Shown here: positions 1 to 64,000 of the stretch, in pieces | Layout of the letters: each line of letters starts with the position of its first letter | Numbering within the stretch: position 1 is the first letter of the stretch | Assembly (NCBI RefSeq): GCF_037055275.1 | Contig: NZ_CP146343.1 | Coordinates: 4,710,001 to 4,774,000, forward strand | Origin: Pseudomonas sp. ML2-2023-3 | Lineage (GTDB): Bacteria > Pseudomonadota > Gammaproteobacteria > Pseudomonadales > Pseudomonadaceae | Reading direction: 5' to 3' | Length of the DNA stretch: 64,000 nucleotides | Notes under the pieces: generated by a model | Databases searched by the model: none | The model's input: only the letters and a program-made list of their open reading frames with translations | Told to the model about the DNA's origin: nothing | Made by a program: the position numbers and the translations under genes

Positions 1-190
1 GCTGCAAGCCAACCCATTTGTAGCTGGGCATAAAGCTGGAATTGGTGAACGAGAGCAGGAACGTCCAAAAAATGTAGCCATAAAAGCCAACCAATACGAT
101 CAGCATGCTCGGTGCCAGGACCAGCTTGGGCAACCAGCGTTGCAGCGCATCAAACGGCGAGGCCTTGATGAACACAGCCACGGAACTCAT
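1..190 (-). CDS. gtsB: Sugar ABC transporter permease, 5' part only
   Basis: The gene runs off the left edge of the window; only the first 63 codons are present. They give a short cytoplasmic N-terminus (MSSVAVFIKASPF) followed by a hydrophobic stretch (LVLAPSMLIVLVGFYGYIF) that reads as the first membrane helix of a MalF/UgpA-type inner-membrane permease. It starts 103 bases after the gtsA stop codon on the same strand, so it belongs to the gtsABCD glucose/mannose uptake operon. The assignment as GtsB comes from this position directly after the binding-protein gene and from the local glucose-gene context; the residues seen are too few to prove it alone. Confidence 0.8.
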   Translation of the reverse strand, partial: MSSVAVFIKASPFDALQRWLPKLVLAPSMLIVLVGFYGYIFWTFLLSFTNSSFMPSYKWVGLQ

Positions 191-293
191 CGAAATACTC
201 CCGAGAGGGTATGCCGGCATCTGCACACGCAGATGCCGCACAACCAGGGATAAGGGGGAGCCACGCGCAGGCGTGGCAGGTCAGATCAACGAA

Positions 294-1583
294 TTACTGT
301 GCGGACTTGATGGCCGAGTAGAGCTTTTTACCGGCCGTGGCCGGATCAGCACTCTTGTCGCTCATAAAGTTGCTGACGGTGTCGAAAATCGCGCCTTGCA
401 CCGCCAGTGAAGTGGCCATGTTGTGCGCCATGCTCGGCAGCTGGCTGTTGGCCTTGCCCGCTTGGGCGAAGTCTTTGGCTGAGGCCTGACCACAGCTGTC
501 GAACTTGCTCATGTCCAGGTCACTGCGTACCGGGATCGAGCCTTTGTTCTGGTTGAACACGTACTGGAATTCAGGCTCAAGCGCGACTTTGGCCACGTCG
601 TTTTGCGCGGCGATATTGCCCGGCGTGTTGTTCTTGGCCGACAGTTTGAACATCGCCAGCGAGTCGATGTTGTAGGTAAAGCTGCCCTGGGTGCCCGGGA
701 ATGGCACGCACTCAAAATCAGTGCCGGCCTTTTTACCCGCAGCAGCCCACTCGCTTTTCGCCCAGTCACCCATGATCTGCATACCGGCCTTGCCGTTGAT
801 CACCTTGGCGGCTTCCAGGTTCCAGTCCTGACCGGTGCCATCCGGGTCCATGTAGCCCTGCAGTTTTTTCAGGTGGGTGAAAACTTCAGCCATCTGGGGG
901 CCGGTCAGGGTTTTCTCGTCAAGATCGACGAAGGCTTTCTTGTAGCCATCTGGCCCCATGACGCTGAGCACCAGGTCTTCAAAGACCGTACTGTCCTGCC
1001 ACGGCTGACCACCGTGGGCCAGAGGGATAAAGCCCGCGGCCTTGAGTTTGTCGCCTGCCGCGTAGAGTTCATCAAGGGTGGTTGGCGCTTTGTCGATGCC
1101 TGCCTTCTTGAAGACTTCGGGATTGATCCACAACCAGTTCACCCGGTGAATGTTCACCGGTACAGCCACGTAATGGCCGTCGTATTTCATGGTGTCGGAG
1201 ACGGTTTTCGACAGCAGGGTGTCCCAGTGATTGGCCTTGGAAACCTCATCGAGGTTGGTCAACAAACCGAGCGCGCCCCATTCTTGCAAGTCAGGGCCTT
1301 TGATTTGTGCTGCTGAAGGCGGGTTGCCGGAGACGGCCCGGGTTTTCAGTACGGTCATGGCGGCGGCACCGCCACCGCCTGCCACGGCACTGTCCTGCCA
1401 GGTGTAACCGTCTTTTTCGATCAGCTTTTTAAGCACATCAACCGCTTTGGCCTCACCACCGGAGGTCCACCAATGCACCACTTCAACCGTGCCTTTGGAG
1501 TCGGCAGGGGCAGCGGCATAAGCACCCAGGGGGAATAATGTAGCCAGAGAAATGACAACGGCGAGGCGATTGAATGAATTCAT
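294..1583 (-). CDS. gtsA: Periplasmic glucose/sugar-binding protein of ABC transporter
   Basis: The product is 429 residues, of the family 1 extracellular solute-binding proteins. It captures glucose (and probably mannose) in the periplasm and delivers it to GtsBCD. Residues 1-23 form a Sec signal peptide ending GAYA before AAPADS. The start at 1583 is preferred over an upstream in-frame ATG because AAGAAAGG lies just before it and the signal peptide begins there. Immediately upstream of that SD is AACAACAA, the A-rich motif bound by Hfq/Crc in Pseudomonas, so translation is probably under catabolite repression. It is transcribed away from the AP2-type gene and lies downstream of the gltR/gltS regulator genes. 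Confidence 0.93.
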
Positions 1584-1596
1584 GTCTGGACCTTTC

Positions 1597-1604
1597 TTGT
1601 TGTT
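1597..1604 (-). promoter_or_regulatory. Candidate Hfq/Crc A-rich (CA) motif before gtsA
   Basis: On the minus strand the leader reads AACAACAA directly 5' of the gtsA ribosome binding site. This matches AAYAAYAA, the sequence bound by Hfq with Crc to block translation during catabolite repression in Pseudomonas. Sugar uptake genes are known targets of this control; use of this particular site is inferred. Confidence 0.6.
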
Positions 1605-1687
1605 ATAGCTGTGCAAGTCTTTTTGCTTGCGCTGCCAAAGAGTGTATCCATCACCGTCTGCCCGCACGTAACGAAGAGACGCTCAAA

Positions 1688-1705
1688 TGTCACAACCTGG
1701 TGACA
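1688..1705. promoter_or_regulatory. 18-bp palindrome, candidate operator upstream of gtsA
   Basis: TGTCAC and GTGACA form perfect 6-base arms around AACCTG, about 105 bases before the gtsA start. The size and symmetry suit a dimeric transcription factor. GltR, encoded nearby, is a plausible binder but no consensus is visible to confirm it. Confidence 0.4.
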
Positions 1706-1937
1706 CAGAAGCAGGGTGAGGGCGTTTGGTTCCGAGGATATTTCAACGATGTCTGACTCTGCTTTCCTGTAAGCCATAAAGCTGCCCCCAAAGCCACGTA
1801 AGGCATTTTCTGCGTTGACTGTAGGACGCATCCCGAAGTCGTTTTCCCACGTTGAACCTGTAAATAACTTCAGCGAGTCTGCAACACATCGCCACGTTTC
1901 AAGAACGGATGCAGACACCCATCAGGAGATGAGACTC

Positions 1938-2585
1938 ATGCAGAAATATCGTGCAACGGCCCAGAACCACTGTTTCATTTGCCCGTTGGAGTATCCGGAC
2001 GGTTGCCGCTACGCCTGGAAACTGGACATCCGGCGCTCAGGCAAAGTGCATGTCCACCAATTCGACTTAGCCGAGTATGGCGGTGAGGCCGCGGCCCTGG
2101 ATGCAGCTGAACATTTGCGCAACCAGCTGGTGCTGGAAATGCCCCAGCCCCTCACCTATGAAAATCGCCAACGCCTGACGCGCCTCAACACCAGCGGGCA
2201 CCCCGGGGTCTATCGGGTGCACGCCAACCAGATCCATTACTGGCGCGCCACGACCCGCATTCACGGTTACAACCTGAGCAAGAGTTTTCGTGTGGATCGC
2301 TATGGCGATGACGAGGCCAAGCGGTTGGCGCTGCAAGAGCGCGAGAGGCAACTGACCCTGTGCAACGAACCCTATGATGTGGCCATGGAAAAACTGCAGC
2401 TGCACTTCAGTCAGACCAGCAGGCGGGTGCGCGAAAACCGTATCAACGCCGCGATGAGCAGTCACCGCCAGCCAACGTCCATGATGGAAGTGGCCTCAGA
2501 CCGCCCACTGGAACCCTTGCTACCCATCAGTGCCGAACAGGCGAGCCAGTCGATCAATCGCCATTTCGCGGCAAGTGCAAAGTGA
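1938..2585 (+). CDS. AP2-type DNA-binding domain protein, function unknown
   Basis: The product has 215 residues. The start at 1938 is chosen because AGGAG lies 9 bases upstream; the longer open frame from 1815 lacks such a site. Two stretches resemble the plant/phage AP2 fold. The first (about residues 20-58) has YAWKLDIRRSG then F...GGE..A...A...R. The second (about 90-140) has SGHPGVYRV, W.A, and KSF....GDDEAKRLA. No nuclease or transposase domain is attached. A polar tail follows. The 3' end overlaps the end of the convergent gltS gene by 32 bases. It may be a small DNA-binding regulator; its targets are unknown. Confidence 0.6.
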   Translation: MQKYRATAQNHCFICPLEYPDGCRYAWKLDIRRSGKVHVHQFDLAEYGGEAAALDAAEHLRNQLVLEMPQPLTYENRQRLTRLNTSGHPGVYRVHANQIHYWRATTRIHGYNLSKSFRVDRYGDDEAKRLALQERERQLTLCNEPYDVAMEKLQLHFSQTSRRVRENRINAAMSSHRQPTSMMEVASDRPLEPLLPISAEQASQSINRHFAASAK

Positions 2586-4014
2586 CCCGCAGGCCGCCCA
2601 CGCGCAGGTTTTGCAGACTGACTTCACCACCGTGGCTATGGGCAATACTGCGGGCAATCCCGAGCCCCAGCCCGTAACCCTGCTGCTGCCCGGCCAGGCG
2701 AAAGTGAGGCTCGAAGACTTGCTCCAGGCGTTGCTCGGGCACCCCCGGTCCTTCGTCATCAACGGTCAGCACAAAGGCCTGCTCATTGTCATCGATACGC
2801 AAGTGCGCGTTGTTGCCGTACTTGAGGGCGTTGTCGATCAGGTTGCCCATGCAGCGGCGCAGGGCCAGCGGCTTGCCGGGGTAAGGTTTGAGGGCTCGCC
2901 CCTGAAGGGTTACGCGACCGTTTCCCTGGGGGAGTAAATACGGCTCGATCAAGCAGTCGAGCAGGTGATTCAAGTCCACTGCCTCGATGTTTTCGTGAAT
3001 GTCCGTATCTTTCACACACTGCAGCGCACCTTTGACCAGCATCTCCAGCTCATCCAGATCGCGTCCGAACTTGTGCTGCAACTGCTCGTCTTCAAGCAGT
3101 TCGACCCGCAGGCGCAGGCGGGTGATCGGGGTGCGCAGGTCATGGGAAATGGCGCTGAACAACTGACTGCGCTCGGTCAGATAACGGCTGATGCGAGCAC
3201 GCATGGTGTTGAAGGCTCGCCCCACTTCGACCACCTCACTGCCGCCTCCGATCTCGACCGGCCTGACTTCATCCTCACCCAGCGACATGTCACGGGCCGC
3301 CCGGGCCAGACGCTTGAGCGGGCGGCTTTGCCAATGCACCAGCAAGCCGATGAACAACAATAAAAAGACGCTGCTGAGCACGATGAACCACACCTGCAAT
3401 GCCGGCAGTCCTTCTTCTTCGAGGCTGGTGTACGGCTGCGGCAACAGGGACGCGATATACAGCCACTCGCCCGGCACCATCTGGATTTGCGTCACCAGCA
3501 CCGGTGGATTGACCGGCTCAAGCGTCAAGGCGAAATGCGCCCAGGAACGGGGCAACTCATCGAGCTTGAGGCCCGCATTGAAAATGCGCAGGTCCTGGGG
3601 GCTGACAAACGTCACCGACATGTCGACATCGGGTCCCACTGCCTCGCGCAACACCTTGTCCACGGCGTCCAGCACCGCCTGTTTGCGCTGGGTCGGCGGC
3701 AATACGGGCATGTCCAGGGGCCTGTCATTGAGGCTCACCACAAACCGTGTTCCGCCCATGCTGCGCAATTGATCCAGCACCAGCGGACGATAGGCCAGCG
3801 GCAGGGAGCGCAGGTAAGCCACGGTCGCATTCATCGAGTGCGCCATGCTGCGCGCACTGTTGACCAGCCCTTCGAGTTGCGTGGTGCGCAACTGCGACAG
3901 CCAGATCGCGCTCGACAAGGTTTGCGCCAGCAAAATGGCAAGCAACGTCAGCAGCAACATACGCCCCAGCAATGAGCGGGGCATGTGCCATTTGCGCAGG
4001 AAATTAAAGGTCAT
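2554..4014 (-). CDS. gltS: Sensor histidine kinase of the glucose-responsive GltR/GltS system
   Basis: The product has 486 residues. It has one membrane helix near residues 14-36, a periplasmic sensor part of about 170 residues, a second helix near 207-230 (VWFIVLSSVFLLLFIGLLVHW region), a HAMP linker, then the H-box ISHDLRTPITRLRL with the phosphorylated His. An HATPase domain follows, with N-box NLIDNALKYG, DEGPGVP and GLGLGIARSI. It overlaps the end of gltR by 11 bases, so the two are translated together. It is predicted to sense periplasmic sugar or a derived acid and phosphorylate GltR, which controls glucose uptake genes such as the adjacent gts operon. Confidence 0.85.
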   Translation of the reverse strand: MTFNFLRKWHMPRSLLGRMLLLTLLAILLAQTLSSAIWLSQLRTTQLEGLVNSARSMAHSMNATVAYLRSLPLAYRPLVLDQLRSMGGTRFVVSLNDRPLDMPVLPPTQRKQAVLDAVDKVLREAVGPDVDMSVTFVSPQDLRIFNAGLKLDELPRSWAHFALTLEPVNPPVLVTQIQMVPGEWLYIASLLPQPYTSLEEEGLPALQVWFIVLSSVFLLLFIGLLVHWQSRPLKRLARAARDMSLGEDEVRPVEIGGGSEVVEVGRAFNTMRARISRYLTERSQLFSAISHDLRTPITRLRLRVELLEDEQLQHKFGRDLDELEMLVKGALQCVKDTDIHENIEAVDLNHLLDCLIEPYLLPQGNGRVTLQGRALKPYPGKPLALRRCMGNLIDNALKYGNNAHLRIDDNEQAFVLTVDDEGPGVPEQRLEQVFEPHFRLAGQQQGYGLGLGIARSIAHSHGGEVSLQNLRVGGLRVTLHLPRNGD

Positions 4015-4735
4015 TGCCGGACAAGACCTGAGCCGCCAACTGATAGCCGCTGCCGCGTACGGTACGGATCAACCGGGGGGGCTTGTCGGTGTCGCGCAGA
4101 CGCTGGCGCAAGCGGCTGACGGCCATGTCGACAATTCGGTCCAGAGGCATCAGGTCCCGACCGCGGGTCGCATTGCCGATGGTGTCGCGGTCAAGAATCT
4201 GTTGCGGGTTATCCAGAAACAGCTTGAGCAACGAAAAATCAGCCCCGGACAGAATCACCTCTTCGCCATCGGTATGAAACAGTCGATGGGTCACGGTGTT
4301 CAGTCGCCACTCTTCGAACGCCAGGACTTCGTTACCCGAACTGGTATTGGCAAATTGCGCCCTGCGAAGCAATGCCTTGATTCGTGCCAGCAGTTCACGG
4401 GGGCTGAAGGGTTTGCCCAGGTAGTCGTCGGCGCCCAGTTCAAGGCCAATGATGCGATCGGCCTCGTCAGAACTGGCGGTGAGCATGATGATCGGGATCT
4501 GGGCAAAGCGCGGATGCTGTCGCACCCATCGGCACAGGCTGAAGCCATCTTCGTCGGGCAACATGACATCGAGGATCAGCAGATCACTGGCGGTCCCATC
4601 AAGTGCTTCACGAAAGCCCGCACCATCGCCCACGGTACGCACCTGAAAACCGGCGCGGGTGAGATAGATATCAAGGAGTTCTCGAATTTCCTGGTCATCA
4701 TCGACCAGCAAAATGGATTTGCCGGGTGCACTCAC
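4004..4735 (-). CDS. gltR: OmpR-family response regulator of glucose transport
   Basis: The receiver domain starts KSILLVDDDQEIREL, has the phospho-acceptor Asp in LLILDVMLPDEDG and the conserved Lys in DDYLGKPFSPRE. A winged-helix DNA-binding domain follows (residues about 135-240, ending VRGSGYQL). A GTG start at 4735 is chosen because AAGGA lies 8 bases upstream; an ATG 9 codons further up has no such site. The product is then 243 residues. It sits between glk and gltS in the order typical of Pseudomonas edd-glk-gltR-gltS. A REP palindrome separates it from glk. Confidence 0.87.
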   Translation of the reverse strand: MSAPGKSILLVDDDQEIRELLDIYLTRAGFQVRTVGDGAGFREALDGTASDLLILDVMLPDEDGFSLCRWVRQHPRFAQIPIIMLTASSDEADRIIGLELGADDYLGKPFSPRELLARIKALLRRAQFANTSSGNEVLAFEEWRLNTVTHRLFHTDGEEVILSGADFSLLKLFLDNPQQILDRDTIGNATRGRDLMPLDRIVDMAVSRLRQRLRDTDKPPRLIRTVRGSGYQLAAQVLSGNDL

Positions 4736-4764
4736 AGTGATGTTCCTTATTGTTTTTATCACGC

Positions 4765-4837
4765 CTGTGGGAGCGGACTTGTTCGCGATGCAAGCGACTC
4801 GATGTCTGCGCTAACGCGAGCAAGCCCGCTCCCACAG
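4765..4837. repeat. REP palindrome pair (class 1)
   Basis: CTGTGGGAGCGG and CCCGCTCCCACAG form inverted arms, both containing the GCTTG/CAAGC core, with about 30 bases between them. It lies between glk and gltR and matches the REP units at 20844, 22293, 23936 and 48203. Confidence 0.85.
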
Positions 4838-4851
4838 TGTGTGCATGGCTT

Positions 4852-5808
4852 TTAGCCAAATGCCTGTTGCAACGCCACTCCCGCGCCGATCAATCCCGGA
4901 TACGGTGCTGTCACCAGCCACACCGGGATGCCCTTGAGGTAGTCGCTCATGCAGCCTTTGTCGGCGAAGCTGCGGGCAAAGCCGCTGGCCAGAAAAATAT
5001 CGGCAAAGCGCGGGATGACCCCGCCCACGATATAGACCCCGCCCCGCCCACCGATGGTCAATACATTGTTGCCCGCCACACGCCCCAGCCAGCAACTGAA
5101 GTGTTCCAGCACCTGCAGGGCGACCGGATCACCGGCCAGGGCCGCTGCCGTGATTGCACGGTCGCTGTCCAGCACCGGCGTATGGCCATCCACCGCGCAA
5201 ATCGCCCGATAGACCCGCGGCAAACCGCTGCCGCTCAAAATGCTTTCAGCACTCACATGGCCAATTTCGTTGTAAATGTGCTGCCACAACTGCACTTCAC
5301 GGGGGTTGCTCATGGGCAGGTCAACGTGACCACCCTCCCCCGGCAAGGCCATCCACTGCGCCTCACCCAGGTTCAGCAAGGTACCCACGCCCAGCCCGGT
5401 TCCCGGCCCGATAACCACGGCGGGTCGTGTCGGGTCCGGGATGCCAGGGCACACCTGACGTACGTCTTCAGGTTGCAGGCGGGTCATGCCCAGGGCCATA
5501 GCGCTGAAGTCGTTGATCAACAGAAGATTGTCGACCTGCAGGTCCTTACAGAACCCCGACCGGCTCAAGCGCCAGTGGTTGTTGGTAAAGCGAAACTCAT
5601 CGCCACTCACGGGACCTGCCACTGACAGGCACACCGAACCTACAGCACCCAGGGCCAGATCCAGGTCGCTCAGGTAAAGCTTGATGGCTTCTTGCGGGCA
5701 GGCGAAATCAGCTGTTGCCAGCACACGAACCGAGCGCAGTTGGTCGTTATCCCACAACGCAAACCGGGCGTTGGTTCCACCAATGTCACCGACCAGTGCA
5801 AGCTTCAT
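4852..5808 (-). CDS. glk: Glucokinase
   Basis: The product has 318 residues of the bacterial Glk family. It phosphorylates cytoplasmic glucose to glucose 6-phosphate with ATP, feeding the Entner-Doudoroff route. The N-terminal phosphate-binding motif is [13 protein letters not shown] (residues about 8-20); the catalytic Asp lies in [12 protein letters not shown] near residue 100, and [12 protein letters not shown] is the second nucleotide-binding stretch. Its start codon overlaps the stop of edd (ATGA type), so the two are co-translated. Glk follows edd directly as in other pseudomonads. Confidence 0.95.
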
Positions 5809-7631
5809 TTCAGATTTTCCAGAGACGAGGTAAAGGTACTCGCGCCCTGCTCGGCCGAACTGAAAGCCTGACGCATGAACGCAAACAACTCACGCCCGGA
5901 CCCAACGGCATTATCCAGAGTGCCGATTGCCGGGGTGCGCGCCGCGAATTCTGCCTCATCCACCAACAGTTGCAATGTTCCTTTTACGCCGTCCACGCGA
6001 ATCATGTCGCCGTCCTGAACACGGGCCAGAGCGCCGCCGATCGAAGCTTCCGGGCTGACATGAATCGCTGCCGGGATCTTGCCCGAGGCGCCTGACATCC
6101 GTCCGTCAGTGATCAGTGCCACTTTAAAGCCCCGATCCTGCAACACACCCAGGAACGGCGTCATCTTGTGCAGCTCGGGCATGCCGTTGGAACGCGGGCC
6201 CTGAAAGCGCATCACGGCCACAAAGTCGTGTTCCAGCTCACCGGCCTTGAACGCATCGGCCAGTTGTTGCTGATCCTGGAATACCCGTGCCGGGGCTTCG
6301 ACGATTTGATGCTCAAGCGCTACCGCCGAGACTTTCATCACGCCGCGCCCCAGGTTGCCTTCCATCACCCGCAACCCGCCCTCGGCCGAAAACGCACGTG
6401 CAACCGGACGCAAAATCGACTCGTCGAGGCTCTCGATCGGGCCTTCGCGCCAGACCAGCTCGCCATCCACCAGGAACGGTTCGCGGGTGTAACGGCTCAG
6501 ACCGAAGCCCGCCACCGTGTTGACATTCTCATGGAGCAGGCCGGCTTCCAGCAGTTCGCGAATCAGGAACGCCATGCCGCCTGCGGCCTGGAAGTGGTTG
6601 ATATCGGCCTTGCCGTTTGGATACACGTGGGACAGGGTCGGCACCACTTCGGACAGGTCCGCCATGTCTTGCCAGGTCAGCTGAATGCCCGCGGCCATCG
6701 CAATCGCCGGCATGTGCAGGGTGTGGTTGGTCGAGCCGCCAGTGGCATGCAGCGCAACAATGGAGTTCACCAGGGAGCGCTCGTCGACGATTTCGCCCAA
6801 CGGGGTGAAGTCGCCATTTTGCTTGGTCAGGCGAGTGACTTGATGAGCGGCTTCGCGGGTCAGCGCATCACGCAATGGCGTGTAGGGATTGACGAAAGAA
6901 GCGCCCGGCAAATGCAGCCCCATGACTTCCATCAGCAACTGGTTGGTGTTGGCGGTCCCGTAAAACGTACAGGTGCCAGGGCTGTGATAGGACTTCATCT
7001 CCGACTCCAGCAGCTCTTCGCGGCTGGCCTTGCCTTCAGCGTAACGCTGACGCACGTCGGCCTTTTCCTTGTTGGAAATACCCGACGGCATCGGCCCGCC
7101 CGGCACAAAGATGGTGGGCAGATGACCGAAGCGCAGCGCGCCCATCAGCAGGCCCGGCACGATCTTGTCACATATGCCCAGCATCATTGCCGCATCGAAC
7201 ATGTTGTGGGACAGCGACACGGCCGTCGACAGCGCAATCACTTCACGGCTCAGCAGGCTGAGCTCCATGCCCGGCTCGCCCTGGGTCACGCCATCGCACA
7301 TGGCCGGCGTGCCGCCCGCGAACTGGCCCACCGAGCCGATTTCACGCAGTGCTTTTTTGATTTGCTCAGGAAAGTGTTCGTAGGGCTGATGCGCCGACAG
7401 CATGTCGTTATATGACGAAACAATTGCGACGTTGGCGGCGTTCATCATCCGCAGGCTGTTTTTATCTTCAGCGCCACACCCGGCCACGCCGTGGGCGAAG
7501 TTGGCACATTGCAGCTTGCCGCGTTGCGGGCCGTCACTGGCGGCACCGCGAATAAGCGTCAGGTACGCCTCACGGGTGGCACGACTGCGGGCAATAAGAC
7601 GCTCGGTGACTTCAAGAACGCGGGGATGCAT
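5805..7631 (-). CDS. edd: Phosphogluconate dehydratase (Entner-Doudoroff)
   Basis: The product has 608 residues, the usual length for Edd. It dehydrates 6-phosphogluconate to KDPG. It is an IlvD/Edd-family [4Fe-4S] enzyme; cluster Cys candidates are in [18 protein letters not shown] and [26 protein letters not shown] is a family signature. GGAG lies upstream of the ATG at 7631. The promoter region is shared with the divergent gap gene and contains two HexR-type operators, so expression is expected to rise when KDPG releases HexR. First gene of the edd-glk transcription unit. Confidence 0.96.
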
Positions 7632-7740
7632 GTGTTGAACTCCAGGCTAACGGATGTGGCGACCTGTACGTGTCCTATGCTGACCGAAGGGCTTTGAGGA
7701 GCGCCTTCGACCATTCGGACCCGTTGATTCAGGTCACTCG

Positions 7741-7755
7741 TTGTAGATAAAACAA
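7741..7755. promoter_or_regulatory. HexR operator candidate 1 (edd/gap)
   Basis: The sequence TTGTAGATAAAACAA fits the published Pseudomonas HexR pattern TTGT-N7/8-ACAA exactly (N7). It lies about 110 bases before edd and 100 before gap. HexR represses both promoters until KDPG binds it. Confidence 0.75.
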
Positions 7756-7802
7756 AATATTGCCACTTAAATGGCTTGTTTTCTATTTTTATGCGAATAA
7801 TC

Positions 7803-7817
7803 TTGTAATTCCAACAA
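7803..7817. promoter_or_regulatory. HexR operator candidate 2 (gap side)
   Basis: TTGTAATTCCAACAA is a second exact TTGT-N7-ACAA, 62 bases from the first and 24 bases before the gap start codon. It overlaps AACAACAA (7813-7820), which could also serve as an Hfq/Crc motif in the gap leader. Confidence 0.7.
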
Positions 7818-7840
7818 CAAATCGATGGCAGGCGCTTTCC

Positions 7841-8842
7841 ATGACTCTACGAATCGCAATCAATGGTTTTGGCCGGATCGGCCGTAACGTCCTGCGCGCA
7901 CTGTATACCCAAGGCTACCGTCAGGACCTGCAGATCGTCGCAATCAACGATCTGGGTGACAGTTCGATCAACGCTCATCTGCTCAAGTACGACACGGTTC
8001 ACGGCACGTTCGACGCAACTGTCGAGCATGATCAGGAGAGCCTGACGGTCAATGGCGACCGCATCAGCGTGACCGCCATTCGCAACCCGGCCGAACTGCC
8101 TTGGGCGGCGCTGAAAGTAGATGTGGTGTTTGAATGCACAGGTTTGTTCACAGATCGCAGCAAAGCTGAAGCGCATATTAGCGCTGGTGCCCGCAAGGTG
8201 ATTATCTCTGCACCCGGTAAAAATGCCGATGCGACGGTGGTCTACGGCGTTAACCACGACATTCTGCGCCAATCCCACCAAATTATTTCCAATGCTTCCT
8301 GCACCACCAACTGCCTGGCACCTGTGGCGCAAATCCTGCACCGCGAGTTCGGCATTGAAAACGGCCTGATGACCACCATCCACGCCTACACCAATGACCA
8401 GAATCTGACCGACGTTTATCACTCGGACCCGTACCGTGCGCGCTCGGCCACCCAGAACATGATCCCGAGCAAAACCGGTGCCGCCGAAGCCGTGGGCCTG
8501 GTATTGCCTGAGCTGGCCGGCAAGCTGACCGGCATGGCCGTTCGGGTTCCGGTGATCAACGTGTCGCTGGTTGACCTGACCATCGAGCTTAAGCGCGAAA
8601 CCACCGTGGCTGAAGTCAACGCGCTGTTCAAGGAAGCCAGCCAGCACTCCAAAGTTCTGGGCTACAACACCCTGCCGCTGGTATCGAGCGACTTCAACCA
8701 CAACCCGCTTTCGTCGATCTTCGACGCCAATCACACCAAAGTCAGCGGCAAACTGTTGAAAGTACTGGCCTGGTATGACAACGAGTGGGGCTTCTCCAAC
8801 CGCATGCTCGATAACTGCCTGGCGCTGTGCAACGCGGAGTAA
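7841..8842 (+). CDS. gap: Glyceraldehyde-3-phosphate dehydrogenase, type I
   Basis: The product has 333 residues. It oxidises glyceraldehyde 3-phosphate to 1,3-bisphosphoglycerate with NAD. The Rossmann motif is [10 protein letters not shown] at residues about 7-16, and the catalytic Cys154 lies in [12 protein letters not shown]. The C-terminal domain has the usual [16 protein letters not shown] and [11 protein letters not shown]. The start at 7841 is preferred because the family begins [10 protein letters not shown]; the frame upstream is only leader. It is divergent from edd and probably HexR-controlled, as the Entner-Doudoroff-linked gap-1 copy of pseudomonads. Confidence 0.95.
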
Positions 8843-8846
8843 CGCG

Positions 8847-9311
8847 ATGATCGGTATCAGCTTCACCACGGCCACCCTGGCGGCGCGCAAGCGCATCGCC
8901 CTGGTGGCCCATGATCACTGCAAGGGTTTCTTGCTGGACTGGGCCGAGCGCCACAAATCGGAACTCAGCCAGCACGACCTGTGCGCCACCGGCACCACGG
9001 GCCTGCTCTTGAGCCAACGCCTTGGGCTGCCGATCGAAAGCATGATCAGCGGCCCGTTGGGCGGCGATCAGCAGGTGGGCGCCAGGATCGCGGAGCAGCG
9101 GGTCGACATGCTGGTGTTTTTCTGGGACCCGTTTGAACCCCAGCCCCATGATCCGGACATCAAGGCCTTGTTGAGGGTGGCTGCGGTCTGGAACATTCCG
9201 GTGGCCTGCAATGAGTGCAGCGCTGACTACATGCTCAGCAGCCCCCTGATGAGCCAGCCCCACGAATACCGCATCCCGGATTACAGCGCGTACCTCAAAG
9301 GCCGCGTTTAA
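8847..9311 (+). CDS. mgsA: Methylglyoxal synthase
   Basis: The product has 154 residues, the normal MgsA length. It converts dihydroxyacetone phosphate to methylglyoxal plus phosphate, a bypass used when sugar phosphates build up. Phosphate-binding CATGTTGLLLSQ and catalytic-Asp motif SGPLGGDQQVGARIAE are intact, as is FFWDPFEPQPHDPD. The start is 4 bases after the gap stop codon, so it is very likely translated with gap. Linking MgsA to gap suggests that overflow control of triose phosphate is tied to glycolytic flux. Confidence 0.92.
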   Translation: MIGISFTTATLAARKRIALVAHDHCKGFLLDWAERHKSELSQHDLCATGTTGLLLSQRLGLPIESMISGPLGGDQQVGARIAEQRVDMLVFFWDPFEPQPHDPDIKALLRVAAVWNIPVACNECSADYMLSSPLMSQPHEYRIPDYSAYLKGRV

Positions 9312-9319
9312 CCATCCCT

Positions 9320-9470
9320 CTGTAGCCGCTGACGAGTAGAACGAGGCTGCGTCCGAGCGCGAAGCGGTCGCAAAATCGGTAGCTGCGAAGTGTCTGAACG
9401 TACGGATTGCCCGGGTTTACGACGGCTTCGCCGCCGAACGCAGCCTCGGTGCGCTCCTCAGCGGCTACAG
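9320..9470. repeat. Long inverted-repeat REP variant
   Basis: CTGTAGCCGCTGACGAG at the left is mirrored with one mismatch by CTCCTCAGCGGCTACAG at the right. A second nested pair (CGAGGCTGCGT / ACGCAGCCTCG) makes the 151-base unit almost one long hairpin. It lies after mgsA, and the arms end differ from the GTGGGAGCGGGC class. Confidence 0.75.
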
Positions 9471-9547
9471 GTCAGGGGGCGTTCATCACGGGGCTAGCGT
9501 TTTTTGTTATTCATGGCTTTTCAAAACAGCGCTTGACCAACGGCATA

Positions 9548-9566
9548 GATGATAAGCATTATCATT
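9548..9566. promoter_or_regulatory. Fur box
   Basis: ATGATAA-GCA-TTATCAT is a perfect inverted repeat matching the Fur consensus (GATAATGATAATCATTATC). It lies 26 bases before the sigma factor gene, so transcription is expected only under iron limitation. Confidence 0.82.
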
Positions 9567-9591
9567 TGCTCAAAATCGGTCGGGTAGCACT

Positions 9592-10110
9592 GTGAGTCAG
9601 TCCCACTTCAATCAAGTCTTCCTGACCCAGCGGGTCACCTTGCTGCGCACGCTGGAGCGGATGGTCAATAACCACAGCACCGCCGAAGACTTGTTGCAAG
9701 AAACCTACTTGCGCGTGACGCGGGCCTTGAGCGAGCGCTCCGTCGAACACCTTGAACCCTTTGTTTTCCAGACCGCACGCAACCTGGCGCTCGATCATCT
9801 GCGCGCCCGGCGCATTCAGTCACGCACCGTCGTCGAAGATGTGCCGCTGGAAGTCATCGAAGGCGTCGCCTCCCCTCTCAGCACCCCGGAAGAAGCCCAT
9901 CAAGCCGCGCAATTACTGGAGCGTTTGAGTGTGAGCCTGAGCCAGCTAAGCGCCCGCCAACAGCGAATTTTCATCCTGAGCCGCCTTCATGGCTGCAGTT
10001 ATCAGGAGATTGCCGAAGAGCTTGATGTGTCCTTGAGCACGGTTCAAAAGGAGCTCAAATTAATCATGGCAATCTGCATCGGGGTAGCCGACAGGCTGAA
10101 TCGGCCTTAA
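9592..10110 (+). CDS. ECF sigma factor (FecI type) for heme uptake
   Basis: The product has 172 residues with region 2 (about 5-75, including AEDLLQETYLRV and HLEPFVFQTARNLALDHLR) and region 4 (about 112-165, with LSARQQRIFILSRLHGCSYQEIAEELDVSLSTVQKE). Start codon is GTG. It is predicted to direct RNA polymerase to the downstream TonB-dependent receptor promoter once the FecR-like partner relays substrate binding. The Fur box just upstream gives iron control. Order sigma, FecR, receptor with N-terminal signalling domain is the standard cell-surface signalling set. Confidence 0.9.
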   Translation: MSQSHFNQVFLTQRVTLLRTLERMVNNHSTAEDLLQETYLRVTRALSERSVEHLEPFVFQTARNLALDHLRARRIQSRTVVEDVPLEVIEGVASPLSTPEEAHQAAQLLERLSVSLSQLSARQQRIFILSRLHGCSYQEIAEELDVSLSTVQKELKLIMAICIGVADRLNRP

Positions 10111-10161
10111 CCTTGACGGGCTATGCCTGTAAGAACGCTCTGTAACTGCCAAGGAACACCC

Positions 10162-11115
10162 GTGCCGGACACTCATAATTCTGCGCAAGACGTGCTGCAA
10201 GACAGCGCCATGGATCAGGCACTGGACTGGCTGATCACCCTTGAGTGTGCGAGCGACGAACAAAAAGCCGCCTTCCAAAACTGGCTCAATGCCGACCCTG
10301 CCCACGCCCTCGCCTTTGCCAAAGCCAATGCGATCTGGAATGGAGAGCCGGTTCTGGCTGCCGCGCAAACCCTGCAAACCCGCCGCACGCCACGCCTGTT
10401 GCAACGCATCGGGCGGCACTGGAAGCACCTGGCAACAGCGGCGGTCGTGATTCTTTGTGTCGGCAGTTACGGCAATGTGCCCTTGCGACTGCAAGCCGAT
10501 CATCTGACCGTGGTCGGCGAGCGCCAGCGCCTGCAACTGGAAGACGGTTCAAAAGTACTGCTTAACACCAACTCCGCGTTCTCCAGCAAAGTGGTCAATG
10601 CCCAGGCCAGCGCTCGCCTGTACCAGGGCGAAGCGTACTTCGAAATCCCGGCCGACCTGGAACTGCCCATGGTCCTTGATGCTGGCCCCGTGCGTGTCAG
10701 TGTGCGCGATACCGACTTTGCCGTGAGCTACCTCAATGGCGAAGCCCAAGTGCGGGTGCAACGCGGCGATGTTGACTTGCGGGTGAGCAGTGTCGGCACC
10801 CAAATGCGTTTGTCTGCCGGTAACAGCGTGCGCATCGGCCCCAACGGATTCAGCAAGACCGCCAGGCTCAACCCCCAGACCGACCTGGCCTGGGTTCAAG
10901 GGCGCCTGGTGTTTGAAAACTGCCCGATGGGCAAAGTACTGGATGAAGTGCGCCGCTATTACCCCGGATGGATCGTCAGCAACAACGACAAACTGGCCAG
11001 CATTGCAGTGACCGGAAACTACCGGCTCGACCAGCCGCTGGACATCCTGCGCTCACTCGCCCACATCACCTCGAGCAACATCTCGGAATTCCCCGCGCTG
11101 GTCATTCTTAATTAG
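10162..11115 (+). CDS. FecR-family anti-sigma/sigma regulator
   Basis: The product has 317 residues. The GTG at 10162 is chosen because AAGGA lies 6 bases upstream; an in-frame ATG at 10123 has no site. The N-terminal cytoplasmic DUF4880 part has ALDWLITLECASDEQKAAFQNWL, a single membrane helix near residues 90-107 (ATAAVVILCVGSYGNVPL), then the periplasmic FecR domain (GERQRLQLEDGSKVLLNTNS, ARLYQGEAYFEI) and a C-terminal STN-like part. It sits in the inner membrane, reads the receptor's signalling domain and releases or activates the ECF sigma encoded just before it. Confidence 0.9.
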   Translation: MPDTHNSAQDVLQDSAMDQALDWLITLECASDEQKAAFQNWLNADPAHALAFAKANAIWNGEPVLAAAQTLQTRRTPRLLQRIGRHWKHLATAAVVILCVGSYGNVPLRLQADHLTVVGERQRLQLEDGSKVLLNTNSAFSSKVVNAQASARLYQGEAYFEIPADLELPMVLDAGPVRVSVRDTDFAVSYLNGEAQVRVQRGDVDLRVSSVGTQMRLSAGNSVRIGPNGFSKTARLNPQTDLAWVQGRLVFENCPMGKVLDEVRRYYPGWIVSNNDKLASIAVTGNYRLDQPLDILRSLAHITSSNISEFPALVILN

Positions 11116-11172
11116 TTGTAAGTTTTTTTACGCGATAGCCACAGGTCGTTCGTCTCGTTGTAGTCAATGCAA

Positions 11173-11193
11173 CTGATTCGCATTTTGAATCAG
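11173..11193. promoter_or_regulatory. 7-bp inverted repeat before the heme receptor gene
   Basis: CTGATTC and GAATCAG are perfect arms around GCATTTT, 40 bases before the receptor start. It may be a regulator site, a diverged Fur box or an RNA hairpin; nothing decides between these. Confidence 0.4.
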
Positions 11194-11233
11194 CTTCGCA
11201 ACTATAAGATTCGTTCACCACGGAGCGCTATCA

Positions 11234-13831
11234 ATGCCCACTCGTTTCAACAGCCGGTCCTCATCCAACGTCCGCACGGGCGGTTTGCAGCAGTGCACGT
11301 TGTCGTTGTTGACCGCTGCCATGCTCCTGGCCGGTGTACAGGCGGCTCCCGTCATGGCCGCGACCGATGGGCAGTCGGCCACCCGCTCCGTGGGCAATTA
11401 CAAATTCGCGATTTCCCAGCAGCCGCTGGCGTCTGCCCTGAACGATTTCAGCGCCGTCACCGGCTGGCAGGTCGGGTTACCGGCAGAGCTGGCGCAGAAT
11501 GTGTCCTCGCCCGGCGTACGCGGCTCCCTGCCCCCGGAAAAAGCCCTTGAACGTCTGCTCATCGGTACCAACCTGGGCTACCGCAAACTGGGCAACAACA
11601 ACATTGTGCTGGAAAAGCGCAGCAGCTCCACCGGCACCCTGGCCTTGCAACAAGTGACCATCAGCGCCACTCGCCAGGAACAGGACGTGAACTCGGTGCC
11701 CAGCACCGTCACCGTCCATGACCGCCAGGAGCTGGACCGCGATAACGTCAATACCATCAAGGATCTGGTGCGCTATGAGCCGGGTGTCACGGTAGGTGGC
11801 GCCGGTCAGCGCGGCGGTATCAGCAACTACAATATCCGCGGTATCGATGGCGACCGGATTCTGACCCAGATTGATGGCGTTGAAATCCCCAGCTCGTTCT
11901 TCAACGGCCCTTACGCCAAGACCCAGCGCAACTACGTCGACCCGGAAATCATCAAGCGTGTTGAAATCCTCCGTGGTCCGGCGTCAGTGCTGTATGGCAG
12001 CAACGCCATCGGCGGCGCCGTCAGCTACTTCACCCTGGACCCGGATGACATCATCAAGCCGGGCCAGGATGTCGGTGCCCGCCTGAAAACAGGCTACAGC
12101 TCGGCCGATCGCAGCTGGCTGAAATCGGGCACGGTGGCCGGTCGTTCGGGTGAATTCGATGGCTTGCTGCACCTGAGCCAGCGCGACGGGCATGAAACCA
12201 AATCTTATGGCGATCACGGCGGCACCGGCCTCTCCCGGACCGCGGCCAACCCCGAAGACGTGAAAACCACCAACGTGCTGGCCAAGGCCGGCTGGAACTA
12301 CAACGATGACGATCGCCTGGCCTTCACCTACGAGAAGTACAAGGACCGTACTGATATCGATGTGAAAAGTGCCGTCGGTGGCCCGTTCAACAACGGCCAG
12401 CCGCTGGGCATGTATCGCTCCCGAACCGGCCAGGACACCATCACTCGCGAACGTTTCGGTGTGGAAAACAGCATGGTTCTCGACACCATGCTGACCGATC
12501 ACTTCAAGTGGAGCCTGAACTACCAGATCGCCAAGACCGACCAGAACACCCTGGAAAACTACTTCCCCTTCACCCGCAATGTGATGCGCTCGCGCAACAC
12601 TAAATATGAAGAAAAAATGTGGGTACTGGACGTCCAGGCGGACAAGGCTTTCCATATTGCCGACACCGATCACCTGCTGACCTATGGCGCCACCGTCAAG
12701 CATCAGAATGTCACCGGTTCGCGCAGCGGCTCGGGCACCTGCCTGGCAGTGGGCAGAGGCTGCACGGCTGTTGGCGCCAACAGCCCGAGCGATTATCTGG
12801 TCAAGTCCAGCGACTTCCCCGACCCGACCATCAACACCTACAGCCTGTTCGCCCAGGATCAGATCAGCTGGAACGACTGGACCTTCATGCCCGGTCTTCG
12901 CTACGACTACACCAAGCTGACGCCGCACGTCACACAGGAATTCCTCAATACCGTCAACAGTGACCAGCGAGGCACGGTGAACGACGATGAAAAAGTCTGG
13001 CATCGACTGTCGCCCAAATTTGGCGTGACCTACGCGTTCAACGATAACTACACGTGGTACGGCCAATACAGCGAAGGCTTCCGCACCCCAAGCGCCAAGG
13101 CCTTGTATGGTCGCTATGACAACCTTCAGGCGGGCTACACGGTCGAGCCAAACCCGAATCTGGAACCGGAAAAAAGCAAAAGCTACGAGACGGGCCTGCG
13201 CGGCAACTTTGAGGCGGGGTCATTCGACGTCGCAGTTTTCTATAACAAATACCGCGACTTCATCAATGAAGACGCCATCACCCCCGGCTACAACGAACTT
13301 GCGTTCCAGAGCAATAACATCAAGCACGCCACCATCAGGGGGGCTGAAGTCAAAGGCCGCTTGAACCTGGACGCCTTCGGCGCACCGCAGGGCCTCTACA
13401 CCAAGGGCTCGGTGGCGTATGCCCACGGCCGCAACAACGACACTGGCCAGCCGATCAACAGCGTCAACCCGCTGACCGCCGTCATGGGCCTGGGCTACGA
13501 ACAACAGAACTACGGTGGTCTGGTGAGCTGGACACTGGTCAAGAGCAAAAACCAGGTCGACGACAACACCTTCTTTTCCCCGGATGGCACCAGCAAACAG
13601 TTCAAGTCGCCGGGCTATGGCGTGCTCGACCTGACCGGTTTCTACAAGGTCACCCAGGACGTCACCGTCAATGCTGGCCTGTACAACCTGACCGACAAGA
13701 AATACTGGAACTGGGATGACGTGCGCGGTTACGACAGCGTGGGCGAAGCCGGTGTGCTGAACCCGGCCAATATGGAGCGCTTGACCGCTCCGGGCCGCAA
13801 CTTCGCAATCAATCTGGTCTGGGATATCTGA
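11234..13831 (+). CDS. TonB-dependent heme receptor with signalling domain
   Basis: The product has 865 residues of the TonB-dependent heme/hemoglobin receptor family in the outer membrane. A signal peptide ends about residue 42 (AAPVMA before ATDG). The STN signalling domain (about 55-130) includes FAISQQPLASALNDFSAVTG. A TonB-box-like LQQVTISATRQ precedes the plug (with RGIDGDRILTQIDGVEI and RVEILRGPASVLYGSNAIGG). The barrel holds FRTP and NPNL, the heme-receptor signature pair, and ends with aromatic-rich NFAINLVWDI. No His lies between FRTP and NPNL, although there are Tyr residues there. Upstream sigma/FecR genes and the downstream heme oxygenase support heme as substrate. Confidence 0.9.
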   Translation: MPTRFNSRSSSNVRTGGLQQCTLSLLTAAMLLAGVQAAPVMAATDGQSATRSVGNYKFAISQQPLASALNDFSAVTGWQVGLPAELAQNVSSPGVRGSLPPEKALERLLIGTNLGYRKLGNNNIVLEKRSSSTGTLALQQVTISATRQEQDVNSVPSTVTVHDRQELDRDNVNTIKDLVRYEPGVTVGGAGQRGGISNYNIRGIDGDRILTQIDGVEIPSSFFNGPYAKTQRNYVDPEIIKRVEILRGPASVLYGSNAIGGAVSYFTLDPDDIIKPGQDVGARLKTGYSSADRSWLKSGTVAGRSGEFDGLLHLSQRDGHETKSYGDHGGTGLSRTAANPEDVKTTNVLAKAGWNYNDDDRLAFTYEKYKDRTDIDVKSAVGGPFNNGQPLGMYRSRTGQDTITRERFGVENSMVLDTMLTDHFKWSLNYQIAKTDQNTLENYFPFTRNVMRSRNTKYEEKMWVLDVQADKAFHIADTDHLLTYGATVKHQNVTGSRSGSGTCLAVGRGCTAVGANSPSDYLVKSSDFPDPTINTYSLFAQDQISWNDWTFMPGLRYDYTKLTPHVTQEFLNTVNSDQRGTVNDDEKVWHRLSPKFGVTYAFNDNYTWYGQYSEGFRTPSAKALYGRYDNLQAGYTVEPNPNLEPEKSKSYETGLRGNFEAGSFDVAVFYNKYRDFINEDAITPGYNELAFQSNNIKHATIRGAEVKGRLNLDAFGAPQGLYTKGSVAYAHGRNNDTGQPINSVNPLTAVMGLGYEQQNYGGLVSWTLVKSKNQVDDNTFFSPDGTSKQFKSPGYGVLDLTGFYKVTQDVTVNAGLYNLTDKKYWNWDDVRGYDSVGEAGVLNPANMERLTAPGRNFAINLVWDI

Positions 13832-13838
13832 CCGCGCG

Positions 13839-13880
13839 CCTCACTGCGCAGACTTTTGTTCTGCGCAGTGAGGATTTTTT
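13839..13880 (+). terminator. Rho-independent terminator after the receptor gene
   Basis: A 14-base-pair stem (CCTCACTGCGCAGA / TCTGCGCAGTGAGG) with a 7-base loop is followed by ATTTTTT. The heme oxygenase gene lies beyond it, so that gene is partly insulated or has its own promoter. Confidence 0.88.
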
Positions 13881-13942
13881 ACTGTGATCCGTCTTCCTGA
13901 TCGTCTAGTTACAAAGCGCATCTCATTCTCAAGGATATTGGC

Positions 13943-14551
13943 ATGACCACTCCAGATTCCGCACCGCGTCCTTCCGAGCGCTCCAAGCGCCTGACCCTCG
14001 CCACCCGTGAGACTCACGACACCCTGGGCGAGAAAGTCATGGGCCGCGACCCCTTTGGCAGCCTCGAAAACTACACCCACTTCGCGACCGCCCAGTACCT
14101 GTTCCTGACCGAGCTGGCCGCGCTGCACACCGATCCACGCCTGACCCAGCACATCCCCAACTTGCCTGAGCGCTGCCGTGCAGAGCAAATCAAGGCTGAC
14201 CTGATCGACCTGGGCGTCGAGCTGCCGACACCGGTTGCCGGCGCGGTCAATGCACCGAGCAAGGCACAGGCACTGGGTTGGGTATTTGTGTCCGAAGGCT
14301 CCAAGCTGGGCGCGGGCGTATTGATCAAGCAAGCCCGCCTCCTGGGCCTTAGCGAGACCCACGGTGCCCGTCACATGGGTGAACCTGCCGAAGGCCGTGG
14401 TCGTAACTGGAAGAGCTTTATCGAAATGCTCGACAGCGTCGAACTCACCCCAGAGGAAGATGCCGAGCTGGAACAAGCCGCCAACGATGCCTTCAGCCGC
14501 TTTACCTTCCTGCTGGAACAGACCTACGTGAAACAGCCAGAACTGGCTTAA
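13943..14551 (+). CDS. hemO: Heme oxygenase (HemO/PigA type)
   Basis: The product has 202 residues. It opens heme to biliverdin, CO and iron in the cytoplasm, releasing iron from heme taken up by the receptor encoded just before. The proximal ligand is His25 in TRETHDTL; the distal helix carries GSKLGAGVLIKQ. Length and motifs match Pseudomonas HemO rather than the mammalian type. The strong terminator upstream implies an extra promoter; a loosely Fur-like stretch (GAGAATGAGATGCGC on the minus strand, near 13916-13930) lies there. Confidence 0.92.
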   Translation: MTTPDSAPRPSERSKRLTLATRETHDTLGEKVMGRDPFGSLENYTHFATAQYLFLTELAALHTDPRLTQHIPNLPERCRAEQIKADLIDLGVELPTPVAGAVNAPSKAQALGWVFVSEGSKLGAGVLIKQARLLGLSETHGARHMGEPAEGRGRNWKSFIEMLDSVELTPEEDAELEQAANDAFSRFTFLLEQTYVKQPELA

Positions 14552-14606
14552 GCTTGTTGCCCGGCCAGCACTCGCTGACCGGGCGTCCTTTACGCGTCTT
14601 GAGCTT

Positions 14607-15026
14607 ATGACCCGCCAAACCCAATCCTCGTCGAAAATCGCGCGCATCCTGTTCGGCTTGCTGGCCTACGTGAGCCTGGGCATTGGCTTGATCGCGATTG
14701 TGATTCCGGGCCTGCCGACCACCGAATTCATTTTGCTCGCCGCCTGGGCCGCGACCAAAAGCTCTCCGCGCCTGAGTGCCTGGCTGGAAAACCACCGATT
14801 GTTCGGCCCTATCCTGACCAACTGGCGCAACGGCAAGATCATCAAGCGCAACGCCAAAATCAGCGCCACTGTCAGCATGTTGTTGTGTGCAGGGCTGATG
14901 CTTTATGTACTGGATCACAACTGGCCGGTGTTTCTGGCGATTGCCGGCATGAGCATGGGCAACCTGTGGATCTGGTCGCGGCCGGAGAATATGCCCGCAA
15001 CCATTGCGACGACTAAACAGCTGTAG
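14607..15026 (+). CDS. DUF454 (YbaN-type) small inner-membrane protein
   Basis: The product has 139 residues. Helices lie at about 13-35 (LLAYVSLGIGLIAIVIPGLPTTEFILLAAW, the DUF454 signature) and two more at about 88-120. YbaN-type proteins have no settled function. In many pseudomonads a DUF454 gene follows heme oxygenase, as here (55 bases apart), so a link with heme or iron metabolism is possible but not shown by the sequence. Confidence 0.85.
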   Translation: MTRQTQSSSKIARILFGLLAYVSLGIGLIAIVIPGLPTTEFILLAAWAATKSSPRLSAWLENHRLFGPILTNWRNGKIIKRNAKISATVSMLLCAGLMLYVLDHNWPVFLAIAGMSMGNLWIWSRPENMPATIATTKQL

Positions 15027-15115
15027 TCGCTGCCGCAGGCTGCGAGGGGATCGCAGGGTTTTCGAGAAAACGGTTTGCTACGCAACCCTTCGCAACCATT
15101 GCGACGACTACACAG
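15021..15115. repeat. REP palindrome (GTAGTCGC class 2)
   Basis: CTGTAGTCGCTGCCGCAGGC begins the unit and GCGACGACTACACAG ends it, with CGCAGGGTTTTCGAGAAAACGG between. The same class occurs at 28855-28947 and, as a hybrid, at 32738-32824. It covers the end of the DUF454 gene and the space to the convergent antiporter gene. Confidence 0.75.
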
Positions 15116-15120
15116 CCTGC

Positions 15121-16554
15121 CTACAACGCCAACGCCCCGCTATACAGCGCATAAGCTGCCGCCATGGCAGCCAGCAGCACCATCGCGAATATGACTTTCT
15201 CCCAGGGTGTGAACAGTGTCTCGCCCTGTTCGCGTTTGGCCTTGGCAAAAAAGATGATCCCCGGCGCATACAGCAATGCCGAGAGCAGCAGGTACTTGGG
15301 CCCCGCCGCATACAACAGCCACATCGCGTAGATCAGCGCGACAGCCCCCACCAGCAGATCCTTGATGCGCCGCCGTCTCGCCCTCTCGTAAGTCTCACCC
15401 CTCACGCACAGCAGCACCCCATAGGCTGCCGACCATAGATAAGGCACCAGAATCATCGACGAGGCGAGGTAGATCAGGCTGGTGTAGGTCCCCGCTGACA
15501 CCAAGGTAATCACCAGGAAAATCTGGATCATGGAGTTGGTCAACCACAGGGCATTGACCGGCACATGGTTGGCGTTTTCCTTTTTCAGGAACGCCGGCAT
15601 GGTGTTGTCCCTGGCCGTGGCATACAGAATTTCGGCGCACAGCAATGCCCACGACAACAACGCGCCCAGCAGCGAAATCGCCAGGCCGATACTGATCAGG
15701 ATCGCACCCCACTCCCCCACCACATGCTTGAGCACACCGGCCATCGACGGGTTTTGCAGGTGTGCCAGCTCCGGCTGACTCATGATCCCCAGCGACAGCA
15801 CGTTCACCAGCACCAACAGCGCCAGCACCCCGAGAAAGCCGATGACCGTGGCCTTGCCGACATCCGAGCGTTTTTCCGCACGGCCCGAGTACACACTGGC
15901 ACCTTCAATGCCGATAAAGACAAACACCGTGACCAGCATCATGTTGCGTACCTGGTCCATCACGCTGCCCAGGCTTGGGGTTTCAGTGCCCCAAAAGTCC
16001 CGGGTGAAAATATCCGCTTTGAAGGCCACGGCGGTCAGCACGATAAACATCACGATCGGCACGATCTTGGCCACGGTGGTCAACTGGTTGATGAACGCCG
16101 CCTCCTTGATCCCGCGCAGCACCAGAAAATGCACTCCCCACAGCAGCAGCGACGCACAGCCGATGGCGACAGGCGTGTTGCCCTGGCCAAACACCGGAAA
16201 AAAATACCCCAGAGTGCTGAACAGCAACACGAAATAGCCGACGTTACCCATCCAGGCACTGATCCAGTAACCCCAGGCGGACGAGAAGCCCATGTAGTCG
16301 CCGAAACCGGCCTTGGCGTAGGCATACACCCCCGAATCCAGTTCCGGCTTGCGGTTGGCAAGGGTCTGAAACACGAAGGCCAGCGCCAGCATGCCCACGG
16401 CAGTGATCGCCCAACCGATCAACACGGCACCACCCGCGGCACGCTCGGCGATATTTTGTGGCAACGAAAAAATCCCGCCGCCAATCATCGAGCCCACCAC
16501 CAATGCAATCAAGGCGTTTAGCCGAAGCTTCTGCGTCTGTTGCGACATCGACAC
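15121..16554 (-). CDS. Arginine/ornithine antiporter, second ArcD copy
   Basis: The product has 477 residues and about 12 membrane helices of the APC superfamily basic amino acid antiporters (LNALIALVVGSMIGGGIFSLPQN at the start). It is clearly a paralogue of the ArcD encoded at 17002: long blocks are shared, including SSAWGYWISAW, FVLLFSTLGYFFP, LVNVLSLGIM and FLKKENANHVPVNALWLTN. It faces away from the arc operon, so it has its own promoter. It may exchange arginine for ornithine or another amine under other conditions. Confidence 0.85.
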   Translation of the reverse strand: MSMSQQTQKLRLNALIALVVGSMIGGGIFSLPQNIAERAAGGAVLIGWAITAVGMLALAFVFQTLANRKPELDSGVYAYAKAGFGDYMGFSSAWGYWISAWMGNVGYFVLLFSTLGYFFPVFGQGNTPVAIGCASLLLWGVHFLVLRGIKEAAFINQLTTVAKIVPIVMFIVLTAVAFKADIFTRDFWGTETPSLGSVMDQVRNMMLVTVFVFIGIEGASVYSGRAEKRSDVGKATVIGFLGVLALLVLVNVLSLGIMSQPELAHLQNPSMAGVLKHVVGEWGAILISIGLAISLLGALLSWALLCAEILYATARDNTMPAFLKKENANHVPVNALWLTNSMIQIFLVITLVSAGTYTSLIYLASSMILVPYLWSAAYGVLLCVRGETYERARRRRIKDLLVGAVALIYAMWLLYAAGPKYLLLSALLYAPGIIFFAKAKREQGETLFTPWEKVIFAMVLLAAMAAAYALYSGALAL

Positions 16555-16748
16555 CTCTGAATGTGCTGGTTAGTTAATTCATCATTATCGGGTTTAAAAC
16601 GTTCACCGACTAATTATATGTACCCGCCGAACGTTTAGTAGAGTTACGCAATAAGCCCGCCCTTATTAATAACGTTATTTTCTATTGAAACCTAAAAATC
16701 AGTACACATATAGATGACGATTTAATTTCATCGACAGGGGCATGAAAC
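16555..16748. other. Intergenic space between the two antiporter genes
   Basis: An AT-rich stretch of about 190 bases that must hold the promoter of the minus-strand antiporter gene. Promoter-like AT-rich tracts are visible (for example around 16650-16730), but no box can be assigned with confidence. Confidence 0.4.
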
Positions 16749-16904
16749 ATGAAGATGACATTTGCAAATCTCAAAATACTGTCTAGCTTCAATCTCCACG
16801 ACAACGCGATTAAGCAACGTATTAACACCTGCAAACATCTCTGGCGTAAGGCTTTGAGCAAGCGTCATAAAAATACGATATCGCGACCTTCCCCGCTCTA
16901 CTGA
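16749..16904 (+). CDS. Possible 51-residue basic small protein
   Basis: The open frame starts MKMTFANLKILSSFNLHDN and ends RKALSKRHKNTISRPSPLY. AGGGG lies 8 bases before the ATG, a good ribosome site. The product is basic (many Lys, Arg, His), with no signal peptide or membrane helix. It ends 98 bases before arcD and 21 bases before the ANR-type box, so it would be transcribed separately or sit in a longer arc leader. No family is recognised. It could be chance. Confidence 0.35.
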   Translation: MKMTFANLKILSSFNLHDNAIKQRINTCKHLWRKALSKRHKNTISRPSPLY

Positions 16905-16924
16905 CAATGGAATGTAGTAATGCC

Positions 16925-16938
16925 CTGATCTATGTCAA
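16925..16938 (+). promoter_or_regulatory. ANR (FNR-type) box before arcD
   Basis: CTGAT-CTAT-GTCAA resembles TTGAT-N4-ATCAA with one change in each half. It lies 64 bases before arcD. A weak -10 (TAACTT at 16961-16966) is placed so that the box would be centred near -41.5, the class II activation position. ANR control of arcDABC by oxygen limitation is known in P. aeruginosa. Confidence 0.6.
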
Positions 16939-17001
16939 ATGGCTTGATTATCAATGGACTTAACTTCGAAGCCTAACTTCTCCTAGATTGGAGTCACTAC
17001 A

Positions 17002-18429
17002 ATGTCTGATACTCCTGGAAAACTGCGACTGGGTGCGCTGGTTGCTCTGGTAGTCGGTTCCATGATTGGCGGCGGTATTTTTTCATTGCCGCAAAACATG
17101 GCCGCCAGTGCTGATGTAGGTGCAATCCTGATCGGCTGGGCAATCACCGCAGTCGGTATGCTGACCCTCGCTTTTGTGTTCCAAACCCTCGCCAATCGCA
17201 AACCTGACCTGGACGGTGGTGTTTACGCCTACGCCAAGGCCGGCTTCGGCGATTACATGGGTTTCTCATCCGCATGGGGTTACTGGATCAGCGCCTGGCT
17301 GGGTAACGTCGGCTATTTCGTGTTGCTGTTCAGCACCTTGGGCTACTTCTTCCCGATCTTCGGCGAAGGCAACACCCCCGCCGCCATCATCGGCGCCTCG
17401 ATCCTGCTGTGGGCCGTGCATTTCCTGGTACTGCGCGGGATCAAGGAAGCAGCCTTCATCAACCTGGTGACGACCGTTGCCAAGGTCGTACCGCTGGTCC
17501 TGTTTATTCTGATCGCCATCTTCGCGTTCAAACTGGACATCTTTACCAGTGACATCTGGGGCGTAAAAAACCCGGACCTGGGCAGCGTGATGGATCAGGT
17601 GCGCAACATGATGCTGGTCACCGTGTGGGTGTTCATCGGTATCGAGGGGGCAAGCATCTTCTCGTCCCGTGCCGAAAAACGCTCCGACGTAGGTCGGGCC
17701 ACCGTGATCGGTTTTATCACCGTGCTGCTGCTGCTCGTACTGGTGAACGTACTGTCGCTGGGCATCATGACTCAGCCTGAACTGGCAAAACTGCAGAACC
17801 CGTCGATGGCGGCCGTGCTTGAGCATGTTGTCGGTCACTGGGGGGCGGTGCTGATCAGCGTCGGCCTGATCATCTCTCTGCTGGGTGCCCTGCTGTCCTG
17901 GGTGCTGCTGTGTGCCGAGATCATGTTCTCGGCCGCCAAAGACCACACCATGCCGGCCTTCCTGAAAAAGGAAAACGCCAACCATGTACCGGTCAACGCC
18001 CTGTGGCTGACCAACGCCATGGTGCAACTGTTCCTGATCATCACCCTGTTCTCGGCCAGTACTTATCTGTCACTGATCTACCTCGCGACCTCGATGATCC
18101 TGGTGCCTTACCTCTGGTCGGCGGCCTACGGCTTCCTGCTGGCAGTACGCGCCGAGACTTACGAGAACGCCCTGGCCGAACGCAAGAAAGACCTGATCAT
18201 CGGTGGTATCGCGCTGATCTACGCCATCTGGCTGATCTATGCCGGCGGCCTCAAGTACCTGCTGCTCTCGGCCCTGCTGTATGCACCTGGCGCCATTCTG
18301 TTCGCCAAGGCCAAGCGTGAAAGCGGCCAACCTGTTTTCACCCACATCGAGAAAGTGATTTTTGCCGCAGTAGTGATCGGCGCCCTGGTGGCTGCCTATG
18401 GCCTCTACGACGGATTCCTGACCCTGTAA
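17002..18429 (+). CDS. arcD: Arginine/ornithine antiporter
   Basis: The product has 475 residues with about 12 membrane helices. It imports arginine in exchange for ornithine, supplying the arginine deiminase pathway that makes ATP without oxygen. The N-terminal LRLGALVALVVGSMIGGGIFSLPQN is the APC-family substrate-binding start. GGAGTCACTACA precedes the ATG. It is the first gene of arcDABC; arcA follows after 33 bases. An ANR-type box upstream fits anaerobic induction. Confidence 0.94.
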   Translation: MSDTPGKLRLGALVALVVGSMIGGGIFSLPQNMAASADVGAILIGWAITAVGMLTLAFVFQTLANRKPDLDGGVYAYAKAGFGDYMGFSSAWGYWISAWLGNVGYFVLLFSTLGYFFPIFGEGNTPAAIIGASILLWAVHFLVLRGIKEAAFINLVTTVAKVVPLVLFILIAIFAFKLDIFTSDIWGVKNPDLGSVMDQVRNMMLVTVWVFIGIEGASIFSSRAEKRSDVGRATVIGFITVLLLLVLVNVLSLGIMTQPELAKLQNPSMAAVLEHVVGHWGAVLISVGLIISLLGALLSWVLLCAEIMFSAAKDHTMPAFLKKENANHVPVNALWLTNAMVQLFLIITLFSASTYLSLIYLATSMILVPYLWSAAYGFLLAVRAETYENALAERKKDLIIGGIALIYAIWLIYAGGLKYLLLSALLYAPGAILFAKAKRESGQPVFTHIEKVIFAAVVIGALVAAYGLYDGFLTL

Positions 18430-18462
18430 CAACCTGTTTGTGTACTTTGGAGGATGACTGTA

Positions 18463-19719
18463 ATGACCACGGAAAAAGTGAAGTTCGGCGTGCATTCCGA
18501 AGCCGGTAAGCTGCATAAGGTTATGGTGTGTTCCCCAGGCCTGGCTCACCAGCGCCTGACCCCAAGCAACTGCGATGAGCTGCTGTTCGATGACGTGCTG
18601 TGGGTCAATCAGGCCAAGCGTGACCACTTCGACTTCGTGACCAAAATGCGCGACCGCGGCATTGATGTGCTGGAAATGCACAACCTGCTGACCGATATCG
18701 TTGCCATTCCAGAAGCCCTGGACTGGATCCTGGACCACAAAGTGACACCGAATCAGGTGGGTGTGGGCCTGGTCAACGAAGTCAAATCATGGATCAAGAG
18801 CCTTGAGCCTCGCCAGGCAGCCGAATACCTGATTGGCGGTGTGTCGGCAGACGACCTTCCCGACAGTTTTGGTGGCAAGACCATCCAGATGTTCCGTGAC
18901 TTTCTCGGTCACACCAGCTTTATCCTGCCACCGCTGCCCAACACCCAGTTCACCCGTGACACCACCTGCTGGATCTACGGTGGCGTGACGCTGAACCCGA
19001 TGTACTGGCCGGCGCGTCGTCAGGAAACCCTGCTGACCACTGCGATCTACAAGTTCCACCCCGAGTTCACCAACGCCGACTTCCAGGTCTGGTACGGCGA
19101 CCCGACTGTCGACCACGGCAATGCCAGCCTTGAAGGTGGCGACGTAATGCCCATCGGCAACGGTGTGGTACTGATCGGCATGGGCGAGCGCACCTCGCGC
19201 CAGGCCATCGGCCAACTGGCGCAGAACCTGTTCAAGCATGGCGCCGTAGAACGCGTGATCGTTGCCGGCATGCCCAAGTCCCGCGCTGCGATGCACCTGG
19301 ACACCGTGTTCAGCTTCTGCGACCGCGACCTGGTCACCATCTTCCCTGAAGTCGTGAACCAGATCGTTGCGTTCTCGGTGTACCCGGACGACAAGAAACA
19401 CGGCGGCGTGGACGTGCGCCGTGAAGAAGGTCACTTCCTCGACGTCGTGGCCAAGGCCCTGGGCGTGAAAAAACTGCGGGTCGTCGAAACCGGCGGCAAC
19501 TCCTTCGCGGCAGAACGCGAGCAGTGGGATGACGGCAACAACGTGGTCGCCCTGGAGCCTGGCGTGGTAATCGGCTACGACCGCAACACCTACACCAACA
19601 CCCTGCTGCGCAAGGCGGGCGTTGAAGTCATCACCATCAGCGCCTCCGAACTGGGACGCGGCCGTGGCGGCGGTCACTGCATGACCTGCCCGATCGTACG
19701 TGACCCAATCGACTATTAA
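18463..19719 (+). CDS. arcA: Arginine deiminase
   Basis: The product has 418 residues. It hydrolyses arginine to citrulline and ammonia. Substrate-binding motifs [20 protein letters not shown] and [10 protein letters not shown] are present, and the nucleophilic Cys is in [16 protein letters not shown] near the C-terminus. The ATG at 18463 ([19 protein letters not shown]) follows GGAGGATGACTGTA; an ATG three codons earlier is too close to that site. It is cytoplasmic and the second gene of arcDABC. Confidence 0.96.
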
Positions 19720-19734
19720 GTAACCCATTTGATT

Positions 19735-19768
19735 GCTTGCACGGCCCCCAAAAGGGGCCGGTGCAAGC
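19735..19768 (+). other. Intercistronic hairpin arcA-arcB
   Basis: GCTTGCACGGCCCC and GGGGCCGGTGCAAGC pair around CAAAA, with G-G mismatch inside the stem. There is no T-run, so it is more likely an mRNA processing or stabilising hairpin than a terminator. It ends 29 bases before arcB. Confidence 0.7.
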
Positions 19769-19796
19769 CGGTTAACCCGAAACCAAGGAGATCACC

Positions 19797-20807
19797 ATGG
19801 CTTTTAACATGAAAAACCGCAGCCTTCTGAGCCTGGTGCACCACACACCACGTGAGTTGCACTTCCTGCTCGATCTGTCCCGCGATCTCAAGCGCGCCAA
19901 GTACACCGGTACTGAAGAGCCGCACTTGAAAGGCAAAAATATTGCGCTGATCTTCGAAAAAACCTCGACCCGCACCCGCTGCGCGTTCGAAGTGGCGGCC
20001 CACGACCAGGGCGCACACGTGACGTACATCGACCCGGTTTCTTCGCAGATCGGTCACAAAGAAAGCATGAAAGACACCGCCCGCGTTCTGGGCCGCATGT
20101 TTGACGCCATCGAGTACCGTGGTTTTGAACAGGCCATCGTGGAAGAACTGGCCAAGTACGCTGGCGTACCGGTGTTCAACGGCCTGACCGCTGAATTCCA
20201 CCCGACGCAAATGATCGCCGACGTGCTGACCATGCGTGAACACAGCGACAAGCCGCTGCACAACATCAGCTACGCGTACCTGGGCGATGCCCGCAACAAC
20301 ATGGGTAACTCGCTGCTGCTGATCGGCGCAAAACTGGGCATGGACGTACGTATCGCCGCACCGAAAAGCCTGTGGCCAGAAGAAGCGTTCGTTAAGCAGT
20401 GCCAGGAATTCGCCAAGGAAAGCGGTGCCAAAATCACCCTCACCGAAGACCCTAAAGCGGCAGTCAAGGGCGTGGACTTTATCCACACCGACGTCTGGGT
20501 ATCGATGGGCGAACCGGTCGAAGCCTGGAACGATCGCATCAAGCTGCTGCTGCCTTATCAGGTCAACAGCGACATGATCAAAGCGGCAGAAAACCCACGC
20601 GTGAAGTTCATGCACTGCCTGCCTGCGTTCCACAACTGTGAAACCAAAGTCGGCAAGGACGTGGCCGAGCACCATCCAAACCTGAAAAACGGCATTGAAG
20701 TGACCGAGGAAGTGTTTGAGTCCCCAGTCAATATCGCCTTCGAGCAAGCTGAAAACCGCATGCACACCATCAAGGCGATTCTGGTCGCGGCACTGGCTGA
20801 TATCTAA
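19797..20807 (+). CDS. arcB: Catabolic ornithine carbamoyltransferase
   Basis: The product has 336 residues. In this pathway it runs towards carbamoyl phosphate plus ornithine from citrulline and phosphate. The carbamoyl-phosphate loop [28 protein letters not shown] and the catalytic HCLPAFH are intact. CAAGGAG lies before the ATG. Length and motifs fit the catabolic ArcB group rather than the shorter ArgF, and the arc operon position agrees. Confidence 0.96.
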
Positions 20808-20813
20808 GCCTGT

Positions 20814-20847
20814 CCACGGTAGTCATGTGAACGCATGACTACCGTGG
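20814..20847 (+). other. Intercistronic hairpin arcB-arcC
   Basis: CCACGGTAGTCATG and CATGACTACCGTGG form a perfect 14-base-pair stem with a 6-base loop, starting 7 bases after the arcB stop codon. It runs straight into a REP unit. With no T-run, partial termination or 3' end protection of the arcDAB message is likelier than full termination. Confidence 0.75.
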
Positions 20848-20882
20848 GAGCGGGCTTGCGCGCGATGCAAGCCCGCTCCCAC
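20844..20882. repeat. REP palindrome (class 1)
   Basis: GTGGGAGCGGGCTTG and CAAGCCCGCTCCCAC form perfect 15-base arms around CGCGCGATG. It overlaps the base of the preceding hairpin and precedes arcC. Confidence 0.88.
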
Positions 20883-20918
20883 ACACACGGCTCCCACACA
20901 TTTAAAAGGATATTTTTT

Positions 20919-21848
20919 ATGCGTATCGTCGTTGCACTGGGCGGTAACGCCCTCTTGCGTCGCGGACAGCCCATGACCGCAGAGAACCAGCGCGAAAACA
21001 TCCAGACCGCTACCGCCCAAATCGCTCGCATAGCCCACGGCAATGAACTGGTAGTGGCCCACGGCAATGGCCCTCAGGTCGGCCTGCTATCGCTGCAAGC
21101 CGCCGCCTACACCGCCGTTGCTCCTTACCCGCTGGACGTGCTGGGCGCTGAAACCGAAGGCATGATCGGCTACATGATCGAGCAAGAGCTGGGCAACCTG
21201 CTGCCACCCGAAGCGCCTTTCGCCACGCTGTTGACCCAGGTTGAAGTCGATCCAAAAGACCCGGCGTTCCAGAACCCGACCAAGCCGATCGGTCCGGTGT
21301 ACACCGAAAGCGAAGCCAAGAGCCTGGCCGCAGAAAAAGGCTGGAGCATTGCTCCGGACGGCGACAAATTCCGGCGCGTGGTCGCCAGCCCTAAACCCAA
21401 GCGCATCTTCGAAATTCGCCCGATCAAATGGCTGCTGGAAAAAGGCACCATCGTGATCTGTGCGGGCGGTGGCGGTATCCCGACCATGTACGGCGAAGAC
21501 GGCAAGCTCAGGGGGATTGAAGCGGTGATCGACAAGGACCTGGCGTCCTCGCTGCTGGCCCAACAGCTGGACAGCGACCTGCTGGTGATCGCCACAGACG
21601 TGAATGCGGCCTTTATTGACTGGGGCAAGTCAACCCAGAAAGGCATTGCCCAGGCCCATCCGGACGAACTGGAAAAACTCGGTTTTGCCTCGGGTTCAAT
21701 GGGACCGAAAGTCGAAGCTGCTTGCGAGTTTGCCCGTAAAACCGGCAAGACCGCAGTGATCGGCGCACTGGCGGATATCGAAGCAATCGTTCAAGGTAAG
21801 GCCGGTACTCGGGTCAGCACCGAAAAACCGGGTATCACTTACTTTTGA
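20919..21848 (+). CDS. arcC: Carbamate kinase
   Basis: The product has 309 residues. It transfers phosphate from carbamoyl phosphate to ADP, the ATP-yielding step of the arginine deiminase pathway. Motifs [13 protein letters not shown] and [15 protein letters not shown] bind phosphates. The start at 20919 follows AAAAGGA by 7 bases; an earlier in-frame ATG reads through the REP sequence. The hairpin and REP before it may lower its expression relative to arcA and arcB. Confidence 0.95.
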
Positions 21849-21854
21849 GCCCCA

Positions 21855-21879
21855 GGGCAGGCCCAGGGGCCTGCCCTTT
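21855..21879 (+). terminator. GC-rich hairpin after arcC
   Basis: GGGCAGGCCC and GGGCCTGCCC pair with a very short loop, followed by only TTT. It is a weak terminator or an mRNA 3' hairpin. The DUF5064 gene begins 25 bases later. Confidence 0.5.
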
Positions 21880-21903
21880 CCCATAGCATCAAGGAGTAAC
21901 CCT

Positions 21904-22263
21904 ATGGCCTCGTTCGAACCCGGTCACCTGCATATTCATCGCGAACCGCTGCAACCGGGCGACTTTGGGTATGACATCAAGATTGATTACCAGGTCGTTC
22001 AGGATCCCAAGGAAGGCAAGTCGATGCAGTTCGACATGCATGGCCAGATCAACAAGAAGGACTTCAAAGAGTCGTTCACGCTGCCCAAGGACATGGCCTA
22101 CAACTTTGCCCATGACGCTTTCCGGATTGCCGTCAAGCATGGCATTCCCAAAACCGCTGACATCCGCGCGATGCACGGTTACTACGACAAGATGTTTTCC
22201 GACGTCCTGGCCCAGCTCAACCACAAGCCGGGTGATCCGATCAAACCAGAACATCTGGAGTAA
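21904..22263 (+). CDS. DUF5064 family protein
   Basis: The product has 119 residues, cytoplasmic, with no signal or membrane segment. It starts MASFEPGHLHIHREPLQPGDFGYDI and has a helical C-terminus (YYDKMFSDVLAQLNHKPGDP). The family is found mainly in Pseudomonas and has no assigned function. AAGGAG lies before the ATG. It is placed after arcC and may be co-transcribed with arcDABC, which hints at a role in arginine use. Confidence 0.75.
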   Translation: MASFEPGHLHIHREPLQPGDFGYDIKIDYQVVQDPKEGKSMQFDMHGQINKKDFKESFTLPKDMAYNFAHDAFRIAVKHGIPKTADIRAMHGYYDKMFSDVLAQLNHKPGDPIKPEHLE

Positions 22264-22292
22264 TTCAGCCACTTGATGGTGGCTGCGCTTTT

Positions 22293-22344
22293 GTGGGAGC
22301 GGGCTTGCTCGCGCTGGTACCATCGCGGGCAAGCCCGCTCCCAC
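22293..22344. repeat. REP palindrome (class 1)
   Basis: GTGGGAGCGGGCTTG and CAAGCCCGCTCCCAC are perfect inverted arms around 22 bases. It lies between the DUF5064 gene and gcsR. Confidence 0.88.
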
Positions 22345-22414
22345 GGAATTTCACCTATCTCCCCCACCAAGGCATACTGGCCATCCCTGCTGGCCAGAAG
22401 TGTTTGCCGTTCCC

Positions 22415-23923
22415 ATGCGTATCCATGTCAGTTTCATCGACCGTGTCGGCATCACCCAGGAAGTCCTGGCGTTGCTGGGCGGGCGTAACCTCAATCTGGA
22501 TGCGGTGGAGATGGTCCCGCCCAACGTGTATATCGACGCCCCGACCCTGAGCCCGCAAGTACTCGACGAACTGCGAGAAGCGCTGTTCGGGGTCAGGGGT
22601 GTGCAGACCGTGACCGTGGTCGATATCCTTCCCGGCCAGCGCCGCCACCTGCAACTCGATGCCCTGCTCGCCGCCATGACCGATCCGGTATTGGCGCTGG
22701 ACAGCGAGGGCCATGTGCTGCTGGCCAACCCGGCACTGGTGGCCTTGTATGGCCGAGAGCCGACCGGCGAAAGTATCGGCGAGCTGTTCAGCGACCCCGG
22801 ACTGCTGGCTGTGTTGCTGGAAAACGGCTTTCGCCTGCCATTGCGCGAAGTCACGCTCAATGGCCATCCGTTGATGCTCGATGCCACCCCGATAACCGAT
22901 GCGGGCGCCCTGCTGACCCTTTACCAACCAAGCCGTATCGGCGAACGCCTGGCTGCGCTGCATCACGATCACGCTGAAGGCTTTGATGCCCTGCTGGGCG
23001 ACTCACCCGCCATTCGCACGCTCAAAGCCCGGGCGCAGCGTGTGGCGGCCCTGGACGCGCCCTTGTTGATCCAGGGTGAAACCGGCACCGGCAAGGAACT
23101 GGTCGCCCGTGCCTGCCATGCCATCAGCGACCGCTTTGGCGCGCCGTTTCTGGCCCTCAACTGCGCCGCACTTCCGGAAAATCTGGCCGAAAGCGAACTG
23201 TTCGGCTATGCCCCCGGGGCCTTCACCGGCGCACAGCGCGGCGGCAAACCGGGACTGATGGAACTGGCCAACAACGGCACGGTTTTTCTCGACGAAATCG
23301 CTGAGATGTCGCCCTACCTGCAAGCCAAGCTGCTGCGTTTTCTCAATGACGGCAGCTTCCGGCGGGTGGGCGGCGAGCGCGAGGTCAAGGTCAATGTGCG
23401 CATCCTCAGCGCCACTCACCGCAACCTCGAAAAAATGGTCAACGAGGGCACGTTTCGTGAAGACCTGTTCTACCGCTTGAACGTACTCAACATCGAAGTG
23501 CCGCCCCTGCGCGAGCGCGGCCAGGACATTTTGCTGCTGGCCCGCGCCTTCATGCAGCAGGCCTGCACCCAGATCCAGCGTCCGGTGTGCCGCCTGGCGC
23601 CCGGGACCTACCCGGCCCTGCTGGGCAACCGCTGGCCCGGCAACGTGCGCCAGTTGCAGAACGTGATCTTTCGCGCTGCCGCCATTTGCGAAAGCACCCT
23701 GGTCGACATTGGCGATCTGGACATTGCCGGCACGTCGGTTGCACGCCAAAGCGACGGCGAGGTTGAAACCCTGGAACACGCCGTTGAAACCTTCGAAAAG
23801 GCACTCCTGGAAAAGCTCTACGTCAGCTACCCCTCGACGCGCCAACTGGCTAGTCGCCTGCAGACCAGTCATACCGCCATTGCCCACCGATTGCGCAAGT
23901 ACGGCATCCCGGGCAAAGCCTGA
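22415..23923 (+). CDS. gcsR: TyrR-like sigma-54 activator of glycine cleavage genes
   Basis: The product has 502 residues. An ACT domain (about 1-75, MRIHVSFIDRVGITQEVL) senses an amino acid, here glycine by analogy with GcsR of P. aeruginosa. A PAS-like part follows (about 80-180), then an AAA+ domain (205-430) with Walker A GETGTGKELVA, the sigma-54 contact loop ELFGYAPGAFTGA and GTVFLDEIAEMSP. A C-terminal helix-turn-helix lies at 465-500 (TRQLASRLQTSHTAIAHRLRKYG). The start at 22415 is set by the ACT domain start. Its target genes gcvH-gcvP-sdaA-gcvT lie downstream, but an IS110 element has entered between regulator and targets. Confidence 0.92.
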   Translation: MRIHVSFIDRVGITQEVLALLGGRNLNLDAVEMVPPNVYIDAPTLSPQVLDELREALFGVRGVQTVTVVDILPGQRRHLQLDALLAAMTDPVLALDSEGHVLLANPALVALYGREPTGESIGELFSDPGLLAVLLENGFRLPLREVTLNGHPLMLDATPITDAGALLTLYQPSRIGERLAALHHDHAEGFDALLGDSPAIRTLKARAQRVAALDAPLLIQGETGTGKELVARACHAISDRFGAPFLALNCAALPENLAESELFGYAPGAFTGAQRGGKPGLMELANNGTVFLDEIAEMSPYLQAKLLRFLNDGSFRRVGGEREVKVNVRILSATHRNLEKMVNEGTFREDLFYRLNVLNIEVPPLRERGQDILLLARAFMQQACTQIQRPVCRLAPGTYPALLGNRWPGNVRQLQNVIFRAAAICESTLVDIGDLDIAGTSVARQSDGEVETLEHAVETFEKALLEKLYVSYPSTRQLASRLQTSHTAIAHRLRKYGIPGKA

Positions 23924-23935
23924 GGCTCACCCCCT

Positions 23936-24015
23936 TGTGGGAGCGGGCTTGCTCGCGATGGTATAAGCGCGGCAAGCCTGAAATACCTCGCCGAAGCATC
24001 GCAGGCAAGCCAGCT
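23936..24015. repeat. REP palindrome, left part, interrupted by IS110
   Basis: TTGTGGGAGCGGGCTTGCTCGCG starts a class 1 unit. The mirrored arm begins GCAAGCCAGCT and stops at 24015, where IS110 begins. It resumes after the element as GCTCCCACAG (25294-25303). Joining the two gives the expected CAAGCCAGCTCCCACAG arm. Confidence 0.9.
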
Positions 24016-24034
24016 TGTGTCTTCAAGGTCTCTT

Positions 24035-24220
24035 AAACTCAGAAGGGTGAGAGCAGTGGATGGCAGACTGAAAGCCAGCGGTGCTTAAAGCACGAGTGGG
24101 AGCCAAGTCGCCATCCACCTCTCACTCTGACAAGAAGCCCGAACAGTTGGATGAGCGGCAAACTCGAAATCACAAGCTAGGGATAGGTCAGAGTGCTCTC
24201 ACTTCTTGAGTGTAAGAGGA
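24035..24220 (+). ncRNA. IS110 bridge RNA with target and donor guides
   Basis: Two hairpin loops are visible. Target loop: stem GTGAGAG..GTGGATGGC (24047-24064) with GCCATCCAC.CTCTCAC (24110-24125), inner stem GACT/AGTC, apical hairpin GTGCT-TAA-AGCAC (24081-24093). The internal loop carries AAGCCAGC (24072-24079) on the left and GTGGGAGC (24096-24103) on the right. These match the target AAGCCAG-CT-CCCAC, the right guide as its complement. Donor loop: stem ACTCTGAC (24124-24131) with GTCAGAGT (24187-24194). It carries ACAGTTG (24143-24149), equal to the element's right end, and CACAAGC (24171-24177), complementary to GCTTGTG at the core and left end. The RNA ends are estimates. Confidence 0.88.
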
Positions 24221-24227
24221 CTTGGCG

Positions 24228-25271
24228 ATGATTTCCTACTACGTTGGTCTCGATGTTTCGAAAGCGACTGTGGATGTGGGGTTTCTTCCTGCAAATTACC
24301 CGCAGTTTCAGGTCAGTAATGACCTTGAGGGCTTCACTCGGCTGATCACATGCCTGAACGAGCTTGAGGTGGGGCGGATCTTGCTTGAAGCCACCGGCGG
24401 CTATGAAAGGGCATTGCTCAGAGCCTTGCGGTTGGAGGGTTTGAATGTCTTTCGCGTCAATCCCAAACGCGCTCGCGACTATGCGAGAGCTATGGGCAAG
24501 ATAGCTAAAACCGATAAGATCGATGCTCAGATGCTGGCGAAGTTTGCGAGAGATTTCGAGGACTTGCCGCATGTTGAACCGAATAAGGATCGGGATGAGC
24601 TGGGCGAATTGCTCAAGCTGCGAGGCAGCTTGGTCAAGAGCCGGGACAGCGACAAGCGCCGGATGAAGCAAACCACATGCGCTAAAGCCATATCCACTTA
24701 CACCGATCACATCGCTTACCTGGAGGGCCAGATCAAGTCATTGGGTAAGGAGATTGAAGATGCCTCGACCGTGCTGGATCAGGAGAAAGCCAGACGACTG
24801 AGGTCGGTGAAAGGGATCGGAGCCATCACCTGCGGAACGCTCTTGGCATTTCTTCCTGAGCTCGGAACCGTGTCGGGACGCAAGATTGCGGCTTTGGCAG
24901 GGTTAGCGCCCTACAACAACGATAGTGGCAAGAAGAGCGGCCCCAGATCAATCGAGGGCGGGCGCTATACAGTGCGTGGCGCAACCTATATGTCGACCTG
25001 GTCAATGGTCCAGCACGATCCGCAAGTCAAAGCCGAATATGAGGCTCTGCGAGCGCGAGGCAAGCTTGCGAAGGTCGCTGTTGTGGCATGCATGCGCAAG
25101 CTATTGATTCGTCTTAAGCAATGCTGCGAGATGGCACGGGTTGGAGGGAGAAGAAATCTCAGGCCCCGCATTTTGATAACAAATGAGGGGCACTTTACTG
25201 AAGCGAGGGCTTCGCCAGTAATACCGCTACGCGGTATCGCTGGCGAAGCCATGTCCGAAAGGATTATTTGA
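24228..25271 (+). CDS. IS110-family DEDD recombinase (transposase)
   Basis: The product has 347 residues. The RuvC-like N-terminal domain has GLDVSKATVDVGF (first Asp), LLEATGGYERALL (Glu) and KTDKIDAQMLAKFA (two Asp). A coiled-coil region lies at about 155-200. The C-terminal Transposase_20 domain (205-310) has VKGIGAITCGTLLAFLPEL and the region RGATYMSTWSMVQHDP with the candidate catalytic Ser. The ATG at 24228 follows AAGAGGA by 7 bases. About 40 residues after KLLIRLK are unlike the usual end of the family and are encoded by a large hairpin sequence. The gene is uninterrupted, so the element may be active. Confidence 0.93.
   Translation: MISYYVGLDVSKATVDVGFLPANYPQFQVSNDLEGFTRLITCLNELEVGRILLEATGGYERALLRALRLEGLNVFRVNPKRARDYARAMGKIAKTDKIDAQMLAKFARDFEDLPHVEPNKDRDELGELLKLRGSLVKSRDSDKRRMKQTTCAKAISTYTDHIAYLEGQIKSLGKEIEDASTVLDQEKARRLRSVKGIGAITCGTLLAFLPELGTVSGRKIAALAGLAPYNNDSGKKSGPRSIEGGRYTVRGATYMSTWSMVQHDPQVKAEYEALRARGKLAKVAVVACMRKLLIRLKQCCEMARVGGRRNLRPRILITNEGHFTEARASPVIPLRGIAGEAMSERII
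25208..25250. repeat. Large hairpin in the 3' end of the IS110 transposase gene
   Basis: GGCTTCGCCAG (25208-25218) and CTGGCGAAGCC (25240-25250) are perfect arms. Nested inside, ATACCGC and GCGGTAT pair around TAC. It lies about 46 bases from the element's right end and also encodes part of the protein's tail. Confidence 0.8.
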
Positions 25272-25318
25272 AAATAAATCCTCAATGACAGTTGCTCCCA
25301 CAGAAAAGCCCAAAGACT

Positions 25319-25336
25319 TGTATCGAATTCACTCCA
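25319..25336. promoter_or_regulatory. GcsR-type binding site 1
   Basis: TGTATCG-AATT-CACTCCA fits the 18-base GcsR pattern TGTAACG-N4-CGTTCCG in one half and loosely in the other. It lies 182-199 bases before the sigma-54 promoter start region. Confidence 0.6.
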
Positions 25337-25337
25337 G

Positions 25338-25355
25338 CGGAACGAATTCGATACA
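25338..25355. promoter_or_regulatory. GcsR-type binding site 2 (reverse orientation)
   Basis: On the minus strand it reads TGTATCG-AATT-CGTTCCG, one base from the published TGTAACG-N4-CGTTCCG. Site 1 and site 2 together form a 12-base inverted repeat TGTATCGAATTC / GAATTCGATACA. Confidence 0.75.
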
Positions 25356-25418
25356 CACCCTCTGCACCCATACTGCGCAAGGCTTTGATCCTCTTGGATT
25401 TTTCCATGCCCCATAGAC

Positions 25419-25436
25419 TGTATCGATTTCGCTACA
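25419..25436. promoter_or_regulatory. GcsR-type binding site 3
   Basis: TGTATCG-ATTT-CGCTACA is a third copy with TGTA/TACA ends, 64 bases before the sigma-54 promoter. Confidence 0.7.
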
Positions 25437-25499
25437 CAGCTATCTGCCAGCGCCCTTCAACAAGCATACAAGCCATTGATAAATAACGACATTTTCAAA

Positions 25500-25516
25500 C
25501 TGGCAACCATCTTGCA
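25500..25516 (+). promoter_or_regulatory. Sigma-54 promoter of gcvH operon
   Basis: CTGGCAACCATCTTGCA has GG and GC ten bases apart, matching the -24/-12 consensus TGGCACG-N4-TTGCW. Transcription would start near 25526, about 68 bases before gcvH. It requires an AAA+ activator such as GcsR. Confidence 0.85.
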
Positions 25517-25564
25517 GTGAACTCCTCCATAAGCTCGAGCTGCACGAGCATTTACCTGTGACCA

Positions 25565-25578
25565 CCAGACATGTCTGG
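25565..25578. promoter_or_regulatory. 14-bp perfect palindrome in the gcvH leader
   Basis: CCAGACATGTCTGG lies 5 bases before the ribosome binding site TGAGGAG. As RNA it would fold near the start region; as DNA it could be an operator. Its role is unknown. Confidence 0.4.
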
Positions 25579-25593
25579 CCCTGAGGAGTTTCC

Positions 25594-25977
25594 ATGAGCG
25601 AATTGCGTTTTACTGAAGACCACGAATGGCTGCGCGCCGAAGCCGATGGCAGCGTAACTGTTGGGATTACCGCGTTTGCGCAAAACGCTCTGGGTGATGT
25701 GGTATTTGTGCAATTGCCTGAGTTGCAGCCCTACGACAAGGGCGCAGAAGCCGCCACCGTTGAGTCGGTCAAGGCGGCCAGTGGCGTGTACATGCCTCTG
25801 GACGGTGAAGTGCTCGAAGTCAACCCGGCACTGGACAGCAGCCCGGAACTGGTCAACGAAGACCCGCTGGGTCAGGGCTGGTTCTTCCGCTTCAAGCCCG
25901 CCGACGCCGACGCTGTAGGCCAACTGCTCGATCAGGACGCCTACGACCGCCTGATCAAAGCCCAAGACGACAACTGA
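25594..25977 (+). CDS. gcvH: Glycine cleavage system H protein
   Basis: The product has 127 residues. It carries the lipoyl arm that shuttles the aminomethyl group between the P, T and L proteins. The lipoylated residue is Lys60 in [26 protein letters not shown] precedes the ATG. First gene of the sigma-54/GcsR-controlled gcvH-gcvP-sdaA-gcvT operon; gcvP follows after 10 bases. It is the catabolic, inducible glycine cleavage copy by analogy with gcvH2 of P. aeruginosa. Confidence 0.95.
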
Positions 25978-25987
25978 GAAGCCTGCC

Positions 25988-28846
25988 ATGACCCTTAATC
26001 TCAGCACTGCCAATGAATTTATCGCGCGCCACATCGGCCCGCGCCAGGCCGATGAGCAGGCGATGCTCGCCACCCTCGGCTTTGATTCCCTTGAAGGCCT
26101 CAGCGCCAGCGTAATCCCGGAAAGCATCAAGGGCACCAGCGTGCTCGACCTGCCGGCCGGTCTGAGCGAAGCCGACGCACTGGCTTCGATCAAGGCCATC
26201 GCCGCCAAGAACACAGTGTGCAAAACCTATATCGGTCAAGGCTATTACAACTGCCACACCCCTTCTCCGATCTTGCGCAACCTGCTGGAAAACCCGGCCT
26301 GGTACACCGCCTACACGCCGTATCAGCCTGAAATCTCCCAAGGCCGTCTCGAAGCCCTGCTTAACTTCCAGACCCTGATCAGCGACCTCAGCGGCCTGCC
26401 GATTGCCAACGCTTCGCTGCTCGACGAAGCCACCGCCGCTGCCGAAGCGATGACCTTCTGCAAACGCCTGAGCAAGAACAAAACCAGCCACCGCTTCTTT
26501 GCTTCCAGCCACTGCCACCCGCAAACCCTTGACGTGCTGCGTACCCGTGCCGAGCCGCTAGGCATTGAGGTTGTGGTCGCCGACGAGCGCGAACTGACTG
26601 ACGTGACGGCCTACTTCGGTGCCCTGCTGCAATACCCGGCCAGCAACGGCGACGTGTTTGATTACCGCGAACTGGTTGAGCGCTTCCATACCGCCAACGC
26701 ACTGGTGGCGGTTGCCGCCGACCTGCTGGCCCTGACCCTGCTCACACCTCCGGGCGAGTTCGGCGCGGACGTGGCCATCGGCAGCGCCCAACGCTTTGGC
26801 GTGCCACTGGGTTTCGGTGGCCCCCATGCCGCCTACTTCGCCACCCGTGACGCGTACAAGCGCGACATGCCGGGGCGTCTGGTCGGTGTTTCGGTTGACC
26901 GTCACGGCAAACCGGCACTGCGTCTGGCCATGCAAACCCGCGAGCAACACATCCGTCGCGAGAAGGCCACGAGCAACATCTGCACCGCCCAGGTGCTGCT
27001 GGCCAACATCGCCAGCATGTACGCCGTGTACCACGGTCCCAAGGGCCTGATCCAGATCGCGCAGCGCATTCACCAGTTGACCGCGATTCTGGCCCAGGGC
27101 CTGAGTGCGCTGGGGCTGGCCGTCGAGCAAACACATTTCTTCGACACCCTGACCCTCAACACCGGCGGCGACACCGCAGCCCTGCACGACAGGGCTCACG
27201 CACAGGGCATTAACCTGCGTGTGATCGACGACCAGCATCTGGGCCTGTCGCTGGATGAAACCAGCAGCGAGTCCGATGTGGTTGCCCTGTGGGCCCTGTT
27301 CGCCGCTGATGGCCAGGCCCTGCCTGACTTTGACGATCTGGCAAATACCGTCACTGGCACCCTGCCAGAGGCCTTGCTGCGCCAGTCGCCGATCCTCAGC
27401 CACCCGGTATTCAACCGTTACCATTCCGAAACCGAGCTGATGCGCTACCTGCGCAAGCTGGCCGACAAGGATCTGGCGCTGGACCGCACCATGATTCCGC
27501 TGGGCTCGTGCACCATGAAGCTCAACGCTGCCAGCGAAATGATCCCGGTCACCTGGGCCGAGTTCGGCAACCTGCACCCGTTTGCGCCTGCCGAGCAAAG
27601 CCAGGGCTACCTGCAACTGACTACCGAACTGGAAGCCATGCTCTGCGCGGCCACCGGCTACGACGCCATCTCCCTGCAACCGAACGCCGGTTCCCAGGGC
27701 GAGTACGCCGGTCTGCTGGCCATTCGTGCCTACCACCAGAGCCGTGGCGAAGAGCGCCGTGATATCTGCCTGATTCCGTCCTCGGCCCACGGCACCAACC
27801 CGGCAACCGCCAACATGGCCGGCATGCGCGTGGTGGTCACTGCCTGTGACGCTCGCGGCAACGTGGACATTGAAGACCTGCGCGCCAAGGCCCTGGAGCA
27901 CCGCGATCACCTCGCCGCGCTGATGATCACCTACCCGTCGACCCACGGTGTTTTCGAAGAAGGCATCCGCGAAATCTGCGGCATCATTCATGACAATGGC
28001 GGCCAGGTGTACATCGACGGCGCCAACATGAACGCGATGGTGGGCCTGTGCGCACCGGGCAAGTTCGGCGGCGACGTGTCCCACCTCAACCTGCACAAGA
28101 CATTCTGCATTCCCCACGGCGGTGGCGGCCCGGGCGTTGGCCCGATTGGCGTCAAGTCCCACCTTACGCCGTTCCTGCCGGGTCACGCGGCAATGGAACG
28201 CAAGGAAGGCGCGGTCTGCGCAGCACCGTTCGGCAGCGCCAGCATTCTGCCGATCACCTGGATGTACATCAGCATGATGGGCGGCGAAGGCCTCAAGCGT
28301 GCTTCGCAACTGGCCATCCTAAACGCCAACTACATCGCCCGCCGTCTTGAAGAGCATTACCCGGTGCTGTACTCGGGCAGCAACGGCCTGGTTGCACACG
28401 AGTGCATCCTGGATCTGCGCCCGCTCAAGGAAACCAGCGGGATCAGCGTCGACGACGTGGCCAAGCGCCTGATCGATTTCGGCTTCCACGCTCCGACCAT
28501 GTCGTTCCCGGTCGCGGGCACGCTGATGATCGAGCCGACCGAAAGCGAGTCCAAGGAAGAGCTGGACCGCTTCTGTAACGCCATGATCTGCATCCGCGAA
28601 GAAATTCGCGAAGTCGAAAGCGGCGGTCTGGACAAGGAAGATAACCCGCTGAAAAACGCGCCCCACACCGCGGCTGAAATAGTCGGTGAATGGACCCACC
28701 CTTACAGCCGCGAGCAAGCGGTGTACCCGGTTGCATCCCTGATCGAAGGCAAGTACTGGCCACCGGTCGGTCGGGTCGACAACGTGTTCGGCGACCGCAA
28801 CCTGGTGTGCGCATGCCCGTCGATCGAGAGCTATCAGGAGGCGTAA
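25988..28846 (+). CDS. gcvP: Glycine dehydrogenase (decarboxylating), P protein
   Basis: The product has 952 residues, the full homodimeric P-protein length with both halves fused. It decarboxylates glycine and passes the aminomethyl group to lipoyl-GcvH. The PLP lysine is near residue 704 in [21 protein letters not shown]-terminal [17 protein letters not shown] and [13 protein letters not shown] are family signatures. It lies between gcvH and sdaA; a REP palindrome follows it where P. aeruginosa has glyA2. Confidence 0.96.
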
Positions 28847-28854
28847 GCAAGACT

Positions 28855-28947
28855 TGTAGTCGCTGCCGCAGGCTGCGTTGGGGACCGCAGGGTTTTCAAA
28901 AAAACGGGTTGCTTCGCAACCCTTCGCAGCCTGCGGCAGCGACTACA
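28855..28947. repeat. REP palindrome (class 2), perfect 23-bp arms
   Basis: The left arm starts TGTAGTCGCTGCCGCAGGCT and the right arm ends GCGACTACA; the two 23-base arms (28855-28877, 28925-28947) are exact complements. CGCAGGGTTTTC and AACGGGTTGCTTCGCAACCC lie between. It occupies the gcvP-sdaA space and could reduce expression of sdaA and gcvT. Confidence 0.85.
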
Positions 28948-28990
28948 GGTTATTTTTTGCCAATAAACCTATAAGAAACCGGAGAACCCT

Positions 28991-30367
<1,377 letters not shown>

Positions 30368-30384
30368 TTTTCAAGGAGTCTGGA

Positions 30385-31509
30385 ATGTCCACCGAACAAC
30401 TGCTTAAAACCCCGCTGCACGCACTGCACCTTGAACTCGGTGCCCGCATGGTGCCATTTGCCGGCTACGACATGCCCGTGCAGTACCCGCTCGGCGTGAT
30501 GAAAGAGCACCAGCACACCCGTGAACAAGCCGGGTTGTTTGATGTCTCCCACATGGGCCAGATTCGCCTGACCGGCGCTGATGCAGCCAGGGCACTGGAA
30601 GCCCTGGTACCGGTCGATATCATCGATCTGCCAGCAGGCATGCAGCGCTATGCCATGTTCACCAACGAACAGGGCGGCATCCTCGATGACCTGATGGTTG
30701 CCAACCTGGGTAATGACGAGCTGTTCCTGGTGGTTAACGCCGCCTGCAAGGATCAGGACCTGGCCCATCTGCGCAAGCACTTGAGCGCCCACTGCCAGAT
30801 CCAGCCGCTGTTTGAAGAGCGCGCCCTCCTCGCCCTGCAAGGCCCGGCAGCCGTCAACGTGCTGCAACGCCTGGCACCGGAAGTGGCAAAAATGACCTTC
30901 ATGCAATTTGCCCCGGTGACGTTACTGGGCGCTGACTGCTACGTCAGCCGCTCGGGTTATACCGGCGAAGACGGCTTTGAGATCTCAGTCCCTGCTGATC
31001 GCGCCGAAGAGCTGGCTCGTCGCCTGCTGGCTGAGCCAGAAGTGCAGGCAATCGGCCTGGGCGCTCGGGACTCCCTGCGTCTGGAAGCGGGCCTGTGCCT
31101 GTACGGCCACGACATGAACGACACCACCACGCCGATTGAAGCCAGCCTGCTCTGGGCCATCTCCAAGGCCCGCCGTGCAGACGGCCCTCGTGCCGGTGGC
31201 TTCCCGGGCGCCGAAACCATCTTCGCGCAGCAGCAGAACGGTGTTGCCCGCAAGCGCGTGGGCTTGTTGCCACAAGAACGTACACCGGTGCGTGAAGGCG
31301 CTGAAATTGTCGATGCCGACGGCACGGTGATTGGCACCGTTTGCAGCGGCGGCTTTGGCCCGACTCTGGGCTCGCCTCTGGCAATGGGTTATCTGGATAT
31401 CGCGTTCACGCCAGTGGACACTGAAGTCTGGGCGATCGTGCGAGGCAAACGCGTACCGATGAAAGTGTCGAAAATGCCGTTTGTCGCGCAACGTTATTAC
31501 AGAGGTTAA
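30385..31509 (+). CDS. gcvT: Glycine cleavage system aminomethyltransferase, T protein
   Basis: The product has 374 residues. It moves the methylene group from GcvH to tetrahydrofolate and releases ammonia. The start at 30385 follows AAGGAGTCTGGA; a frame from 30361 reads the end of sdaA. Family motifs MVPFAGYDMPVQYPLGVMKEH, LFDVSHMGQIRLTG and the folate-site SGYTGEDGFEI are present. It is the last gene of the operon, with a hairpin shortly after. Confidence 0.95.
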   Translation: MSTEQLLKTPLHALHLELGARMVPFAGYDMPVQYPLGVMKEHQHTREQAGLFDVSHMGQIRLTGADAARALEALVPVDIIDLPAGMQRYAMFTNEQGGILDDLMVANLGNDELFLVVNAACKDQDLAHLRKHLSAHCQIQPLFEERALLALQGPAAVNVLQRLAPEVAKMTFMQFAPVTLLGADCYVSRSGYTGEDGFEISVPADRAEELARRLLAEPEVQAIGLGARDSLRLEAGLCLYGHDMNDTTTPIEASLLWAISKARRADGPRAGGFPGAETIFAQQQNGVARKRVGLLPQERTPVREGAEIVDADGTVIGTVCSGGFGPTLGSPLAMGYLDIAFTPVDTEVWAIVRGKRVPMKVSKMPFVAQRYYRG

Positions 31510-31525
31510 GCCCTCACTCTAGCGC

Positions 31526-31559
31526 GTTGCATGTTCCTGATACTTTCAGGGCATGCAAC
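31526..31559 (+). terminator. Hairpin after gcvT
   Basis: GTTGCATG and CATGCAAC form an outer stem and CCTGA-TACTT-TCAGG an inner one. There is no T-run directly after, so termination is likely partial or Rho-assisted. Confidence 0.5.
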
Positions 31560-31886
31560 TGCTAAAACCGCCTTTAACTTTCGATAGCGAACACACTGTT
31601 TTAAACACGAAAACAATTGAACCCGCCTATGATTAACCTTCACTTATAACTTCATCGCCTATGTTAATAACCCGGTTTACGGGGTTATTCGAGGGGCTTG
31701 TTTTTTCAATTCCAGTTTCGTAGAGTTTGCCCACTGTGTTTGCATGGGTCGCTGGAATCGTGACCTGGGCAGTAGCTCTAAGTTTGCTACACCCGTTCTG
31801 CGTCTCTTACTTTCCTGCAACCCAGCACCAGTACTCTTTCATGTGAAAGAGGCTGTCATTAATTGTTAGCGTCAAGGAATTAAGAA
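31560..31886. other. Long leader region before the cold-shock gene
   Basis: This 327-base stretch has no gene. It holds a hairpin AATAACCC / GGGTTATT (31668-31691) followed by a T-rich stretch at about 31701-31706, pyrimidine-rich sequence, and CTCTTTCATGTGAAAGAG, a tight hairpin at 31833-31850. Long structured leaders are typical of cold-shock genes and may give temperature-dependent translation. No promoter box could be fixed. Confidence 0.5.
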
Positions 31887-32099
31887 ATGTCCCAACGTCA
31901 GAGCGGTACCGTCAAGTGGTTTAACGACGAGAAAGGATTTGGCTTTATCACCCCGGAAAGCGGTCCGGACCTGTTCGTGCACTTCCGTGCCATTCAGGGC
32001 AACGGCTTCAAAAGCCTGAAAGAAGGCCAGAAAGTGACCTTCATCTCGGTTCAAGGCCAAAAAGGCCTGCAGGCTGACGAAGTTCAAGCCGAAGGCTGA
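31887..32099 (+). CDS. Cold-shock protein, CspA family
   Basis: The product has 70 residues forming one cold-shock domain. RNA-binding motifs RNP1 KGFGFITP and RNP2 LFVHFRAI are intact, and it starts [14 protein letters not shown]. It melts RNA structure as an RNA chaperone. AAGGAATTAAGA precedes the ATG. A strong terminator follows at once, so it is a single-gene unit with a long leader, consistent with post-transcriptional control by temperature or growth phase. Confidence 0.93.
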
Positions 32100-32108
32100 T
32101 CTCGTACA

Positions 32109-32145
32109 CAAAAGCCTCTGATGGTGACATCAGAGGCTTTTTTAT
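32109..32145 (+). terminator. Rho-independent terminator after the cold-shock gene
   Basis: AAAGCCTCTGATG and CATCAGAGGCTTT pair around GTGA and are followed by a T-run. Textbook intrinsic terminator. Confidence 0.93.
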
Positions 32146-32191
32146 GGCTGTAATTCCGTAAGATGGCGTTTTTCCTTCACGAGACCCTGCC

Positions 32192-32680
32192 ATGTCGAAA
32201 CAACCACTTAGACCCCAAGGCGATTTTCCCGCCGTTGGCCTGGGGCGCCGCCTGGCAGCCATGTTTTATGACTTTCTGCTGTGTACCGCCTTGCTGATCG
32301 TCACCACCTTTATCTACAAGCTGATCATGATGAGCTTTATCGGCGAAGCCAAAATGAGGGCGCTGTCAGAAGCCGGCGCTCTGGATGGCGACCCGCTGCT
32401 CTCAACCATCCTGTTCTTTGTCCTGTTCGGTTTTTTTGCCAAGTTCTGGACTCACTCCGGGCAAACCCTGGGCATGCAGGTCTGGGGCATACGCGTACAG
32501 AACGCGGACGGCACGGCCATCAGCCTGTGGCAGGCCTTGCTGCGCTTTATCGTCTCTATCGGCTCATGGCTGTGTCTGGGGCTGGGGTTCATCTGGTCGG
32601 TATTCGACAAGCAAAACCGCACCTGGCATGACATGTATTCCAACACTCAGTTGGTACGGATCCCCAAGCCAAAGAAATAA
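32192..32680 (+). CDS. RDD family membrane protein
   Basis: The product has 162 residues. The RDD domain covers nearly all of it: Arg in GLGRRLAAMFYDFLL, three hydrophobic segments (about 24-46, 68-88, 118-138), and the Asp pair region near the end (FDKQNRTWHDMYSNTQLVR). RDD proteins sit in the inner membrane; most have no known role, some move ions or small solutes. It is a single gene flanked by terminators. Confidence 0.88.
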   Translation: MSKQPLRPQGDFPAVGLGRRLAAMFYDFLLCTALLIVTTFIYKLIMMSFIGEAKMRALSEAGALDGDPLLSTILFFVLFGFFAKFWTHSGQTLGMQVWGIRVQNADGTAISLWQALLRFIVSIGSWLCLGLGFIWSVFDKQNRTWHDMYSNTQLVRIPKPKK

Positions 32681-32714
32681 AAAAAGCCCGTATCTCTCGA
32701 TACGAGCTTTTTTG
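32680..32714 (+). terminator. Terminator after the RDD gene
   Basis: AAAAAAGCCCGTATC and GATACGAGCTTTTTT pair around TCTC with one mismatch; the symmetric A and T runs suggest it can act in both directions. Confidence 0.88.
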
Positions 32715-32737
32715 TTACTGCGTTGCATCTCATGACT

Positions 32738-32824
32738 CTGTAGGAGCGGGCTGCTTGAAGATCCGAAGGATCTTCAAGCAAGGGTTGCTGCGCAACCCAT
32801 CGCAGCCTTCGGCAGCGACTACAG
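32738..32824. repeat. Hybrid REP unit
   Basis: The left end begins like class 1 (CTGTAGGAGCGGGCTGC), while the right end is class 2 (GCAGCCTTCGGCAGCGACTACAG). A strong internal hairpin (TGCTTGAAGATC / GATCTTCAAGCA) follows the left end. It lies between the convergent RDD and mucD genes. Confidence 0.7.
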
Positions 32825-32828
32825 AGAC

Positions 32829-34250
32829 TTACTCCGCCAGCTTGAAGGTAATGAAGCTGGCGCGACCCTGGCGCAGAACCCGCATCGACACTGAACGATT
32901 CTTCGGCAATGCCTTGGCAATTTCAGTGAACTCCTTGCCGTTGGTAATCGCCTGATTGTTCAGATGAGTAATCACGTCGCCTGGTTGCAGGCCGATCAAG
33001 GCAGCAGGACCGTCCTGAACGTCAGTGATGATCACACCGCCCTTGATGTCGTTGGCTTTCTTCTGCTCTTCGCTCAGGTCCGCCACGGACACACCCAGAC
33101 GGTTGCTGCTTTGTTCGGCACCGGTGCCCGAAGCAATGTCTTTCGCGTCATCGGGGATGGCACCGACAGTCAGGTCCAGGTTTTTGCGCTTGCCGTCACG
33201 AATCACTTCAAGCGTTGCTTTGCTGCCGGCCTTGAGTGCGCCAACCAGATGCGGCAAATCTGCCGACATGACGATCGGCTGACCATTCATGCTCAGAATC
33301 ACGTCGCCGACTTGCAGACCGCCTTTGGCAGCCGGACCGTTATCCAGTACCTGGGCTACCAGGGCACCGGCAGGTTTTTCCAGACCGAAGGACTCGGCCA
33401 GGTCCTTGTTGACCTCTTGAATCACCACGCCCAACCAGCCACGGCTAACCTTGCCGCCAGCCTTGAGCTGGTTGGCAACGTCCATCGCCACATCGATAGG
33501 GATTGCGAAGGACACGCCCATGAAGCCACCGGAGCGGGTGTAGATTTGCGAGTTGATACCCACCACTTCGCCCGCCAGGTTGAACAGCGGACCACCCGAG
33601 TTGCCCGGGTTGATCGGCACGTCTGTCTGGATGAACGGTACGTAGCTTTCATTCGGAAGGCTGCGACCGATGGCGCTGATAATGCCTTGGGTCACGGTGT
33701 GGTCAAACCCGAACGGTGAACCGATGGCAACCACCCACTGACCCGCCTTCAGATCCTGGGACTTGCCCAGCTTCAAGACAGGCAGGTTTTTGCCTTCGAT
33801 TTTCAGCAACGCAACGTCGGAACGTGGATCCGTCCCCACCAGCTTGGCTTTCATTTCACTGCGATCAGACAAGCGCACGATGATTTCATCGGCGTCCGCC
33901 ACCACGTGGTTGTTGGTCAGGATGAAGCCATCCGGCGAGATGATGAAGCCCGACCCAAGGGACTGGGCTTCGCGCTGGCGACCACCTTTGCCACTTGGCG
34001 GCAGGCTGCGCTCAAAGAAGTCACGCAGGCCAGGCGGCAAGCCTTCCAGGTCTGGCATTTGCCCCATGCTTGAGACCCGGCGCTCCGGCAGCTTTTGCGT
34101 GGTGCTGATATTCACTACCGCTGGCGAGGCTTGCTCGACCAATTGGGTGAAGTCAGGTAACTGCGCTTCTGCCATGACTGGCACTGCCTGCCCGAGCATC
34201 AGCACGGCTGCAAAAATAGGTAAATACGATTTCAATCGAGGCATCGACAT
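32829..34250 (-). CDS. mucD: Periplasmic serine protease, DegP/HtrA family
   Basis: The product has 473 residues. A signal peptide ends at MAEA (residue about 28). The trypsin-like domain has the triad His in NNHVVADADE, Asp in DPRSDVALLKI and Ser in NPGNSGGPLFNLAGE; two PDZ domains follow (about 265-355 and 375-470). It degrades misfolded envelope proteins and dampens the AlgU stress response. The start at 34250 follows GGGAG and gives the signal peptide; the longer frame is leader. It lies 180 bases after mucB with no mucC between. Confidence 0.94.
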   Translation of the reverse strand: MSMPRLKSYLPIFAAVLMLGQAVPVMAEAQLPDFTQLVEQASPAVVNISTTQKLPERRVSSMGQMPDLEGLPPGLRDFFERSLPPSGKGGRQREAQSLGSGFIISPDGFILTNNHVVADADEIIVRLSDRSEMKAKLVGTDPRSDVALLKIEGKNLPVLKLGKSQDLKAGQWVVAIGSPFGFDHTVTQGIISAIGRSLPNESYVPFIQTDVPINPGNSGGPLFNLAGEVVGINSQIYTRSGGFMGVSFAIPIDVAMDVANQLKAGGKVSRGWLGVVIQEVNKDLAESFGLEKPAGALVAQVLDNGPAAKGGLQVGDVILSMNGQPIVMSADLPHLVGALKAGSKATLEVIRDGKRKNLDLTVGAIPDDAKDIASGTGAEQSSNRLGVSVADLSEEQKKANDIKGGVIITDVQDGPAALIGLQPGDVITHLNNQAITNGKEFTEIAKALPKNRSVSMRVLRQGRASFITFKLAE

Positions 34251-34429
34251 ACAGCTCCCGTTAGTAACTGCAGAGTTAAGCGACAGGCACCAAAAAACAA
34301 GACCAAAGCATAGACCGTTTTTTAGGCCCCGGAAAACAAACAAGGCCAGAGCCCGCTAGGGCCCTGACCTTCATAAAAAGACAATAAAATGGCAAATCAA
34401 AATGTGTCACCCGCCATGTCGGAGCAACC

Positions 34430-35392
34430 CTATGGTTTGGCCTGCGTATCGTCTTTACCGACACGCATCGAGAGCGCAATACGCTCTGCGGTCCCCAAAG
34501 GAATTTCACCGACCACAGTGGCCATCATGTCTCCCTCGGGAGTACTCAGGTGCCGAGTAACCGCAGCTGTAGGCCCCAGTTGGACACGGGCATCGGGAAC
34601 GGCAGCGCCCTGCAAAGGTTCGAGAAACACAGAGAAGCGCGTCAAGCCATCGTCATACAAAAGACTGGTGACTTCAGACTTGGTCCGGGGATCACGATGC
34701 ACTGTGCTGCTGACCTGCTCGAAACCGGGCGGCAGCCAGTCGGAGTGCCAGACATGAGCCGTGTCAGCGACAGGTGCTGCAGTATCAGCCACCGTAACCG
34801 GGCGGCATTTTCCTGCAGGCGTCAGCTGGTTGTCATCAGGGGGCGTCGTCACCAGGGTTGTAAACTGGTAACGTTCAAGCAACTGGCCCTTGTCATTAAG
34901 CAACAACGACTTGAGAGGCAAACCGGTTTCACGATCCAGGTACAACTCAAACCCATAACGGTGCTGGTCGCGAGGGGCGAGTGAGATCACCACCACCGGT
35001 CGACCTGCAACCCTGGAGTCACCCTGCTTTGTGACGGAGTACCAGTCATTGAGCTTCTGGGCATCGAACTGTCTTGCCGGGACGGCAGTGACATCTCCCA
35101 ACGCCGAGGCCAACTTGCCAGTGACACATTCAGTGCGCCCATCCGTACGAATGACCTCTTGAGCAGAGCCATCCAACTGCATCAAACGTTCGCGAACTTT
35201 CCCATCCTGCACACGGTGCCAGATGCTATGGGTAGAAAAACTACCGTTACGCTCGTAAACGAAAGTGCCTTGATAGCTGTGCTGTTGCTCGGCCTGCCCA
35301 AGACGTTTGAGCCAGTCCTGGGCTTCATCGGCGTGGGCCGGTACTGCAAACCAGCCACTCAGCAGAAGAGGTAGCAAAGGTAGGACGCGCAT
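34430..35392 (-). CDS. mucB: Periplasmic anti-sigma co-regulator MucB (RseB)
   Basis: The product has 320 residues. A signal peptide (MRVLPLLPLLLSGWFAVPAHA) leads to the periplasm. The MucB/RseB N-terminal domain resembles lipoprotein carriers LolA/LppX (YQGTFVYERNGSFSTHSIWHR), and the C-terminal domain binds MucA. It shields MucA from AlgW protease and senses envelope lipids. It follows mucA by 8 bases in the operon. Confidence 0.93.
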   Translation of the reverse strand: MRVLPLLPLLLSGWFAVPAHADEAQDWLKRLGQAEQQHSYQGTFVYERNGSFSTHSIWHRVQDGKVRERLMQLDGSAQEVIRTDGRTECVTGKLASALGDVTAVPARQFDAQKLNDWYSVTKQGDSRVAGRPVVVISLAPRDQHRYGFELYLDRETGLPLKSLLLNDKGQLLERYQFTTLVTTPPDDNQLTPAGKCRPVTVADTAAPVADTAHVWHSDWLPPGFEQVSSTVHRDPRTKSEVTSLLYDDGLTRFSVFLEPLQGAAVPDARVQLGPTAAVTRHLSTPEGDMMATVVGEIPLGTAERIALSMRVGKDDTQAKP

Positions 35393-35400
35393 ATTGGTCC

Positions 35401-35991
35401 TTAACGGTTTTCAAGGCTCGCGGCACGAGCATACGGCAGCGGGCTTTCAGCCCCTTTCAACGCGGCTTGCTGTGCGTGCTGACGCAGGTAGCCTGGCAAG
35501 CGCTGATCCTGCCAGCCTGGCTGGCCTTGCAGAACACCGTTGGCCATGGGGCCTGTAGCCTTGTCGGAGCTTTCGCTGTAGTTGGCCAGTACCGCCGGGC
35601 CTTTAGCCATCGGCGCACTCAGGCTCTGCACAGCGTTCTGCTGAGCCAGCTGATTACCGACGATGTCATCCTGGTTGTACAGCCTTACACCCGCCAGAAC
35701 AGCGACGGTAACCGAAGCGGCTACGGCCAGACGACCGATGCTGCGCCACGGGCCACGTACGACCTTGACCGGGGTTTGCTCTTCGGCCAGCGCGGCCGAA
35801 ACGGCAGATGCGATGTCCAGGCGCGGAATCAACAGGTCCTTGTGCATCACAGCACGGGCCACCTGATAACGGGACCAGGTGTCACGGGTTTGTGTGTCGT
35901 CAAAGGCATTCAATACCCGACGTAGTTCCAGTTCGTCCGCTTCGTTATCCATCACTGCGGACAGCGATTCCTGCAGGGCTTCACGACTCAT
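35401..35991 (-). CDS. mucA: Anti-sigma factor MucA
   Basis: The product has 196 residues. The cytoplasmic RseA-type domain begins SREALQESLSAVMDNEADEL and binds AlgU. One membrane helix lies at about 84-102 (RLAVAASVTVAVLAGVRL); the C-terminal half is periplasmic and meets MucB. Cleavage after envelope stress frees AlgU. No truncation of the type seen in mucoid strains is present. The start at 35991 is set by the family N-terminus, 31 bases after algU. Confidence 0.94.
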   Translation of the reverse strand: MSREALQESLSAVMDNEADELELRRVLNAFDDTQTRDTWSRYQVARAVMHKDLLIPRLDIASAVSAALAEEQTPVKVVRGPWRSIGRLAVAASVTVAVLAGVRLYNQDDIVGNQLAQQNAVQSLSAPMAKGPAVLANYSESSDKATGPMANGVLQGQPGWQDQRLPGYLRQHAQQAALKGAESPLPYARAASLENR

Positions 35992-36022
35992 GGCGGTTCC
36001 TCTCTTGGCTGTCGCCGCTGTC

Positions 36023-36604
36023 TCAGTTTTCCTGCAACAACGGCTGCAGGGCTTTATCAATGGCTTCCCGAGCGCGGAAAATCCGGGAGCGCACGGTACC
36101 CACCGGACACTGCATGACGCTCGCAATGTCCTCATAACTCAGACCATCAAATTCACGTAAAGTTAACGCCGTACGCAAATCTTCTGGCAGTAACTGAATA
36201 GTGCGATGAACGGTGCTTTCGATCTCGTCACGGAGCAAAGCGCGCTCCGGCGACTCGAGATCCTTGAGACCATGATCACCATCGTAAAACTCGGCATCTT
36301 CCGAGCTCACATCACTATCCGGCGGACGTCGCCCCCGTGACACCAGGTAATTTTTCGCCGTATTGATGGCGATGCGATACAGCCATGTATAAAAGGCGCT
36401 GTCACCGCGAAAATTACCGAGTGCCCGGTAAGCCTTGATAAAGGCTTCCTGGGCTACGTCCTGGGCTTCATGGGTGTCGTGCACAAAACGCACGATCAAC
36501 CCGAGAATTTTGTGCTGATACTTCAACACGAGCAGATCGAATGCGCGCTTATCGCCACGCTGTACGCGCTCGACCAGCTGCTGATCCTCTTCCTGGGCTA
36601 GCAT
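36023..36604 (-). CDS. algU: Extracytoplasmic stress sigma factor AlgU (RpoE)
   Basis: The product has 193 residues. Region 2 includes RGDKRAFDLLVLKYQHKILG and DVAQEAFIKAYRALGNFRG; region 4 has LREFDGLSYEDIASVMQCPVGTVRSRIFRAREAI. It directs transcription of alginate, osmotic and envelope-stress genes, and of its own operon: a matching promoter lies upstream. Order algU-mucA-mucB-mucD. Confidence 0.96.
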   Translation of the reverse strand: MLAQEEDQQLVERVQRGDKRAFDLLVLKYQHKILGLIVRFVHDTHEAQDVAQEAFIKAYRALGNFRGDSAFYTWLYRIAINTAKNYLVSRGRRPPDSDVSSEDAEFYDGDHGLKDLESPERALLRDEIESTVHRTIQLLPEDLRTALTLREFDGLSYEDIASVMQCPVGTVRSRIFRAREAIDKALQPLLQEN

Positions 36605-37112
36605 GAATACTCCTCATAAGACCGGGAGGAAGATTGCTTTGCTAAATGATCAGGCTTGCAAACATAGACTCGGGCTTTACACAAAAGTTCTCTCCCCCCT
36701 GGCAAGTTTCCTGCGTGCTCGGATTTGGCACACACGAAAACGCAGCTCGGGCCTGGCCGGCTGCGTCAATAATCTTGTCGTCACATTCCGCTGTCAGGTC
36801 GAAACACAGACCCCGCATCAATCTGGACGCCGTACCCCTGCATCAAGGGCAGCCCTTAATGGAACCCCGGACCGTACGAAAAGTTCAATATCTTCGTACG
36901 CCACCGATGGCACCACATCAGCGCAACAGACCTGGCGTTACCCCCAGCCCTGATCCCCCTTGCAGATTTTTTGTGCAAATCAACATGCAGACCCATCGAG
37001 TCTGAGGCACACTTTGCGCCCGCTGTAATTTCACAATGCCATAAAGGCCCGGCCATTGTGCCGATCCCCCCCTCTATATACTAGTGGGCGCTTTTTTGCG
37101 GATGTCAGAAGA
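36605..37112. other. Divergent intergenic region algU / nadB
   Basis: A stretch of 508 bases without a credible gene. It holds the AlgU-type promoter for algU (36663-36690) and must hold the nadB promoter; no clear box for nadB was seen. Open frames here lack ribosome sites and resemble no family. Confidence 0.6.
36663..36690 (-). promoter_or_regulatory. AlgU-dependent promoter of algU
   Basis: On the minus strand GAACTT is followed after exactly 16 bases by TCTAT, matching the AlgU consensus GAACTT-N16/17-TCTGA. The start of transcription would be about 50 bases before algU. It closes the autoregulatory loop. Confidence 0.85.
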
Positions 37113-38720
37113 ATGAGCCAACATTTTCAACATGATGTGCTGGTGATTGGCAGCGGCGCTGCCGGCTTGAGCCTTGCGCTCACGCTACCCAGCCATATGC
37201 GTATTGCGGTCCTCAGCAAAGGCGATCTGGCCAATGGTTCGACGTTCTGGGCACAGGGCGGCGTAGCCGCAGTACTGGATGACACCGACACGGTGCAGTC
37301 TCACGTCGAAGACACCCTCAATGCTGGCGGCGGGTTATGTCATGAAGACGCTGTGCGCTTTACCGTCGAGCACAGCCGCGAAGCCATCCAGTGGCTGATC
37401 GATCAAGGCGTCCCCTTCACCCGTGATGACACCGTCGACCCCGAGCAGCCCGGCTTTGAGTTTCACCTCACCCGTGAAGGCGGCCACAGCCACCGGCGCA
37501 TCATCCATGCGGCGGATGCCACGGGTGCCGCCATTTTCAAGACGTTGCTCGAACAGGCGCGCCAGCGACCCAATATCGAACTGCTCGAACAGCGCGTCGC
37601 CGTTGATCTGATTACCGAGCGTCGACTGGGCCTGGAAGGCGATCGCTGCCTGGGGGCCTATGTACTGGATCGCGCCACGGGCGAGGTCGACACCTTTGGC
37701 TCGCGCTTCACGATTCTGGCCACGGGTGGCGCGGCCAAGGTGTATCTGTACACCAGCAACCCGGACGGCGCCTGCGGTGACGGCATCGCCATGGCCTGGC
37801 GCTCGGGGTGCCGCGTGGCAAACCTGGAGTTCAACCAGTTCCACCCTACCTGCCTGTATCACCCGCAGGCCAAAAGCTTTCTGATCACCGAAGCGCTGCG
37901 GGGCGAAGGCGCACACTTGAAGCTGCCCAACGGCGAGCGGTTCATGCAGCGCTTCGACTCCCGGGGTGAACTGGCTCCACGGGATGTCGTCGCACGCGCC
38001 ATCGACCATGAAATGAAGCGCCTTGGCATCGACTGCGTGTACCTGGACATCAGCCATGAGCCCGAAGCATTTATCAAGGCCCACTTCCCGACTGTCTATG
38101 AGCGCTGCCTGACATTCGGCATCGACATCACCAAACAGGCCATCCCGGTGGTGCCTGCGGCGCATTACACCTGCGGCGGAGTGATGGTCGACGAACATGG
38201 CCACACGGACGTACCAGGCTTGTACGCCATTGGCGAAACCAGTTTCACCGGTCTGCACGGCGCCAACCGAATGGCCAGCAACTCACTGCTGGAGTGCTTT
38301 GTATACGCCAAGTCGGCGGCGGCCGACATTCTCGCCCAACTCCCTGAAATCGCTGCGCCCGCAGCCCTGCCAAGCTGGGATGCAAGCCAGGTTACCGACT
38401 CTGACGAAGATGTGATCATCGCCCACAACTGGGATGAACTGCGGCGCTTCATGTGGGACTACGTAGGCATCGTGCGCACCAACAAGCGCCTGCAACGCGC
38501 CCAACACCGGGTGCGCCTGCTGCTGGACGAAATTGACGAGTTCTACAGCAACTACAAAGTCAGCCGCGACCTGATCGAACTGCGCAACCTGGCACAAGTC
38601 GCCGAATTGATGATCTGCAGCGCCATGGAGCGTAAAGAATCACGCGGCCTGCATTACACCCTGGACTATCCAGAGATGCTGGCGCAGGCGAAGGATACGA
38701 TCCTGACCCCGACCCGGTGA
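37113..38720 (+). CDS. nadB: L-aspartate oxidase
   Basis: The product has 535 residues. It oxidises aspartate to iminoaspartate, the first step of de novo NAD synthesis. The FAD-binding motif is [17 protein letters not shown] at the N-terminus. [34 protein letters not shown] and [13 protein letters not shown] are family signatures. The start at 37113 (MSQHFQHDV) follows AGAAGA. It is divergent from algU, the usual Pseudomonas arrangement. A terminator follows. Confidence 0.95.
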
Positions 38721-38739
38721 GGCACGTCAGGTACGAGAA

Positions 38740-38777
38740 CGCGGCACCGCTCGAGACAGCGTTGCTGCGTTTTTTTT
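38740..38777 (+). terminator. Terminator after nadB
   Basis: CGCGGCA and TGCTGCG form the outer stem (one G-T wobble), CGCT-CGAGAC-AGCG the inner one, followed by eight T. Confidence 0.82.
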
Positions 38778-39024
38778 CACGGTGAACAACAGTCCCACCT
38801 GCAGCCAGGACAAGCGCGCCAGAGCGCAACCAGTCTGGCAACGCCCTCTCAAGCAGCATCCTGAATTAGCGACAGTTCCGGCAAGAACTAGGATACGTCC
38901 TACATATTTAACATCTAAACATTGCTAGCTTTTTCGGTTTTAGCTTTCCACGCGCACTACGGGCCAATCGTTCGCCTGCTCAGTGCCTGTGGTCCGCGCC
39001 ATATGACTGAAAAAGGAACACTGG
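38778..39024. other. Promoter region of the effector island
   Basis: No gene is seen. The right half is AT-rich (TACATATTTAACATCTAAACATTGCTAGC at about 38899-38928) and probably holds the promoter for the 39025-45568 gene set. No specific operator was found. Confidence 0.4.
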
Positions 39025-39246
39025 ATGTTCAACCCACGCCCTCAAACCCGTTTCAACCTGACCGCAAGCGTCTTCAAGCACCCTTCCTTCACCCACCAAA
39101 AATCCTTTAGCGCGCCCTCTTGTTTTGATCTGGAACGGGTCACCGAACGTGCTGATCTGAATATCGAAAGCCTGCAACCTCAAGTCCTTGAAAAGGGCCT
39201 CTCCAGCAAAAAAGGTGTTTGCCTGATTGAAGGAGCCGCAGCATGA
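39025..39246 (+). CDS. Remnant of VgrG N-terminus (73 residues)
   Basis: The start MFNPRPQTRFNLT and the later CFDLERVTERADLNIESL resemble the first 60 residues of Pseudomonas VgrG spike proteins, which begin MFNP..(E/Q)T.F.LT and have a FELELVSERPDLDLESL-type segment. The rest of VgrG (over 600 residues) is absent. A good site, AAAAGGA, lies 8 bases before the ATG, and the stop codon overlaps the next start (ATGA). It is therefore a translated mini-gene left by deletion of a vgrG, kept perhaps because it couples translation to the adaptor gene. The homology is judged by eye. Confidence 0.55.
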   Translation: MFNPRPQTRFNLTASVFKHPSFTHQKSFSAPSCFDLERVTERADLNIESLQPQVLEKGLSSKKGVCLIEGAAA

Positions 39247-40100
39247 CCCAGATTGCGGCGCAACAATGGATGGCCGAGCAACGCCACCTCGGGCGCTCTG
39301 TATGTTTGATTCTGGACTCACTGGACGAACTCACCGCCCGTAACGGCCTGTTGAACAACAGGGCACCTGAGCTGTATTGCAGCATTTACCGCGAAACGTC
39401 GGCTGCCGATATGGCAGACAATGGGCCTTTTCTGTTTCTTATCGACAACCCTGAAGACAAGCACTTGAGCGAGTTGCTCAAAGCGCCTGAAAGGAACTGG
39501 GGCTGGCTTGCCAGTGTTGCACCTGAGGCAGGGCTACAGGCGCTGGTCAAACATTGGCGCGACCGCATGATTTTCGGCGTCCGGCCCCATCGAGGGATTT
39601 ATCGTTTCCATGACAACCGGGTGCTGGCCCGCGCACTGCAGCACTTAACCACTGCAACGGTTGCGGGGTATTTAGGGCCCGCTATCAGCGTCTGCTACTG
39701 GCAAGGGGAGCACTGGGAAACACTCGGCAACCCGGCACCGGGTAACCATCCAGTTCCTGAAAGCCCTGTCTGGAATGACTTTCCCATGGAGGCCGATCAG
39801 CGCGCTAGCACGCGCGAGGCCAATGCCCACCGTTACCTGCTGGCCAGGCATCTTGAAGCCTATGCCCGAATTGCCGAACAACAAGACCCGGAACTATGGC
39901 TCAGTACTCTATTGGCCCAGGCCAACACCTGGGGTTGGCAGGCGTCTGAGCAGTTGGAGTTTTTGCTCGTTCAGCGTTTAAAGACTACCACTGACCCACT
40001 TGCACAGCGCTGGGAGGCGCGCCCTGGTGAAAGTCCTGATGCTCATTTCCAGCGAGTTTTTCAGGAAGTGCAGTTTTGGCAAGGCGATGGCCCTTTATGA
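39243..40100 (+). CDS. DUF4123 adaptor (type VI effector chaperone)
   Basis: The product has 285 residues. The DUF4123 domain spans about 18-140 (CLILDSLDELTARNGLL, FLFLIDNP, HWRDRMIFGVRPHRGIYRFHDNRVLARAL). A helical tail follows (ASTREANAHRYLLARHLEAYARIAEQQDPELW). Such proteins load a cognate effector onto VgrG for type VI secretion. Start overlaps the upstream remnant by 4 bases and its stop overlaps the lipoprotein start, so all three are coupled. The lipase at 43379 is the likely client. Confidence 0.85.
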   Translation: MTQIAAQQWMAEQRHLGRSVCLILDSLDELTARNGLLNNRAPELYCSIYRETSAADMADNGPFLFLIDNPEDKHLSELLKAPERNWGWLASVAPEAGLQALVKHWRDRMIFGVRPHRGIYRFHDNRVLARALQHLTTATVAGYLGPAISVCYWQGEHWETLGNPAPGNHPVPESPVWNDFPMEADQRASTREANAHRYLLARHLEAYARIAEQQDPELWLSTLLAQANTWGWQASEQLEFLLVQRLKTTTDPLAQRWEARPGESPDAHFQRVFQEVQFWQGDGPL

Positions 40101-40834
40101 AAGCAATGATTAAAGCGCTGTTCCTGGGGACCTGCGCACTGTCAACGACTGGATGTTTTGCTGACAAGTCAGACAGTTTTATTTTTACGGCTGATCTGCC
40201 TCCAAGTTTTGCTTATTACGCAGTGGCCAAGTACGCGCCCGCCAAGGGAGAAACTTGTACCGTCACCCTTGATGACAATCCATACCTCGGTTTCAACAGA
40301 GAGTGGCGAACAGCATACAAACCAGAATCTAAAATACCGATTTACCGCACAGTCAAAGGCTGCCGACTGGCCATCTATAAAATTGACCTGGAAATCAATG
40401 CCACTTATGGAGCTGACTATGGAAACTTCAGCGGAGATACAACCGCAGTCGTTATCAGGGAGGAACTGAAAATTCAATACAAAGGAACTTTTGATACTAA
40501 TGGAGAAAGCACCATAAAGGGTCATTGCCAATGGTTGTTTCGGACAGTAGGCCCCAAGCGATATATAAGAAAACTCCTCGACTGCAAAAAAATTGACGAT
40601 AAAGGTTTGGTGACTAAAGGACGACCCGTAGGGGCTTACACCCTGGATCAACTACCGGGGAAAACTGTGAAGCTGAAGATCACGTTGGACAAAGAGGAAA
40701 AACCCGGCTGGGGAGATACATGGTTCAAGGTCCCCAATGGCTGGAAACGCTGTAAGCGCTCCATGAACCCCACATTCAAAGTCACCACCTGTCCCAGACG
40801 CGGCGCCTCATATTTCTCTACCTGTGGCACATAA
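40097..40834 (+). pseudogene. Putative immunity lipoprotein, 3' end replaced by IS66
   Basis: The present open frame is 245 residues. A lipoprotein signal (MIKALFLGTCALSTTGCF) with lipobox TTGC anchors it in the periplasm. No family is recognised. The first 219 codons are original; from base 40752 the frame reads IS66 sequence and adds 26 foreign residues. Removing the IS and one target copy joins codon 219 to sequence at 43250-43366, restoring 38 further residues with three Cys (YCDG, SCTI, GCTE) and a stop codon 12 bases before the lipase start. Base composition is more AT-rich than the surroundings. A periplasmic immunity role against the lipase is inferred from position. Confidence 0.75.
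40744..40751. repeat. Target-site duplication, left copy (IS66)
   Basis: GAAACGCT directly precedes the left inverted repeat and is repeated at 43240-43247; 8 bases is the standard IS66 duplication. Confidence 0.95.
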
Positions 40835-40865
40835 ATAGCTCGCTTACCATTTTGCTGACATAAGA

Positions 40866-40964
40866 ATGCCAATGTTTGGCTATTTTAGTGGCACGAAAAT
40901 GTCAAAGTTTGGTTATTTCAGTGGCACAAAAATGCCAAGGCCAGGTATTTCAGCTGGTACAAAA
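40866..40964. repeat. Three 33-bp tandem repeats inside IS66
   Basis: Units at 40866, 40899 and 40932 share TG.CAA..TTTGG.TATTT.AGTGGCAC.AAAA, the third more diverged. A fourth decayed unit may follow. They resemble multiple terminal repeats of other IS families (IS21-like), so they may be a nested remnant, or they may be part of this IS66's end. Confidence 0.75.
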
Positions 40965-41059
40965 GATGGGCCCCATTTCTGTGGCGTTTAAATGCCATTC
41001 AAATGCCACGGAAATCCAGAAATACGCCCTATCTGTGCTCATGTGAGCCATTTTTGACC

Positions 41060-41098
41060 TGTACCGGGGGTAGGACTATTTTTGTACCGGGGGTAGGA
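41060..41098. repeat. Direct repeat of a 16-base motif inside IS66
   Basis: TGTACCGGGGGTAGGA occurs at 41060-41075 and 41083-41098, 23 bases apart, followed by slightly different T-rich sequence. It lies in the same non-coding tail as the 33-base repeats. Confidence 0.8.
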
Positions 41099-41234
41099 TT
41101 TTCTGTTTTACAGGGCTTTCGAGGCCCAAAAAACGTCCCGAATCTATTACGTGCATGGTGGATTTGGCGGTACAGCAAAGGATATCGAAGGGGCTCGATA
41201 GCATACGATCCAATCACCCACGATAGGGTCAGGC

Positions 41235-42779
41235 TTAACGTCGTATCTCTGGCGAACAGTTCCACGGCAGCAGTGCTTCATAGTCCGCCACCGACTGCGC
41301 ATGTGGTAACTGCTCCAGTACGTGGCGCAGCCACGTATAGGGCTCTTGGCCGTTGACCTTGGCGGTCTCCACCAGGCTGTATATCTGAGCACTGGCGGTA
41401 GCGCCTTTGGGCGTGTCGCTGAACAGCCACGCCTTACGACCGATAACGAACGGTTTTATCGCCCTTTCGGCCGCATTGTTGTCGATAGGTAAAAAACCGG
41501 CTTCCACGTAGCGTTCCAGCCGGCTCCAGTTGCTGGCCAGGTAGTTAACTGCCTTGCCCAGAACACTTTGAGGGGTGACCTGAGGCTGCGTTTTTTCCAG
41601 CCAGCCTTTCAACTGGGCCAGGATCGGCAGGCTCTTTTCCTGACGGACAATAAAACGCTGCTCATCACTGGCATCCTTGAGTTCACGCTCGATGCCGTAC
41701 AACTTGTTAATCATCGTCAGTGCAATATCGGCGCGACCTGTCTTGCCTTTGGGTTGCATTTTTTGCGCGTCAACGAACTTGCGCCGCGCATGGGCCATAC
41801 ACGCCAGCCGCTCCACACCCGGCTGCAACGCCAACGCGTTATATCCCGCGTAATCGTCGGTCATCACGTAACCACGATAACTTTCCAGCAGACGCAACGG
41901 CACGTCCTGCGCACGGCTGGAGGTGTAGTCGAACAGCACGACTTTTCGGTCTGGCGGCCCGCTGGCCTGCACCCACATCCAGGATTGGCTGGTAGGGTCT
42001 CGATCCGGTTCTTTCAGTACCTGAACACGGGTTTCATCGCAGTGGATGACCGGGCTTTCCAGCAACCGGTCGCGCATCAAATTCAGCAACGGTTGTAAGT
42101 GCTCGCCGCACTGGATAACCCAGCGAGCGAGAGTCTGACGCGGGATATCGATACCATGCCGGCTCAGAACCGTTTCGAAACGATGCAGGGGTAAGCCATC
42201 GACGTACTTCGTGGTCAGCAGCATGGCCAGAACGCTTGGACTGGCCATGCTCTTTTCGATCAGTTGAGCCGGCTTGTCGGCGGTGACCGGTGCCGCTTCG
42301 CAGCCACGGCAACCGTAAACCTTGCGGATATGTTTGATGACACGGATCTGCATCGGCACGATATCCAGCTGTTCGCTGATTTCTTCGCTGATCACGTGCT
42401 TGCGGCAACCGCAGGCACAGGCCAGTTCGTGCTCGGGCAGTTCGTGGATGACTTCGATGCGCGGTAGATCAGCTGACAGTGGCTTGCGTTTGCCACGAGG
42501 AGGGGTCGGAGCAACCACTTCTTCGTCAGCGTCGCCGATTGAAGGCATCGGCTCGCTTTCGGGCTCGTTGAATAACGCGAGTTGTGGGGTGTTGGGTTCA
42601 ACGGTCTGCTCGGATTTACGCCCGAATAAACGGTCGCGCAGCAACTTGATCTGCTCTTTTAGATCGACGATATGAGTCTGGTATGCCTCAGCCGTTACCT
42701 GCTGACGGCTGAGTGCCTCAAGCAACATTTGCTTGAGCAGAATAGGGTCATCAGGGAGGTCTTCGGGCATCAAATTCAT
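41235..42779 (-). CDS. tnpC: IS66 transposase TnpC
   Basis: The product has 514 residues. The N-terminus has a coiled coil (about 15-55, [25 protein letters not shown]), then a zinc-binding Cys pattern (CACGCRK, YGCRGCE) and the DDE domain with [38 protein letters not shown] and the IS66 C-terminal signature [20 protein letters not shown]. No frameshift is visible. tnpB ends 16 bases upstream. Confidence 0.95.
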
Positions 42780-42795
42780 GCCCGGATTATACCTG

Positions 42796-43155
42796 TTAAG
42801 CGACGAATCTTGGCGTTAAAACCTTGTGAGGACGGTTGCACCAGAGATCAAATCCATCCAATAGCCAGTTCAGTTCCTGAACGGTCAGCACGATAGCCTC
42901 GTCCACCTCATCAGGTGAGATTTTAAAACGCTCGGACTCCAGACGCTTGAGCCAAAGGCAGAAGCCGTTGCGCTCCCAGTACAACACTTTGACGCGGTTA
43001 CGGTGGCGATTCAGGAAAACAAAGAGCACGGGGTCAAACACCGCGACCTTGATATCCAGTTCGACCAGCGCAGCCAGGCCATCGATGGACTTTCGAAAGT
43101 CTACCGGCTTTGGATAGAGGTACACTTTTTCAACGCTGGCATTGGGACGCATCAT
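42796..43155 (-). CDS. tnpB: IS66 accessory protein TnpB
   Basis: The product has 119 residues of the IS66 Orf2 family: [63 protein letters not shown] lies before the ATG. It is required for transposition of IS66 elements. The usual upstream tnpA is absent. Confidence 0.94.
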
Positions 43156-43239
43156 GGTGATTGGCTCCTGCTGGAAATAGGGAGCACAGCATCAGCCGTC
43201 AGCTATCCGCTTGGAATGTGGGGTTCGTGGAGCGGATAC

Positions 43240-43247
43240 GAAACGCT
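43240..43247. repeat. Target-site duplication, right copy (IS66)
   Basis: GAAACGCT directly follows the right inverted repeat and matches 40744-40751. Confidence 0.95.
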
Positions 43248-43366
43248 GTATTGGGGAAGGCCTCGAAGATCAGCGAGGTTACTGTGATGGAAATCATAAG
43301 GACTTCAGCAGCTTTTTGATGCCTGACGGGCGTAGCTGCACTATTTATCCTGGCTGCACTGAATAA
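43240..43366 (+). pseudogene. Detached 3' end of the lipoprotein gene
   Basis: Read in the frame of the broken gene, this stretch encodes (after WKRC) IGEGLEDQRGYCDGNHKDFS, then SFLMPDGRSCTIYPGCTE and TAA. It has no start codon or promoter of its own. The stop codon overlaps AAGGA, the lipase ribosome site, showing former translational coupling of lipoprotein and lipase. Confidence 0.85.
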
Positions 43367-43378
43367 GGAAACTAAAAA

Positions 43379-45568
43379 ATGACCACTTTTGATGAAGAGG
43401 TGAAACACCCTCTGAACAGTCGCATGTTCGCCTGCCCTGCCCAAGGAAATTGGACCAGCTTCAAGTTTGTTGATGAATTAGGTGAGGGACTGTCTTATGC
43501 GGGGCTGAACTACAGCGTTATTGATTCAGAAGGCCAATTATATAAAGGCACCTTGGACCGCTCAGGTGCAGGAAAAGTAGACAACCATTTTTCTGGCCCA
43601 ATTTCCATAACTCTTGCACAGAATTATACCGACAAGGCCCTACCCTATAAGGACTTAATACAACGGGACCACTACCCTCTCCCCATAACAGAGCTGCAAG
43701 TTCGTGCCGAACAAACCCGTTACTTTCATAACGACGGCTCACGCACTCAAAGTAACCCCGCCCAAGCCAGTGCAGATTTTTTCTGCCAAGTTGAAGTTCG
43801 CCATCTGGTTAAACACGTCGCACATTTACCGCCCGAGGTTGAAGCTCACTATCCGCCCAATAAACACTGGGCCAAGCTGATGCGCGAGCATGGCAAACAA
43901 GGCGTCCGCCTACTTCCAAATAAACATAACGTACTGGAAGTGCGCCCTTTACGGGCCCTGCGCCCGATGCTCTCCACCGACTCGCAGTTCTGTGCGCTGA
44001 ATCTGTATCAGCTCGCCCTTATGGCTACCTTGAGCTACAACCCGTTTGGTCAGCAGCCTGAGAAGCCGCCCATCAGAGAGAAGACTGTAAGTTTCCCTGT
44101 ACAGCCGAGCATGGGTAACTGGTTTGGCGACGCTCTGGCCAGGTTTGATGAAATTTGGAAAGTAGACCCTGGGCAAACCAGTGCCTACTACCCGTTATAC
44201 GAAGACGTTCCGTATTCAAAGCGCCTTGAAATCGCACCCTTCGACCCCGACCTGTACCCGGCTAATAGCCCGGATTTAGGTGAGGAGCAAGAAACCCCTG
44301 CCAAGATTCATTTTCTGGATGACCGCGGCCAGAAAAATGATACCGACACCCAAGCCTTTATCACCCATAACGACGAGTTGGTGCTGATTTCTGTGCGTGG
44401 TACCAGTGAATTACTCGCAGATGCGCTTCGAGACGCCGATGCTTTCCAAACCCCTTTTGGAAAAGAAGGCCTGGGCAAGGTCCACCGTGGGTTCTATGAC
44501 GCTGCGCTGAAAGTCTATGAGCTTTCGATCAAGTACCTCGACAAGTTCCATACCGGACAGAAGCTGATCATTTGCGGCCATAGCCTGGGTGGGGCAATTT
44601 CCTTACTGCTCTCGGAGATGCTGCGGCGCCAGAAAGAATATGAAGTTGACATCGTGCTGTACACCTACGGCGCCCCAAGAGCAGCAGACAGCACTTTTGT
44701 AAAAAGCGCTGCCGATCTGGTGCATTACCGCATGGTCAACCATAACGACCCGGTACCCAGCGTGCCGGCACCCTGGATGAACACCAAGCCCAGGGTGTAC
44801 CTCCCGGGAGCGGCACTCACTTTCTTTAACGCGCCTCTGGGCATCGCAGGCTTTGTCGCGGGCATTGCCAACTTGACCGGCGAGCCTTACGAGCATCACG
44901 GCACCTTGCAACACTTTATGCCGGTAGCGTTCGGCGCAAACAAAATGTCCTCGATTATGTGGGAACCCGGCTGCGACACCATTACCGAGCATGCGGCCTG
45001 TACTCTGGCCATTCATCAGAACAATGGGCTACCTGAAAGGTCGGGGTTCATTTCCCAGATTTTTGACGCGGACAACCATTCAATGGTCGGCGGCTATATC
45101 CCCGGTTGCTGGGCTGCCCTGCGGCGTTGGCAAGAAGCCCTGAAACTCAAGCGCTCTCTGGTGACCTATGATGAGTTCGAGCACATCAGAATTGCTCTGG
45201 CAACAATCACGGAACAACTGCGCTCCAAGCGCCGCATGCTCAGCGACTCTCCTACCCCCTACAACCGGGCCATCGAACTGACCATCGATGCGCTCAATCG
45301 TGAGATCGACAAGGTACACATGACCTTCGAGCGCTTGAAACGCCTGCAGCAAAGCACAATCAACGAGGCCCGTGTTTACGGCGCGTTTTCAACACAGCCC
45401 GACCTGCTGTCAGAGTGCCTGTTGCGCTGGGATGCTCATCCGGAAAACAAGGTCCCGGAACAACTGGCCATGGCCCCCACCGCAGACGCCAATCATGAAC
45501 GGTTGGGCTTGCTCCACGGACGCGTCATTGGTACGCCCTTTACCGTCAGTATTGATTCACTGTTCTAG
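43379..45568 (+). CDS. Class-3 lipase, probable type VI secretion effector
   Basis: The product has 729 residues, no signal peptide. The Lipase_3 alpha/beta hydrolase core lies at about 310-480: VRGTSEL (oxyanion region), GKVHRGFYDAALKV and the nucleophile Ser402 in ICGHSLGGAISLL; an Asp (VNHNDPVPSVP) and a later His complete the triad. This is the Tle2-like layout of phospholipase effectors. A helical C-terminal part follows (about 590-690). DUF4123 adaptor and lipoprotein genes upstream support type VI delivery. IS66 now cuts it from the island's promoter, so expression depends on read-through or a promoter at the IS end. Confidence 0.82.
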   Translation: MTTFDEEVKHPLNSRMFACPAQGNWTSFKFVDELGEGLSYAGLNYSVIDSEGQLYKGTLDRSGAGKVDNHFSGPISITLAQNYTDKALPYKDLIQRDHYPLPITELQVRAEQTRYFHNDGSRTQSNPAQASADFFCQVEVRHLVKHVAHLPPEVEAHYPPNKHWAKLMREHGKQGVRLLPNKHNVLEVRPLRALRPMLSTDSQFCALNLYQLALMATLSYNPFGQQPEKPPIREKTVSFPVQPSMGNWFGDALARFDEIWKVDPGQTSAYYPLYEDVPYSKRLEIAPFDPDLYPANSPDLGEEQETPAKIHFLDDRGQKNDTDTQAFITHNDELVLISVRGTSELLADALRDADAFQTPFGKEGLGKVHRGFYDAALKVYELSIKYLDKFHTGQKLIICGHSLGGAISLLLSEMLRRQKEYEVDIVLYTYGAPRAADSTFVKSAADLVHYRMVNHNDPVPSVPAPWMNTKPRVYLPGAALTFFNAPLGIAGFVAGIANLTGEPYEHHGTLQHFMPVAFGANKMSSIMWEPGCDTITEHAACTLAIHQNNGLPERSGFISQIFDADNHSMVGGYIPGCWAALRRWQEALKLKRSLVTYDEFEHIRIALATITEQLRSKRRMLSDSPTPYNRAIELTIDALNREIDKVHMTFERLKRLQQSTINEARVYGAFSTQPDLLSECLLRWDAHPENKVPEQLAMAPTADANHERLGLLHGRVIGTPFTVSIDSLF

Positions 45569-45578
45569 GCCCTGGGCA

Positions 45579-46031
45579 CTATTCGGGTGCCAGCCACCTA
45601 CGCCGACTGAACTTCAGTCGCACGCGCAAGCGTCGGTGCTGATCCGGCGCCAGCGCATCTGCCGGGATGCACACCGCCCGCACCCGCCACTCATCGCGTA
45701 CACGAAAGCGCACGATCACGACCCAGGGCAGCGCCAGGCTGTCACGGCGCAACTGCACGGCCTGCCAGCCCTTGTCACGACTCCATAACTGCCAGCCATC
45801 GGCATCATGGCGCAATCGGGTTACGGCACTGGCGTGGGTCAGTCGAATATGCCGTGGCAGCGCCCAAACCCCATGGGCCAGGCACAACAAAGCGCCAAGC
45901 ACACGTGCCCAGACAGGTATTGAAAGAAGGCAGATTGAGATCAGCGCCAGGGCCTGGGCTGCAAGATAAGCCGCCAGCAATTGCCCGCAGGCATGCCAGC
46001 GGCATTCAAAATAATTACTTGGGCTGGACAC
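45579..46031 (-). CDS. ygfX: YgfX (CptA) membrane protein
   Basis: The product has 150 residues, with a two-helix hairpin near residues 14-58 ([19 protein letters not shown] and [17 protein letters not shown]) and a cytoplasmic tail ending [11 protein letters not shown]. In E. coli the partner of SdhE is a membrane protein of this family reported as a toxin affecting division proteins; that activity is disputed. It overlaps the end of sdhE by 17 bases, the usual sdhE-ygfX pair. It ends 10 bases from the convergent lipase gene. Confidence 0.85.
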
Positions 46032-46269
46032 GATCCAGAATCATGCGAACCATGCGCTGCAGCTCAGGGTCTTCAGACTCGGCGCGCTCCATGAACCAGC
46101 CAAACATGTCCTGGTCTTCACATTCCAGCAGCTTGCGATAGCATTCGCGGTCCACGTCGTTAAGGGTGGCATACACCTCCTTGACGAAAGGCACCAGCAG
46201 CACGTCCAGTTCAAGCATGCCGCGACGGCTGTGCCAGTAGAGACGATTGAGTTCAACATCTTCGACCAT
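46015..46269 (-). CDS. sdhE: FAD assembly factor SdhE
   Basis: The product has 84 residues. It helps attach FAD covalently to succinate dehydrogenase. The family signature [17 protein letters not shown] with RGxxE is present, as is [15 protein letters not shown] lies before the ATG. It overlaps ygfX and is divergent from ygfZ, the typical gammaproteobacterial order. Confidence 0.94.
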
Positions 46270-46407
46270 GGAGCGCTCCTCAAATAGAGCGCAAGTATAC
46301 AGGCCGATCCGTCATAGAACAGTCGGCTTTGGTCGGCCCCTGGAACTACCCATTTGCAGGGCACACCTCTATGATGTGTCCCAGACATTTTTTACCTGCG
46401 ATGACCC

Positions 46408-47352
46408 ATGGCCGACTCTGCTTTTTTCTGCACTCTGAACCACGAAGGCATTCTTGCTGTGATCGGCAACGACGCCAGCAAGTTTCTGCAAGGCCAGTTG
46501 ACCTGCAACCTCAACTACCTGAGTGAAACCCGCTCGAGCCTGGGGGCCCGCTGCACGCAAAAAGGCCGCATGCAGTCCAGTTTTCGCATCGTGCTGCAGG
46601 ACAACGGCTGTCTGCTGGCGATGGCTCGCGAGCTGGTTGAACCCCAGTTGGCAGACCTGAAAAAATACGCGGTGTTTTCCAAATCCAAATTGACCGACGA
46701 CAGCGCCAACTGGGTTCGCTTTGGCCTGTACCAGGCGGACGCGGTACTGCAAAGCCTGGGCCTGAACCTGCCTGCCGAAACCGACAGCGTTGCTCGTGCC
46801 AGCGATTTGATCGCCATTCGCGCCTCCGAAGACCGTGCTGAGCTATGGGCTCCTGTGGAGCAGACCGAAAGCCTGGTCCAGCACTTGAAAACGCAACTGG
46901 TTGAGGCCGATCTCAATGAATGGTTGCTGGGCCAGGTACGCGCAGGCATTGGCCAGGTCATGCCCCAGACCCGCGAACTGTTTATTCCGCAGATGATCAA
47001 CCTGCAAGCCGTGGGCGGTGTCAGCTTCAAAAAAGGTTGCTATACCGGCCAGGAAATCGTCGCCCGCATGCAATACCTGGGCAAGCTCAAACGCCATCTT
47101 TACCGTTTGTCGCTGGAGGCGGGTCATGATGTCCCGGCGCCCGGCACCCCTCTGTTCTCCCCTACCCACACCAGCTCCGTAGGCGAAGTGGTGCTTGGGG
47201 CCAAAGCAGAGAACGGGATCGAGTTGCTGGCCGTCCTGACCTCCGATGCCGCGCAAGCGGGGGATATTCACGTGGGCGACTTGCAAGGCCCTGGCCTTTC
47301 GCTGCTTGAGCTGCCGTATCAACTGGACCGTGATCGTGAGATCCAGCGTTGA
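46408..47352 (+). CDS. ygfZ: Folate-binding protein YgfZ
   Basis: The product has 314 residues of the GcvT-like fold. It supports iron-sulfur cluster assembly or repair using tetrahydrofolate. The strictly conserved motif KGCYTGQEIVARMQYLGKLKR (Cys essential) is intact. Other parts include GNDASKFLQGQLTCNL and GKLKRHLY. It faces away from sdhE, with a short shared promoter region (46270-46407). Confidence 0.93.
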   Translation: MADSAFFCTLNHEGILAVIGNDASKFLQGQLTCNLNYLSETRSSLGARCTQKGRMQSSFRIVLQDNGCLLAMARELVEPQLADLKKYAVFSKSKLTDDSANWVRFGLYQADAVLQSLGLNLPAETDSVARASDLIAIRASEDRAELWAPVEQTESLVQHLKTQLVEADLNEWLLGQVRAGIGQVMPQTRELFIPQMINLQAVGGVSFKKGCYTGQEIVARMQYLGKLKRHLYRLSLEAGHDVPAPGTPLFSPTHTSSVGEVVLGAKAENGIELLAVLTSDAAQAGDIHVGDLQGPGLSLLELPYQLDRDREIQR

Positions 47353-47382
47353 TTGCCACACATCGAAATACCCCCTAGAGAA

Positions 47383-48186
47383 ATGAGCATGCTGGCGCGC
47401 AGAGTCCAAATGGACTTGATCAAGGCCATTGATAGAGATGATCTGGTTTTACCAACGCTGCCTGAAGTGGCGTTGAACATCCGCAAGGCAGCTGAAAACC
47501 CTGAAATCAGCGTCAGCCACTTGAGCAAGGTCATCGGTCGCGACACCGCGCTGTCCGCACGCCTGATCAAAGTGGTCAACAGCCCGATGCTGCGTGCCAC
47601 CCGGGAGGTCACTGACCTGCACACCGCGATCACGCGCCTGGGAGTCAACTACAGCAGCAATCTGGCGATCGGGCTGGTCATGGAGCAAATCTTCCATGCC
47701 CGCTCGGAAGTCGTTGAGCAAAAAATGCGCGATGTATGGCGTCAAAGCCTGGAGGTGGCAGGGATTTGCTACACCCTGTGCCGCCGCCATACCTCGCTCA
47801 AGCCCGACCAGGCGGCACTGGGTGGCCTGGTGCATCAAATCGGCGTGCTGCCCATCCTGACCTACGCCGAAGAGAACAACGAACTGCTCTCCGACCCGAT
47901 TTCACTCAATCACGTCATTGAAAGCATTCACCCGCTGATTGGCGACAAATTGCTGGCGGGGTGGGAGTTCCCGGAAATGCTGTTAAAGGTTCCGGGCCAG
48001 TATCAGGACTTTTCTCGCGAATCCAAAAACATCGACTACATCGACCTTGTTCAAATCGCGACCGTGTTCATGCAACAGGACATCGACAAGCTGAACGCCC
48101 TGCCCGCCTTCAAGCACCTGGGGCTGGATGCAGGCGATGCAAAATTTGAACAGCAGCTCAATGACGCACGCGGAATGTTTATCTAG
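47383..48186 (+). CDS. HDOD domain protein
   Basis: The product has 267 residues taking the ATG at 47383; other starts (TTG 47353, ATG 47389) cannot be excluded. The HDOD domain spans about 20-215: LPTLPEVALNIRKAAENPEISV, VIGRDTALSARLIKVVNSP and GLVHQIGVLPILTYAEEN. HDOD proteins are HD-related output modules, often without hydrolase activity, used in signalling and motility or stress control. It starts 31 bases after ygfZ and may be co-transcribed with it. Confidence 0.88.
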   Translation: MSMLARRVQMDLIKAIDRDDLVLPTLPEVALNIRKAAENPEISVSHLSKVIGRDTALSARLIKVVNSPMLRATREVTDLHTAITRLGVNYSSNLAIGLVMEQIFHARSEVVEQKMRDVWRQSLEVAGICYTLCRRHTSLKPDQAALGGLVHQIGVLPILTYAEENNELLSDPISLNHVIESIHPLIGDKLLAGWEFPEMLLKVPGQYQDFSRESKNIDYIDLVQIATVFMQQDIDKLNALPAFKHLGLDAGDAKFEQQLNDARGMFI

Positions 48187-48202
48187 GCCAGCAGCTGGCT
48201 TT

Positions 48203-48287
48203 GTGGGAGCGGGCTTGCTCGCGATGGCATCAGCGCAGTCTTTCAGTCAAACCGGGTCGCCTGGATCGCAGGCAAACCGGCTCCCAC
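48203..48287. repeat. REP palindrome (class 1)
   Basis: GTGGGAGCGGGCTTGCTCGCG is mirrored by GCAAACCGGCTCCCAC with two changes. It separates the HDOD gene from the convergent tctE. Confidence 0.85.
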
Positions 48288-48301
48288 ACAAAACACGCCT
48301 G

Positions 48302-49705
48302 CTACTGCACCCGCCCGCCATTGGCCGGCACGAAACTGACCCGCACTTTCAACCCGCCCTGGGCACCGTCATGCAGGCTGATGTGTGCCAGGTGAGCGCG
48401 ACAGATATCGCCCACAATCGCCAGGCCCAACCCCGACCCCGCCACGTGTGAATTGCGTCGATAGAAGCGTTCAAAAACCCGTTCGCGGTCTTCAAGAGGA
48501 ATCCCCGGACCGTCATCTTCGACTTCCAGTATCGCGGGCGAATTGACTCGCAAAATAATATTGCTACCCGATGGCGAGTGGGCCATGGCGTTGTCCACCA
48601 GATTGCTCAGCAGTTCATGCAGCAACGTGGGCTCACCGTACAACCACACCGGCTGGTCGGCCTCAAGCGCCAGCGCAAAACCCCGGGCATGGGCCAGCGG
48701 TGCCATTGCCATCCCCAGCTCGCGGGCCAACTGGCTGAGGTCGAGCAACTGCGCCCCCCCTTCGGCGATGGCGCGGGCGCCATTTTCAATACGCGCCAGC
48801 GACAGTAGCTGATTGGCCATGTGGGTCAGGCGGTCAGTGCCCTGGGTCGCCTGCTCGAGCGTATTGCGCCAGGTCGACGGATCATTGGCGCGCAAACCCA
48901 GCTCAAGCTGGGCCTTGAGCACCGCCAGGGGTGTACGCAGCTCATGGGCGGCATCTGCAATAAACTGCGCCTGACGCTTGAATTGACTGCGCAAGCGCTC
49001 GGTAAAGTGATTGAGCGCCTGAACCAATGGCCGCAACTCTCGCTGTACCGAGACCAGCGGCAAGGGTCGCAAGTCATCCATCTCACGCTCCTCAACGGCT
49101 GTGCGCAAACGCTCCAGCGGGCGTAAAGCGGCACTGACGGCAAACCACACGACCAACAACGCCCCCAGCCCCAGCATGCCCAAACGCAGCAAGGTATCCG
49201 CCATCAAGCTGCGCGCCATGGCCACCCGGGCCTCATCGGTTTCGGCGACGCGGATTTCCGCCATGCCATTCATGCTGGGTTCGGTGACGGCCTTGAGCAA
49301 ACTCACGACCCGCACGTTCTGCCCCAGGTAGGTGCCGTTATAGAAACGCGCCAACGCCGGGTAATCATCGGTACGCGGCGTGCCCGGTGGCGGAGCAGGC
49401 AGGTTTTCATAACCTGAAATCAGGTGCTGATGGATATCGTTGACCTGATAATAGATTCGGCCCGCACTGTCGTAGGCAAACGTATCAAGGGCAACGTAGG
49501 GAACATCTGCGCTCAGGGTGCCATCACGTTGCGAAAGGCCTGCAGAAATGGTTCGGGCCGAGGCCAGCAAGGTTCGGTCGTACGCCGTGTCGGCGGCCTC
49601 ACGACCATTGAAATAGGCGCTCAGCCCACTAGCCAGCATCAAGACAACCAGCAACAGCGTGAGGTGCCAGAGCAGGCTCCAGCGCAAGCTGTCGAGTTTA
49701 AACAT
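48302..49705 (-). CDS. tctE: Sensor histidine kinase for tricarboxylate uptake
   Basis: The product has 467 residues. Membrane helices lie near 10-32 (LLWHLTLLLVVLMLASGLSAYF) and 172-192, with a periplasmic sensor between them and a HAMP linker after. The H-box is FIADAAHELRTPLAVLKAQLEL; ATP-binding motifs are NLVDNAMAHSP, EDDGPGIP and GSGLGLAIVGDI. It overlaps tctD by 8 bases. By analogy with TctE it senses citrate or related acids and activates TctD. Confidence 0.9.
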   Translation of the reverse strand: MFKLDSLRWSLLWHLTLLLVVLMLASGLSAYFNGREAADTAYDRTLLASARTISAGLSQRDGTLSADVPYVALDTFAYDSAGRIYYQVNDIHQHLISGYENLPAPPPGTPRTDDYPALARFYNGTYLGQNVRVVSLLKAVTEPSMNGMAEIRVAETDEARVAMARSLMADTLLRLGMLGLGALLVVWFAVSAALRPLERLRTAVEEREMDDLRPLPLVSVQRELRPLVQALNHFTERLRSQFKRQAQFIADAAHELRTPLAVLKAQLELGLRANDPSTWRNTLEQATQGTDRLTHMANQLLSLARIENGARAIAEGGAQLLDLSQLARELGMAMAPLAHARGFALALEADQPVWLYGEPTLLHELLSNLVDNAMAHSPSGSNIILRVNSPAILEVEDDGPGIPLEDRERVFERFYRRNSHVAGSGLGLAIVGDICRAHLAHISLHDGAQGGLKVRVSFVPANGGRVQ

Positions 49706-50369
49706 CGCGGCTTTCCAGCAAGTACCCCAGGCCCCTGAAGGTCACAATCGCCACCGCCTGGCCGTCGAGCTTCTTGCGCAAGCGGTGAATATAGATTTCG
49801 ATGGCGTCAGGACTCGCTTCCTCGTCCAGGCCAAACACTTGAGCCGCCAGCTGCTCCTTGCTCATGACCCTTCCCGGCCGTGCAATCAGCGCTTCGAGCA
49901 CGGCTTGCTCGCGAGAGGTCAGGGTCAGCAGCTCATCACCCAGGGAAAAGCGTCGGGTGCCCAGGTCGTACACCAGGGACCCGCATTGCTGCTGGCGTTC
50001 GCCGCCCAACACGCTACGGCGCAACAGCGCTTTGACCCGCGCCTCCAGCTCGGTCAGCTCAAAAGGCTTGGCCAGGTAATCATCGGCCCCAAGGTTGAGC
50101 CCATGAACCCGGTCCTTTACGTCGCTGCGCGCCGTCAGCATCAACACCGGCAAGGTTTTGCCACGGGCACGCAAACGCGCCAGCACTTCAAAACCATTCA
50201 TGCGAGGCAATCCCACATCTAGGATCGCCACTGCATATTCTTCGCTGCTCAAGGCCAGGTCGGCCGCCACGCCATCGTGCAGTACATCCACGGTCAGGCC
50301 AGTGCCTTTCAAGGCCTGGGCAACACTCTCGGCCAGCTGTAGCTGATCTTCGACCAAAAGCACACGCAT
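49698..50369 (-). CDS. tctD: Response regulator for tricarboxylate uptake
   Basis: The product has 223 residues of the OmpR family. The receiver has MRVLLVEDQLQLAESV, phospho-acceptor Asp in VAILDVGLPRMNG and Lys in DDYLAKPFELTE. The winged helix ends IVTFRGLGYLLE. The start at 50369 is fixed by the receiver's first strand. It is divergent from the tctCBA transport genes it probably controls. Confidence 0.92.
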   Translation of the reverse strand: MRVLLVEDQLQLAESVAQALKGTGLTVDVLHDGVAADLALSSEEYAVAILDVGLPRMNGFEVLARLRARGKTLPVLMLTARSDVKDRVHGLNLGADDYLAKPFELTELEARVKALLRRSVLGGERQQQCGSLVYDLGTRRFSLGDELLTLTSREQAVLEALIARPGRVMSKEQLAAQVFGLDEEASPDAIEIYIHRLRKKLDGQAVAIVTFRGLGYLLESRDV

Positions 50370-50602
50370 CGTGTTTACCTCAATTTTTTTGTCCGGGCCG
50401 CAGCCTTTTGTGCGCGGAGTGTACAGACGACAGGAGTGCTGTGAAGCCCAAAAACAGGGAATGTCTACTGAAAGGTTAGCGAAAGGTTGACGAGCTAGCA
50501 TCGCGAGACTGACAGGAATCTCTGTTGCCGTTATGCACAGCACAACGGCCCGAAAAACGCCTTGAAGCGTTTTCGTCAATAAGAACAATAACGGAGCACC
50601 CC
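50370..50602. other. Divergent promoter region tctD / tctC
   Basis: About 230 bases without a gene. AACAATAA at 50584-50591 matches the Hfq/Crc A-rich motif and lies directly before a possible small frame. P. aeruginosa has the porin gene opdH between tctD and tctC; nothing like it is seen here. No clear TctD site was recognised. Confidence 0.5.
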
Positions 50603-50710
50603 ATGCTGACTTATCAGTCCAAGACCCCTCGCTTCTGTATTTCTTGCGTGTCCGATACTCCCCTCGCGGCCCCTGCGAGTGGCTGTCTGCCGTCTGCACG
50701 TTCTACGTAA
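50603..50710 (+). CDS. Possible 35-residue leader peptide before tctC
   Basis: The frame MLTYQSKTPRFCISCVSDTP continues to GCLPSARST. CGGAG lies 6 bases before the ATG, with the A-rich AACAATAA motif just upstream, so translation may be under Hfq/Crc control. It ends 82 bases before tctC. It could be a leader peptide, a relic of the missing porin gene, or chance. Confidence 0.3.
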   Translation: MLTYQSKTPRFCISCVSDTPLAAPASGCLPSARST

Positions 50711-50792
50711 CGCGGGTGGAGCACGGCTCTGCGCCAACGATTCCAAGCAACAAAAAATGCCCTATAAAAACAAAAGCTCCTGAGGAGACGAT

Positions 50793-51770
50793 ATGAAACT
50801 TCCCCTGCGCACCCTGGCACTCGCTGCCGGCTGCATGCTGTTCACCGGCCAGCTCATGGCCGAGCCAAAACGTCCTGAATGCATTGCCCCGGCCTCCCCC
50901 GGCGGTGGCTTCGACCTCACCTGCAAACTGGCGCAAAGCGCACTGGTGAACGAAAAGCTGCTCAGCAAGCCGATGCGCGTGACCTACATGCCCGGTGGCG
51001 TGGGCGCCGTTGCCTATAACGCCGTGGTCGCCCAGCGCCCGGCCGATGGTGGCACCCTGGTCGCCTGGTCCAGCGGCTCATTGCTCAACCTGGCGCAGGG
51101 CAAATTCGGTCGTTTCGATGAAGGTGCCGTGCGCTGGCTGGCTGCTGTCGGCACCAGCTACGGAGCGATTGCGGTGAAAAACGACTCGCCCTACAAAAAT
51201 CTCGACGATCTGGTTCAAGCACTGAAGAAAGATCCGAGCAAAGTGGTGATTGGTTCGGGCGGCACGGTGGGCAGCCAGGACTGGATGCAAACGGCACTGA
51301 TTGCCAAGGCTGCCGGGATCAACCCCCGCGACCTGCGTTATGTGGCACTGGAAGGTGGTGGTGAAATCGCCACAGCGTTGCTGGGCGGCCATATCCAGGT
51401 CGGCAGCACGGACATTTCCGACTCCATGCCGCATATCCAGAGCGGCGACATGCGCCTGCTGGCGGTGTTCGCCAACGAACGCCTGGACGAGCCGGAGATG
51501 AAGGACATTCCGACCGCCAAAGAGCAGGGCTATGACATTGTCTGGCCCGTGGTGCGCGGCTTCTACCTGGGGCCGAAGGTCAGCGACGAGGATTACGCCT
51601 GGTGGAAAGCGGCTTTCGACAAGCTGCTGGTCTCCGAAGAGTTCAACACCCTGCGCGATCAGCGAGAGCTGTTCCCGTTTGCCATGACCGGCCCGGAGCT
51701 GGACACCTACGTCAAAAAGCAGGTGGCTGACTACAAAGTCCTGGCCCAGGAATTTGGCCTCATTCAGTAA
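50793..51770 (+). CDS. tctC: Tripartite tricarboxylate transporter, periplasmic binding protein
   Basis: The product has 325 residues of the Bug/TctC family. A signal peptide (about 1-23, TLALAAGCMLFTGQLMA) precedes PKRPECIAPASPGGGFDLTC, the start of the mature protein with the ligand loop. It binds citrate or a related acid and passes it to TctAB. GAGGAG lies before the ATG, after A-rich leader sequence that may bind Hfq/Crc. First gene of tctCBA. Confidence 0.93.
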   Translation: MKLPLRTLALAAGCMLFTGQLMAEPKRPECIAPASPGGGFDLTCKLAQSALVNEKLLSKPMRVTYMPGGVGAVAYNAVVAQRPADGGTLVAWSSGSLLNLAQGKFGRFDEGAVRWLAAVGTSYGAIAVKNDSPYKNLDDLVQALKKDPSKVVIGSGGTVGSQDWMQTALIAKAAGINPRDLRYVALEGGGEIATALLGGHIQVGSTDISDSMPHIQSGDMRLLAVFANERLDEPEMKDIPTAKEQGYDIVWPVVRGFYLGPKVSDEDYAWWKAAFDKLLVSEEFNTLRDQRELFPFAMTGPELDTYVKKQVADYKVLAQEFGLIQ

Positions 51771-51828
51771 GCCTTACTGACCGGTAACCGGGCCACGATC
51801 CTTCGCAGGCCCGGTTCAGGAGTGAACC

Positions 51829-52287
51829 ATGCTCTTCCAACGCATTTTTGCCTCAGTGCTGCTGCTCGCGTGTGCCGCACTGGCGCTGATGGCCTGGCCC
51901 TATCAGGCGCAGTTTTCCTATGAACCCGTTGGCCCGCGGGCCTTCCCGCTGCTGATGCTCGGCCTGATGGGACTGGGGCTTGTCTACATGATTTTTCGCC
52001 CCACGCCCGTCGTCCACAGTGAAGACGACCCGCAGCTGGACCGCGAAACCCTGACCAAGATCGCGCTGTGCACCGTGTTGCTGCTGATCTTCGCCGGTAC
52101 GTTCGAGCTCTTGGGTTTTATCCTTAGCAGCATCCTGATCGGTATCCCGATGGCACGCCTGTATGGCGGACGCTGGCTACCCAGTTGCGTGATCGTCAGC
52201 CTGATAAGCGTCGGTCTTTATCTGCTGTTCGATAAAGCGATGGACGTCCCACTGCCGCTTGGCCTGCTCGAAGCTCTGGAGAACTGA
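51829..52287 (+). CDS. tctB: Tripartite tricarboxylate transporter, small membrane subunit
   Basis: The product has 152 residues with four predicted membrane helices (about 5-22, 36-54, 78-100, 118-140), as for TctB. PVGPRAFPLLMLGLMGLGL is typical. It forms the inner-membrane carrier with TctA. Its stop codon is just before the tctA start. Confidence 0.92.
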   Translation: MLFQRIFASVLLLACAALALMAWPYQAQFSYEPVGPRAFPLLMLGLMGLGLVYMIFRPTPVVHSEDDPQLDRETLTKIALCTVLLLIFAGTFELLGFILSSILIGIPMARLYGGRWLPSCVIVSLISVGLYLLFDKAMDVPLPLGLLEALEN

Positions 52288-52288
52288 T

Positions 52289-53803
52289 ATGGATACTTTT
52301 GGCTATTTGGGCCAGGGCTTTGGCGTCGCACTCAGCCCGTACAACCTGGTCACCGCGCTTTGCGGGACTCTGATCGGCACGGTGGTCGGCCTGTTGCCGG
52401 GGCTTGGGCCGATCAACGGGGTCGCACTGCTGATTCCAATCGCATTTGCCCTGGGCCTGCCACCGGAGTCTGCCCTGATTCTGCTGGCCGCGGTCTATCT
52501 GGGCTGTGAATACGGCGGCCGTATCAGCTCAATCCTGCTGAACATCCCGGGCGAAGCGTCCACCGTGATGACCACCCTCGACGGCTACCCTATGGCCCGC
52601 AAGGGGCTGGCCGGGGTGGCGCTGTCGCTGTCCGCGTGGAGCTCGTTCATCGGCGCCTTCATTGCCACCTGTGGAATGGTGCTGTTCGCCCCGTTATTGG
52701 CCAAGTGGGCGATTGCCTTCGGCCCGGCGGAATATTTCGTGCTGATGGTGTTCGCCATCGTTTGCCTGGGCGGCATGGCTGGGGACCGCCCTCTCAAGAC
52801 CTTTATCGCTGCACTTATCGGGCTGTTTCTGTCTACAGTCGGGATTGATGCCAACAGCGGTGTTTACCGGTTCACCGGCGACAACATCCACCTGACTGAC
52901 GGCATTCAGTTTGTCGTGCTGGTACTGGGCCTGTTTTCCATCAGCGAAATCCTGTTGCTGCTGGAGAAAACCCACCGCGGCCAGGAAGCCGTGAAGGCCA
53001 CGGGCCGCATGATGTTCAACTTCAAGGAAGCGTCTGCTGTATTTGTCGTGAACATCCGTTGCGGCTTGCTCGGCTTCATCATGGGCGTACTCCCGGGGGC
53101 AGGCGCAACACTGGCCAGCGCCGTGGCCTACATGACCGAGAAACGTCTGGCAGGCGCTAGCGGAAAATTCGGCCAGGGCGACATGCGTGGTCTGGCAGCA
53201 CCTGAAACCGCAATCGGCGCTTCGGCCTGCGGCGCACTGGTGCCCATGCTGACTCTCGGCGTACCGGGTTCCGGCACCACGGCGGTGATGATCGGCGCCC
53301 TGTCGCTGTACAACATCACCCCGGGCCCGCTGCTGTTCCAACAGCAACCCGATATCGTCTGGGGCCTGATTGCGTCGTTGTTTATCGCCAACATCATGCT
53401 GGTCATCCTCAATATCCCGATGATCCGCATCTTCACCCGCATTCTCTCGGTGCCAAACTGGGCGCTGGTGCCGGTGATCGCAATCATTACCGCAATCGGT
53501 GTCTACGCCGTGCACGCCACCACGTTCGATCTGTTCCTGATGATCGGTATCGGCATCTTCGGCTACATCCTGCGCAAGCTCGACTTCCCGCTCTCTCCGG
53601 TACTGCTGGGGTTCATCCTGGGTGGTTTGATGGAGCAGAACTTGCGTCGTGCGTTGTCGATTTCCAACGGTGCGCTGGAGATCCTGTGGGCAAGCCCGAT
53701 CACCCTGGGTGTCTGGGTACTGACGGCGATCATGTTGCTGCTGCCTGTGCTGCGCATCTGGCGCAAGCGTAGTGCTCAACGTCGCGCCTTGGCCGATGCT
53801 TGA
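52289..53803 (+). CDS. tctA: Tripartite tricarboxylate transporter, large membrane subunit
   Basis: The product has 504 residues with about 12 membrane helices. Family signatures are GTVVGLLPGLGPINGVALL, YLGCEYGGRISSILLNIPGE and the mirrored second half GFIMGVLPGAGATLASAVAY with LTLGVPGSGTTAVMIGAL. It is the sodium- or proton-coupled carrier for tricarboxylates. The start at 52289 lies one base after the tctB stop; it overlaps the next gene by 8 bases. Confidence 0.94.
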   Translation: MDTFGYLGQGFGVALSPYNLVTALCGTLIGTVVGLLPGLGPINGVALLIPIAFALGLPPESALILLAAVYLGCEYGGRISSILLNIPGEASTVMTTLDGYPMARKGLAGVALSLSAWSSFIGAFIATCGMVLFAPLLAKWAIAFGPAEYFVLMVFAIVCLGGMAGDRPLKTFIAALIGLFLSTVGIDANSGVYRFTGDNIHLTDGIQFVVLVLGLFSISEILLLLEKTHRGQEAVKATGRMMFNFKEASAVFVVNIRCGLLGFIMGVLPGAGATLASAVAYMTEKRLAGASGKFGQGDMRGLAAPETAIGASACGALVPMLTLGVPGSGTTAVMIGALSLYNITPGPLLFQQQPDIVWGLIASLFIANIMLVILNIPMIRIFTRILSVPNWALVPVIAIITAIGVYAVHATTFDLFLMIGIGIFGYILRKLDFPLSPVLLGFILGGLMEQNLRRALSISNGALEILWASPITLGVWVLTAIMLLLPVLRIWRKRSAQRRALADA

Positions 53804-54842
53804 TTCAGGATTCAGGCACTGGTGGGGCACGCCACTGGTCGGTCTGGCCGGTGGCTACCTCGCCAGCCTGATCGGCTGGCCGTTGCCGTGGATGGTCGGC
53901 TCCTTGCTGGCCATCATCCTGGTGCGCTGCCTGACACCCTGGCAGTTGGCCGAGATCCCTGGCGGACGTAAATGCGGTCAGTGGATTGTGGGCATCGGTA
54001 TCGGCCTGCACTTCACGCCCGTGGTCATGGAGCAGGTGCTGGCACACTTCTGGCTGATCCTGGCGGGCGCCCTGCTCACCAGCGTATCGAGCGTCATCGG
54101 TGTGTGGCTGATGCGCCGCAGTGGTGAGGACCGCGCCACGGCGTTCTTCTCCAGCATGCCTGGTGGTTCGGGTGAGATGGTCAACCTCGGCGCCCGCAAC
54201 GGCGCCGTGTTGAGCCGGGTTGCTGCTGGCCAGAGCCTGCGGGTGCTGACCGTTGTACTGTGCGTCCCGGCAGCCTTCAAATACCTGATGGGCGAAGGCG
54301 CTCCCGCCTTGCAGCCCGCACCTGTCAATTTTTACTGGTTGGCGCTGCTGTTTCCGGCAGGGGCTTTGCTGGCCTGGATCTGGCAACGCTTGCGCCAGCC
54401 CAATCCGTGGCTGTTCGGGCCGCTGCTGGTCAGCGCCAGCGTCAGTATCCTGTGGGATTTGCACACTGGCCTGCCGGACGGCAGCAGCCAGATGGGCCAG
54501 TGGCTGATTGGCAGCGGGCTGGGTTGTCACTTCAACCGGGCGTTCTTTCGTCGGGCGCCGTCCTTTCTCGGACGAACCTTGCTCGGCACCGCGGTGACAA
54601 TGCTGATCGCCAGCCTGTGTGCGCTGGGCTTGAGCACCCTGACCCAGCTCGATCTGCGCTCCATGACCCTGGGCATGATGCCCGGTGGTATCGCAGAAAT
54701 GAGCCTCACGGCAGAAACCCTGCAACTGTCAGTCCCGCTGGTCACGGCCTTGCAGGTCATGCGGCTGATCTTCGTGCTGTTTTTAGCCGAACCCCTGTTT
54801 CGATACTGGGTTCGCCAGGACCACAACGGGTCATCTCTGTAA
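53796..54842 (+). CDS. AbrB-family membrane protein (ammonia monooxygenase-like)
   Basis: The product has 348 residues and about 9-10 membrane helices in two similar halves. Signatures are WPLPWMVGSLLAIILVRCLT, SMPGGSGEMVNLG and the matching MPGGIAEMSLTAETL of the second half. Despite old names (putative ammonia monooxygenase, AbrB regulator) this family is an integral membrane protein of unknown function. It overlaps the end of tctA, so it is part of the tct operon and may help in the transport or export of related acids. Confidence 0.85.
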   Translation: MLDSGFRHWWGTPLVGLAGGYLASLIGWPLPWMVGSLLAIILVRCLTPWQLAEIPGGRKCGQWIVGIGIGLHFTPVVMEQVLAHFWLILAGALLTSVSSVIGVWLMRRSGEDRATAFFSSMPGGSGEMVNLGARNGAVLSRVAAGQSLRVLTVVLCVPAAFKYLMGEGAPALQPAPVNFYWLALLFPAGALLAWIWQRLRQPNPWLFGPLLVSASVSILWDLHTGLPDGSSQMGQWLIGSGLGCHFNRAFFRRAPSFLGRTLLGTAVTMLIASLCALGLSTLTQLDLRSMTLGMMPGGIAEMSLTAETLQLSVPLVTALQVMRLIFVLFLAEPLFRYWVRQDHNGSSL

Positions 54843-54847
54843 TCCTG

Positions 54848-54873
54848 GGCACACCCGATGTCGCGGGTGTGCC
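54848..54873. terminator. Terminator between the tct operon and ung
   Basis: GGCACACCCG and CGGGTGTGCC pair around ATGTCG. It lies between convergent genes and could stop both, although no long T-run is present. Confidence 0.65.
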
Positions 54874-54886
54874 TCCTCCCATGCAC

Positions 54887-55579
54887 TTAAACCGGCGGCA
54901 GTTTCCAGTCGATCGGGGACAGGCCGTTTTGCTCAAGGAACTTGTTGGTCCGACTGAAGTGGCCGTTACCAATAAAACCCCGATAGGCAGACAACGGTGA
55001 AGGATGCACCGAGGTCAGCACCAGATGCTTGGTCGCATCAATGAGTTTTTGCTTGCTCTGGGCATGGGCACCCCACAACAGGAAAACCAGCTTGGGCTGC
55101 TGCTCGCTCACCACCTGGATAATCCGGTCAGTGAAGTGTTCCCAGCCTTTTTTGGCATGGGAGGCCGCATTGGCGCGCTCCACCGTCATTGTCGTGTTGA
55201 GCAGCAATACACCCTGCTCGGCCCAATGCTGCAGGCAGCCGTGGGGGGCGATATCGATGTTCAGGTCACGTTTGAGCTCTTTATAGATATTGACCAGCGA
55301 AGGCGGCGTCGGGATACCGGGCTGCACTGAAAAACACAGGCCATGCGCCTGGCCCGGGCCGTGGTAAGGATCCTGCCCCAGAATCACCACCTTGATCTTG
55401 TCCAGCGGCGTCAGGTTCAGGGCGTTGAAAATAAGCGGACCTGGCGGGTAGATCTCTTTGCCGGCGGCATGCTCCTGGCGCAAGAATTCGCGCAGCCCGG
55501 CCATGTAAGGTTTATCGAACTCCTCACGCAAAGCCTGCTTCCAGACAGGTTCAAGTTTTATACGGTCATCCGACGTCAT
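54887..55579 (-). CDS. ung: Uracil-DNA glycosylase, family 1
   Basis: The product has 230 residues. It removes uracil from DNA as the first step of base-excision repair. The catalytic water-activating Asp lies in [18 protein letters not shown] and the leucine-loop motif is [11 protein letters not shown]. The start at 55579 ([11 protein letters not shown]) is chosen by family length; the longer frame runs into the upstream gene space. Confidence 0.95.
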
Positions 55580-55641
55580 GGCTACATCCTGAAAAACAAT
55601 GGGGCGGACACTAGAAAAGCCCGCCCCCATTGTCAACTGCC

Positions 55642-55950
55642 CTAACGGCCCCGCCACCCTCCGCCATTATCGGGGCCCCTGCCATAACCAGGCCCGTGGC
55701 CAGGATGATAGCCTCGCTCGCGGTAGTAGCCCCGTGGTGCAGGGTAGTAACGCGGCCCCTGATAGTAGCGTGGAGCTGGCGCGTAGTAGCCACGCGGGTA
55801 AACATAGTAAGGACGGTAACCGCCTTCGTAATAAGTGACCGGAGCCGAGTACACCTCAGAGCGGTAGTAACCGGAACTGCCCGAGTAGTAAGGCACGCAG
55901 GCTGTCACAGATAAGCTGATGGCAATGATAGAAAGTAGGCGACGATACAT
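55642..55950 (-). CDS. Tyr/Gly/Pro-rich lipoprotein
   Basis: The product has 102 residues. A lipoprotein signal [18 protein letters not shown] ends at the lipobox Cys (residue 18). The mature part is low-complexity: repeats of GYY, RYY and YYPAPRGYY, with 20 or more Tyr, ending [23 protein letters not shown] lies before the ATG. No enzyme domain. Proteins of this kind are common in pseudomonads and have no known role; a surface or cell-wall contact function is possible. Confidence 0.7.
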
Positions 55951-56150
55951 GGCGGCCTCCTGGACCGCGAAAGAGCACCCCCAGCGACGCTGGGGGGCGA
56001 CAAACAGCAACAGCGTCTGACACCTGTTAAGACAGCAAAAATGATATTCAGTGCCGTTGATAAAACGCGTCAGACCTGCAGATCCGACCAAGGGTGAGTG
56101 CCATCCCTGGCACCTCTCGCAGGTCGACCCGCCGTCAGTTAATCAAGCAC

Positions 56151-56588
56151 TCAGTCGAGCACCGAAAAAGCACAGGCACCAGCGTTTGCGGCAGTGCACT
56201 CGTACACTATCAGCCCCACGCCGCTTTCAATCATTGTCCAGCTGTCAATATTGGCAAGACGCATTGAATGTTCATTCGCCGTACTTTGACGATACGACAA
56301 GTTGATCCGGGAGCGGTCCTGAGCTTTATATTCACAATATCCGATGCGACCGGCAGTGCCTTGCAGATTGTTCAACGGATAAAAAACAGCGCCCTCAAAT
56401 GACGTCAGCCGCGAAGGTGACAATGCACTGGAGACCGCGATCCATTCATCCCCGGCCCTGTGGCTCGGCGCCGTGTAGACGCCCTCCCTGAGGGTCACAT
56501 TATCAACACTCGGACAACTTTCGGCCGCACTTACCAGTGAACTTGCCGACAGAAACAGTGCGCACAAAAAAACATGAACTGACTTCAT
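56151..56588 (-). CDS. Small secreted protein, DUF3757-like
   Basis: The product has 145 residues. A signal peptide ends near residue 22 (LSASSLVSAAES). The mature protein starts CPSVDNVTLREGVYTAPSH and holds four Cys, likely two disulfides, with a W..V and GYCEYK pattern as in DUF3757 proteins. It is predicted to be periplasmic or exported; function unknown. The start at 56588 is chosen for its signal peptide. The upstream 270 bases are AT-rich. Confidence 0.65.
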   Translation of the reverse strand: MKSVHVFLCALFLSASSLVSAAESCPSVDNVTLREGVYTAPSHRAGDEWIAVSSALSPSRLTSFEGAVFYPLNNLQGTAGRIGYCEYKAQDRSRINLSYRQSTANEHSMRLANIDSWTMIESGVGLIVYECTAANAGACAFSVLD

Positions 56589-56861
56589 AAACAGACACTC
56601 CAGAAGATGAATTTTAATGTTGATATTTACGAACAGGCGTTGCCTGCCGATAACTTCAAGAGTAATCAACCAAGACTATTTAACAATGCCGTTATACGTA
56701 GCTACTTTCCGATAATGTTGCGTGAAGTTCTTTAACAACTAACTATTCGCCAATGAGCGGGTGTACACACCTGAACGACTCGAGCAACAGAACCCTGCGT
56801 ACACCTCCAACAGCGATTACCATAGCTCGAGTAAACGCCTGCCCCACAACGGACATCTGAA

Positions 56862-57071
56862 ATGACCACGCCCGACCTTTGCCCAGCCTGTGGCGCCCGT
56901 AACGACTGCACCCAGGCCAACCCTGACACCCTGGGCCAACCCTGCTGGTGCTACGGCGTGACTATCGACCCAGAAATCATCCGTGCCTTGCCAGTTGAAC
57001 AGCGCAATCTGACGTGTCTCTGTCCTCGCTGCGCGAAAGTTCTGAGCCAATTGCAGCCAGCGCAAACGTAA
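56862..57071 (+). CDS. Cysteine-rich CWC family protein
   Basis: The product has 69 residues with eight Cys in three groups (CPACGARNDC, PCWCYG, CLCPRC). This spacing suggests a zinc-binding knuckle. The family is widespread in proteobacteria and has no known function. It starts 46 bases before a pseudouridine synthase gene (spacing from its stop), and the two are often adjacent, so a link to RNA or zinc handling is possible. Confidence 0.8.
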   Translation: MTTPDLCPACGARNDCTQANPDTLGQPCWCYGVTIDPEIIRALPVEQRNLTCLCPRCAKVLSQLQPAQT

Positions 57072-57116
57072 CACCTCACGTAAGATGTTCGGCTGTATTC
57101 CTTGTGATTGATCGCT

Positions 57117-57827
57117 ATGCGTGTAGACCGTTTTCTGAGCAACCTGCCCCAGTTCAACCGCCAACAGGTTCGCTTGCTCATGATTGAGAAGCGCATCCAG
57201 GTCGATGGGCAGGTCATCAGCGATCCGCGCCACGAAATCAATGCATTCAGCCGTATCGAGCTGGATGAGAACATCCTGCAGGCCGGAAAACCTGCCCGGT
57301 ACTTCATGCTGCACAAGCCACAAGGTTGCGTAAGCGCCACCCGGGATGCGGAGCATCCCACTGTGCTCGACTTGCTGAATGAGCCGGACAAGCATGACCT
57401 GCATATCGCCGGTCGACTGGACTTCAATACCAGCGGGCTACTGCTGATCACCAATGACGGGCACTGGTCGCGCCATGTCACCCAGCCGCAGACCAAGATG
57501 CCCAAGGTGTATTACGTCGAGACCGAGCAGGAAATAACCGATGCCTACATCAGCAAATTTCGCGAGGGCGTCTATTTCGCTTTCGAAGACTTGACCACCC
57601 AGCCCGCCGGGCTGGAACTGCTGGGCCCATTCAGTGCGCGCCTGAGTATCGTTGAAGGTCGTTACCATCAAGTCAAACGCATGTTCGGCTTCTTCGACAA
57701 CAAGGTCATGCGCCTGCACCGTGAGAGCATCGGGCCACTGGTGCTCGACAGCCAACTGGCCCCCGGCGAGTACCGGGCGCTGAGCGAGCAGGAAGTGCTT
57801 CAATTCCAACCCGCACCTGCGAGTTAG
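57117..57827 (+). CDS. RsuA-family pseudouridine synthase
   Basis: The product has 236 residues. An S4 RNA-binding domain (about 1-45, MRVDRFLSNLPQFNRQQVRLL) precedes the catalytic domain with the Asp in GRLDFNTSGLLLITNDG and the later KVYYVETE and VEGRYHQVKRMF. Length and S4 domain fit RsuA, which modifies U516 of 16S rRNA, but RluE/RluF-type targets cannot be excluded. The start at 57117 is set by the S4 domain. Confidence 0.9.
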   Translation: MRVDRFLSNLPQFNRQQVRLLMIEKRIQVDGQVISDPRHEINAFSRIELDENILQAGKPARYFMLHKPQGCVSATRDAEHPTVLDLLNEPDKHDLHIAGRLDFNTSGLLLITNDGHWSRHVTQPQTKMPKVYYVETEQEITDAYISKFREGVYFAFEDLTTQPAGLELLGPFSARLSIVEGRYHQVKRMFGFFDNKVMRLHRESIGPLVLDSQLAPGEYRALSEQEVLQFQPAPAS

Positions 57828-57911
57828 CCAGCAACGGGTCCTACCCCTTTCTGTAACAATCACGGAGCACCATCAGTCAGACCGACGCTCGATTCACCGG
57901 AGTCTGACGCC

Positions 57912-58769
57912 ATGATAAAGCCCGAAATCGCTGTGCTCGATATTCAAGGCCACTATCGAATCCACACCGAGTTCTATCGCTGCGACACCGCAGAAAACAC
58001 CATTATTCTGGTCAATGGCTCGATGGCCACGACCGCCTCGTTTGGCCAGACCCTGAAAAACCTGCACCCCCATCTGAACGTCGTTCTGTATGACCAGCCG
58101 TACGCGGGCAAGTCAAAACCCCACAACCCTCATCAAAAGATGCTGACAAAAGAGCTGGAAGCCCAGGTGCTTCTTGAGCTGATAGAACACTTTGACGCGA
58201 ATTATCTGCTGTCATTCTCGTGGGGGGGGACTGCAGCACTCACAGCGTTGGCAAACACACCACGGCGTATCGAAAAAGCGGTGATCAGTTCCTTTTCACC
58301 GCTGATCAACGAAGCCATGCGCGATTACCTGGAACGTGGCCGCAATTGCCTGGCAGCCTGCAATCGCACTCAGGTCGGCAACCTGGTCAACGACACGCTG
58401 GGCAAACATTTGCCGCCCCTGTTCAAGCGCTTCAACTTCCGCCATGTCAGCACGCTGGCCGCCCATGAATACGCGCAGATGCATTTTCATATCAACCACG
58501 TCCTCAATAATGACCAACCATGCTTTCTCGATGCTGCCAGGGGCATTGATATTCCGGTGTTGTTTATCAACGGCGCATGGGACGAGTACACCGTGGCCAA
58601 CGATGCCAGGCGCTTTGCGCACCCCATCGCCAACAGCCAGTTCATCAGCCTGGAAAACACCGGGCACTTTCTGGACATGGAGCACAAATCTGCCAGCCAC
58701 ATCAGCAGAACCGCGCTGCTCAATTTTTTAGAACCTACACAAAGTGAACACCGGCAACAGTCCCTGTGA
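57912..58769 (+). CDS. phaG: 3-hydroxyacyl-ACP thioesterase/transacylase PhaG
   Basis: The product has 285 residues. Its start (KPEIAVLDIQG.YRI.TEFYR) and blocks ENTIILVNGSMATTASF, YDQPYAGKSKPHN, SFSWGG, HEYAQMHFHIN and GHFLDM match PhaG of P. putida closely, and RhlA more distantly. PhaG links fatty-acid synthesis to medium-chain polyhydroxyalkanoate precursors by releasing or transferring 3-hydroxyacyl groups. No rhlB lies beside it, which also favours PhaG over RhlA. CGGAG lies before the ATG. A single gene. Confidence 0.9.
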   Translation: MIKPEIAVLDIQGHYRIHTEFYRCDTAENTIILVNGSMATTASFGQTLKNLHPHLNVVLYDQPYAGKSKPHNPHQKMLTKELEAQVLLELIEHFDANYLLSFSWGGTAALTALANTPRRIEKAVISSFSPLINEAMRDYLERGRNCLAACNRTQVGNLVNDTLGKHLPPLFKRFNFRHVSTLAAHEYAQMHFHINHVLNNDQPCFLDAARGIDIPVLFINGAWDEYTVANDARRFAHPIANSQFISLENTGHFLDMEHKSASHISRTALLNFLEPTQSEHRQQSL

Positions 58770-58875
58770 AGCGTTCCAGGTAACCCGGAAATTGAAAAAA
58801 CACTGCAAAATTACGCATTTGAAGAATAAAACTTCTCATCAAGGCTGACATCTGGTACAAAGTCAGCCGCTCTGA

Positions 58876-58949
58876 GCGGGTGTCGTATAATGGTATTACT
58901 CCAGCTTCCCAAGCTGATCACGCGGGTTCGATTCCCGCCACCCGCTCCA
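58876..58949 (+). tRNA. tRNA-Gly, anticodon CCC
   Basis: Acceptor arms GCGGGTG and CACCCGC, D-loop with AATGGTAT, anticodon stem CCAGC/GCTGA-type with loop TTCCCAA, T-loop GGTTCGATTCCC and encoded CCA. The gene is 74 bases including CCA and reads glycine GGG codons. Confidence 0.95.
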
Positions 58950-59034
58950 CTTCTTCAAGGCTTTCACCCCTCTGAAAGCCTGGCCTGTACAGCAGCAAAC
59001 TCCCCCTTCGCGTTTTACAGCTTGCACACGATGT

Positions 59035-60312
59035 TCACCCGCGCCCCCTCTTTTTGACTCGATACATCGCCGTATCTGCATGGTGCAGCAATTGCTGGGC
59101 CTGCTCTCCGTGCTCGGGGTAAACCGCAATGCCAATGCTGGGAATGATGTTCAGCGTGTGATTGCCAATAAAGACAGGCTGGCTGAGGTTGAGGCGAATT
59201 TTTTCAGCCACGATCAGCGCATGCGATGGCAGTTTGAGCCTCTCCAGCACCAGCACAAATTCATCCCCGCTCATCCTGGAGACCGTATCGCTTTCGCGCA
59301 CGCACAGCGTCAGGCGCCGCGCCGTCTGCTGCAACAAGTCATCACCCACCGCATGCCCATAGTTGTCGTTGACGAGTTTGAAATGGTCCAGATCGACATA
59401 CAGCACGGCCAGGCATTCATTGTCCCGTTTGGCAGCGGCCAGCGCGCGGTGCAGGCGATCATAGAGAAGGTCGCGATTGGGCAAGTGAGTCAAGGCGTCG
59501 TACTGCGCCAGATACTGCAGGCGGGCATGCAATTGCTTGCGCTCAATGGCCGTTGCCACCTGGGTCGACACGTATTGCAGCAAGTCTTTGTGTTGCTCGG
59601 TGTAGCGCTCTTCACCCGGCAGGCTTTTGACCACCAACGCACCCATAGTGCCGTTCTGAGTGGCCAGCGGAACACCCAGCCATGACGGCCCATGGTCAGG
59701 CACACGCATGACGGGCTGGCCACTGAGCATGACCTCCTCACTCAGGTGGCGAACGGGCGAGTGCTGCTCAAGTGGATGATCGTCGACGTAATAGGGAAAC
59801 GTCAGCGAACCCTGCTCCCGAAGTGCGACCGAGAAACTCACCGCGGGCAACCACTGCCCGATGAGCTGGTGCACACATTTGAACAGCGCCAGCAAATCCT
59901 CGGCCCCATGGGCAGCCTCCGAAATCGCAAAAAGAGCCGCCTGGCGTGACTCCGCCAGTTTGCGCTCGGTGACATCGCGGGCCACGGCAATGCGCATTTC
60001 ATGGGTTTCAGACCAGCATGCAGACCATTGGATATGCACCACATGCCCGTCCTTGTGCACATAGCGGTTCTCGAAATTGAGCTTGGGCTCACCGGCCATG
60101 ATGTCGCTGGCCGCGAGCAGCGTTCGCTCACGGTCAGCGGGGAAGACCAGATCGATCATCGACTGGCCTTTAAGCTCGTGGGGCTCATAGCCCAGGATAC
60201 GTTTGCAGGCTGCACTGACATAAACGAAGCGACCATTGCGGTCCACCACACAGACAGCGTCAAGCAACAGGTCAATAAAACCTGCCTGGAGCAGGTAATT
60301 CTTGATGTCCAT
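59035..60312 (-). CDS. Diguanylate cyclase with PAS and GAF domains
   Basis: The product has 425 residues from the ATG at 60312; an ATG 12 codons earlier is possible. A PAS domain (about 10-125, GFIDLLLDAVCVVDRNGRFVYVSAACKRILGYEP) leads to a GAF domain (about 135-260), then a GGDEF domain (265-425). The active-site loop is SGDEF, a known working variant of GGDEF. The I-site residue pattern RxxD upstream (RESD) suggests product inhibition. It is soluble and predicted to make cyclic di-GMP in response to a small-molecule or redox signal. The C-terminal RGRG ends just past the domain. Confidence 0.88.
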   Translation of the reverse strand: MDIKNYLLQAGFIDLLLDAVCVVDRNGRFVYVSAACKRILGYEPHELKGQSMIDLVFPADRERTLLAASDIMAGEPKLNFENRYVHKDGHVVHIQWSACWSETHEMRIAVARDVTERKLAESRQAALFAISEAAHGAEDLLALFKCVHQLIGQWLPAVSFSVALREQGSLTFPYYVDDHPLEQHSPVRHLSEEVMLSGQPVMRVPDHGPSWLGVPLATQNGTMGALVVKSLPGEERYTEQHKDLLQYVSTQVATAIERKQLHARLQYLAQYDALTHLPNRDLLYDRLHRALAAAKRDNECLAVLYVDLDHFKLVNDNYGHAVGDDLLQQTARRLTLCVRESDTVSRMSGDEFVLVLERLKLPSHALIVAEKIRLNLSQPVFIGNHTLNIIPSIGIAVYPEHGEQAQQLLHHADTAMYRVKKRGRG

Positions 60313-60392
60313 AGGGCAACTCGATGCCTCAGGGTTAAATGGAAACATTCATCCCTGACTCACACACCGCACCGCATTCCCTGCCACCTACG

Positions 60393-61028
60393 TCAAACGA
60401 TAGTTCGTAACAACCCAGGCAGTGCATGCATCAACGCACTGATGGCAAAACCGATGAACATGACCCCGCACAGCCGGGTAATCAGTAGCTCATGACGCTG
60501 ATAGAGTGCCCTGACATGCCCCGCTCCTACAATACCAACCAAAATCGCGTAGGCCATCGCCCCACCGACAAAACTCAATGCGATCAACCAGGGCAGCATT
60601 TCCCAGGTCAGAAGCTCTGCCCGGCTGGACAGCAGCGCCGTAAACGTCGCCACCGCCACGGGATACGCCTTGGGATTGGTCAGGCCGAAGAAAATCCCGT
60701 GAGCAAACGGCTGTCGCGCCGGTCCTTGCCGGGCAACGCTGCTGCGCTGGGCGCGCACCGCGCGCAATCCCAGCCAGAACAGGTAGAGCCCGCTGATCAA
60801 GCCCAACACATTGAAGGCGGTGCTGCCAAATTCACGCGCGCCCACGATGGCGATCAGCGCCGTGCTGCACCAGATCACATCACCCAGCAAATGCCCGCAC
60901 AGAAATCCGGCTCCGGCACGTCGCCCACGGGCCGCACCAATGCCAAAAACAGCGAGCACGCCTGGCCCCGGGGTGATGCCATAGATAAAACCAGAAGCCA
61001 GAACGGCCAGTAACAACGAAGGTGTCAT
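60393..61028 (-). CDS. LysE-family amino acid exporter
   Basis: The product has 211 residues with six membrane helices. Signature GITPGPGVLAVFGIGAARGRRAG near the start and GIFFGLTNPKAYPV in the middle are typical of RhtB/LysE exporters. Substrate unknown, likely an amino acid. The start at 61028 is used because it gives the first helix directly. Confidence 0.88.
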   Translation of the reverse strand: MTPSLLLAVLASGFIYGITPGPGVLAVFGIGAARGRRAGAGFLCGHLLGDVIWCSTALIAIVGAREFGSTAFNVLGLISGLYLFWLGLRAVRAQRSSVARQGPARQPFAHGIFFGLTNPKAYPVAVATFTALLSSRAELLTWEMLPWLIALSFVGGAMAYAILVGIVGAGHVRALYQRHELLITRLCGVMFIGFAISALMHALPGLLRTIV

Positions 61029-61117
61029 GCACACAGCTCCAAAAATCATGCCTCACGCTTTGCGTGACCCGTGAGGTCGCCCGATTTTGCACGTTCTTGA
61101 AGCGTCTGTAACCGCGT

Positions 61118-62275
61118 CTAGTGTCGACGCCCCAAAACATTAACCACCAGCCGATCGACCCAGCCCCAGATACGCTGTTTTACCCGTCGCCAGAGTGGTC
61201 GTGACTGCCAGTCTTGCAAGCTGACAGGCAGGCTTTGGGCAAAGTCCGCGTTAAAACTGGCGACCACCGCCTGCGTCAGCGCCGGATCGAGCGCCTCGAG
61301 GTTGGCCTCAAGGTTGAAGCGCAGGTTCCAGTGGTCGAAATTGCACGAGCCAATGCTGACCCAATCGTCAGCCAGCACCATCTTCAGGTGCAAAAAACAG
61401 GGCTGGTATTCCAGTATCTGCACACCGGACTTCAGCAGGCGCGGGTAATAGCGATGACCGGCGTAACGCACGGAAGGATGGTCGGTGCGCGGCCCCGTGA
61501 GCAACAGCCGTACATCAACGCCCCTGGCCGCCGCGCGACGCAGAGAGCGGCGCACACTCCAGGTGGGCAAGAAATAAGGCGTGGCCAGCCAGATACGTTG
61601 GCTGGAACTGTTGATCACCCGCACCAGCGATTGCAGGATATCGCGATGTTGATGAGCATCCGCATAGGCGACACGGCCCATGCCTTTGGCCTCTTGGGGC
61701 AGGCCAGGCAAGCGTGCAAGCCCGAAGTGAGTGGCGGGCTTCCATGCCTTGCGACTGATATTGGCGCGCCATTGACGATCAAACAGCATCTGCCAGTCCA
61801 TGACCAGCGGGCCTTGAATGTTGACCATGACTTCATGCCATTCACAGGTGTCGTCACTGGGGCGCCAAAACTCATCCGTAACGCCAGTGCCCCCGACCAC
61901 GGCCAGTTGCTGATCCACCAACAACAGTTTGCGATGATCGCGATACAGGTTGTTCAGGCCACGGCGCCAGCTAAGCGGGTTGTAATGCCTGAGTTCAACT
62001 CCGGCATCGGTGAGCCTTCGGCGCAAACTCAAACCCAGGCCCAGACTGCCATAGGCGTCAAACAGGCAGCGCACTCGCACCTCGCGCCAGGCGGCGTGTT
62101 CCAGCGCCTGCACGATGGCTTCGGCGCAGCCACCCGCCTCAACTAGATACAACTCCAGATCAATCTGCTCTTGTGCCTGCTCGATGGCTGCCAGTATCCG
62201 GGGGAAAAACCGGGAACCATCGATCAGCAACTCGAACTGGTTGTCGCTGCGCCAGCCAAACACCGCGCCGGCCAT
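61118..62275 (-). CDS. Cardiolipin synthase-like phospholipase D protein
   Basis: The product has 385 residues with two HKD motifs: HRKLLLVDQQLAVVGGTG and HLKMVLADDWVSIGSCN. It has no N-terminal membrane helices, which fits ClsB-type cardiolipin synthases rather than ClsA. It joins phosphatidylglycerol to another lipid at the inner membrane. One base separates it from yceI, so the two form an operon. Confidence 0.87.
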   Translation of the reverse strand: MAGAVFGWRSDNQFELLIDGSRFFPRILAAIEQAQEQIDLELYLVEAGGCAEAIVQALEHAAWREVRVRCLFDAYGSLGLGLSLRRRLTDAGVELRHYNPLSWRRGLNNLYRDHRKLLLVDQQLAVVGGTGVTDEFWRPSDDTCEWHEVMVNIQGPLVMDWQMLFDRQWRANISRKAWKPATHFGLARLPGLPQEAKGMGRVAYADAHQHRDILQSLVRVINSSSQRIWLATPYFLPTWSVRRSLRRAAARGVDVRLLLTGPRTDHPSVRYAGHRYYPRLLKSGVQILEYQPCFLHLKMVLADDWVSIGSCNFDHWNLRFNLEANLEALDPALTQAVVASFNADFAQSLPVSLQDWQSRPLWRRVKQRIWGWVDRLVVNVLGRRH

Positions 62276-62276
62276 C

Positions 62277-62867
62277 TTAGCGAGCCGTGAAAATCAGTAC
62301 CGCACCCACCGGCACTGAAAAACTGATGGCTGACAATCCAGCCAATTTGCGCAAGGTTTCGAGCTCCGGCTGCAGGCCAAAATCTTCGGCTTGCAGCATC
62401 AGCGGCTCCAGGGTTACGACCTGAAAGCGCCGTTCATCAAGGCGGGTGGCCAACAGTTCGGCCTCATAGGTGTGTTGTTTGCCGCGCAGGCTCACCGTGA
62501 CAGGCAAGTGCAGTTCCAGTTGCGCACCGGGGGCAAGATCATTGATCGGTTGCAAGTCAATCTGCGCCGTAATCTGTGCTTCCGGGAAATGCTTGAAATC
62601 GAACAGCACGTCGCGCATGCGCTCATCACGCAGCGGTACGGCACTGTTGACCGAATCCATTTCTATACGCAATTGCGCCAGGCCTTTACGGTCGACCTTG
62701 CCGTGCAGGACCAAAAAGCGATGCACGTTCGCGATATTGGCATTTTGCGTGGAGACAAACGAAAGCCGTGATGACTCACCGTCCAGATACCAGTTGGCCT
62801 GGGCAGAAAGGCTCACGCCAAGGGTCAACAACAAGGCGCAGGCAGAAGAAAACAACACTTTAAGCAT
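62277..62867 (-). CDS. YceI family periplasmic protein
   Basis: The product has 196 residues. A signal peptide ends QANW (residue about 25). The YceI lipocalin-like fold is shown by SRLSFVSTQNANIANVHRF, SAVPLRDERMRDVLFDFKHFPEAQITAQI and VTVSLRGKQHTYEAEL. Family members bind polyisoprenoid or amphiphilic lipids in the periplasm. It is co-transcribed with the cardiolipin synthase-like gene, so a role in lipid handling is plausible. Confidence 0.88.
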   Translation of the reverse strand: MLKVLFSSACALLLTLGVSLSAQANWYLDGESSRLSFVSTQNANIANVHRFLVLHGKVDRKGLAQLRIEMDSVNSAVPLRDERMRDVLFDFKHFPEAQITAQIDLQPINDLAPGAQLELHLPVTVSLRGKQHTYEAELLATRLDERRFQVVTLEPLMLQAEDFGLQPELETLRKLAGLSAISFSVPVGAVLIFTAR

Positions 62868-63105
62868 AAAAACTCATCGACAAATAAACGTGGGCGAACA
62901 TTAACCCTGGCGAGCGGTTTTGGCTGGACTTTTTAACACAGTGTTAGGACGCCGTCAGACACCGACAGTTCCTCCGGGGCTCCTGTCATACAAGCATCAT
63001 CCAAACGTCACAGGGGTGACATTGCACCTGCCTAGCCTGAAGTTGCACACCTCAGTCGATTGGCAGAAACCCAAGGCGGGCCCGGTGCCTGCACGGAGAT
63101 TCGCA

Positions 63106-63861
63106 ATGTCCCAGATCGTCCGTATCCGCGACACCGCTCCAGAACGCCGTCTGCAGGCAGAGCGCCTGATCGGGCCCGACGCTTTGCGCGAGGCCCAGAC
63201 CCTGCGTTTTCGTGTGTTCAGCGGCGAGTTGAAGGCCAGGCTCAAAGGCGCCGAACATGGACTGGACGAGGACGGTTACGACGCGCATTGCGAACATATC
63301 GGGGTCCGCGACCTCAATAGCGGCCAGTTGGTAGCCACCACTCGCCTGCTGGATCACAGTGCCGCCCGAAACATCGGCCACTTTTACAGCGAAGAAGAAT
63401 TCAACCTTCACGGCCTGGCCAATCTGCAAGGGCCCATACTTGAAATTGGAAGAACCTGTGTCGACCCTGCCTACCGCAACGGCGGCACCATCGCCGTACT
63501 CTGGGGCGAGCTGGCAGAAGTCCTCAACCACGGCAATTACCGATACCTGATGGGCTGCGCCAGCATCCCCATGCAGGACGGCGGCATCCAGGCTCAGGCA
63601 ATCATGCAGCGCCTGCGCGAACGCTACCTGTGCACGGAACATTTGCGCGCCGAACCGAAAAAGCCGTTACCGGCCCAGGAAATACCCGCCAACGTCATCG
63701 CCGAAATGCCGCCATTGCTCAAGGCCTACATGCGCCTGGGCGCCAAGATTTGCGGTGAACCTTGCTGGGATGAAGACTTCCAGGTGGCAGACGTGTTTAT
63801 TTTGCTCAAGCGCGATGAGCTATGCCCGCGTTATGCGCGACACTTCAAGGCGGCCATGTAA
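63106..63861 (+). CDS. olsB: L-ornithine N-alpha-acyltransferase
   Basis: The product has 251 residues of the hemolysin-like GNAT family. It adds a 3-hydroxyacyl chain to ornithine, giving lyso-ornithine lipid, a phosphorus-free membrane lipid. Signature [27 protein letters not shown] and [17 protein letters not shown] are conserved. ACGGAG lies before the ATG at 63106. The stop overlaps the next start (TAATG), the usual olsB-olsA pair. Ornithine lipid synthesis is often raised under phosphate limitation. Confidence 0.9.
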
Positions 63862-64000
63862 TGAGCCGTTTGCGCCGATATGGCCGAGTGGCGCGTGTGC
63901 TGGCCGTTGTCAGCCTGGGGCTGGGCATGGCCAGTGCGTTCGCCGTGCTTGAGCGCTTGAATCTGAGCAGCACGATGGACCGTCGCCAGCGCTGGTCGCA
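63861..64000 (+). CDS. olsA: Lyso-ornithine lipid acyltransferase, 5' part only
   Basis: Only the first 46 codons are present before the window ends. They give a basic start ([14 protein letters not shown]) and a membrane anchor (AVVSLGLGMASAFAVLE). The overlap with olsB (TAATG) and the position identify it as OlsA, a PlsC-type enzyme that adds the second acyl chain; the acyltransferase motif itself lies outside the window. Confidence 0.75.
   Translation, partial: MSRLRRYGRVARVLAVVSLGLGMASAFAVLERLNLSSTMDRRQRWS

Follow-up and report, generated by a model that had tools for sequence, protein, structure and literature searches.

The window analyzed here, 64,000 nucleotides at positions 4,710,001-4,774,000 of a contig from a 5.4 Mb Pseudomonas genome, carries an IS110-family insertion sequence of the IS621 kind. 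We consider it very probable that its left end encodes a bridge RNA, predicted to base-pair both with a single subclass of REP repeats in the host and with the junction of its own element's ends, so steering the recombinase to AAGCCAG-CT-CCCAC. This reading is built on guide words that match target and donor in full, six matching insertion sites (one with a G.T pair), conserved stems, covariation of guides with targets, and the absence of the element from 398 REPs with C at target position -2; the RNA, the circle and the recombination are themselves predicted from sequence and by analogy with IS621.

The predicted bridge RNA and its guide words

The two halves of a REP repeat flank the insertion sequence (24014-25296), and its neighbors, named from readings of their translations, are presumably a regulator gene upstream (22400-23923) and a gcvH-like gene downstream (25594-25977). 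The element and the parts of the predicted RNA are as follows.

24007-24013, + strand: left target half AAGCCAG, left part of the interrupted REP (GCATCGCAGGCAAGCCAG)
24014-25296, + strand: IS110-family insertion sequence, 1283 bp with both CT cores included, with five further copies in the genome
24014-24015, + strand: CT core, left copy
24045-24195, + strand: predicted bridge RNA body, its exact 5' and 3' ends approximate
24056-24118, + strand: predicted target-binding stem-loop, stem 24056-24069 with 24106-24118, apical hairpin 24081-24093
24072-24079, + strand: left target guide (LTG) AAGCCAGC, 7 target bases plus core C
24096-24103, + strand: right target guide (RTG) GTGGGAGC, reverse complement of G-CT-CCCAC
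24123-24195, + strand: predicted donor-binding stem-loop, stem 24123-24131 with 24187-24195
24143-24149, + strand: left donor guide (LDG) ACAGTTG, identical to the element's right end
24171-24177, + strand: right donor guide (RDG) CACAAGC, reverse complement of G-CT-TGTG at the left end
24228-25271, + strand: IS110 recombinase with DEDD/RuvC and Tnp domains, out of frame with the sibling copies beyond about residue 296
25288-25296, + strand: right end ACAGTTG (25288-25294) plus CT core (25295-25296)
25297-25301, + strand: right target half CCCAC of the interrupted REP

A preliminary description of this region had placed AAGCCAGC and GTGGGAGC in a target loop and ACAGTTG and CACAAGC in a donor loop, and all of its guide coordinates hold on the sequence. 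In the window copy, the target loop matches the rejoined flanks AAGCCAG-CT-CCCAC base for base, with Watson-Crick pairs at all 12 non-core positions; the match of the donor loop to the element's own ends is likewise complete over the 11 positions scored. The accompanying claim that four such matches are very unlikely to arise by chance is borne out by 20,000 dinucleotide shuffles of 24035-24200, of which 18 hold two of the guide words, 1111 hold one, 18871 hold none and not one holds more than two, compared with four of four in the real sequence; the product of the separate guide-word frequencies, assuming independence, is 1.8e-8. The same description had called the bridge RNA complete, which holds for the RNA but does not extend to the element, as the C-terminus of the window copy's recombinase is frameshifted. 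The left end places 214 nt (core included) ahead of the recombinase start codon, a trait of the IS110 group as opposed to the IS1111 group, and the target loop precedes the donor loop within it, as is typical of IS621-type elements. At the gathering score, no Rfam family covers the bridge RNA region, with two matches elsewhere in the window; a match to the cspA thermoregulator lies at 31725-32142 (score 78.8, gathering score 78).

Genomic copies and choice among host REP sites

The host genome contains six full-length copies of the element, namely the window copy and five siblings. The left flank reads AAGCCAG in all six, and the right flank reads CCCAC in five and CCCAT in the sixth (L084), whose last position is compatible with a G.T pair to the guide. 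Comparison of the other genomic copies with their guides, which the preliminary description had put forward as a check, therefore finds six of six at AAGCCAG-CT-CCCA(C/T). Outside the REP the flanks are unlike among copies, except that some 50 further left bases are similar in L083 and L085; since the right flanks of these two are unlike each other, all six copies were taken as separate insertions. None of the listed differences among the six falls inside a guide word; in three of them the base at LDG+1 is not a match for the core C. Megablast returned no plasmid match to the element. An exact empty orthologous site was not found among 26 loci, 21 of which align to both flanks and none of which matches the element, a short REP-bearing gap staying unaligned; two free REPs of the same genome (L212 and L213) therefore served as the empty-site reference in place of an orthologue.

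Uninterrupted host sites comprise 398 AAGCCCG-CT-CCCAC and 2 AAGCCAG-CT-CCCAC, and all four variants at target position -2 together number 410. The element occupies five of seven perfect AAGCCAG-CT-CCCAC sites vs none of the 398 AAGCCCG-CT-CCCAC sites (Fisher p 2.4e-10). This comparison treats insertions as independent, and context outside the 14 bases confounds a single-base claim, since the AAGCCAG sites belong to a single REP subclass whose upstream sequence is distinctive. Because five of seven perfect sites are filled and none of the 398 REP sites one base away, base pairing likely picks the insertion site almost letter by letter. Exact left halves of this subclass occur 15 times in the genome, six adjoining the element and nine standing without it, and within the subclass the right half also separates occupied from free sites, with five of seven perfect sites filled compared with one of eight imperfect ones (p 0.04).

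Relatives whose guides read C at target position -2 provide the converse case: in eight genomes, 29 of 29 counted insertions lie at AAGCCCG, while free AAGCCAG sites go unused in G219 (467), G175 (475) and G179 (316). Under random choice of sites in the C-reading genomes, the joint probability of this outcome is 2.4e-4, to which G219 (0.024), G262 (0.11) and G175 (0.21) contribute most. Seventeen genomes were counted and eight entered this test; the site-choice counts as a whole set aside the sixth copy of G000 (CCCAT), the fifth of G219 (AGGCCCG) and the partial copy of G046, together with G165, G158, G188, G188b, G289, G018, G161, G127, G228 and G265, which have other targets, contig ends or N.

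We lean toward the view that bridge-RNA guides divide the host REPs among element lineages nearly base by base, such that this lineage would fill a rare subclass (5/7) and ignore some 400 sites one base away, and C-reading relatives would leave hundreds of AAGCCAG sites alone. If so, natural populations already hold a genome-wide specificity experiment for RNA-guided recombination. The counts check bridge-RNA targeting independently, in a genome as it occurs in nature, where decoy sites that are nearly identical and number in the hundreds serve as a built-in control. Native guide specificity thereby becomes a counting problem that can be answered from IS110-bearing genomes. Elements with A-reading and C-reading guides further constitute a matched set for measuring mismatch tolerance.

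Covariation of guides and targets among relatives

A survey of the genus found a recombinase protein match at E <= 0.001 in at least 104 of 298 genomes, which were drawn from a larger group and in each of which up to seven candidates were scored, so that further copies may exist. From the relatives, 100 stretches were analyzed, with element ends set from copies that share them and by end motifs. Most of the closer relatives lie in REP-like sequence and have the donor ACAGTTG-CT and the left end CT-TGTG.

The guides change with the targets among these relatives. Across 18 aligned groups, 182 of 216 guide-target positions form Watson-Crick pairs (permutation mean 151.8, maximum 178 of 20,000), and counting G.T pairs raises the total to 191, above the maximum of 188 in 20,000 permutations. 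Sliding the guide by one base reduces 191 to 107 or 101, and any slide of 1-12 bases gives at most 131. An alignment-free search covering 31 groups, some with elements of only about 30% protein identity, scored 418.5, compared with a permutation mean of 372.2 and a maximum of 391.3 (20,000 permutations). A reversed-RNA control came out rather high in this search (mean 12.5 vs 13.5), as the best of many placements is taken, and permutation is the fairer control. In 24 of the 31 groups no other group's target scores better than the group's own; the remaining seven fit other groups' targets better, namely 16 for G165, 11 for G289, two each for G197 and G164, and one each for G018, G158 and G060. 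The best alignment-free placement lies off the aligned guide position in L106 and L132.

Examples of covariation include target TCCTA with guide TAGGA (L087), target CCTAC with guide GTAGG (L105), and target CACTC with guide GAGTG in L140 and L150, where the donor ACGGTTG is likewise met by the guide ACGGTTG. In the aligned register, the left guide pairs at four of seven positions in L132 and at two of seven in L140 and L150; the register of L140 is off by one, reaching 14 of 15 in the alignment-free search, and L150 stays low at 11.7. G165 pairs at five of seven positions, and the right guide of L095 contains a mismatch. In nine groups, position -6 of the left guide stays unpaired, with U opposite target A (guide ATGCCC-), a mismatch kept across several genomes. 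Donor covariation amounts to 180 of 198, which 318 of 20,000 permutations reach, a weak signal given how little the donors differ; in G018 the right end and the donor guide are offset by one base (2/7). Elements with no recognized left end (L131, L138 and L146) and L149 stood outside the grouping, the aligned set excluded L129 and L139 (N, or a left end over 260 nt), and G127, having no full left flank, stood outside the permutation. A truncated copy in another Pseudomonas carries the same guides, and its left flank matches at six of seven positions.

These results bear directly on whether the recombinase itself might read the REP sequence or hairpin by protein-DNA contact, the RNA words being a by-product such as a captured old target. 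Such contact would suit the palindromic nature of REPs, the insertion of ISPsy8 (IS3 family) at the axis of a predicted REP hairpin (PMC1525189), and the tendency of the closer relatives, too, to lie in REP-like sequence. We nonetheless judge it very improbable, as each guide word has a set position within a conserved two-loop RNA and the target words are divided 7+5 by a hairpin and read on opposite strands, an arrangement that captured target DNA would not produce. The guide words also change with the targets across groups, in a register whose match falls sharply on a one-base slide.

A further candidate, the exchange of bridge RNAs between elements, was suggested by a comparison of 18 elements, in which 152 of 153 pairs show greater similarity in the non-coding core than in the recombinase gene. 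It was rejected, as the recombinase tree is not rejected by the RNA alignment (AU p 0.08) and slower change of the RNA suffices as an explanation. The recombinase alignment rejects the poorly resolved RNA tree (AU p 6e-11); the tree has 19 rows, among them L130, whose seven in-frame stops are shown as X in the aligned protein.

Fold and conservation of the left end

The stretch 24016-24230 folds at -90.3 kcal/mol (z = -5.1, with none of 200 shuffles as good), and 24039-24200 likewise folds better than its shuffles. The target stem has changes on both sides in seven of 13 pairs, with 97.4% of cells paired and four invariant apical pairs, and the donor stem has them in three of the seven pairs counted, with 94.6% of cells paired. 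The two loops are thus conserved among relatives, as the preliminary description had expected of a genuine bridge RNA: over 21 sequences, 24 named stem pairs are 97% paired and 10 show both-side changes (shuffle mean 5.8, slid versions 0-3), and the guides covary with the targets. The pairs in this count were named from the window copy's own fold, and four of the 21 sequences come from the host genome, so that it favors a structure drawn from one of the sequences counted. Against stem conservation stand one of five measures, further pair types, which falls below the shuffles (12 vs 17.0), and two of the 24 pairs, which fail in seven or eight sequences. Unconstrained RNAalifold pairs the donor guide with the element's left end, which is the expected RNA-DNA match and no RNA stem.

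A covariance search across IS110 relatives, also suggested in the preliminary description, covered 24 further loci and gave E < 1e-6 in four, the close relatives L131 and L138 followed by L146 and L046 (Xenorhabdus). L048 (E 0.0003) and L180 (E 0.0009) came next, and the remaining distant Pseudomonas elements among the 24 loci matched weakly or not at all, with two weaker matches on the opposite strand. Within the single locus L180 the bridge-RNA model matches twice, at a distance of 1332 bases, as tandem IS110 copies would give.

Predicted circle promoter and leader hairpin

By analogy with IS621, where a promoter across the joined ends is established (PMC11208160), the element would be cut out as a circle whose joined ends ACAGTTG-CT-TGTG would complete a promoter (TTGCTT, 17 nt, TAAACT). 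The bridge RNA would be made from this circle, and the recombinase would exchange strands at CT. In a copy sitting in a REP the promoter would be broken or off, target DNA replacing the TTG. The features concerned are these.

24034-24039, + strand: predicted -10 hexamer TAAACT of the circle-only promoter (TTGCTT-17-TAAACT)
25292-25294, + strand: TTG at the right end, which would begin the -35 of the junction promoter
24196-24219, + strand: conserved hairpin CTCTCACT...AGTGTAAGAGG, the 3' arm of which holds purine-rich AAGAGG ahead of the recombinase start

In all 22 rows the joined ends give TTGCTT (TTGGCT in G018), a 17-nt spacer and a hexamer beginning with TA(A/G), such as TAAACT. The rows represent each distinct junction and group once, span 19 groups (some of them identical) and include three rows from this element. 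The junction -35 matches the consensus at three of six positions. The constant 17-nt spacing mostly reflects shared descent, G018 alone having an indel there: in this group (L120-L125) the right end has one extra base (ACAGTTGGCT) and the left end one fewer, and the spacing stays at 17. This compensated indel is in keeping with a promoter active in the circle alone. A promoter scan of the inserted copy (23900-25500) gave one site, on the minus strand, vs 1.1 expected, and none for the bridge RNA; terminator-like sites in the same interval numbered none vs 1.6 expected.

The hairpin at 24196-24219 could hide the ribosome-binding site. Pairing of its CTCTCAC with the GTGAGAG that begins the bridge RNA is also conceivable and would create a switch between bridge RNA and translation. 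The left end might, on this evidence, serve solely as a structured mRNA leader that regulates recombinase translation and has no guide role, as the folded 5' leader of ISPpu9 limits translation in the account given in PMC8450116, and the conserved hairpin does cover the purine-rich stretch ahead of the start codon. We rate this slightly lower than readout by protein contact, as it leaves the four guide matches and their covariation with flanking DNA unexplained; the leader and guide roles are moreover compatible, and the same transcript could be both. Least credible of all, to the point of being negligible, is that the element carries GCATCGCAGGCAAGCCAG along, with true ends further out and a guide that matches the element itself: the left 18 bases are indeed common to five of the six copies, and 17 to all six, yet the same sequence runs uninterrupted into CTCCCAC at the free REPs L212 and L213, and the exact left half stands without the element at nine of its 15 occurrences.

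Recombinase and the frameshift of the window copy

The recombinase combines a DEDD (RuvC-like) N-terminal domain (PF01548, E 2e-22) with a Transposase_20 domain (PF02371, E 1.3e-15) that carries the conserved serine, as is characteristic of the IS110 family. Among solved chains, only those of IS621 (8wt6, E 5.9e-26) and ISCro4 (9t56, E 7e-25) match at E <= 0.001. Residues D9, E54, D96, D99 and S233 align with D11, E60, D102, D105 and S241 of IS621, given a two-residue offset between chain and native IS621 numbering taken from the alignment; mutation of any of these IS621 residues abolishes recombination in the mutagenesis reported in PMC11208158.

The window copy is one base shorter than its siblings, and the difference falls inside the recombinase gene. 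After about residue 296 it continues in another frame, yielding a 347-residue protein, compared with 319 residues in the siblings. All five siblings end in LNAMLRDG plus a short tail, which the window copy lacks, and the LNAM stretch is present in 16 of the 20 other elements shown, the four that end otherwise being distant ones. The aligned catalytic residues are unaffected. An intact full-length recombinase is therefore missing from the window copy; intact siblings exist, so that the frameshift concerns this copy and not the family. Because the frame shifts before the conserved C-terminal LNAMLRDG, the window copy is probably not autonomous, and the siblings could serve it in trans. The distance from the stop codon to the right core is 23 nt in the window copy and about 108 nt in the siblings, measured by the siblings' longer frame, so that the right end is in both cases shorter than the left, as in the IS110 group. 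Near the right end lies a further feature.

25208-25250, no strand assigned: inverted repeat of 20 nt with a 3-nt gap, possibly a terminator or mRNA hairpin; the self-match is also present in the other five copies

Relation to known systems

Durrant and colleagues reportedly described the IS621 bridge RNA. The mechanism proposed here is the one known from IS621 of E. coli, and Pseudomonas IS110/IS1111 elements were already known to target REPs. PMC11208160 documents the bridge RNA of IS621, guides that covary with 5,511 targets and 2,201 donors, and insertion into REPs in which a G.T pair is tolerated, and PMC11208158 presents the structure of the system. As described in these two sources, IS621 shares with the present element a DEDD recombinase with catalytic serine, a left-end bridge RNA (predicted here) with target loop then donor loop, a CT core, a REP target, and tolerance of a G.T pair (here compatible at one copy); its joined-ends promoter has a candidate counterpart here. 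Unlike IS621, the present element is known from its sequence alone, has a recombinase only distantly similar (E 5.9e-26), and differs in its guides and REP, the right guide matching five bases here vs four in IS621. ISCro4, an IS110-family relative with a structure in the Protein Data Bank (9t56), is likened by protein sequence only.

Among Pseudomonas elements, PMC1525189 lists ISPpu9, ISPpu10 and ISPa11 as REP-inserted. ISPpu9 and ISPpu10 of P. putida KT2440, likened here by description only, are IS110-family elements with seven of seven copies each in REPs and a two-base direct repeat, according to that paper, and ISPpu9 has the structured leader of PMC8450116. The transposase-bound seekRNA of ISPa11 has two short stretches complementary to its REP target; unlike the present element, ISPa11 belongs to the IS1111 group and has its RNA downstream of the transposase gene (PMC11187229). 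Subterminal inverted repeats are described for ISPa11 as well. What is new is an unusually clean natural test of guide specificity from copies, relatives and the site-choice count. Among the titles listed from a library that covers few subscription journals and lacks bioRxiv, none concerned decoding the guides of this Pseudomonas group or counting decoy REPs. This is weak evidence of novelty, as relatives may be present among the thousands of elements of PMC11208160.

Other IS110 sequences

Pseudomonas sp. Irchel 3E13 (L049) carries a 400-base fragment of the element (2787-3186) with 98.75% identity, which runs into an array of 28-base repeats (TTTCTGAGCTGCCTACACGGCAGTGAAC) resembling a CRISPR array, and the array then turns to the inverse orientation; this arrangement could be real or an assembly fault. 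The host genome holds a second, distant IS110 element (L181, about 31% protein identity), and L013 and L014 hold the same short match. At its left end are ATAGCTGC and TCTGTAG, and it adjoins the target GCAGCTG-CT-ACAGG, so this element, too, seems to carry its own guides.
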